Shown in pieces: positions 1-34,692 of a stretch of DNA of 34,692 bases. Position 1 is the first letter of the stretch; each line of letters starts with the position of its first letter. The notes beneath the pieces are model-generated. The model was not told where the DNA came from. It saw only the letters and a program-made list of their open reading frames with translations, and made no database searches. The position numbers and the translations under genes were made by a program. Origin of the DNA: Myxococcaceae bacterium (GTDB lineage Bacteria; Myxococcota; Myxococcia; Myxococcales; Myxococcaceae); the NCBI GenBank assembly GCA_019694575.1, contig JAIBBR010000049.1:1-34692 (forward strand). Direction: 5' to 3'.

Positions 1-89
1 AGACCGAGCGCTCGGCATTGCGCATACGTCACCATGTTCCACTGCGCGCTGCTCAACCGTGCCAGCGCGTTCTCCCGCCTGCTCTCCAT
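1..89 (-). CDS. Partial CDS, N-terminus of a probable AbiEi-type (DUF559-like) protein
   Basis: The first 29 codons of a minus-strand gene that runs off the left edge. The ATG (89-87) follows a good Shine-Dalgarno (AGGAG, 5 nt spacer). The peptide begins MESRRENALARL and continues with a segment resembling the N-terminal winged-helix of AbiEi-like antitoxins (pattern 'LA..Q.GVVT.AQ..ALGL'; here QWNMVTYAQCRALGL). In that family the domain is usually followed by a nuclease-like or antitoxin domain, which cannot be seen here. The family call is pattern recognition on a very short stretch. The presence of a translated start is better supported than the function. Confidence 0.5.
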   Translation of the reverse strand, partial: MESRRENALARLSSAQWNMVTYAQCRALG

Positions 90-144
90 ACCCACTCCTC
101 AGTCCCTTTGGAGCCCGAAGGCTACCAATGCCTGCTGACATCAA

Positions 145-196
145 GGTACTGGGTCAATTCGTGTACCCGCGCGGGTACCCAAACTGACCCAGTGCC
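145..196. repeat. Nested palindrome (cruciform-type inverted repeat)
   Basis: Outer arms at 145-156 and 185-196 are complementary over 12 positions with one G-T pair (core ACTGGGTCA/TGACCCAGT). They share their centre (170.5) with a perfect 16-bp inner palindrome at 163-178, GTACCCGCGCGGGTAC. The two parts are separated by unpaired 6-nt segments on each side. It lies between the divergent partial gene at 1-89 and dnaE. It could be a dispersed palindromic repeat, a recombination site or an operator; no second copy was seen in this window. Confidence 0.6.
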
Positions 197-326
197 CGCA
201 ACTGAACGAAAACGCGTGCCCGAAATCGCCCGAGCAAGGCCTCACCACGGCAACCCAGCCGCGCACCCTGACCCCGGCTCGCCCCTCAAAGCCCGCTACG
301 GCGGCGAGCTACTGAAGCGCTGAAAG

Positions 327-345
327 GCCGAAAAATCGGCGTTTT
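327..345 (+). other. Small hairpin with T-run upstream of dnaE
   Basis: GCCGA (327-331) pairs with TCGGC (336-340) around an AAAA loop and is followed by GTTTT. This is terminator-like but only 5 bp. It lies about 45 nt before the dnaE start, so it might act as a weak leader attenuator or end read-through. No gene that would need termination was found upstream on this strand. Confidence 0.25.
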
Positions 346-387
346 CAAGCTCCTCAATTGTCAGCTCCCGTGTGTAGTGTGGCTGGC

Positions 388-3300
388 ATGTCCTTCACAC
401 ATCTGCATTTGCACACGCTCTATTCACTGCTCGACGGCGCCATTCGCATGAAGGAGCTGGTGAAGACGGTGAAGGAAAAAAAGATGGAAGCAGTGGCCGT
501 GACTGATCACGGCAACATGTTCGGCGCGGTCGATTTCTACAAGCGGGCCAAAGAAGCGGGTGTGAAGCCTATTTTGGGCATCGAGACCTATGTCGCTGGC
601 AGCAAAGGCCGCGAAGACCGCACTGAGAAAATTTCAAACCACCTCATTCTGCTCGCCAAGAACGAAGAGGGTTACGCCAACCTGCGCTTTCTCTCTTCAA
701 CTGGGTACATGCACGGGTTTTATTACCACCCGCGCATCGACAAAGAGATTCTCGCCAAGCATTCGAAAGGGGTCATTGGCCTCACTGCTTGCCTGGGTGG
801 CGAAGTCACCAGCGCTTGTTACCGCGGCGATATGGACCACGCGCGTCGCGCCGCGTTGGAGTTCAAGAATATCTTCGACCCCGGTCATTTCTATTTGGAA
901 GTGCAGTCGAATGGCATGCCCGAGCAAGAGAAGGCCAACACCAACTTGATGCAGCTCTCGCGCGACATTGACGTGCCGCTGGTGGCCACCGCCGACGCGC
1001 ACTACATCAAGCAAGACGACGCCAAGGCGCACGAGCTGCTCATGTGCATCGCCTCAGGCAAGACGCTGACCGACAACAAGCGCATGCGGCACTCGACCGA
1101 CAAGCTCTACGTCACCAGCCCCGAAGAGATGCGCGCGTATTTTTCAAACACGCCCGAAGCCGTCGACAACACCATGCGCATCGCCGAAATGTGCAACGTC
1201 GACATGAAGTTAGGCAAGACGATGTTGCCCACCTTCACCGTGCCCCACGGCCATACGCCCGAAACCTTCATGGAGGAGCTGTCGACCGCGGGCCTGAAAG
1301 AACGCTTCGCAGAGCTCAGTTACCCCGTTGACCGCGAGCAGTACCACGCGCGGCTAAAAATGGAGCTGCAGGTCATCAACAAAATGGGGTTCGCTGGTTA
1401 CTTTTTGATTGTTCAAGACTTCATCAATTGGGCGAAGCAGAACAACATACCCGTGGGGCCAGGCCGTGGCTCGGGCGCCGGTTCACTCGTCGCGTACGCC
1501 CTGCGCATCACCGACTTAGACCCCATTCCCTACAAGCTGCTCTTCGAGCGCTTTTTGAACCCCGAGCGCGTGTCGATGCCCGACTTCGACATCGACTTCT
1601 GCCAAGACCGCCGCGATGAGGTGATTCACTATGTCTCGGGCAAGTATGGCGAGCACAACGTGGGGCAGATCATCACCTTCGGGCAGTTGAAGGCGAAGAG
1701 CGTGCTGCGCGACGTGTGCCGCGTGGTGGGCTTGCCGTATTCTGAAGGCGACCGCTTGGCGAAGTTGGTGCCTGACGTTTTGAACATCACCTTGAAGCAG
1801 TCGATTTATGGCGACGCCGAAAAGGGCATTGCCGGCGAACCCAAGCTCAAGGAGATGATCGACAACCCGCAGGTGGTGGCGACACTCGAAGACCGGCAAG
1901 TCACCAGCAAAGACATTCTTGAAATTGGCCTCGCGCTCGAAGGGTTGAACCGCCAGGCCGGCATGCACGCAGCGGGTGTGGTGATTGCCGACAAGCCGCT
2001 GTGGGAATACGTGCCGGTGTACCAGCCTCCGGGTGAAAAGGTGCTCGTCACCCAATTCGCCAAAGACGAGGTCGAAGCCGCGGGCCTGGTGAAGTTCGAC
2101 TTCTTGGGTTTGAAGACGCTGACGGTGATTCAGAACGCATTGGACTTAATCAACCACCACCGCCCAGAAGCCGAGCACATCAAGCGCGAGAAAATTCCCC
2201 TCGATGACCCGAAGACCTTCGAGCTGATTTCGCGCGGCGATACCGCCGGCGTGTTTCAGATGGAATCGTCGGGCTTCACCGACATGGTGATGAAGTTGAA
2301 GCCTTCGTGCTTCGAAGACGTCATCGCCGCGGGCGCGCTGTACCGCCCGGGCCCGCTCGACGCGGGCATGGTCGACGTGTTCATCAACCGCAAACACGGC
2401 CGCGAAAAAGTGGCGTACCCACACCCCAAGCTCGAGCCAGTGCTCAAAGAGACCTACGGCGTCATCGTCTATCAAGAGCAGGTGATGCAAATTTCGCAGG
2501 TGCTGGGCGGTTACTCGCTCGGCCGCGCCGACCTGTTGCGCCGCGCGATGGGCAAGAAGAAGGCCGAAGTCATGGCCAAAGAACGCGAAGGCTTCTTGGA
2601 GGGCTGCAAGAAGGGCCAAGTCGACCTCAAGGTGGCCGGCGAAATCTTCGACTTGATGGAAAAATTCGCTGAGTACGGCTTCAACAAGTCGCACTCTGCG
2701 GCGTACGGGCTCATCACGCTCCACACCGCGTGGCTCAAAGCCCACTTTCCCGTGGAGTTCATGGCCGCGCTGCTCACCAGCGAAAAAGACAACACCGACA
2801 AAGTCGTGGCGCACATCGCCGAGGCGCGCGCTGCGGGGTACGAAGTGCTGCCTCCCGACGTGAATTTGTCGGGCCTGGCTTTCGGCGCCGTCGACGGCAA
2901 AATTCGCTTTGGTTTGGGGGCCATCAAAGGCGTGGGCGAGTCGGCCATTGAAGCCATTCTCGAAGCGCGCGCTGCGGGTGGCGTGTTCAAAGACTTGTTC
3001 GATTTTTGCGACCGGGCTGATTCGCGGCGGGTGAACAAGAAGGTGGTTGAGGCGCTGGTGTGCGCGGGCGCGTTCGATTTCGAGAAACGGCCCCGGCGCC
3101 AGCTCTTCGAGACCATCGAGCGGGCGATGGAGCGAGGCTCTTCATCTCAGCGCGACCGCGCGGTGGGCCAGTCGAGCTTGTTCGGCATGTTCAGCGGGCC
3201 GGCTGGAGGTAACGGCAAACCGGCCACCGCGGTGCTGAAAAATGACTACGTGGCAGCCGAGGAGTGGACCGAAAAAGAACGTCTTTCGAAAGAAAAAGAA

Positions 3301-3975
3301 GCAATTGGCTTCTACGTGTCGGGCCACCCGCTTCACCAATATGACAAAGAGTTGAAGCGCTATGCTCGGCCCGCCTCGCACGTGGCGCGGGCGCGGCGTG
3401 ACGACAAAATCACCGTCGCCGGCGTGGTGGCGGCGCTGCGCGAGCGGCCCACCAAGACCGGCAAGAAGATGGCCTGGGTCACGTTAGAAGACTTGTCTGG
3501 CTCGGTCGAAGTGGTGTGTTTTCCCGGGAGAGAAGCGGGGCGCTCGGTGATGGGCAAAGACGGTAAATGGAGCAAAGGCGGCGCGCGCCCAGGCTTCGAC
3601 GCGTGGGAGTCGCTGCTCAAGAGCGATGACCCGATTCTCGTCACCGGTGTGGTGCAAGTGAATAACCGCGATGAAGAGCACCCAGTGGCCGAATTGGTCG
3701 CTGAAGACATTCGCTCGCTCAAAGAAGTGCGTGAGAAGCGGGTGAAACGGCTCGAATTGCGCTTGCTCGCTTCGATGGTGACCGATGACCGGCTGACGAA
3801 ATTGAATGAGCTCGCCAAGCAGTACGCGGGGGCGACACCGGTGGCGGTGTCGGTGGTGATGCCCGGCGAGGCCGAAGCCCTGGTGGGTGCTACAGCCTTG
3901 AAAGTACATGTAACCGATGAGTTGCTCGAATCGGTCAATCGATTATTTGGAGCCCCGGTTGCTGAGTTAGGCTGA
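388..3975 (+). CDS. dnaE: DNA polymerase III alpha subunit (DnaE)
   Basis: Replicative DNA polymerase catalytic subunit, about 1195 aa (E. coli 1160). The N-terminal PHP domain (1 to about 280) begins MSFTHLHLHT and keeps the apparent metal ligands: HxH, D16 in LLDGA, TDHGN, the Glu of GIETY, the Cys of ACLGGE and the Asp/His of ADAHY. The palm has the catalytic triad: D401 and D403 in PDFDIDF, and D571 in KFDFLGL. The C-terminal third carries helix-hairpin-helix and OB regions (ITVAGVVAALRERP). I chose ATG 388 because DnaE proteins typically begin with the HLHxH segment almost at once. An in-frame TTG at 358 would add ten residues without a ribosome binding site. No strong Shine-Dalgarno precedes 388 either. 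The next gene starts 50 nt downstream. Confidence 0.97.
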   Translation: MSFTHLHLHTLYSLLDGAIRMKELVKTVKEKKMEAVAVTDHGNMFGAVDFYKRAKEAGVKPILGIETYVAGSKGREDRTEKISNHLILLAKNEEGYANLRFLSSTGYMHGFYYHPRIDKEILAKHSKGVIGLTACLGGEVTSACYRGDMDHARRAALEFKNIFDPGHFYLEVQSNGMPEQEKANTNLMQLSRDIDVPLVATADAHYIKQDDAKAHELLMCIASGKTLTDNKRMRHSTDKLYVTSPEEMRAYFSNTPEAVDNTMRIAEMCNVDMKLGKTMLPTFTVPHGHTPETFMEELSTAGLKERFAELSYPVDREQYHARLKMELQVINKMGFAGYFLIVQDFINWAKQNNIPVGPGRGSGAGSLVAYALRITDLDPIPYKLLFERFLNPERVSMPDFDIDFCQDRRDEVIHYVSGKYGEHNVGQIITFGQLKAKSVLRDVCRVVGLPYSEGDRLAKLVPDVLNITLKQSIYGDAEKGIAGEPKLKEMIDNPQVVATLEDRQVTSKDILEIGLALEGLNRQAGMHAAGVVIADKPLWEYVPVYQPPGEKVLVTQFAKDEVEAAGLVKFDFLGLKTLTVIQNALDLINHHRPEAEHIKREKIPLDDPKTFELISRGDTAGVFQMESSGFTDMVMKLKPSCFEDVIAAGALYRPGPLDAGMVDVFINRKHGREKVAYPHPKLEPVLKETYGVIVYQEQVMQISQVLGGYSLGRADLLRRAMGKKKAEVMAKEREGFLEGCKKGQVDLKVAGEIFDLMEKFAEYGFNKSHSAAYGLITLHTAWLKAHFPVEFMAALLTSEKDNTDKVVAHIAEARAAGYEVLPPDVNLSGLAFGAVDGKIRFGLGAIKGVGESAIEAILEARAAGGVFKDLFDFCDRADSRRVNKKVVEALVCAGAFDFEKRPRRQLFETIERAMERGSSSQRDRAVGQSSLFGMFSGPAGGNGKPATAVLKNDYVAAEEWTEKERLSKEKEAIGFYVSGHPLHQYDKELKRYARPASHVARARRDDKITVAGVVAALRERPTKTGKKMAWVTLEDLSGSVEVVCFPGREAGRSVMGKDGKWSKGGARPGFDAWESLLKSDDPILVTGVVQVNNRDEEHPVAELVAEDIRSLKEVREKRVKRLELRLLASMVTDDRLTKLNELAKQYAGATPVAVSVVMPGEAEALVGATALKVHVTDELLESVNRLFGAPVAELG

Positions 3976-4025
3976 ACCTTCTCGCGCCGTGGAGTAAGGG
4001 CTCGGTCGGAGGTTTCAAACCCAAG

Positions 4026-5093
4026 ATGAGACTGCCATCGCTCATCGTCTCGGCATTGCTGTTTTCTGTCGCAGCGCACGCCGAAGACGAACGCCAACGC
4101 CAGGCCCGTGAAGACTTGGAGCGGCAGCTCAAAGCGATGGTGGGCACGCCTCCCACGAAAATTCGCGTCACCTTTCTTGGCCTCGATGAACCGAACATCA
4201 AAGTCGTCGAAGCGTCGTTCGAGCTCGACGGTGCGTCGTTGCCCACGCCAGCGCTCGCCAAATTGGGCGCCGAAGGCGAGCAGCCGGTTTTCGTAGGTGA
4301 CATCGAGCCGGGCGAGCATGTGTTGGTGAGCAAGCTGGTGCTCGAGAACGTGGCCAGCCCGGTCATCAGCGCCGAAGGCGGCATGAAGTGGCCGCTGCAG
4401 TTGAAGGTGAAGTTCAACGCATTGCCGGGCATCGAAGTGGCGTATCAAATCAAGCCTTCGCAAAACCCGCAGGCGGCTGACCCCAAGCAGCGCTTCACCA
4501 TGACCGCGCCGCACAACCTGCGCATGTTGGCCAAGCTTGACGACGGGTCGATACCCGAGCCGATGAAGCGTACGGTTGCCACCGCTGAAACGCCCGTTGC
4601 CGTAGCGGCTGCCAACAACGCCAAGGCGGCTCAAGCTGAAGCCGCCGCCGAGAAAAAGCGCGCCGCGCAAGCGGCGAAAGAGGCGAAGGCCCAGGCCGCG
4701 CGTGAAGCGAAAGAAGCCAAAGAAGCGCAGCGCTTGGCTGTGGCAGAAGCGAAAGAGGCCAAGCGGCGCGCCGACAAAGAGAAGGCGACGCAGCGCAAGA
4801 CGGTGGTTGAAGAGATGAGCGCCAAGTCTTCGCCAGTTGAAGTGGCGCAAGCGCCGGTGCCACGCCCGGTGCCGACGCCTGTTTCTGAACCGGTTGACGC
4901 AGGAGCAGTGGCCGTTGTTCCCCCGGCGGTTGAGGTTGACGCGGGCAAGCCGGCAGTTGCCAAAGCGGTACTGCCCCCGGTCGAAGCGCGGCCGGCCGAA
5001 GAGAAAGGCCTGCCCCTGCCGCTCATCGTCGGAGGCGCGGTGGTGCTGTTGGGTCTCATCGTGATACTTGCTTCGCGCCGCAAAAGGTCGTGA
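4026..5093 (+). CDS. Exported Ala/Lys/Glu-rich protein with C-terminal membrane anchor
   Basis: Family not recognised; 355 aa. Visible parts in order: a Sec signal peptide (MRLPSLIVSALLFSVAAHA), a folded-looking domain to about residue 185, and a long charged Ala/Lys/Glu stretch (about 195-260, likely coiled coil). These are followed by a Pro/Val-rich linker, a single transmembrane helix near 331-350 (LIVGGAVVLLGLIVILA) and a basic cytoplasmic tail RRKRS. The predicted topology is a periplasmic protein tethered to the inner membrane. It follows dnaE in the same direction and ends 4 nt from the convergent comEC stop. A GGAGG sits 13 nt before the ATG, which is a long spacing. No function can be assigned. 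Confidence 0.8.
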   Translation: MRLPSLIVSALLFSVAAHAEDERQRQAREDLERQLKAMVGTPPTKIRVTFLGLDEPNIKVVEASFELDGASLPTPALAKLGAEGEQPVFVGDIEPGEHVLVSKLVLENVASPVISAEGGMKWPLQLKVKFNALPGIEVAYQIKPSQNPQAADPKQRFTMTAPHNLRMLAKLDDGSIPEPMKRTVATAETPVAVAAANNAKAAQAEAAAEKKRAAQAAKEAKAQAAREAKEAKEAQRLAVAEAKEAKRRADKEKATQRKTVVEEMSAKSSPVEVAQAPVPRPVPTPVSEPVDAGAVAVVPPAVEVDAGKPAVAKAVLPPVEARPAEEKGLPLPLIVGGAVVLLGLIVILASRRKRS

Positions 5094-5097
5094 TGAA

Positions 5098-7500
5098 TCA
5101 CGGCGAGCCCTTTGCGGGTTCTGCCGGTTCTAAGAACGTTTCGACGCTGAGGGCATGGCCGTCGGTTCGAAAAGTGACGGCGCCGTCACGATCTGTTCGG
5201 TAACAGTGCGCGCCGATGTTTTCATACCGCTGCACCACTTCATCGCTCGGCAGGTGATAGCGGTTTTGCCGCCCCACGCAGAACACCACGTAGCGTGGCT
5301 GGGTCGAGGCGACGAAGCCCGGCGTCGAAGACGTTCGTGAGCCATGGTGCGGCGCTTTGAGCACGGTGACCGGCTGCCAGCTCAGCGATTGCTCGGCGGC
5401 CTCTTCAATGTCGCCGGTGAGCAGAAAGCTGACCTCGCCGTAGTCGAGCCGCAGCACGCTCGAACGGTCATTCTCACTCTCGAGCAGCGCCCGTTCTTTG
5501 GGAGGACCCACGACCTCGACACGTGCCTTACCCAACCAGAACGGCGGGTGCCCCTGCTCGATGCGCTCGACGGTGGCCCCGCGCGCGGCGGTGATGACTT
5601 CGGCCTCCAGCGCGCCCGGCTCCGATGCGGCCGAAAGCCACAACCGCTTTGTCGTTATTTCACGCAAGGTCGACGCGAGCCCCAGTGCATGGTCGGGGTG
5701 AGCATGGCTCAACACCGTCAAGTCGAGCGAAGCGATGCCGCGCTTGCGCAAGTACGGCAGCACATAGCGCCGCCCAGTGTCGGCTCCGCGCGGCACACCG
5801 CCGCCGTCAATCAATACATGCTGGCCGCGATAGCTCACCACCGTGGCGTCGCCGTGCCCCACGGCAAGAAAAGTCACCTGCAGCGTGTCGGCCGAAGGCC
5901 GTAGGGTAAAGCCGCTCAAAAAAAACAGGCACGGCAGCAACGCGTAACCCGCGATGCGCGACGGCCGCGGTGCCGCCAAACACCAGACTGCGAGCAAAAG
6001 GTACCAGCTGACTGACCACCCCACCTCAGGCGGTGGCACGGCCACTGCCGCAAATGACGGCGCCGCGAACGCATAGGTCATCGCTTGAAACAGATACGCC
6101 GCATGTGTGCCCAGCCACACCAGTGGAACCGCGAGCGAAAGCCCACACACACTGGCGAGCGCAGCTGCGGCCGCCAACACCGCCAAGGCGCCTGACAGTG
6201 GCAGCGCCAGCATGTTGGCGACCACGCTCACCACGCTGAGCTGACCGAACGCGCTTGCGAGCAGGGGCAACGTGGCCAAGGTCACTGCCACGCTCGCGTA
6301 GGCAGTGCGCAACGCAGAGTGGGTGAATCGCTTTAGCCACGCCAGGCGGCCTGCATCAGCGTTAGACGGCTTCGGCAGCCCCAAGCCTGACTCCAGCTTG
6401 GGTACCAGCAACAGCAAGCTCAACACCGCGAGAAACGAAAGCTGCAGCGACAGCTCGAAGAGGCTCGACGGTGAAAGCGCCACCATGACACCCGCGGCCA
6501 ATGCCACCGCGTTCAACCCGTCGCTCTGTCGCGCCATGGCCACGCCCGCGAAGTAGGCGCTGGCCATCACCGCCGAGCGCACCGCCGGAGCCTGCGCTCC
6601 GGTGAAAATCACATAAGCCCATAGCAATGGTAGACACGCCAAAGCCGCGAGCCGGCGCGCGTCGACCTGCCGCAGCCAGAGCAGAGGTGTGCGCACCAGA
6701 GCCCAGCGCAACAGCCACGACAGCGCCAACGCCAACGCCGCGACGTGCAGGCCGCTCACCGACAGCACGTGCGCCAAGCCGCTGCGTGAAAAGGCGACTT
6801 CGGCTTCGGGCGAGAGCGTTTCGCGCGCTCCCGAAGCGAGCGTGAGAAACAGCGCCGCGCTTTCCCGGTCAGGAGCCATGTTGAAGGCCAGGGTAGAGAG
6901 TTGTGAATGCTCCGCCGCCAACCATTGCCTCCATGCCGCTGGCGCTGACAACCGTGCTACCCGCGCGGCTTCGAAGCTGCCGCGAAACCGTTGCCCACGG
7001 TGACGGTAGAGAGCGTCGTTGTTTATCTCGCCTGGGTTCGACGCGGGGGCATAGGGCTTGAGCTTCGTCGAAACGGCGATGCGCTGGCCAACCGCGAGCG
7101 CAGGTTGCAACGTGCCGTCTGACGACAACCCGGCAATGAATCGCGCAGGCTGCTCATCGACGGTGTCGACGCGCAGCCGCAGGTACGTGCCCTGCTCACT
7201 CGCTTCGACGTGCTCGATGACACCCGTGAGTCGAGCGGCGTCGCCCCACGAGGGAACAAAAGTCTGCCCCTCACCTGTTGAAAGACAGAGGCCCAAACAC
7301 GCCGAGGCCGCTAGCAATGCCGCATGCCTGCCCCAAGGCATTGAAAAAAGAAGGGAAAATAGAACAAAAGCGAGAAACAGCGCGCCGGTGATTGAAAACG
7401 GCAACGCCGACGGGTCGGCAGCCGCCGCGCCTACGCACAAGAAGATGACTGGAAAAACAAAAGGCCGCTCACGCAGAGCGTTCCAAGACACGCGCACCAT
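5098..7500 (-). CDS. comEC: ComEC/Rec2-family DNA uptake channel protein
   Basis: Inner-membrane channel for single-stranded DNA during natural transformation, 800 aa. The N-terminus has transmembrane helices followed by an OB-like periplasmic domain (about 90-200). The central competence domain is polytopic, starting around the motif SRSGLAHVLSVSGLHVAAL, a strong ComEC signature. The C-terminal metallo-beta-lactamase domain carries SHAHPDHALGL (HxHxDH, near residue 600) and the later APHHGSR motif, so it looks catalytically intact. The gene is convergent with the one at 4026-5093 and divergent from cdnL. The ATG at 7500 is preceded by a very G-rich leader containing GGGAGG (see the separate feature). 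No other competence genes are in the window. Confidence 0.93.
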   Translation of the reverse strand: MVRVSWNALRERPFVFPVIFLCVGAAAADPSALPFSITGALFLAFVLFSLLFSMPWGRHAALLAASACLGLCLSTGEGQTFVPSWGDAARLTGVIEHVEASEQGTYLRLRVDTVDEQPARFIAGLSSDGTLQPALAVGQRIAVSTKLKPYAPASNPGEINNDALYRHRGQRFRGSFEAARVARLSAPAAWRQWLAAEHSQLSTLAFNMAPDRESAALFLTLASGARETLSPEAEVAFSRSGLAHVLSVSGLHVAALALALSWLLRWALVRTPLLWLRQVDARRLAALACLPLLWAYVIFTGAQAPAVRSAVMASAYFAGVAMARQSDGLNAVALAAGVMVALSPSSLFELSLQLSFLAVLSLLLLVPKLESGLGLPKPSNADAGRLAWLKRFTHSALRTAYASVAVTLATLPLLASAFGQLSVVSVVANMLALPLSGALAVLAAAAALASVCGLSLAVPLVWLGTHAAYLFQAMTYAFAAPSFAAVAVPPPEVGWSVSWYLLLAVWCLAAPRPSRIAGYALLPCLFFLSGFTLRPSADTLQVTFLAVGHGDATVVSYRGQHVLIDGGGVPRGADTGRRYVLPYLRKRGIASLDLTVLSHAHPDHALGLASTLREITTKRLWLSAASEPGALEAEVITAARGATVERIEQGHPPFWLGKARVEVVGPPKERALLESENDRSSVLRLDYGEVSFLLTGDIEEAAEQSLSWQPVTVLKAPHHGSRTSSTPGFVASTQPRYVVFCVGRQNRYHLPSDEVVQRYENIGAHCYRTDRDGAVTFRTDGHALSVETFLEPAEPAKGSP

Positions 7501-7502
7501 CG

Positions 7503-7521
7503 CCCAACCCCTCCCAACCCC
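7503..7521 (-). promoter_or_regulatory. G-quadruplex-type motif overlapping the comEC ribosome binding site
   Basis: Read on the comEC coding strand the sequence is GGGGTTGGGAGGGGTTGGG, ending 2 nt before the ATG. It has four G-runs of 3-4 with loops of 2, 1 and 2 nt, which fits the canonical intramolecular G4 pattern. The same Gs supply the Shine-Dalgarno (GGGAGGGG). The motif is in plain view; folding and regulatory effect are inference. Confidence 0.5.
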
Positions 7522-7627
7522 GCGACATCTAAAGGGGCGAAACTTTAGCGGGCTGTCACTGTGGCGGTCAAGTCAAAGATGTGGTACAAGGTAAGAAAGT
7601 TCCCCAATAATCGAGGCTTTACGGCCC

Positions 7628-7633
7628 AAGGAG
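7628..7633 (+). promoter_or_regulatory. Shine-Dalgarno that fixes the cdnL GTG start
   Basis: AAGGAG is followed after 9 nt by the GTG start codon at 7643. The product then begins MQQIFKVGDRAVVPG, matching the known N-terminus of CdnL proteins. Confidence 0.75.
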
Positions 7634-7642
7634 CGGCAACTC

Positions 7643-8149
7643 GTGCAGCAAATCTTCAAGGTAGGCGACCGTGCAGTGGTTCCCGGTATTGGCGTGGGTG
7701 AAGTGACGGGCATCGAGCATCAGCAGATTGCCGGCCAACGTCAGGCTTTCTATGTGTTGCGCATTCGCAAAGACGGCGCGGGCCAAAATGTGAAGTACTA
7801 CATTCCCATCAACAAGGCGGGCTCGAGCGGTCTGCGCGAAATCATCAGCGAAGACGACGTGAAGCAGGTGTACTCGATTTTGAAAGAGAAGCAGATCTCA
7901 GTCGACTCCACGACGTGGAACCGCCGTTACCGCGAGTACAACGAGAAGATTAAGACTGGCTCGGTGTTCGAAATCGCCGAAGTGTTACGCGACCTCTACT
8001 TGCTCAAGGGCGACAAAGACTTGTCGTTTGGTGAGCGCAAGATGCTCGACAGCGCGCGTGCGTTGCTCATCGAAGAGCTCGCCTTGGCCAAGGTGTGCAC
8101 CAAAGACGAAGTCGAAGCTGACATCAAAAAGATCTTCAACGTGCCCTAA
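7643..8149 (+). CDS. cdnL: CdnL, CarD_CdnL_TRCF-family RNA polymerase-binding factor
   Basis: Stand-alone CarD N-terminal-like protein, 168 aa (about 164 aa in M. xanthus). Proteins of this family bind the RNA polymerase beta subunit and stabilise open complexes at housekeeping promoters. CdnL is essential in M. xanthus. The N-terminal Tudor-like module (1-68: VGDRAVVPGIGVGEV, PINKAG) is followed by an all-helical C-terminal part with the conserved W92 (STTWNRRYREY) and the segment VLRDLYLLKGDKDLSFGERK, close to what I recall of M. xanthus CdnL. It has no acidic or HMGA/H1-like tail, which separates it from CarD at 29956-30897. Compared with the M. xanthus protein there seems to be a short insertion around DGAGQNVKYY. 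It starts at GTG with a good ribosome binding site and is followed after 12 nt by the next gene, probably in an operon. Confidence 0.95.
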   Translation: MQQIFKVGDRAVVPGIGVGEVTGIEHQQIAGQRQAFYVLRIRKDGAGQNVKYYIPINKAGSSGLREIISEDDVKQVYSILKEKQISVDSTTWNRRYREYNEKIKTGSVFEIAEVLRDLYLLKGDKDLSFGERKMLDSARALLIEELALAKVCTKDEVEADIKKIFNVP

Positions 8150-8161
8150 GAGCGGCGCGGC

Positions 8162-8809
8162 GTGACGTCAGACGAGCCCATCAACATCGAGAGCGAGCGC
8201 AGCGCGCGCATGCGTGAGTTAGAGACGCGCCTTTCGCAAAAGAGCCCTGTCGGCGTGAAGCCGATGGTGTCGGGGCTCGCGCTGTTGGCGTGCCTGGCCA
8301 TGCTGTTCATGATGCGCCTCGACATCGCCTATTTCTTTTCGAGCCGCGAACCGGTGTCGCTGGGCAGCGAAGGGCAGTACCGGCTGCAGGCGCCTCCCAA
8401 CAACCGTTACGTCGAGCTTCACGGGCAGCCCACGTTGCGTGGCACCTTCGGTCAAGACAAAGGCAAGGTGATTGTGATGGTGGGCATTCGCGACACGCCG
8501 ATTGCCCTGGTGCGTGGTGCGTTAGAAAGCGAGCCGTGGAAACCCGGCAGCGTGCCGGCGCAGCCTGATCAACGCCCTTTCTTGGTGCGGGGCCGTTTGC
8601 TCGCGCGGGCCGACGCTGACCGCTACGAAGTCGACGGGTTTCAGAAGCTCGCGGCGATGGGTGAAGTCAGCCCTCGGTGGGTGCTGATTGAAGGCGCGAA
8701 ACCGGGCGGTGATGTGAGCACCTTTCTTCAAGCCGGCCTGCTCGCGGCGTTGGCGGCGATGAATGCGTGGCTGCTCAAGCGGGGGTTGACCTCGCGCCGT
8801 ACCGCGTAA
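8162..8809 (+). CDS. Membrane protein of unknown function, downstream of cdnL
   Basis: 215 aa, starting at GTG 12 nt after the cdnL stop, so probably co-transcribed. One transmembrane helix lies near residues 37-56 (VSGLALLACLAMLFMMRLDI) and another near 190-207 (FLQAGLLAALAAMNAWLL). They flank an extracytoplasmic domain of about 130 aa. Layout (helix, OB-like beta domain, helix) vaguely recalls SURF1-type proteins, but no signature residues support that name. The stop codon TAA (8807-8809) coincides with the left flank of the palindromic element that follows. Confidence 0.75.
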   Translation: MTSDEPINIESERSARMRELETRLSQKSPVGVKPMVSGLALLACLAMLFMMRLDIAYFFSSREPVSLGSEGQYRLQAPPNNRYVELHGQPTLRGTFGQDKGKVIVMVGIRDTPIALVRGALESEPWKPGSVPAQPDQRPFLVRGRLLARADADRYEVDGFQKLAAMGEVSPRWVLIEGAKPGGDVSTFLQAGLLAALAAMNAWLLKRGLTSRRTA

Positions 8810-8967
8810 GGGCCCGCCGCAAAATAAACGGTCCGAGATCTGCGCCGAGGCGCCCGGACGGCGAGGCGCGCGACCTAAGATTTACCAGTGGTAAGTCGCA
8901 GGGAGCGCAACGCGGACAGCCGGGATGGATCGGCGCTGATATGGAGCGTTTATTTTGCGGCTGGCCC
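8810..8967. mobile_element. MITE-like inverted-repeat element with TAA flanks
   Basis: A 158-bp imperfect palindrome. The outermost arms (8810-8830 and 8947-8967) match over 21 bp with one mismatch and contain a perfect 15-bp block, GCCGCAAAATAAACG/CGTTTATTTTGCGGC. With small gaps the pairing continues inwards to about 8848 and 8930. The centre holds a further small palindrome, TTACCA-G-TGGTAA (8882-8894), on the same axis. Both ends begin GGGCC and are flanked by TAA (8807-8809 and 8968-8970), as expected for a 3-bp target duplication. There is no ORF inside. The left TAA is the stop codon of the preceding gene. A non-mobile structured repeat or terminator is the main alternative. Confidence 0.6.
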
Positions 8968-8986
8968 TAAGCCTTGGGGCCGGCCC

Positions 8987-9796
8987 CTACGGTACTTTCG
9001 CCCACCTCACGTTGATTCGCGACACGTCGGTCTCTTCGTAATACTCGACCCGCACCGAATGCGTGCCCGCGGTCAGCGTTTTGCGCGCGGTGAAGGGGTT
9101 ACTGGGCATGGCGCTCTGGTGCCGCCACTCGTTGATGATTTGTATGTCGTCAACATAGACGCGAACCCCGTCGTCGGCGAAGGCCTCGAACGCATATTCC
9201 GCCGCGTCGAAGGTGAAATGGCCGGTCCATGAGAGCGAGAACGAATTAATGGGCGAGGTGCCCGGCACCGCTCCGCTTTGCCAGTCGTAGTCAATGGCTT
9301 GGCTTTCACAACGCGCAAAGCCTGGCGTACCGGTCAATGTTTGGTTCGGCCAGTAGATCATCAACCAGGTGTTGGCGGGGCAGGTGGGCAGCTGAATTTT
9401 TTCGGTACGCACTGACTGAGTGACGACGCTTTGGTTTAGAGCCCAGTCGGTGGCGCGTACCTTCAGCGTGTGCTGGCCGTCTTTATAACCCGCAGTGTTG
9501 ATGCGAAAGCTCCAGCGCAGCGGGGTCATGTCGTTGTGGTCAACCAATTGGTCGTCGATGAGCAGCTCGATTTTCACGGGCACCTGCGAGTTATCGGTGA
9601 CGGTACCCGCGATATCGACCTCGCCCACCAGCGTCTGCCCACCGTCAGGCTGCTCGATGGTGACGACCGGCGGCTCGCAGTCGTCACCCGGTTTGCAGCC
9701 GGCGTCGACGCCCGCATCAAGCATCGGTTTCTGAGGGCCGCCACAGGCTGCCAACCACGCAATCAATACACAGCCACTGGTGCGAAGAAGAACCAT
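8987..9796 (-). CDS. Lipoprotein with Ig-like and PA14-like domains
   Basis: About 269 aa. The signal peptide ends in a lipobox (IAWLAAC), so it is an outer-envelope lipoprotein. After a short Asp/Cys linker comes an Ig-like module (about 40-125: VTIEQPDGGQTLVGEVDIAG) of the kind found in secreted proteins. The C-terminal 130 residues look like a PA14 domain: 'FDAAEYAFEAFADDGVRVY', then the Asp-Asp and IINEW region, and TAGTHSVRVEYYEE near the end. PA14 domains often bind glycans, so a cell-surface carbohydrate role is plausible but unproven. I prefer ATG 9796; an upstream in-frame TTG (9814) would add six residues. Neither has a clear Shine-Dalgarno. Confidence 0.8.
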   Translation of the reverse strand: MVLLRTSGCVLIAWLAACGGPQKPMLDAGVDAGCKPGDDCEPPVVTIEQPDGGQTLVGEVDIAGTVTDNSQVPVKIELLIDDQLVDHNDMTPLRWSFRINTAGYKDGQHTLKVRATDWALNQSVVTQSVRTEKIQLPTCPANTWLMIYWPNQTLTGTPGFARCESQAIDYDWQSGAVPGTSPINSFSLSWTGHFTFDAAEYAFEAFADDGVRVYVDDIQIINEWRHQSAMPSNPFTARKTLTAGTHSVRVEYYEETDVSRINVRWAKVP

Positions 9797-9915
9797 GGGT
9801 GTGATTTTGAGCAACCGCTGTGCCGATTACAAAATTCAAGTGGTTTGTTTGGTTTAAATTTCCTCTGAATGTATTTTGTTGTAGCGAAACCAGACATAGG
9901 CCTTCTGGAGCCGAG

Positions 9916-9937
9916 GCAGAATGTCAGCAGAATGTCA
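9916..9937 (+). promoter_or_regulatory. Tandem 11-bp repeat resembling a Pho box
   Basis: GCAGAATGTCA occurs twice head to tail (9916-9926, 9927-9937), placing two TGTCA cores exactly 11 bp apart and followed by GTTTTG. This is the architecture bound by PhoB/OmpR-type regulators. It lies about 120 nt upstream of the lipoprotein gene at 8987-9796, but with the TGTCA cores on the opposite strand, which weakens the assignment. Confidence 0.35.
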
Positions 9938-9963
9938 GTTTTGTCGAGCCAGGCGAACCATGC

Positions 9964-10003
9964 AAAAAGAGGCCCCGGTTGCCGCAAAGGACGAACCGGG
10001 ACC
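9964..10003 (-). terminator. Rho-independent terminator of the small secreted-protein gene
   Basis: On the minus strand GGTCCCGGTT (10003-9994) pairs with AACCGGGGCC (9980-9971), 10 bp with one G-T, around a 13-nt loop. It is followed by TCTTTTT. It lies 29 nt after the stop of the gene at 10032-10319. A smaller GCATTTT/AAAATGC hairpin sits between the two. Confidence 0.75.
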
Positions 10004-10031
10004 CCTGGAGACTGCATTTTGAAAATGCGGT

Positions 10032-10319
10032 TTACTTCTCGGCTTTGGGTGCCACGCCGAGCGCGACTTCGACATCGTGCGCGGTCTTAAACTTCGCGCC
10101 ATCTTTGATTTTGCCGTCGAAGCAGGCGCGCTCTTCTTTCGTGAGCTCTTCAGTCTTGTACGCCTCTTTCACTGCTTTACCGGTCGTCGGGTAGGTGATG
10201 CTCGACTCGAGGTGCGTTTTGATTTTGTCAGCGTCCGTCCACTTGCACGGCTTGTTGGCAAAAGCAGCGCCCGAGGCGAAGACCACGGCGACGACGGCAA
10301 CTTGGATCAACGATTTCAT
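10032..10319 (-). CDS. Small secreted protein of unknown function
   Basis: 95 aa starting at ATG 10319 with an AAGGAA ribosome binding site a few bases upstream. The reading frame is open further upstream, but the signal peptide (MKSLIQVAVVAVVFASGAAFA) fixes this start. The mature part is about 74 aa, charged, with two cysteines (one in KPCKW, one in RACFDGK) that could form a disulfide. It is likely periplasmic. It lies downstream of the DUF1304 gene in the same direction and ends at a clear terminator. No family recognised. Confidence 0.75.
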   Translation of the reverse strand: MKSLIQVAVVAVVFASGAAFANKPCKWTDADKIKTHLESSITYPTTGKAVKEAYKTEELTKEERACFDGKIKDGAKFKTAHDVEVALGVAPKAEK

Positions 10320-10404
10320 TCGGGTTCCTTGTTGAGACGCCCCGCGCCGGCCCGGCAGGGTGGCTCTTCGTACACCCGTGACAACTTTGCGGTCAAAGCA
10401 TTGC

Positions 10405-10770
10405 TCAAAGCACCAGGCTGCCCAGTGCCAGCATCGCCGGCAGGGTCTGCACATAAAGAATCTGCCGCTTGCCGGTCGACCACGCGCCGTAAAGGCCCGC
10501 CACCACCACGCATGCGCCGAAGAAAATGAGCGCCCTTTGACCCATGGGCGAGGCCGGGCCTTCTGCCAGCCCCCACACGATGCCGGCGGCGAGAAAGCCG
10601 TTGTACAGCCCCTGGTTCTTGGCGAGCACGGCCGTCACCGCGGCCTGTTCTTTCGATTGCCGAAAGGTTTTTAGGCCGAGCGGTTTTTCCCAAAGAAACA
10701 TTTCTAACGCCATGAACCAGACGTGAAGCAGCGCCACCAGCGCGAACAGAATCGAAGAAATGAGCGTCAT
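10405..10770 (-). CDS. DUF1304-family small membrane protein
   Basis: 121 aa, four predicted transmembrane helices. The first segments (LFALVALLHVWFMALEMFLW), followed by EKPLGLKTF, KNQGLYNGFLAAGI and the final helix pair, match the DUF1304 pattern of small integral inner-membrane proteins. Their role is unknown. It begins 34 nt after the stop of the NtrC-type regulator gene and is probably in the same transcript. Confidence 0.85.
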   Translation of the reverse strand: MTLISSILFALVALLHVWFMALEMFLWEKPLGLKTFRQSKEQAAVTAVLAKNQGLYNGFLAAGIVWGLAEGPASPMGQRALIFFGACVVVAGLYGAWSTGKRQILYVQTLPAMLALGSLVL

Positions 10771-10804
10771 CGCGCTGCCTTTACCACCTTGCCCTTGGCC
10801 GGCG

Positions 10805-12283
10805 TTACGCTTCAGGCGTGGCTGAGGGGTCAGTCGACGCAGAACTGGTTTCTCCTCCCGAACGGCGCAACCCCAGCGACTTCATCTTTTTGTAGAAATG
10901 GCCACGCTCCAAATCGAGCAGCTTGGCGGCTTCAGTCGCGTTGTCGCGGGTGAAAGACAACGCGCCCAAAATGATGTCGCGTTCAGCGTCATCGACCTGG
11001 TCGCGAAAAGTGCGGTCAGGGCGAAAGAGCGGTGTGGGCAGGGTGACGTTCACCGCGGGCACCGGCGCCGGCGTGGAAATTCGCGGCACCTGGGTCATCG
11101 CACCCGAACTTTCCGCATGGGGGCTGGGCAGCAGCGCGGCCGCTTCTTCTTTCGACACGTACGGGCCTTCGCTCAAAATCACCAGTCGCTCGACCAGGTT
11201 GCGTAGCTCGCGCACATTGCCGGGGTAGTCGTGTGCCACGAGCAACCCCAATGCTTCGGGGGCCAGACGCAGTGGCTTGCGGCCGTTGGTGCGGCAGGCT
11301 TCTTCTAAAAACGTTTCCACCAGCGAGGGAATGTCTTCGCGGCGCTCGCGCAAAGGCGGCGAATGAATTTGCACCACGTTCAAGCGAAAATAGAGGTCTT
11401 CACGAAAACGGCCGGCGACGATTTCTTTCTGCAAGTCTTTGTTGCTCGCCGCCACCACGCGCACGTCGACTTTGATGGTTTCACCGCCGCCTACGCGCTC
11501 CAACTCGCCCTCTTGCAGCACGCGCAGCAACTTCGCCTGCATCGACGCCGGCATGTCTCCCACTTCGTCGAGAAACAGCGTGCCGGTGTGCGCGAGCTCG
11601 AACTTGCCGCGCCGGGCGGTGACCGCTCCGGTGAAGGCGCCTTTTTCGTGGCCGAACAACTCACTCTCAATCAAGTCATGCGGCACCGCGGCGCAGTTGA
11701 GCTTCACGAAGGGGCCGGCTTTGCGCTTCGAATGCGAATGAATGGCGCGGGCAATCAATTCTTTGCCCGACCCGTTTTCGCCTGAAATCAGCACCCGGCC
11801 TTCGGTCGGAGCGGCCTTTCGAATCAGCGTAAAAACCCGGTGCAGTGCGCTGCTCTTGCCCACCATTTCGTAGCGGCTGACTTCGGCTTTCAAGGTCGAC
11901 AGCTCTTCAACCACCGCCTGGTGCTCGAGCGCGTTCTTCACCGCGAGCAACAGCCGGTCACGCGAAATGGGCTTTTCTAAAAAGTCTCGTGCGCCCTTCT
12001 GAGTCGCTTTGACCGCGGTCTCGATGGTGCCGTGCCCGCTCATCATGATGACCGGCAATTCGGGGCGCAGCTTCTTGATGCGCTCTAGCGCGGTGAGCCC
12101 ATCGAGGTCAGGCATCTTCACGTCCATCACCACCGCGTCGACCGGCTTGGCGGCGAGCAGGTCGAGCGCGAGCTGAGCTCCCGCGGCGAGCTCGGTTTGG
12201 TACCCCTCGAGCTGCAGTGCCTGGTTCAGGGTGAGCAGAATGTTCTTTTCATCATCAACGAGAAGGACAGTGGCGAGTGACAT
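10805..12283 (-). CDS. NtrC-family sigma-54-dependent response regulator
   Basis: 492 aa. The receiver domain (1-120) has D10/D11, phospho-acceptor D54 in VVMDVKMP and the conserved Lys in FLEKP. The AAA+ activator domain (about 138-370) carries Walker A GENGSGKE (168-175), the sigma-54 contact loop GAFTGA (215-220) and a Walker B near GTLFLDEVGDM. A Pro-rich linker leads to a Fis-type helix-turn-helix (about 430-472: NATEAAKLLDLERGHFYKKM). It should activate sigma-54 promoters when phosphorylated. No partner histidine kinase is in the window, so it is locally orphan. ATG 12283 follows GGAG. A hairpin ACACCC-AACG-GGGTGT (12295-12310) lies just upstream in the leader. Such regulators are numerous in myxobacteria, so no specific name is given. 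Confidence 0.93.
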   Translation of the reverse strand: MSLATVLLVDDEKNILLTLNQALQLEGYQTELAAGAQLALDLLAAKPVDAVVMDVKMPDLDGLTALERIKKLRPELPVIMMSGHGTIETAVKATQKGARDFLEKPISRDRLLLAVKNALEHQAVVEELSTLKAEVSRYEMVGKSSALHRVFTLIRKAAPTEGRVLISGENGSGKELIARAIHSHSKRKAGPFVKLNCAAVPHDLIESELFGHEKGAFTGAVTARRGKFELAHTGTLFLDEVGDMPASMQAKLLRVLQEGELERVGGGETIKVDVRVVAASNKDLQKEIVAGRFREDLYFRLNVVQIHSPPLRERREDIPSLVETFLEEACRTNGRKPLRLAPEALGLLVAHDYPGNVRELRNLVERLVILSEGPYVSKEEAAALLPSPHAESSGAMTQVPRISTPAPVPAVNVTLPTPLFRPDRTFRDQVDDAERDIILGALSFTRDNATEAAKLLDLERGHFYKKMKSLGLRRSGGETSSASTDPSATPEA

Positions 12284-12427
12284 GTGGCTCCGAGAACACC
12301 CAACGGGGTGTGGCTATTCTGCCGCGCTTTCAAGGCAGTGAGGGTTACGATTGCAACCCGCTTGCCGATGAGCGAAATACCGTTGAGTTTCGCGCGTTTT
12401 GCAAAGAACAAACTTGGGAGGCGGTAA

Positions 12428-13126
12428 ATGATGAACCGAAGATTGTGGCTGGTAGCGGTGGGAATGTCCGCTCTTGTAGCAGCCTGTAAGCCGACCTACC
12501 CGAAGTGCGAAAACGACGAGCACTGCACTGAAAAAGGCGAAGTCTGCGTTCAGGGCATGTGCCGCGAGTGCGCCACCGACGCCAACTGCAAAGCCGGCTT
12601 TGTATGCGACATGAACAAGTGCGTGCCCAAGCCTGAGTGCACCGACGACGGCCAGTGCGGCACTGGCAGCAAGTGCTCGCACGGCAAGTGCATGGTGGAC
12701 CCCAACTTCAAGAAGCCGGGCACCTGTGCGGTGAATGACGACTGCCCTTCGGGCCAAGAGTGCGTGGCCGGTACCTGCGCGGTGAAGACGGCGAAGGTGT
12801 GCACGTACGAGCCGATTCACTTCGACTTCAACGAGAGCAAGCTGACCATCGAAGGCCAACAAATGCTCGCCACTTTGGCCGAGTGCATCAAGAAAGAAGG
12901 CGTCAAGTTGCGGCTCGAAGGCCATGCCGACGACCGCGGTACTGAAGAGTACAACCTGCAGCTTTCTAACCGTCGTGCCGAGTCGGTGAAGAAGTACCTG
13001 GTGACCTTGGGCGTGAAAGACGGCGACCTTGACCCCATCGGTTACGGCGAGAACCGGCCGGCACAGCAGGGGGCCAACGAAGCGGCGTGGGCGGCGAACC
13101 GCCGTGTCGAGTTAGTGAAGAAGTAA
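12428..13126 (+). CDS. Cys-rich OmpA/Pal-like lipoprotein
   Basis: 232 aa. The signal peptide ends in the lipobox LVAAC. The N-terminal half holds four tandem Cys modules of about 18 residues (C-x5-C-x5/6-C-x4-C, for example CATDANCKAGFVCDMNKC), presumably disulfide-bonded. The C-terminal half (about 118-232) is an OmpA/Pal peptidoglycan-binding domain with IHFDFNESKL, GHADDRGTEEYN and the Arg-rich helix LSNRRAESVKKYL, which tethers outer membrane to cell wall. ATG 12428 and ATG 12431 are both reasonable after GGAGG (12417-12421). The Cys modules resemble those of the lipoproteins at 17922 and 25597. A hairpin follows the gene. Confidence 0.9.
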   Translation: MMNRRLWLVAVGMSALVAACKPTYPKCENDEHCTEKGEVCVQGMCRECATDANCKAGFVCDMNKCVPKPECTDDGQCGTGSKCSHGKCMVDPNFKKPGTCAVNDDCPSGQECVAGTCAVKTAKVCTYEPIHFDFNESKLTIEGQQMLATLAECIKKEGVKLRLEGHADDRGTEEYNLQLSNRRAESVKKYLVTLGVKDGDLDPIGYGENRPAQQGANEAAWAANRRVELVKK

Positions 13127-13160
13127 GCGCGTATTAACCCCACTCTTTGCTTGATCACTT

Positions 13161-13190
13161 GAGGCCACGGGATGACAACCCTGTGGCCTC
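13161..13190 (+). terminator. Hairpin terminator after the OmpA-like gene
   Basis: GAGGCCACGGG (13161-13171) pairs with CCCTGTGGCCTC (13179-13190), 11 bp with one bulged T and a 7-nt loop. The downstream sequence (ACCCATTTCTT) is only modestly T-rich, so efficiency is uncertain. Confidence 0.5.
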
Positions 13191-13216
13191 ACCCATTTCT
13201 TCACAAGGAGCATTCA

Positions 13217-14002
13217 ATGCCTGAATTCATGAAGAGGGCGCCTGGTAACTTTTGCTGGGCAGAATACAACGCCAATGACCCGCTGGCGGCGCGGCAGTTC
13301 TATACAAACGTGTTCGGCTGGCAAATGTCTGAAATGGCCGAGAAGATGAGCGACGGCTCGACCTATGCGATGGCGAACATCGGCGGCAAAAACGTGTGCG
13401 GGGTGATGCAGCTGCCCGCGCAGGCCAAAAAAATGGGCGCGCCTCCCCATTGGCTGGCGTACGTCGCGGTCGAAGACTGCGACCAAATGACGCAGAAGTG
13501 CACCACCTTGAAGGGCAACGTCATGGTGCAACCGATGAACGTGGGCCCCGGCCGCATGTCGGTGATTGCCGACCCTACCGGTGGCATGGTGGCCATGTGG
13601 CAGTCGATGAAGTCGATGGGCCCGTACTTGTACGACGAGCCCAACGCCATGTGCTGGAACGAGCTGATGACCAGCAATATGGACATTGCGGGCGGCTTCT
13701 ACGCCAAGCTCTTCGGCTGGCAAACCACCCCGATGGACATGGGCGGCCATGCGTATACCGTGTTCAAAGCGGGTGACACGATGATTGGTGGCATGTTCGG
13801 CACACCGCCTGAAATGAAGGGCACACCGAGCAACTGGAGCACCTGCTTTCGTGTCAACCACTGCGACGACACATGCAAAGTGATTGCGAAGCACGGCGGC
13901 AAAGTGCTGAGCGAGCCGATGGACATTCCCACGGTGGGTCGTTACGCCGTCTGTATGGACCCCCAAGGGGCAATGTTCACGCTGCTGCAGCCTCCCAAGT
14001 AG
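13217..14002 (+). CDS. Two-domain VOC (glyoxalase/bleomycin-resistance fold) protein
   Basis: 261 aa with an internal duplication of the VOC fold. Repeat 1 spans about 8-120 (NFCWAEYNANDPLAARQFYTNVFGW) and repeat 2 about 130-258 (CWNELMTSNMDIAGGFYAKLFGW); each ends in a D-P-x-G motif typical of the family (ADPTGGMVAMWQ, MDPQGAMFTLLQ). Members bind a metal or small hydrophobic ligands; the substrate cannot be deduced. It has no signal peptide and is cytoplasmic. ATG 13217 follows AAGGAG (13205-13210). An in-frame ATG at 13172 falls inside the preceding hairpin and is rejected. A strong terminator follows. Confidence 0.88.
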   Translation: MPEFMKRAPGNFCWAEYNANDPLAARQFYTNVFGWQMSEMAEKMSDGSTYAMANIGGKNVCGVMQLPAQAKKMGAPPHWLAYVAVEDCDQMTQKCTTLKGNVMVQPMNVGPGRMSVIADPTGGMVAMWQSMKSMGPYLYDEPNAMCWNELMTSNMDIAGGFYAKLFGWQTTPMDMGGHAYTVFKAGDTMIGGMFGTPPEMKGTPSNWSTCFRVNHCDDTCKVIAKHGGKVLSEPMDIPTVGRYAVCMDPQGAMFTLLQPPK

Positions 14003-14022
14003 CGTTACGCGCCAGTTCAAGG

Positions 14023-14053
14023 GCGGAGTCTCTTTGCGAGGCTCCGCTTTTTT
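14023..14053 (+). terminator. Rho-independent terminator after the VOC gene
   Basis: GCGGAGTCTC (14023-14032) pairs with GAGGCTCCGC (14038-14047), 10 bp with one T-G pair and a 5-nt loop. It is followed directly by six Ts. It separates this gene from the convergent ligA. Confidence 0.85.
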
Positions 14054-14059
14054 GTGCGG

Positions 14060-16048
<1,989 letters not shown>

Positions 16049-16134
16049 CTACCGCTTAGCCAATGGTGCAAAAATGAGCACACCTGCACGCGGCCAAGTC
16101 ACTATCAGCGATTGGTATTTCACCTGTTTCGCTG

Positions 16135-16163
16135 TTGACACCCAAAGAGCGCATCAATACGGT
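16135..16163 (+). promoter_or_regulatory. Candidate housekeeping promoter of rho
   Basis: A perfect -35 box TTGACA (16135-16140) is followed by a 17-nt spacer and a weak -10 TACGGT (16158-16163). It implies a leader of about 130 nt before rho. The leader contains a 7-bp hairpin GGCGCTG/CAGCGCC (16209-16215 with 16236-16242). Long leaders upstream of rho are autoregulated in other bacteria, so this is plausible but unproven here. Confidence 0.45.
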
Positions 16164-16301
16164 GGTTTTCGTCTTAACCGTTTCAACAAAGCGGCGCCCG
16201 TAAGTAACGGCGCTGCCAGTACTCAAGCCAAACAACAGCGCCTTCGCCTTAGCTTTCAACCAAGGTGTCGGCCCGATTGACCCCACTCCCAAGAGCTTCA
16301 C

Positions 16302-17873
16302 ATGCCCAAAGCACGTTCCGCGAAATCGACCGAAGAAGCTGATGACGAGCCGAAGAAGAAGAAGGCCCGCGCCGCTGATGATGACAAGCCCCGCAAGAAG
16401 GCGAAAGCCGCGCGTGGCGAAGATGACGCCGGGGCAGAAAGCGGCGAAGAGGGGGGCAAGCTGAAGCCGATTTTGACGGCCATGCCGCGCCCGGTGCGCG
16501 ACGATGAGCTGCAAGAGTCGCGTGACGTCGCCGAAGAGCCGGTTGAAGAGAAGGTTGAAGAGCCGGTGGCGTCGCCTCCTCCCGCGGTCGAAAAGCACGG
16601 TGACGGCGAGCTGCAGACGCTCAAGCTCAACGACTTGAAGCGCATGAAAATTGTCGAGCTCTCGCGCATGGCCCACAGCTTGGGCATCGAAGACGCGCAA
16701 GGCTTGAAGAAACAAGAGCTGCTCTTTTCGATTCTCAGCAACGTGGCCGAGAAGCGGTACGAAGTGCAGGCCGAAGGCGTCATGGAGCTGCTCTCGGACG
16801 GCTTTGGTTTCTTGCGCAGCGCCGACTCGGACTACCAGCCCAGCCCCGACGACATTTACTGCTCTCCGTCGCAGGTGCGCCGCTTCAACTTGCGACCTGG
16901 CGACACCGTCACCGGCCCCATTCGCCAGCCGCGTGAGGGCGAGCGCTTCTTTGCCTTGCAGCGCGTCGACAAAATCAACTTCGTCGACCCGATGTCGGCT
17001 GACGTCAAAGAGCGCATTCTCTTCGACAACCTCACGCCGCTGTACCCGACCAAGAAGCTCAAGCTCGAGCACGACGGCGCTGAAATGACCACCCGCATCA
17101 TCGACATGTTCTGCCCGATTGGTTTGGGGCAGCGCTGCTTGATTGTGGCGCCTCCCAAGGCCGGTAAGACGGTGTTGTTGCAGAACATCGCGCATGCGAT
17201 TTCGAAGAACCACCCCGACATCTTTCTCATCGTGCTGCTGGTCGACGAGCGCCCTGAAGAAGTGACTGACATGCAGCGCAATGTGAAGGGTGAAGTTGTC
17301 TCTTCGACCTTCGATGAGCCGGCCACCCGTCACGTACAAGTGGCTGAGATGGTCATCGACAAGGCCAAGCGTCTGGTCGAGCAGAAGCACGACGTGTGCA
17401 TTCTGCTCGACTCGATTACCCGTCTGGCGCGCGCGTACAACACGGTGGTGCCGCCCTCGGGCAAGATTCTCTCGGGCGGTGTCGACGCCAATGCGCTGCA
17501 CAAGCCGAAGCGCTTCTTCGGTGCCGCGCGCAACATTGAAGAAGGGGGCTCGCTCACCATCATTGGCACTGCGCTCATCGACACCGGCAGCCGCATGGAC
17601 GAAGTGATTTTCGAAGAGTTCAAGGGCACGGGTAACTCTGAAATCGTGCTCGACCGCAAGCTCTTCGAAAAGCGCATTTTCCCCTGCTTGGACATCAACA
17701 AGTCGGGTACGCGCAAAGAAGAGTTGCTGCTCACCCCGGCCGACCTGGTGCGCATCACCGCGCTGCGCCAAGTGCTGCACCCGTTCACGCCCATCGACGC
17801 CATGGAGTTCGTGCTCAAGCACATGCGCTCGAGTAAATCGAACACCGAGTTCTTGGGGTCGATGAACCGGTAA
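16302..17873 (+). CDS. rho: Transcription termination factor Rho
   Basis: Hexameric RNA-dependent ATPase that terminates transcription; 523 aa against 419 in E. coli. The extra length is an N-terminal low-complexity segment (about 1-100) made of alternating Lys/Arg and Asp/Glu/Ala runs, probably disordered. The core follows: the N-terminal helical motif ([18 protein letters not shown]), the RNA-binding cold-shock-like fold ([13 protein letters not shown]), Walker A PPKAGKT (near residue 287), the Q-loop region ([17 protein letters not shown]) and the R-loop ([18 protein letters not shown]). All functional motifs look intact. ATG 16302 has only a weak AAGAG upstream. The next gene starts 48 nt downstream without a convincing terminator in between. 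Confidence 0.97.
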
Positions 17874-17921
17874 GCCTGCATTGCTTCAGGCGGGGAAAGC
17901 GCGCTAAGAGCGGCCCCCGCT

Positions 17922-19235
17922 ATGAAAGCCGCTTGGCTGCCGCTCAATTTCTTTTTCGCCGTGGCACTCCTTTCGGGGTGCCCGGTCAGCAACACTTCAA
18001 AATTTGACGGTGGCTCGCTCAACTACGTGGGCCGCTCGTGCAACGTCGACGCCGAGTGCGGCAACTTGCGCTGCGACAAGGTGCGGCGGCAGTGCATTTG
18101 CCTTTCTGACGAGAGCTGTCTGAGCGCCGACTCGGTGCCGCGCTTCTGTAACAACTACACCGGGTTGTGTGTCACCGAGATTACCGGCTGCACCGGCGAC
18201 GCTGACTGCGGCGAAACCGAGTTTTGCGACTCTTCGACGCGTTCTTGCCGGCCGCTGAAGAGCTTTTGCGAAACCTGCACCGACAACCGTGAATGCGGCG
18301 GCGCCAACGACAACTGCGTGGCTGATGCCGAGCTGAACCAAAAGTTCTGCGGCAAGGCGTGCGTCACCGATGTCGACTGCCCGCGGGGTGCGTCATGTGA
18401 AGACAAAGACGGTGCCAAGCAGTGCTGGCCTGAATCGAGCCCGCTGCCGGGGCAATTGCCGCACTGCTCCAACTTCAAAGGCTGCACGCCTGACGCATTG
18501 CGCACCTGCAATGTCACGGCTGATTGTGGCGACTTGAGCCAGCGGTGCGACCCCGCGCGCGGCAAGTGCGTGGCGGTTGACCAAGTTTGCCCTTTCGGTA
18601 CTTCGTGCGACCCGCGTAACAAAATCTGCGTTGCTGACTGCAGCATCGACGCTGACTGTGGCGCCGCCACGTTGCGCTGTAGCAACAAAATTTGCGAGCC
18701 GGTGGGTGAGTGCACCACCGACGTCGACTGCCCTGCGAACAAGGTCTGCACCTTGTCGGGCGGCCAGTCGGTGGGCCAATGCATGCCCTTCTGCCAGCAA
18801 GACAAAGACTGCCCATTGGGCAAGACCTGCCAAAAGGTAGGTGAGCGCTACCGCTGCGAAGGCGGCTGCAGCACCCAACAGAACTGCCCGTTAGATCAAC
18901 GCTGCAACATGACTAACCACCAGTGTGAAGGGCCAATGGTGGGTGGCAAGAGCGTCTGCCAGGGCACGGTGGCGTGTGGCGGCTGCGAAGTGTGCGACCC
19001 GACCAAGCTCGAATGCCAAAGCGCGAAGGCGGTTTTTCCTTATTGCCGTGCGTGTAGCTCGCCGGCCGAATGCAGCGGCGGCTTGTGCGTGACGTTGATT
19101 GACAACCAGAGCTACTGCGCCCGCGCGTGTGGTGGCGGCCAAGAATGCCCACAAGGCTTCGTGTGCTTGACGACCAACACCGGTCAACAAGCGTGCGTGC
19201 CAGCTGACCGAAACTGCCAAGGGAAGTGTCTGTGA
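17922..19235 (+). CDS. Cys-rich repeat lipoprotein (63 cysteines)
   Basis: 437 aa, signal peptide with lipobox LLSGC. I count 63 cysteines (about 14% of residues), mostly in the recurring pattern C-x(3-5)-DC-x(4-6)-C-x(3-7)-C, with units such as CNVTADC, CSIDADC, CTTDVDC and CQQDKDC. This predicts a rigid rod of small disulfide modules on the outer-membrane or periplasmic side. Similar 'C..D.DC' lipoproteins are common in myxobacteria; I know of no assigned function. Its stop overlaps the start of the next lipoprotein gene, so the two are translationally coupled. It resembles the product of 25597-26718 in architecture. Confidence 0.85.
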   Translation: MKAAWLPLNFFFAVALLSGCPVSNTSKFDGGSLNYVGRSCNVDAECGNLRCDKVRRQCICLSDESCLSADSVPRFCNNYTGLCVTEITGCTGDADCGETEFCDSSTRSCRPLKSFCETCTDNRECGGANDNCVADAELNQKFCGKACVTDVDCPRGASCEDKDGAKQCWPESSPLPGQLPHCSNFKGCTPDALRTCNVTADCGDLSQRCDPARGKCVAVDQVCPFGTSCDPRNKICVADCSIDADCGAATLRCSNKICEPVGECTTDVDCPANKVCTLSGGQSVGQCMPFCQQDKDCPLGKTCQKVGERYRCEGGCSTQQNCPLDQRCNMTNHQCEGPMVGGKSVCQGTVACGGCEVCDPTKLECQSAKAVFPYCRACSSPAECSGGLCVTLIDNQSYCARACGGGQECPQGFVCLTTNTGQQACVPADRNCQGKCL

Positions 19236-20008
19236 AAATTCTCTGGGTGGTGGCGCTGACGTGCGTGCTTGGCGCCTGCAAAAAAGGCGAGATTTGCAAC
19301 AACGGCATCGACGACGACATGTCTGGCGCGGCCGACTGCCTCGACTATGAATGTGCCAGTGAGCCGTACTGCCTGCCCGACGGGGGTGTTTTCGTGCCCG
19401 GCTCTGGCCCCTGCGAGCATTGCGGCCGGGTGTGTGCGCAACAGGCCAACTGCCTGACGCAGAATTACACTTTCGACACTCCGTTGCCTGAGTGCTTCGA
19501 CGGCATCTGCAAACAGCTAAACGAGGCGATTGAGATTCGGTTCGAAATCGACACCCAGGCCACCTGGGCCGGTGTCTCTACCGTGCCGCGTTCAGCCAAT
19601 ACCCGCTTCATTCGCAAGCGTGGCTACGACGGCTCGCCAGTGACGTGCGCCTCGGTCGCGGCGGTGGCGACGGGTAAGACGGTTGCCGACGTTGATCAGA
19701 TTGAGCGCCACACCCAGTTTCAGCTGCTCGGTTTCGACGTGTTGCCGATTAACACCAGCCAAACGGCCACTATTTTTCGCAACCCCTTCTTGAAAGTGGG
19801 CACCGGTTCAGACTTCTTGGTGTGGGCCGAGTTGTGGAGCGGGCCGCGCCAAACCGAGACACGGCTACCGAGCGGGCAGCGCATGGCTTACGTTTGCATC
19901 GAGAACGGGGCTGAAGTCGCGCCCCTGGTGATGACTGATAATTGCCCGTCAATGGGTACCTCGCCCACCTGCCGCACCATTCGCGTGGCGATGCCGGCTC
20001 CGAATTAG
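19232..20008 (+). CDS. Lipoprotein with a MopE-like calcium-type motif
   Basis: 258 aa. Lipobox VLGAC after MKILWVVALTC. Immediately after the lipid anchor comes CNNGIDDDMSGAADCLD, which resembles the NGxDDDxDGxxDCxD metal-binding motif seen in many myxobacterial surface proteins. The rest (about 60-258) is an unrecognised domain with scattered Cys and a beta-rich look. GTG 19232 is preferred: it follows GGGAAG by 5 nt and its GTGA overlaps the upstream TGA stop. An in-frame GTG at 19226 overlaps the ribosome binding site itself. It ends 1 nt from the convergent acyltransferase stop. Confidence 0.78.
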   Translation: MKILWVVALTCVLGACKKGEICNNGIDDDMSGAADCLDYECASEPYCLPDGGVFVPGSGPCEHCGRVCAQQANCLTQNYTFDTPLPECFDGICKQLNEAIEIRFEIDTQATWAGVSTVPRSANTRFIRKRGYDGSPVTCASVAAVATGKTVADVDQIERHTQFQLLGFDVLPINTSQTATIFRNPFLKVGTGSDFLVWAELWSGPRQTETRLPSGQRMAYVCIENGAEVAPLVMTDNCPSMGTSPTCRTIRVAMPAPN

Positions 20009-20009
20009 T

Positions 20010-21122
20010 TCAGGCGTAGGCGAAGTGCTTCTTCAGTGCGAGGAAGCGCTTTTCAAGCAGGTGCCACAGCGCCACCGAAAGCCCCAGTGTCAGGGTGAAT
20101 GCGAGCAACCAAAACGCGAGCACGGCCAATGCGGGCGGGCTGCTCGAAAAAAAGCCAAGTGGCCCCGTTTCAAAGAGCCACTTCAAGCCGAAGATGACTT
20201 CGACATGAAACAAGTACATCGCGTAGCTGTGCTTGCCCAATTTGACGAGCAGCGGGTTCTCGAAAATTTTGCGCGCCCACGGCGTTTGCCTGTGCCGTAC
20301 CAGCGCGGCGAGGGCTGAGGCGTACGTCGCCGCCAAGCAGCTCAAGAAAAGCACCAGCGCCCCCGGGGCCATCGACGCGAAAACGAAGGTGTGCTGCCAG
20401 GCAATCACCGCCGCGGTGGCGAACGCGCCCAGGCCCAACACGATGAGGGGCGTTGTCTTCGAGAGAGTGCCTGCGCGCAGCGACAACGCCACCAACCCGC
20501 CCATCGCGAAGGTGTCGACGCGAGCTAAGGTAGAAACGTATATGCCGATGGCCGGCGCTTGGGGCGCGAGAAATGAAAACCGCACCAACAGCGCTCCGAC
20601 CACCATTGCCCAGCAAGCGAGCTTCAGCTTGCTGTCACGCAGGTGAAACACCACGAAGGGCCACACCAAGTAGTACTGCTCTTCAATCGAGAGCGACCAG
20701 GTGAGGTTAGAGGGTGATTCGGGCCCCCAATCGCCGAGCAACTGCACGTACCAGTTCGACAAGTGGGTCAGTTGCATCCAACTTGCGCCGCCCAGGCCTT
20801 GGTGGAGCACGAAGAAGACGAGCAGGTACAAATAGAAGAGCGGAAAAATGCGCAGCACGCGGCGCGCGTAAAATTTTTTGAAGTAGCCCTCGTCGTCGCG
20901 GGTGGCGAGCAGAATTCGGGTGATGAGAAAGCCCGAGAGCACGAAGAAGAGGTCGACGCCGCTCCAGCCCAAGCCCACCCAGAGCGGTGACGCGTCGGCA
21001 ATGTAGCGAGGGCCGTCGATGGCGCAGTGAAAGAGAATCACCAGCGACACGGCGATGCCACGCAAACCGTCGAGCACGGGCAAGCGCTCATCAAAGTGAG
21101 TGGTGAATGAGGCGGCGCTCAC
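20010..21122 (-). CDS. Acyltransferase-3 (OafA/NodX-type) membrane protein
   Basis: 370 aa polytopic inner-membrane protein. It begins with the family signature LPVLDGLRGIAVSLVILFHC, including the catalytic-type His at the end of helix 1. It also carries GLGWSGVDLFFVLSGFLITR and WSLSIEEQYYLVWP, both diagnostic of acyltransferase family 3. Members transfer acetyl or other acyl groups to cell-surface sugars (O-antigen, exopolysaccharide, peptidoglycan); the acceptor here is unknown. The start is GTG 21122, overlapping the stop of the aminopeptidase gene by GTGA, with no independent ribosome binding site, which implies translational coupling. Confidence 0.92.
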   Translation of the reverse strand: MSAASFTTHFDERLPVLDGLRGIAVSLVILFHCAIDGPRYIADASPLWVGLGWSGVDLFFVLSGFLITRILLATRDDEGYFKKFYARRVLRIFPLFYLYLLVFFVLHQGLGGASWMQLTHLSNWYVQLLGDWGPESPSNLTWSLSIEEQYYLVWPFVVFHLRDSKLKLACWAMVVGALLVRFSFLAPQAPAIGIYVSTLARVDTFAMGGLVALSLRAGTLSKTTPLIVLGLGAFATAAVIAWQHTFVFASMAPGALVLFLSCLAATYASALAALVRHRQTPWARKIFENPLLVKLGKHSYAMYLFHVEVIFGLKWLFETGPLGFFSSSPPALAVLAFWLLAFTLTLGLSVALWHLLEKRFLALKKHFAYA

Positions 21123-22117
21123 TCTTTGGTCAGAATCTCAGCGCCGGTTTCAGTCACCACGATGGTGTGCTCGAACTGCGCGGTGCGGCGCAGGTCGCGG
21201 GTCACCACGGTCCACTCGTCGTCCCACAGGTAGCAGTCGAAAGTGCCCATGGTAATCATCGGCTCGACGGTGAACGTCATGCCGACCTCCATTTTGGTGT
21301 TGGCGCGGGCGTCGAAATAATGGGGAATTTGCAGCTCGCCGTGAAACACGTCGCCAATGGCGTGACCGCAGTAGCTGCGCACCACGCCATAACCGTGCTC
21401 GTCGGCGTGCGCTTCGATGGCGCGACCGATGTCGCTCACCGGGCGGCCGGGTTTAATGGCTTTGATGCCCCGCATCATGCATTCGCGCGTCACGTCGACC
21501 AGGCGGCGCGAGTCGTCGTCGACGTTGCCGACCAAGAAGGTGGCGTTGGTGTCTCCGTGCACGCCGTTCAAGAACACGGTGATGTCTAAATTGACGATGT
21601 CGCCGTCAAGCAGTGCGCGGCTGTCGGGAATGCCGTGGCAAATGACTTCATTGGGCGAGCTGCAAATTGATTTGGGAAAACCGCGGTACCCGAGCGGGCT
21701 GGGGTATGCGCCCAAGTCGATAGCGGCTTGGTGGGCAATGGCATCGAGCTGGTCAGTGGTGACGCCTGGGCGCACGGCTTCTCCCGCAAGGCGCAGCACT
21801 TTGGCGGCGGCGGCTCCGGCTTTTCGCATGCGCACCAATTCTTCGGCGGTGCGCACCAAGCGGCCGTTACCTTCGGCGGGCTCTCCGCCTGGGTTCTTCA
21901 AATACTCAGGGCGGGCAATGTGTTCAGGCACTTCGCGCTGGGGGCCGACCTTGCCTTTGCGAATGCGGTTTTCTTCGAGCAGCCGGCGCTCTTCGCGCAG
22001 GTACGCGTTGTCGGCCTCTTTGTGGCACTTCTTGTATTTTTGGCCGCTGTCGCACCAGCACGGGTCATTGGTGTTGGGCAGCTGGGCGGGAGGTCTTTTT
22101 CCAGTCAGCATTTTCAT
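21119..22117 (-). CDS. map: Methionine aminopeptidase, type I, with N-terminal SEC-C zinc motif
   Basis: Removes the N-terminal Met from nascent proteins; 332 aa. Residues 17-32 (NDPCWCDSGQKYKKCH) form a SEC-C zinc knuckle (C20, C22, C31, H32), found in SecA tails and some MetAPs and thought to help ribosome association. A basic helical linker (about 38-70) leads to the pita-bread catalytic domain, with substrate His161 and metal ligands D178, D189, H252, E285 and E316 all present. I start at ATG 22117 (MKMLTGKRPP), which overlaps the upstream stop as ATGA. The frame is open further upstream, but that part overlaps the preceding gene. Acyltransferase is coupled downstream. Confidence 0.95.
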   Translation of the reverse strand: MKMLTGKRPPAQLPNTNDPCWCDSGQKYKKCHKEADNAYLREERRLLEENRIRKGKVGPQREVPEHIARPEYLKNPGGEPAEGNGRLVRTAEELVRMRKAGAAAAKVLRLAGEAVRPGVTTDQLDAIAHQAAIDLGAYPSPLGYRGFPKSICSSPNEVICHGIPDSRALLDGDIVNLDITVFLNGVHGDTNATFLVGNVDDDSRRLVDVTRECMMRGIKAIKPGRPVSDIGRAIEAHADEHGYGVVRSYCGHAIGDVFHGELQIPHYFDARANTKMEVGMTFTVEPMITMGTFDCYLWDDEWTVVTRDLRRTAQFEHTIVVTETGAEILTKE

Positions 22118-22566
22118 ACGGGTGACGCCTGAAGCAGGTTGCGTTGCGTGTGTTGCAACACTTCGATGAGGCGCGGGCGGTTGACGCGGCCGTGGGTGGC
22201 CTCGCCGAACGCGAGCAGTTGCTCCAATATCCACCGGTTTAGAAATAACAACATGGGTTTTTCTTGTACCGAAAGGCCGGCTTCCGTCCAACGCTGGTTG
22301 CGGAAATAGTCGTCTCGGGCGTCATCGGCGTGCTCTAGGTCCCATTGGGCGAGCTGAAAGGCGTGTTTCCACACGGTTTTTGAAGGGCCGGCGGGGTTTG
22401 TTTCAACCAGGTTCGTCAATCGCTGTGCCGTCGCAGCGTCTTCGGCGTCGACCTGTGGTGGCCATTGGCGCAAGTCGTTGGCGAACAAGCGCGCGGCTTC
22501 GACCAACAGGTAGTCGATGACCGGTACCGGCTTTTGGTCGAGTATCAGGTCCCAACGGGAAGGCAT
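22114..22566 (-). CDS. Conserved-looking helical protein of unknown function
   Basis: 150 aa, cytoplasmic, mostly alpha-helical by composition, Trp-rich (WDLILD, QWPPQ, KTVWKHAFQLAQWDLEH, RWILEQLLAFGE). No family recognised. It starts 6 nt after the lipase stop and overlaps the map start by 4 bp, so it is firmly embedded in the lipase-map-acyltransferase operon. The ATG at 22566 lacks a clear Shine-Dalgarno, suggesting coupling to lipase translation. Confidence 0.75.
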   Translation of the reverse strand: MPSRWDLILDQKPVPVIDYLLVEAARLFANDLRQWPPQVDAEDAATAQRLTNLVETNPAGPSKTVWKHAFQLAQWDLEHADDARDDYFRNQRWTEAGLSVQEKPMLLFLNRWILEQLLAFGEATHGRVNRPRLIEVLQHTQRNLLQASPV

Positions 22567-22572
22567 GCGGCA

Positions 22573-23394
22573 TTACTTAACAGGAACCAAGCGTCGCGGC
22601 TGCGCGGCGGCACCGCTCACCGTGATTTCCGATTCTGGAGGAGCGTCTCCGTAACCTATGGCCAGCTCGCGGCGAACCACTTGGTACACCGTGCGCTTCA
22701 CTACGAATTCGCGGTGCCCGACGTCGCTGACTTCGACGTTGAGCAAGTTCGGCGTGCCGTTGTCTTCTAAAATGCACGCGGGAAAAGGGTTCACCCGGTC
22801 GGTTTTCGAGAATACCGATACGAAGCGCACGTTGCGGGGAAACGCGCCCATCTTCAGCCGGCGAATGAAGGGCGACATCGGCGTCATTTGCCACACGCTG
22901 CGTGAGACGAGCCCGTGCGTGGCGATGCCCAAGTAGGCGGTGGGTGAGCCGTTGTGCGGCGTGCCAAGGGTAATCAGGTTGCGCACGCGGCGATCTCCAC
23001 CCAGGCGCTTTACATAGTAACGGCCAATCAACCCACCCATCGAGTGACCGACGATAGAAAGAGGCCCCATTTGGGGGTAGCGGGTGTAGAGGCGCTCGAC
23101 TTTTTCGCGCACTTTTTCGGCGCACTCGTCGATGCCGTTGGTGTTGAAAGAGTCGAACAGCCCGCCCAGGTTGATAGACCAGACGCAGAAATGGTCGCGG
23201 CGCAGACGGTGCTCCAACACTTCGAACACCCGGCGCGTCGACAAGAAGCCGTAAAGCAGCAACACGGGGCGCGGGCAATTGCCGAAGTCGGTGCGGCGCA
23301 CCACGTCATTGGCGTGACGGTCGAATTGAAGGTAGCCGCGCATGTAGCTGGCGGCGCGCTTCATTTTTCGCAGCTGAATTTCCAGCGGGTTCAT
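22573..23394 (-). CDS. Alpha/beta-hydrolase, triacylglycerol lipase-like
   Basis: 273 aa. Oxyanion region PVLLLYGFLSTRR, nucleophile elbow GHSMGG with S118, then TLGTPHNGS. The probable triad is completed by D199 (SKTDRVNPF) and H227 (VGHREF). The layout matches bacterial family I lipases/esterases acting on acyl glycerides or similar esters. No signal peptide is visible, so either it acts inside the cell or uses a non-Sec route. It is the first gene of a tight four-gene minus-strand operon and is divergent from the aldo/keto reductase gene. Confidence 0.88.
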   Translation of the reverse strand: MNPLEIQLRKMKRAASYMRGYLQFDRHANDVVRRTDFGNCPRPVLLLYGFLSTRRVFEVLEHRLRRDHFCVWSINLGGLFDSFNTNGIDECAEKVREKVERLYTRYPQMGPLSIVGHSMGGLIGRYYVKRLGGDRRVRNLITLGTPHNGSPTAYLGIATHGLVSRSVWQMTPMSPFIRRLKMGAFPRNVRFVSVFSKTDRVNPFPACILEDNGTPNLLNVEVSDVGHREFVVKRTVYQVVRRELAIGYGDAPPESEITVSGAAAQPRRLVPVK

Positions 23395-23557
23395 GTCTGT
23401 ACGCGAGAGGAGCGAAATTCAGCAACCTCTTGAAAGCTCTTTAGCGCTGATTCTACGGCCATCTATTTATCTACCCAAAGCATCGGCACGTTCTGGCAAG
23501 AGTGTTTAGCGCGCACAATCGCGGTACATGTGCGCGGGTGAAGGAGAATTGTGTTCA

Positions 23558-24517
23558 ATGAACTATCGGCGATTGGGAAAATCGGGTCTCAAGGTGTCAG
23601 AGCTCTCGCTCGGCTCATGGGTGACGTACGGCGGGCAAGTGGGCGACGAAATGGCGCAGTCATGCATGGTGGCGGCCTACGAGGCGGGGGTGAATTTCTT
23701 CGACGCCGCCGAAGCGTACGCCCACGGCAAGGCCGAAGTGGCGATGGGCAACGTGGTGAAGAAAATGGGCTGGCGGCGTGCGGGGTTGGTGCTTTCTACG
23801 AAAATTTTCTGGGGTGGTTCGGGGCCGAACGATACCGGCTTGTCGCACAAGCACGTGATGGAAGGCGTGCACGCCGCGCTCGAGCGTTGGCAGCAGCCCT
23901 ACCTCGACTTGTGTTTCTGTCACCGGCCTGACCCCCACACGCCAATTGAAGAAACGGTGCGCGCGATGGACATTTTGGTGCGCCAGGGAAAGATTTTTTA
24001 TTGGGGCACCTCTGAATGGAGCGCGGCTGACGTGGTGACCGCCATTCGCGTGGCGCGGGAGCATGGGCTGACGCCTCCGGTGATGGAGCAGCCGCAATAC
24101 AACATGCTGGTGCGCGAACGTTTCGAAGTCGAATACGCGACGCTCTTCAAAGAGCACGGTTACGGGGCGACGATTTGGAGCCCGCTTGCGTCAGGTGTGC
24201 TGACCGGCAAGTACAACGCGGGCATTCCCGCAGACTCGCGGCTCGCGCACAAAGATTACGCGTGGCTTCAAGAAGCGGCGGCCAAACCCGAGCGGCTGGC
24301 GGCGGTGGAGCGACTCAAACCCATTGCGGCTGACTTAAGCTGCAGCTTGGCGCAGCTGGCGATTGCGTGGTGCTTGAAGAACCCCAACGTGAGCACGGTG
24401 ATTACCGGGGCGAGCCGACCGCAGCAGGTGGTTGAGAATATGAAGGCGCTCGAGGTGTTGCCCAAGCTGACGACAGAGCAGATGGCGCGCATTGAGGTGG
24501 CGCTGCGGGGCTCGTAG
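23558..24517 (+). CDS. Aldo/keto reductase, Kv-beta (AKR6)-like
   Basis: 319 aa NADPH-dependent oxidoreductase with a TIM barrel. Catalytic tetrad D49, Y54 ([11 protein letters not shown]), K82 (STKIFW) and H122 (CFCHRPD). The nucleotide-binding C-terminal segment is [15 protein letters not shown]. The opening [19 protein letters not shown] and '[12 protein letters not shown]' are typical of the potassium-channel-beta-like branch. Substrate unknown. I chose ATG 23558, which follows AAGGAG (23541-23546, 11-nt spacer), over an ATG at 23528 that lies upstream of that site. The next gene starts 1 nt after its stop. Confidence 0.93.
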
Positions 24518-24518
24518 C

Positions 24519-25127
24519 ATGCAGAGCGCGAAGACGAAGCGTGAGGTAGCTCAGGCGTGCCAAGCCACTTTGTTGGCGTGGGTCGAAGCGTTTCGAGAGG
24601 CTCCTGCGTTCGATGCGTTGGAATCGTCGGCTCAGTCAGAACTTGATGGCGCTGCCCACGTGATGGCCTACTGCTTCGTTCATCGATGGAGTCGCGCGCA
24701 GTTCGTCGTGCACCCGCTGTCGAAAATCACGGCGGACGACGTGGTGGATCTTGCGACGACACAGTTTCCGCACCAAGTGAGCGCAGCGCACCCGAAAGCG
24801 TTGGTCGACGCTTTCTTGGCGCTTGTGGTGTGGGCCGTGAAGAGCGGACGCATCGCCGACAAGGCAGTTGAATACGCGTGCCGCGATGTGAAGCCTGTCG
24901 CGTACGCCGCGATGGAAGACCCGGGCAAGTGGTCGGCCGGCAAGACCATCGTTAGCAGTGCAATGAAGCAAGGCGTCGACGTGAGCGACCTTGCGCAATT
25001 GCGCGTGCATGGTCTCGAGATGGGGTTGCTCGCGTCGTATGTCGATGAGTTCTTGCCGCCTCCGCCAGTGTCGCTGGGTGCCGGCCGGTGGTTGTGGCTC
25101 GCTGACGGGCGCTGGCGTGCTTTCTGA
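24519..25127 (+). CDS. Unknown cytoplasmic protein coupled to the reductase gene
   Basis: 202 aa, no signal peptide or transmembrane segment, largely alpha-helical. No recognisable catalytic motif. It starts 1 nt after the aldo/keto reductase stop, which suggests translational coupling. An in-frame ATG at 24492 would overlap that gene. The sequence is unremarkable in composition apart from a run of prolines (LPPPPVSLG) and a Trp-rich end (WLWLADGRWRAF). Confidence 0.65.
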   Translation: MQSAKTKREVAQACQATLLAWVEAFREAPAFDALESSAQSELDGAAHVMAYCFVHRWSRAQFVVHPLSKITADDVVDLATTQFPHQVSAAHPKALVDAFLALVVWAVKSGRIADKAVEYACRDVKPVAYAAMEDPGKWSAGKTIVSSAMKQGVDVSDLAQLRVHGLEMGLLASYVDEFLPPPPVSLGAGRWLWLADGRWRAF

Positions 25128-25148
25128 TGAATAGTCTGCAACGGCGAG

Positions 25149-25190
25149 CAGCTCCTTGCGTCGGACAAGTAGAACCTTTTCAAGGAGCTG
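25149..25190 (+). promoter_or_regulatory. Hairpin sequestering the ribosome binding site of the 25194 lipoprotein gene
   Basis: CAGCTCCTTG (25149-25158) is the perfect complement of CAAGGAGCTG (25181-25190), with a 22-nt loop. G-T and A-T pairs extend the stem by two more to 25147/25192. The right arm contains the Shine-Dalgarno AAGGAG (25182-25187), 6 nt before ATG 25194. In the folded mRNA the ribosome binding site is fully base-paired. The pairing is in the sequence; a switch function is inference. Confidence 0.55.
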
Positions 25191-25193
25191 TTG

Positions 25194-25592
25194 ATGTTGT
25201 CGCGCTATCGTTTTTCCCCGCGTGCTTTTGTCGTCGGCGTGGCGCTTGTCGTGGCCGTTACGGGCTGCGGTCCCGATTTTCCCAGTGGGGCGGGGAGCAA
25301 CAAACGCCCGTCAACCGGCACCGGCGGCGGGTCTTCATCGGGCACCGGCGGCAATTCGTCGTCGGGAACAGGCGGTGGCTCATCGTCGGGCTCGGGCGGC
25401 GGCAGCCAAGCGCAGGAAGAATGTCATGGCTTGGCCACGTCGTGCTCCATCTTTTCGAAGGTGAGCTGCTACACCCAAGACGGTTGTTACTCGACCAGCA
25501 GCTCGAGCTATTGCAGTGGCTTCGCGCGCAGTTGCTCTTCGTTCTCGTCGCGGTCGTCGTGCAACTCGCAAGACGGCTGCTACTGGGACTGA
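25194..25592 (+). CDS. Small lipoprotein with Gly/Ser linker and duplicated four-Cys motif
   Basis: 132 aa. Lipobox AVTGC (C25). Residues about 40-71 are a low-complexity linker of repeated GTGGGSSS-like units. The tail has two near-identical four-Cys units, C77-C84-C92-C98 and C107-C114-C123-C129, each ending QDGCY. It is presumably a surface-displayed disulfide module on a flexible tether. Family not recognised. ATG 25194 is chosen over TTG 25191 on spacing from AAGGAG. The ribosome binding site is inside a hairpin. It ends 4 nt from the convergent Cys-rich lipoprotein. Confidence 0.75.
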   Translation: MLSRYRFSPRAFVVGVALVVAVTGCGPDFPSGAGSNKRPSTGTGGGSSSGTGGNSSSGTGGGSSSGSGGGSQAQEECHGLATSCSIFSKVSCYTQDGCYSTSSSSYCSGFARSCSSFSSRSSCNSQDGCYWD

Positions 25593-25596
25593 AGCA

Positions 25597-26718
25597 CTAC
25601 CGCACTTCGACGCAAGTCAGCCCATTGGCTGGCGTGCAGTTCTGCCCGATGAGGCAGCCGCCCGCGCCATTGAAGTCGACGCAGTGAATGGGCCGGCAAT
25701 CTTGCTCGGTGATGCAGCGGCGGCGTGAAATAGAACACTCGCCCTGGGTGCAGCTCTCTTGCGCGCAGTCATTGTCGACTTGGCAGCTGCAGAAGCCAAT
25801 TGACGAGCCTTCGCGCACGCGGCATTGGCCCGCGCAATAGCCGTTCGGTTGCCCGGGCAATTTCAGACACTGGCCTCCGCGTTTGCAGTCTTCGTCTTTG
25901 CCGCAGGGCAGGGTGGGGTCGCCTGGGCAAGGTTGCATCGCGCTGCACTGCCACCGGGTAAAGACGACGATGATGTCGCGGCAGCCATAACCGCGCGGGC
26001 AGCTTTGGCCCATGGAGCAGTCGGCGCCGCAGTAGGTGTTTTGGGTGCGGGTGTCGATGATGCAGTAGTTGGCGCCGGTGCCGCACCGGTCGATGCCTCC
26101 GCCCGAGACGCAGTTGGAGCAGTACGGTCGCCGGTCTTCGTCGAAGTCGCTGTAGCACTCGTTGCGGGTGGTGCCGGCGTCGGGGCGAATACCGCACATT
26201 TCTCCGAATTTGCAGAAGCTCGCGTCGGCGCAGAAATTCGAATCACACACGCCGATTTCGCAGCTCGACAATTCAGTTCCGCTTTGGCCGGTGCACACGC
26301 ACGGCACGTCACCGCAGCGGCAGCTCGAGCCGGGGCAGTCTCCGCTGGTGTGGCAGCCTTCGACGCAGGTCGCACGCGCGGTGTCGCACACTTGGCCCAG
26401 CTCGCAGTGCAAGTCGGTGGTGCAACGCCCGCGAGGCAGACAGCTGCCGCTTTGCGTTTCGCAAAAGAGCGAGTCGTCGAGGCAGTCGGCGTTTTTTTCG
26501 CAACCAGAACGGTCTTGGCAGAAGCCGGCAGGGTTGCAGAACTCACGCGCTTGGCAGGCGTCGTCGGTGCGGCAGTAGCACTGGCCGGTGCGCGTCTCGC
26601 AGCGGTACGCGCTGGCCAAGCCGCAGTCAGAGTCTTCGACGCAGCCTGAGCCTTGGGTCCGTGGAGGACGGCAGGCCGCGGTGAGCGCCAGCAGGGTGAT
26701 GATTAAGAAGCGTTTCAC
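25597..26718 (-). CDS. Cys-rich repeat lipoprotein (55 cysteines)
   Basis: 373 aa. Lipobox LTAAC following a short signal peptide. I count 55 cysteines in units such as CVEDSDC, CEKNADC, CTTDLHC, CHTSGDC, CGKDEDC and CQVDNDC, the same 'C..D.DC' pattern as in the 17922-19235 product. Several units also resemble it in spacing and in the opening segment (CYCRTDDAC here, CICLSDESC there). The two are probably paralogues. The GTG start at 26718 lacks a clear ribosome binding site and lies 15 nt after the glycosyltransferase stop. This makes it the likely last gene of the carD-carG transcript. Function unknown; predicted outer-envelope structural or binding protein. Confidence 0.83.
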   Translation of the reverse strand: MKRFLIITLLALTAACRPPRTQGSGCVEDSDCGLASAYRCETRTGQCYCRTDDACQAREFCNPAGFCQDRSGCEKNADCLDDSLFCETQSGSCLPRGRCTTDLHCELGQVCDTARATCVEGCHTSGDCPGSSCRCGDVPCVCTGQSGTELSSCEIGVCDSNFCADASFCKFGEMCGIRPDAGTTRNECYSDFDEDRRPYCSNCVSGGGIDRCGTGANYCIIDTRTQNTYCGADCSMGQSCPRGYGCRDIIVVFTRWQCSAMQPCPGDPTLPCGKDEDCKRGGQCLKLPGQPNGYCAGQCRVREGSSIGFCSCQVDNDCAQESCTQGECSISRRRCITEQDCRPIHCVDFNGAGGCLIGQNCTPANGLTCVEVR

Positions 26719-26733
26719 GATGTGAAGGCGTGT

Positions 26734-28530
26734 TTACCGTGAACGACGGTACACAATCACCTGAGGGGTCTCGTCGAGATAGAGACCTGTTGCCGGCCGC
26801 GTGGTGTTCAAGGCTTGCCACGTATTGAATTCTTGTTCGCGAAATTCTTGGTGGTACTGGTAGGCGACGATGTCGGCGTCGAAGGGGCCTCCGACGAAGC
26901 GCAAGTCAGTGCGCAGCATGCCGTTGCGTTGGTAGTCGTGAATCTGCCCGGCGTGACATTCGTGCAGGTACACGCGCTCGCCCGGTTGCGCGTTTTTGTT
27001 TATCCATTCAAGAACGCCGGTGACGTTGTTGGCCCAGAATTGGCGTTGCATGCCGGCGCTCGCGGCCCCGGGCAGGCCACCCGCCAGCTCGGAATAGTGG
27101 CTGGTGCCGTACTCGCCGTAGCGCGCGGTGGCGATGAGGGGCGAAGCAAAGAGCAGAACGCTGATACCAATGAAGGCCGCATTTGACGGCAGCGCTTTGG
27201 TTTTCGTGCGCGTCCATTCTTCGAGGCCTTGTGCCGAAGCCATCACCGCGGCTCCGGCGAACATCGCGAGAAACGGCATCGAGGGGAACCAGTGCTTCAC
27301 GCCTCCGAAGTGCGGCACGCTGGGAGAGCTGATGATCGCAATTGACGCCACCGCATGGGCGGCGACGAGAAAGTCCCACCGGGTGGCTTGCCCACGCGCG
27401 GCCCGTATCAGCATCGCGATGAAGCCAATCACCATTGGCACGAAGAGCGCAGTGGGTACGGTCATCGCCGTTTTCACCAGCACGTACGCGAGGGGAAACG
27501 GAGGCTCGCGCAGCAGCTCGCCCAAGTAGAACCAAGCGTAGTGGTTGTGCGTGGCATGAAACGCCAAGTACCAAGCGGTGCGGTCGACGGGGTGGTGCCA
27601 CAAGTATGGCCAGTGCAAATAGAAGATGACGGGCCCCAGCGCCGCCATGGCCACCAGCGGAGCCACCGCGCGAAAAGTGGCGTCGTCTTCGCGGTGCAGT
27701 TGACGCAGCTTCCAACCGCCGAACACCACTGCGGCCACGAAAAGAACGATTTGGGGGCTCATCAGCAGAAACTTTTGCTGAAAGCCTTCGGGCCCCCAGA
27801 GCAGCACCAGCAACCCGTAACCTGCGGCGGCGGCGATGAAGCCGCCCAAAATCTGCAGGAAAGAACTGCGGGCGGCAGGTTTTTCTTTCGACGCGAACCA
27901 GCCCCAGACGAGCGAAAACGGAATCAACACGAACGGCAAGAAGAACGCGTTGTGCTTGGTGGCGATGGCCGCTCCGAACGCGAGCCCGGTGTACAGCCAG
28001 TAGCGGGGAGCTTCTTGCGCCTTCCAAAAGCAATACACGACGAGCAGCCACATTGCGGCGACGGGCACGTCGAAGCACGACAAGTGCGCGTTGAAGAATT
28101 GCCGCGGCACGAGCAGAAATGAGATGGCCGCGAAGATGGCGGCGGGCCGGCCGAGCCGGTCTTTCGCCAACGCGAAAATCAGCGGCAGAATCAGCGCCGC
28201 GAACGCGAACGCCGGCAACCGAAAAGCCGCGGCGGGGCGCAACCAACCCAAGCCCTCGTGAAACAGCAGGTACGAGAGGCCGAAGAGGTTTTTCAGCAGG
28301 GCGGGGTGCTCGTGGTTGTAATCGAAGGCTTGAACAATCGCGGCGTCGGTGAAGGCGCGCGCCGGCTCTTTGACGAGCAGGGTGAACCACCGCGCGTGGC
28401 TTTCGGCGGCGGCGAAGTACACACTCTCGTCGCGTGTGAAGCCGACTGACTTTTCGGTGAAGAGCAGCGCAAAAAAACCGCCCAGAAACAGGGCCCAGCC
28501 GATGAGCTTGTTCTGGCGTTGCTCGCTCAC
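26734..28530 (-). CDS. GT39-type (ArnT/PMT-like) membrane glycosyltransferase
   Basis: 598 aa, about ten or more transmembrane helices. The first periplasmic loop has the acidic pair D34-E35 in TRDESVYF and the motif DYNHEHPALLK (70-80), characteristic of glycosyltransferases that use polyprenyl- or dolichyl-phosphate sugars (PMT, ArnT). The C-terminal soluble part (about 480-598) is periplasmic. Likely role: transfer of a sugar to a protein or lipid in the envelope. Donor and acceptor are not deducible. The start is GTG 28530, which overlaps the upstream stop as GTGA; an in-frame upstream extension lies inside the neighbour and is rejected. Confidence 0.88.
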   Translation of the reverse strand: MSEQRQNKLIGWALFLGGFFALLFTEKSVGFTRDESVYFAAAESHARWFTLLVKEPARAFTDAAIVQAFDYNHEHPALLKNLFGLSYLLFHEGLGWLRPAAAFRLPAFAFAALILPLIFALAKDRLGRPAAIFAAISFLLVPRQFFNAHLSCFDVPVAAMWLLVVYCFWKAQEAPRYWLYTGLAFGAAIATKHNAFFLPFVLIPFSLVWGWFASKEKPAARSSFLQILGGFIAAAAGYGLLVLLWGPEGFQQKFLLMSPQIVLFVAAVVFGGWKLRQLHREDDATFRAVAPLVAMAALGPVIFYLHWPYLWHHPVDRTAWYLAFHATHNHYAWFYLGELLREPPFPLAYVLVKTAMTVPTALFVPMVIGFIAMLIRAARGQATRWDFLVAAHAVASIAIISSPSVPHFGGVKHWFPSMPFLAMFAGAAVMASAQGLEEWTRTKTKALPSNAAFIGISVLLFASPLIATARYGEYGTSHYSELAGGLPGAASAGMQRQFWANNVTGVLEWINKNAQPGERVYLHECHAGQIHDYQRNGMLRTDLRFVGGPFDADIVAYQYHQEFREQEFNTWQALNTTRPATGLYLDETPQVIVYRRSR

Positions 28531-29441
28531 GGGGTTGCTCCCGCGGCGAAACCGAACAGCTCGAAGCACGTCTCACGCAATTCAGCGCGCTCGGCTTGCA
28601 CCGAGACCCGCACCGTCGCTCCGGCGGGTGAGCCCGTCGTCAACGTGCGCTGCAGCCCTTCGAGCCCGGGTTGAATCGACACGCCGCCCAGCCGCGTGCC
28701 GCCGCTTTCTAAGTCTAAATACGTGACGCTCAAAGGCCGGTCGTGAAACCAGCCGCGGTCCCAAATCATGCCGGCTTGCAGGCGCCACGCGGCCACTTCG
28801 GGCACGCCGGTGAATTCGGCGACCAGCTTGGTGGAGCCTCCGGGTGGGTAGAACCGCACGCAGCGCCTGGGTTGAAATTTGATGTCGTGCCATTCAACTG
28901 TCGCCGCTCCGCCATTGGGGCAGCGGTGCTGGGCGCCGTCCCACTGGCAGGCTTGTTGGCTGCCGTCGGCACTTTGCAAATACACCCGCGCTTGGGCCAA
29001 CGCGTCGGTCGCCGAGAACGCCACCGGGCGTGCACGGCCATTTTGATAGAGCGACAAACGCAAAGGGCCGAACGAGCGCTCTGTTCCCACTGGGGGGCGC
29101 TTGGCGTCGAACGCGGCGTGAAAGGCGGCCATGCCCGCGCGCGGCAACTTGGGCTGGGCAATCACCCAAATGCGGGAGTGCGTTTCTAAATCGTCTGCGT
29201 CAGAGCCGATGTACCCAACAACGGGTACACGTTCGGGAACGAATAGGCGGGCGTGCTCGGTCCACCACGGTGCGAGCAACACCACGTCACCCGGTTGCGC
29301 TTCAGCGTCGATGACTTGCGAAAGAGCGCGAAAGTCGTCTTCTTTCGGAAGCTGCGCGGGCAGCCACAGCTGAAACCACAAGCACCAGGCGCCGACGGCC
29401 ACCAAGAGCGCGCCGATGAGCCGCTGCCCCCAACCGTTCAC
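28527..29441 (-). CDS. Membrane-anchored exported protein paired with the glycosyltransferase
   Basis: 304 aa. One N-terminal transmembrane segment (about 7-28, LIGALLVAVGAWCLWFQLWLP) and then an extracytoplasmic region. The region begins with a segment (PGDVVLLAPWWTEHARLFVP) resembling the soluble tails found on GT39-like enzymes and ends in a beta-sandwich-like part with a few Cys. No name can be given. It overlaps both neighbours by 4 bp (GTGA), so it is translationally coupled to carG upstream and to the glycosyltransferase downstream. A helper or substrate-binding role for that enzyme is inferred from context only. Confidence 0.75.
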   Translation of the reverse strand: MNGWGQRLIGALLVAVGAWCLWFQLWLPAQLPKEDDFRALSQVIDAEAQPGDVVLLAPWWTEHARLFVPERVPVVGYIGSDADDLETHSRIWVIAQPKLPRAGMAAFHAAFDAKRPPVGTERSFGPLRLSLYQNGRARPVAFSATDALAQARVYLQSADGSQQACQWDGAQHRCPNGGAATVEWHDIKFQPRRCVRFYPPGGSTKLVAEFTGVPEVAAWRLQAGMIWDRGWFHDRPLSVTYLDLESGGTRLGGVSIQPGLEGLQRTLTTGSPAGATVRVSVQAERAELRETCFELFGFAAGATP

Positions 29442-29950
29442 GACTTGGCCAGACGAATCTTCTTCTCGCTGGCTTCACGGCAGAAGGTGCAGAAGATGGC
29501 TTCACCCTCGAGAAACGAGGGAGTCCACGGGGGGTACATTGAGCAGCGGTGATCTAAGCAGTGGTGCACGCCCCAGGTATGCCCGATTTCTTGCAGCGCG
29601 TAACGGGCGAGCAGGGTGGCGTTGTCGGTGACATTCTTGATGTGGGCGCTGCTCACCAAGGCGCGTTGGTGATCGTATTCACTGACACCGGTGGTGGGTA
29701 TTTCAATGCCCGACACTTTGCGCGGCGCGAGCTTCTTGGCTGTCAGGTACAGCACTTTGTCGTCTTGGTACGCCTGCACCACGGGCGCTTTGACGAGCAG
29801 CTCATGGGCCGAATAGGGCTCGGCGAAGCCCGCGGGCAATGGCACCATGCCCACGTGCTCGGTGCCGACCGCGAACGCCTGGTACAGCACTTTGCAGAGC
29901 TGTTTAACCAGCGCGGGCTCGTATTCATCGAAAGTGGCGACGCGAATCAT
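29438..29950 (-). CDS. carG: CarG, archaemetzincin-like zinc protein partner of CarD
   Basis: 170 aa. It has the archaemetzincin signature with exact spacing: Q120-E121-x2-H124-x2-G127-x3-C131-x4-C136-x-M138-x17-C... ending C154-x2-C157. In proteases of the family the first position is His; here it is Gln (codon CAA), so a zinc ligand is missing although the Glu is kept. All four cysteines are present. In M. xanthus, CarG lies directly downstream of carD, binds two zincs structurally, has no protease activity, does not bind DNA and acts through the CarD N-terminal domain. The same gene order here (5 nt after carD) supports the assignment. Expected role: co-regulator with CarD in light, starvation and developmental responses. 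Confidence 0.9.
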   Translation of the reverse strand: MIRVATFDEYEPALVKQLCKVLYQAFAVGTEHVGMVPLPAGFAEPYSAHELLVKAPVVQAYQDDKVLYLTAKKLAPRKVSGIEIPTTGVSEYDHQRALVSSAHIKNVTDNATLLARYALQEIGHTWGVHHCLDHRCSMYPPWTPSFLEGEAIFCTFCREASEKKIRLAKS

Positions 29951-29955
29951 GGGGT

Positions 29956-30897
29956 CTATTTCTTCTTCTTGGCGGCGGGTTTCTTCTTCGCAGGCGCGGC
30001 TTTCGCGGCAGCCTTGGCCAAAGCGGCCTTGCCGGCAGCAGCCGCCTTTTTCGGAGCGGCCGTGGTCTTCTTGCCCGTAGCAGCGAAAGCCGCAGCCTTC
30101 GGTTCTTTGGGGGCTTTGAACGCTTTGGGTTCTTTCGGGGCCTTGGTGGGTTTTGCGCTGTCAGCAGCCTTGGCTTTCTTTCCCGCCGCGGCTGCTTTTG
30201 GCGCCTCTTCACCTTCGTCGCTTTCTTCAGCGTTCTCTTCGCTGGTCTCTTCGCTTGCCCCGGCGCCTTCTTCGCTGTCATCGAGCGGCACGTCGCCGTC
30301 TAAGCCCATCAAGTCGTCGCCGATCGCCAAATCGTCTTCTCCGCCCTGCGCGCGAAATTCTTCGGCGGTGCGTTTAGGGCGTTCTTTACCGGGAGCAAAG
30401 AGCACTACGTCCATCATGTCTTCGGCGTCGCATGCGGGCACATTGAGCGCGGCTGAAATTTCAGTCACCAGCAAGTGCCGGGCATCGTTATAGAGCGCGC
30501 GTTCTTTCGGCGGCAGTGGGCGCAATTCAGAGAGCACCTGCAGGCCCTTCACCACTTCAGCCAGGCCGATGAGGCCGCCGGTGGCCATGCGTTCAACGTT
30601 GGTGCGGGCGCGCGCTTTCCAGTCGAGCGACGCTTTGTCGCTGTCTGACTTCAAGAAGGCAATGACGCCCTGCACTTCTGAGGCGTCGCCTATTTTGCGA
30701 ATGCCGATAGACGCGACCTTCGCCTGTGGCACGCGAATGGTTGAAGAAGGGTCTTCTTCAGGTTGCAGCAAGAAGAAAGAATGTTTCTGATTGGCGATTT
30801 CCATCGCCTGCACGCCCGTGACTTTGCACAGGCCCTGATTGGGATAAACGACGCGGTCACCCACTGCGAGCAACAGCGCTTTTTGCGCTTCGGCCAT
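29956..30897 (-). CDS. carD: CarD, global transcription regulator with histone H1-like tail
   Basis: 313 aa. The N-terminal RNA polymerase- and CarG-binding domain (1 to about 180: VGDRVVYPNQGLCKV, LDWKARARTN with W93, GLAEVVKGLQVLSELRPLP) is followed by a conserved KERPKRTAEEF stretch. Then comes an acidic region (186-231, Asp/Glu runs) and a basic Lys/Ala/Pro tail (234-313) with KAPKEPKA repeats ending AKKKPAAKKKK. M. xanthus CarD has an HMGA tail with RGRP AT-hooks. None are seen here; the tail is H1-like, as described for Anaeromyxobacter CarD and shown to be functionally equivalent. ATG 30897 follows GAGG closely. carG begins 5 nt after the stop. Confidence 0.93.
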   Translation of the reverse strand: MAEAQKALLLAVGDRVVYPNQGLCKVTGVQAMEIANQKHSFFLLQPEEDPSSTIRVPQAKVASIGIRKIGDASEVQGVIAFLKSDSDKASLDWKARARTNVERMATGGLIGLAEVVKGLQVLSELRPLPPKERALYNDARHLLVTEISAALNVPACDAEDMMDVVLFAPGKERPKRTAEEFRAQGGEDDLAIGDDLMGLDGDVPLDDSEEGAGASEETSEENAEESDEGEEAPKAAAAGKKAKAADSAKPTKAPKEPKAFKAPKEPKAAAFAATGKKTTAAPKKAAAAGKAALAKAAAKAAPAKKKPAAKKKK

Positions 30898-30956
30898 GGC
30901 CCCTCGGGGAAAAGGAACTTCCGGCCGACGACTCGTAGCACAAGCTGCGCGAAGCG

Positions 30957-31136
30957 CTATTGATTCAATTTCTGTTGCCGCAACTTGAGCAACACCGCGT
31001 GCAACCGGGCGTCGATTTGCGCCAGCACCCGCGCTTCATCGACTTTTTCGTCGGCGGCGACCGAAATCGACGTCGTCATCGAAACCGAACCCACCACCAC
31101 CGCTGTCAGCGCCACTACCGCGAGGAGCGTTTTCAT
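30957..31136 (-). CDS. 59-residue secreted peptide upstream of carD
   Basis: ATG 31136 has an excellent Shine-Dalgarno (CAGGAG, 9-nt spacer) and a strong promoter upstream. The product starts MKTLLAVVALTAVVVGSVS, a Sec signal peptide with likely cleavage near residue 27. It then has a short charged amphipathic helix of about 32 aa (DEKVDEARVLAQIDARLHAV) ending LRQQKLNQ. It contains no Cys. The gene ends 59 nt before the carD ATG in the same direction, so carD may be co-transcribed with it. Not recognised; it could resemble small heptad-repeat envelope peptides, but it is too short to say. Confidence 0.7.
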   Translation of the reverse strand: MKTLLAVVALTAVVVGSVSMTTSISVAADEKVDEARVLAQIDARLHAVLLKLRQQKLNQ

Positions 31137-31161
31137 CTGTGTAATCTCCTGAAGCAGGTTT

Positions 31162-31195
31162 ACCTACATTGTAGGTGTCTGTATGAGGCTGGCAA
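31162..31195 (-). promoter_or_regulatory. Strong promoter with a palindromic operator over the -10
   Basis: On the minus strand: -35 TTGCCA (31195-31190), a 16-nt spacer and -10 TACAAT (31173-31168), each 5 of 6 to consensus. The -10 is embedded in the perfect 15-nt palindrome ACCTACA-A-TGTAGGT (31176-31162). A protein bound there would block RNA polymerase, so repression is likely. The TACA/TGTA half-sites recall BlaI/MecI/CopY-type operators. Predicted start about 25 nt before the ATG at 31136. Confidence 0.7.
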
Positions 31196-31226
31196 ATTTT
31201 TCGCCGTTGGGGCCGGCGCCGCGCCC

Positions 31227-33341
31227 TTATTGCCGCTCGAACTGAAGGGTCAGCGAGCCGGCGTTGTCAGTGACATCGCTATCGGGAAAAGCGAAAAACA
31301 CGCGGTCCGCGCCGGTCAAGTTGAGCGGCAACCCTTTTCGCAGCACCACCGGCGGTTTGCCTTCCATAAAAAGCAGAACCTCTTCGAGCAGGTCGCCTTT
31401 GCGCCAATGCGCGTCGCCCAGCTGCAAAGACACGCGGTAGAGCGCGTGGGGGTCTAACCCCGCTGCTTCGAGCTTTTGACTGTCAGCGAGGGTGAGGTGG
31501 TGCTTCTGGGTGTTGAGCTTCAACAGGGTACTCGTGCCCGAGGGTGCTTCTTGCAGTTTCACCCGCACTGTTTGTCCCGGGCCGTCGCGCGTCTCGGCGA
31601 AGAACAGCCGCAGGGTTGACGCCTGCTCAATGACCACCGGCACATCGCCCAGCGCCCCCCAACCCCGTTCGAGCGATGACGTGCCTTCGAGCGCGAAGAA
31701 AACGCGCGGGCTGTCGGCCGGCGCAGATTCGAGCGACAGGCGATAGCGCTTGTTACTCTTGAGCTTGGCCTGCACCGACTCTTTTTTGGGCACGGTGAAC
31801 GCGTGGGTGGCGGCGTGGAGCTTGAAAAGCAAGGTGCGTGGAGCCGCTTTGGCTTCAGGTGCTTCGGGCTTTTGCGGTGGTGGTACAGGCTCGAGCGTGG
31901 CGTGAAGCACCACTTTGCGCTCATTCGACGCGGGCAGCGTTTTCGACCAAGGCTGCATGCCGGGCGCAGTCAGCTTTAAGTCATGGGTCTGCCCTGGGGT
32001 GAGGTTCTCGATGGCGAGCGGGGTTCGGGCAGGCGCCTTGCGGCCGTCGATGACGACTTCAGCGCCGGGCGGGCTCGAAGTGAGCTCCAGCGTTTGTACC
32101 GAGACGCTGGCCCAACCCAGCACCGCTGCCGCTGCCAAAATCGCCGCGGTGAGGGGCAAGCCCACGAAGTACGGCCACATCGCTTTGTCGACAGCGCGCG
32201 CGGTGGTGCTGGCGCTGTGGGTGTCAGAATTAGGCAGCGCGTTGCCCAACGTGCTGGCGTCGTCGTCGTGCTGCAGTGCTTTCTGCCCTGACAAGGTGTC
32301 GGCGGTGAGCGGCGAGGCGGCCCAAGGGTCAGGCAGCGGTGTGCGCCATTGCGGCACCTGCTCTAAGAATTCACGAGACAGCGTCACCGTGCGGCCGAGT
32401 TGCAAAAGCTCGCTCTCGAAGAGCATGCCTTGAAACTGCGCCAACGAGCTGACCGAGAACGTGGGCGCGCTGGCGTAGAGGTAACCTGAAAGCGCCTGTT
32501 GAAATGCTTCAGCCGAGGGGTAACGGTCTTCGCGGTTGTTGGCGAGCGCGGTAAGTAAAATGCGCTCCAGCGCGGGTGGAATGTTCGGGTTCAACGTTCG
32601 GGGCGGGGTGAGCTGGCCCTCGATGATTTTCGAGAGCACTTCCATCATGCGGCCCTGAAACGGCAGCTGCCCGCACACCATTTCGTAGAGCACGATGCCG
32701 GCTGAAAACACGTCAGTGCGGGCGTCGAGCTCTTTGGCGCGCGCCTGTTCAGGAGAAAAGTACGAGTACTTGCCTTTCACGGCTCCGACTTCGGTTTCAC
32801 CGCCGGTGGCATGGCGCGCCTTGGCGATGCCGAAGTCGACGATTTTCACTTGGCCTTCGTAGCCAATGAGAATGTTCTGCGGCGACACGTCGCGGTGAAT
32901 GATGCGCAGCGGTTCACCTTGCTCGTCGACGCGGGTGTGCGCGTAGTGCAACCCTTTGAGCAGCTCGATGGTGAGATACGACGCGATGGGAAAAGGAATC
33001 GCCGGTATGTCGACCGCTTTGGCGCGCTTCATCACCGCCGAGAGCGGTTGGCCCTCGACCAATTCCATCGCGAGAAAGTAGTCGCCTGAAATTTCGCCGA
33101 AGTCGAAGACCTGGGCGATGTTGCCGTGCGAGAGGCCGATGGCAATTTTGGCCTCGTTGGTGAACATGGTGAGAAACGCCGCGTTCACCGCGAAGTGCGG
33201 CAAAATGCGCTTGATGACGACTTGTTTGGTGACGCCTTCGGCCGGTGAATAGCGAGCGCGAAAAATCTCTGCCATGCCGCCAATGGCGATGCGCGAGAGC
33301 AGCTCGTATTTTCCAAAAGTCGACTCGTAAGGGGCGGACAA
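31227..33341 (-). CDS. Membrane Ser/Thr protein kinase with PEGA domain
   Basis: 704 aa. Cytoplasmic Hanks-type kinase (about 9-290): Gly-rich loop IAIGGMAE, K44, E63, catalytic HRDVSPQN (149-156) and DFG (169-171), all intact. A linker (about 290-387) leads to one transmembrane helix (389-413) and then an extracytoplasmic PEGA domain (about 415-480: SSPPGAEVVIDGRKAPARTP). Beyond that is a beta-rich sensor-like tail with repeated 'RVFFALEG/RVFFAFPD' segments. I chose TTG 33341, 7 nt after GGAG; it puts the kinase domain at once in the cytoplasm. A longer frame to GTG/ATG near 33458 adds a hydrophobic N-terminus and overlaps the divergent gene. Substrates unknown; such kinases are numerous in myxobacteria. 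Confidence 0.9.
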   Translation of the reverse strand: MSAPYESTFGKYELLSRIAIGGMAEIFRARYSPAEGVTKQVVIKRILPHFAVNAAFLTMFTNEAKIAIGLSHGNIAQVFDFGEISGDYFLAMELVEGQPLSAVMKRAKAVDIPAIPFPIASYLTIELLKGLHYAHTRVDEQGEPLRIIHRDVSPQNILIGYEGQVKIVDFGIAKARHATGGETEVGAVKGKYSYFSPEQARAKELDARTDVFSAGIVLYEMVCGQLPFQGRMMEVLSKIIEGQLTPPRTLNPNIPPALERILLTALANNREDRYPSAEAFQQALSGYLYASAPTFSVSSLAQFQGMLFESELLQLGRTVTLSREFLEQVPQWRTPLPDPWAASPLTADTLSGQKALQHDDDASTLGNALPNSDTHSASTTARAVDKAMWPYFVGLPLTAAILAAAAVLGWASVSVQTLELTSSPPGAEVVIDGRKAPARTPLAIENLTPGQTHDLKLTAPGMQPWSKTLPASNERKVVLHATLEPVPPPQKPEAPEAKAAPRTLLFKLHAATHAFTVPKKESVQAKLKSNKRYRLSLESAPADSPRVFFALEGTSSLERGWGALGDVPVVIEQASTLRLFFAETRDGPGQTVRVKLQEAPSGTSTLLKLNTQKHHLTLADSQKLEAAGLDPHALYRVSLQLGDAHWRKGDLLEEVLLFMEGKPPVVLRKGLPLNLTGADRVFFAFPDSDVTDNAGSLTLQFERQ

Positions 33342-33414
33342 CCTGAGGCTCCGTGCAGCGCCCGAAAATAACACGCAGGCGGCAAAAAAAACCCACCTGT
33401 GAAAAGGGCGGCTG

Positions 33415-33432
33415 TGCATTTGCAAAAATGCA
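33415..33432. promoter_or_regulatory. Inverted repeat in the kinase/lipoprotein divergent region
   Basis: TGCATTT (33415-33421) and AAATGCA (33426-33432) form a 7-bp inverted repeat with a 4-nt loop in the 115-bp space between the kinase start (33341) and the lipoprotein start (33457). It could be a shared operator; no -35/-10 pair was convincing. Confidence 0.35.
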
Positions 33433-33456
33433 GCGGAGCCAGGCATAAGGCGCGCC

Positions 33457-34428
33457 ATGATTCAAAATGGTCGTCGCGCGTTGCCGGTGTTTTCGTTGTC
33501 GTTCATGGTGCTTTCTGCGTGCGGTACCGGCGTCGAGACGGGCCATGAAGCTGACGACGCGCTCGACACCGCGAACGGCGAATTGCGCACCACCTATGCC
33601 GACCTGACAGAAACGTTGAGCGAGACCGAACTCGAGAAGTGGTTAGAGGTGAAGCGCGCGTTGCTCGAAGGTTTCGACAATATCTGTGGCGACACCCTTT
33701 GCGGCGGTGACTTTTCGAATTTGTCGACGGTGCGTCTGCAGTGCTCGGCCACCACCGCGGCGAAGAAAATGAAAGACTGCACGTGGGTGCTGGGTGGCAG
33801 CATTGGTTATGTCAACGGCACTACGGGCCAAATTGGCGGCGAATCACGCGCCTTCACCTGCAAAATTCCTATCAAGGGCACGGCGAAAACGCTGCTCAAC
33901 ACCTTGATTGCCGCGGGCAACCGGGCATTGAACACGCCGTTGCCGCAGACGAACCAGTCTTTCTATGACGGCTTGGTGGCCTGTTTCGAGGGTGTGGTGG
34001 GCTCGCCCATACCTTCGGTGGAGCAGCCCGTTTACGACGAGCTGCAAGATTACTTCTGGGCCGCTGATGAAGCGCAGGGCCTGTCGTGGGTGCAAACGCG
34101 CCGCAAGTTGAACAAAGGCTTCGACGAAGTGTGCGGTGACTCGTTCTGCGAAGGTGAGTACCCCAACATGACGGGTTTGGGTTTCACCTGCTCGGTGAAG
34201 CGCAGCTCGGGCTACGTGACGAAGTGCCAGTGGACCTTCGTCGCCGTCGACAGCTACGTCGATGCGAAGGGCGCCATCGTCGCTAACACCAAAACGTACC
34301 AGTGCCCGGTTGAAATTCGCGCATACGCCAAGAAGCTCGCGGCGACGCTAAATGTTGACGACCCGTTGCACGCCACCTTGCCGGGGCGCAACACGTCGCT
34401 CTACGACGCGTTGACGGGTTGCCTTTGA
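33457..34428 (+). CDS. Lipoprotein with a duplicated six-Cys domain
   Basis: 323 aa. Lipobox VLSAC (C22). Two homologous domains: residues about 65-178 and 212-323, with cysteines C77, C82, C96, C108, C135, C176 and C226, C231, C245, C257, C283, C322. The spacing (5, 14, 12, 26-27, 39-41) is nearly identical. Matching landmarks are GFDNICGDTLC/GFDEVCGDSFC, DCTW/KCQW and SFYDGLVAC/SLYDALTGC. Presumably three disulfides per domain. I do not recognise the fold. ATG 33457 has AAGG six bases upstream. It is divergent from the kinase gene. Confidence 0.82.
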   Translation: MIQNGRRALPVFSLSFMVLSACGTGVETGHEADDALDTANGELRTTYADLTETLSETELEKWLEVKRALLEGFDNICGDTLCGGDFSNLSTVRLQCSATTAAKKMKDCTWVLGGSIGYVNGTTGQIGGESRAFTCKIPIKGTAKTLLNTLIAAGNRALNTPLPQTNQSFYDGLVACFEGVVGSPIPSVEQPVYDELQDYFWAADEAQGLSWVQTRRKLNKGFDEVCGDSFCEGEYPNMTGLGFTCSVKRSSGYVTKCQWTFVAVDSYVDAKGAIVANTKTYQCPVEIRAYAKKLAATLNVDDPLHATLPGRNTSLYDALTGCL

Positions 34429-34651
34429 GGCGAAATAAGGGGCTTGGGTGCCACGGTGCTCTCATCGACGCATAGGGCTTGACTGCCTTGCCCGCCCGCC
34501 TTGAGCGAGGCCTGCGGCCGTCATACCAGCTCGGTCTGCATAGACGTTGCGTACTTGGGCGATGACGGGAGCGCGTTCGATTTTAGGAAGTGCGCGAAAT
34601 AAAAAAGCGTAGTGCGATCAACTTCTTGCGAGACGGCTCGATCATAGAAAC
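34429..34651. other. Spacer after the duplicated-domain lipoprotein
   Basis: No convincing gene, terminator or promoter seen on either strand. A small GGCC-TGC-GGCC inverted repeat lies near 34508-34520, and there is an A-rich stretch GAAATAAAAAAG near 34600. Confidence 0.4.
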
Positions 34652-34692
34652 ATGATGACCGAAGACGAAAAGAAGCGGCGGGCAGAGGTTGA
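34652..34692 (+). CDS. Possible partial CDS at the right edge
   Basis: ATGATG at 34652 opens a frame beginning MMTEDEKKRRAEV that runs off the window. The charged start is typical of real cytoplasmic proteins, but there is no strong ribosome binding site (ATAGAAAC) and only 13 codons are visible. Confidence 0.35.
   Translation, partial: MMTEDEKKRRAEV

Follow-up and report, generated by a model that had tools for sequence, protein, structure and literature searches.

CarG clearly exemplifies how a protease can become a transcription cofactor. The Myxococcus xanthus protein carries the motif HQx2Hx2Ex2HCx4CxMx16Cx2C, has two zinc ions coordinated, and exhibits neither DNA binding nor protease activity (PMC8156234). 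It binds CarD, which makes the contact via residues 61-179, and the two proteins operate as one regulatory unit (PMC4374960). PMC3427221, citing Penalver-Mellado 2006, states that CarG variants carrying single Ser substitutions at each of the four Cys residues fail to complement in vivo. A single Glu-to-Gln change in the M. xanthus protein has served to explain the inactivity of CarG, and the family survey described below makes this change one end state among many.

Two other sets of proteins have motifs that bear on this problem. The non-proteolytic NF033824 family (Myxo_non_zincin) consists, like CarG, of myxobacterial archaemetzincin relatives with a broken motif. The Volvox carteri protein VMP3 is described in PMC7717551 (citing Heitzer & Hallmann 2002) as an active metzincin that bears QEXXHXXGXXH and prefers copper. 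VMP3 therefore has the same motif as the CarG protein examined here, but it is an extracellular-matrix protease whose relation to CarG is no closer than the metzincin clan.

A carD-carG locus encoding a QExxH protein

The DNA analyzed (the window, 34,692 nucleotides) derives from a member of the family-level group of Myxococcus, designated f1. On the minus strand, carD (29956..30897, 313 aa) is directly followed by carG (29438..29950, 170 aa), with a gap of 5 nt between the carD stop and the carG ATG, and the two genes form one operon. The carD call is based on PF02559 and PF21095, and its product comprises an RNAP-interacting domain, a C-terminal CarD domain, an acidic stretch, and a K/A/P-rich tail. 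Just upstream of carD, the same strand encodes a Ser/Thr protein kinase with a PEGA domain (31227-33458, minus strand). The carG call draws on the ORF, the PF07998 score, orthologues, and a structure model. Its product, which contains ALQEIGHTWGVHHCLDHRCSMYPPWTPSFLEGEAIFCTFC, is a CarG orthologue that falls inside the CarG clade and separate from archaemetzincin paralogues (100% SH-aLRT). The protein is single-copy, and a search of the window's own genome returned no second CarG copy. That genome does encode another archaemetzincin relative, with the broken motif HQxxHxxGxxY (L124:1453-1974, plus strand; G000:C14), which resembles NF033824 members, so the organism has two archaemetzincin-like proteins changed at different residues.

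The motif stretch of the window CarG (ARYALQEIGHTWGVHHCLDHRCSMYPPWTPSFLEGEAIFCTFC) reads Q120-E121-x2-H124-x2-G127-x2-H130-C131-x4-C136-x-M138-x15-C154-x2-C157, all encoded on the minus strand. Gln120 (codon CAA, 29591..29593) replaces the first zinc-ligand His, as is evident from the sequence and from relatives, and is followed by Glu121 (29588..29590), where metzincins have their catalytic general base. His124 (29579..29581) and His130 (29561..29563) occupy the second and third zinc-ligand positions, where His is found in 98 and 104 of the 107 CarG proteins surveyed, and Gly127 (29570..29572) is the Gly of HExxHxxGxxH that is Asp or Glu in most CarG proteins. The segment from C131 through C157 (29480..29560) includes the Met-turn and the structural Cys cluster, wherein all four Cys residues of the His/Cys-rich zinc segment of CarG are present.

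Window and M. xanthus CarG proteins are both 170 aa long, are 49% identical over their full length, and share the carD-carG order, the Cys cluster, and the third-position His. However, M. xanthus CarG has H120-Q121 and E127 where the window protein has Q120-E121 and G127. The CarG of strain AM003 (L120) reads HQLGHLWELHHC with a Met-to-Cys spacing of x15, whereas the review prints x16 (PMC8156234); among the orthologues, the Met138-to-Cys154 spacing is x15 in 67 of 107 and x16 in the other 40. The archaemetzincins of family M54 (AmzA of Methanopyrus and Archaeoglobus; PMC3427221) have in common with the window CarG the predicted fold and the HExxHxxGxxHC-x4-C-x-M-C-x2-C layout. In contrast, the window protein does not carry the active-type M54 signature HExxHxxGxxHC-x4-C-x-M-x17-C-x2-C, as its first ligand His is Gln and its spacing is x15, and its PF07998 score of 20.4 bits lies below the cut-off of 24.4. 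NF033824 is a separate family that the window CarG matches at 23.1 bits against a cut-off of 250, and carD was found next to none of the NF033824-type homologues tested.

A structure model was produced with AlphaFold2 from five sequences, with a mean pLDDT of 69 and values below 50 for residues 137-170, the part that holds the Cys cluster. The model matched the archaemetzincins 2x7m, 3lmc, and 3zvs, and archaemetzincins were its only strong matches, with Foldseek E values of 6.4e-6 (2x7m) and 3.3e-4 (3lmc) and VIA Z values of 11.6-11.8 compared with about 9 for other metzincins. The model predicts an archaemetzincin fold.

Much of the first-pass annotation of this locus stands. The call of CarG is borne out by orthology and carD adjacency, and the reading of Gln at position 120 with Glu at 121 agrees with the ORF translation and the codon CAA. 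The spacing had been called exact with Met-x17-Cys, which is incorrect given the x15 between Met138 and Cys154. The statement that M. xanthus CarG has Gln for the catalytic Glu proved accurate, as HQ appears both in the AM003 sequence and in PMC8156234, and the proposed separate loss of His120 in the window lineage agrees with M. xanthus having lost the Glu instead. Two ways in which that reading could fail had been named. However, M. xanthus has His rather than Gln at the His position, and a sequencing error at codon 120 is excluded because relatives share the codon and QExxHxxGxxHC recurs in 15 further genomes from related genera.

Catalytic positions and Cys cluster across the family

A survey of 195 genomes of the phylum, 142 of which had a match, was thinned of near-identical genomes to give 107 distinct CarG proteins, comprising that of the window and 106 orthologues from Myxococcota. 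carD lies upstream of carG at each of the 104 orthologue loci whose DNA extends far enough, as evidenced by its N-terminal domain (103 loci) or its K/A/P-rich tail (L105). The seemingly missing carD at L105 is an artefact of a short locus, in which this tail is present. Contig BNCN01000001.1 (L121), deposited under the name Comamonas sp. KCTC 72670, encodes a CarG of the Myxococcus type that hardly differs from the M. xanthus protein, and the genome is probably myxobacterial and mislabelled.

At least one of H120, E121, H124, and H130 is missing in 104 of the 107 proteins; the full set occurs only in L014 and L108 (with G127) and in L071 (with D127). Pairs at positions 120 and 121 include HQ, QE, QQ, HA, HH, HY, HF, HD, AE, RE, and others. 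When sites 120, 121, 124, 127, and 130 are read together, HQHEH represents the M. xanthus type, QEHGH the window type (16 sequences), and QQHGH a further type (11 sequences), and additional states are HQTEH, AEHGH, SEHGH, HAHDH, HFHDH, HYHDH, HHHDH, HDHDH, HERGH, HEAES, RERDS, RQHGH, and QHFGR. Ten different residues (E, Q, A, Y, H, F, V, D, L, and S) occupy site 121, and Gln121 is present in only 45 of 107 orthologues and therefore does not define the CarG family. Site 127 is Gly in 36, Glu in 39, and Asp in 32 of the proteins.

The Cys cluster behaves differently. C131 and C136 are invariant in 107 of 107 proteins, and the only replacement of the other two is Asp, found at C154 in nine proteins and at C157 in eight, but never at both. 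Change counts, taken as the parsimony minimum per site on a CarD plus CarG tree built without the motif columns, are 9, 18, 6, 14, and 2 for sites 120, 121, 124, 127, and 130, respectively. The corresponding values are 0 for both C131 and C136, 2 for M138, and 3 for both C154 and C157, with a median of 15 over all sites. The catalytic-Glu site varies about as freely as the average site, whereas the Cys cluster ranks with the most constrained positions. These counts support the earlier proposal of selection for the Cys zinc cluster and not for catalysis. Throughout the family, the protease center has decayed by many routes and the catalytic site has dissolved, while the adjoining Cys zinc cluster is almost fixed.

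Cys-to-Asp replacement of the third or fourth cluster Cys occurs in several lineages. Asp is found at position 154 in L022, L030, L032, L078, L080, L081, L084, L086, and L092 and at position 157 in L085, L096, L097, L098, L100, L102, L104, and L106, and the Asp may serve as a zinc ligand.

Coupled residues and the origin of Glu121

Most CarG proteins (67 of 107) have His120, lack Glu121, and carry Asp or Glu at 127, whereas Gly127 is found in 32 of the 34 that lack His120; L037 and L091 are the exceptions. An independent-pairs sign test of His120 against acidic 127 gave only concordant informative pairs (2-4 to 0), too few for significance, and a likelihood test was added for this reason. A dependent model of the two traits outperforms the independent model (LR 16.2), and 120 simulations that lacked coupling never reached this value, with one tree assumed. 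The same test gave no significant coupling between E121 and acidic 127 or between H120 and E121. Two helix turns separate residue 120 from residue 127, and it is plausible that they make contact or share a metal.

These results bear on the view that plain neutral drift explains the data and that residues 120, 121, and 127 carry no meaning in this or any clade. The near-median change at site 121 and the ten residues found there are consistent with that view. Nevertheless, we consider it unlikely given the coupling of position 120 with acidic 127, the near fixation of His130, and the fixity of sites 121 and 127 in the window clade. The coupling and the fixity instead suggest a local structural constraint.

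A maximum likelihood tree was built from the CarD N terminus and CarG with columns 120, 121, 124, 127, and 130 removed, and ancestry was assessed by counting changes of single traits. The window protein resides in a clade of 20 QE, AE, or SE proteins, with one HE protein (support 98/100), that is nested in two successively larger sets, of 24 proteins (100/81) and 26 proteins (99/82), whose remaining members are HQ or HV. The outgroup of this nest (L061) is also HQ. Position 120 is Gln, Ala, Ser, or His among the 20 clade members, and E121, H124, G127, and H130 are invariant in all of them, meaning that decay in this clade is confined to position 120. QE-type CarG is a genuine variant of a known cofactor and extends across a clade. 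We found no report of this variant in the open papers searched, a set that does not include the principal papers of 2006 and 2009 or the figures in supplements.

Nesting of the QE clade among HQ proteins makes it more likely, on these trait counts, that Glu121 was regained rather than kept. Within f1 and f7 together, Glu121 requires one gain, or five losses if regain is barred, and Gly127 requires two gains as opposed to eight losses. The alternative is independent loss from an intact HE ancestor, wherein Glu121 was always kept in the window lineage and Gln121 arose separately elsewhere. Intact or near-intact HE pairs scattered in L071, L073, L066, L068, and L108 would fit this history, and the topology for its cheaper version, a single clade of non-QE f1 proteins, is not rejected by the AU test (p 0.353). 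Under that topology, the advantage of regain shrinks to one versus about two steps by our own count. On the best tree, however, the alternative demands at least five separate losses of Glu121 in f1 and f7, in addition to the eight losses of Gly127, and we regard it as possible though the less probable history. Thus, regain is favored but not proven because the AU test leaves the rival topology unrejected.

A share test of clade fixity at site 121 yields P 0.028 (uncorrected), a value that is the fourth lowest of 170 sites and is thus not significant after correction. Elsewhere in the family, sites 121 and 127 are fast (17 and 13 changes). The fixity in the window clade provides mild evidence that the catalytic site is not simply decaying.

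Function of the window CarG and its partner

We infer from the M. xanthus work that the window CarG binds CarD, holds zinc at its Cys site, and is inactive as a peptidase; our own analysis concerns the sequence, orthology, the operon with carD, the residue distribution, the tree, and the change counts. The explanation that we hold to be quite probable is that this protein is the obligate CarD partner and a domesticated archaemetzincin, in which the fold and the Cys zinc site are kept and the catalytic metal site has become dispensable and has drifted. CarG would then be the non-DNA-binding scaffold subunit of a CarD-CarG complex at ECF sigma factor promoters. The fold and the zinc site formed by C131, C136, C154, and C157 would be maintained, and the ancestral catalytic metal site would drift along many routes. 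In the QE clade, His120 would have changed to Gln, and in some members to Ala, to Ser, or back to His. An ancestor with Gln121 and an acidic residue at 127 most likely preceded the return of Glu121 and Gly127, which would now be fixed.

Two statements of the first-pass annotation fare less well on this point. Its remark that the Glu is kept conflicts with the nesting among Gln121 proteins described above, which favors regain even though the rival topology is not rejected. Its term "protease-dead" goes beyond what QExxH can show, since VMP3, with QEXXHXXGXXH, is active with copper (PMC7717551). The QExxHxxGxxH motif alone would thus be no proof of a dead enzyme, and this case serves as a warning against reading lost activity from a motif. 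Loss of peptidase activity in the window CarG is nonetheless likely, though not certain, because some members have Ala or Ser at 120, the protein is cytoplasmic, and the M. xanthus homologue is inactive. The window CarG most likely does not function as a zinc peptidase.

If the QE clade instead holds a working metal site, Gln120 or a water molecule together with His124 and His130 would bind the metal, perhaps copper, and Glu121 would act as the base, with peptidase activity or metal sensing as the outcome. The four residues fixed in 20 of 20 members, the VMP3 precedent, and the complete motif of L014 (HEVAHTYGLHHC) all point in this direction. However, L062, L063, and L065 have Ala or Ser at 120 with neighboring residues unchanged, the statistical enrichment is weak, and all other CarG lineages do without the catalytic site. 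Moreover, free copper is scarce in the cytoplasm, where CarG acts. We judge a working site to be improbable. Also improbable is the fuller scenario of a pseudoprotease lineage that regained its catalytic Glu and motif Gly. In this scenario, selection would now maintain a metal site of Gln, His, and His in a transcription cofactor, perhaps for copper- or zinc-dependent activity or sensing, and L014 would have restored the complete motif. The pairs HQ, QE, QQ, HA, HE, and others form a natural series for asking which metal site CarD-CarG needs.

L014 belongs to the QE clade yet has the full HExxHxxGxxHC motif, and its codon is CAC where its sister L010 has CAG. It is possible that L014 is a natural revertant.

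The CarD partner also varies. The window CarD has no RGRP repeats, and hence no AT-hooks, and has a K/A/P-rich, histone H1-like tail, even though three RGRP repeats are present in CarD from L002 and L004, which are closely related. A 27-genome survey reported H1-like CarD tails only in Anaeromyxobacter and Vulgatibacter (PMC9304148). On our tree, the presence of AT-hooks in CarD changes at least six times.
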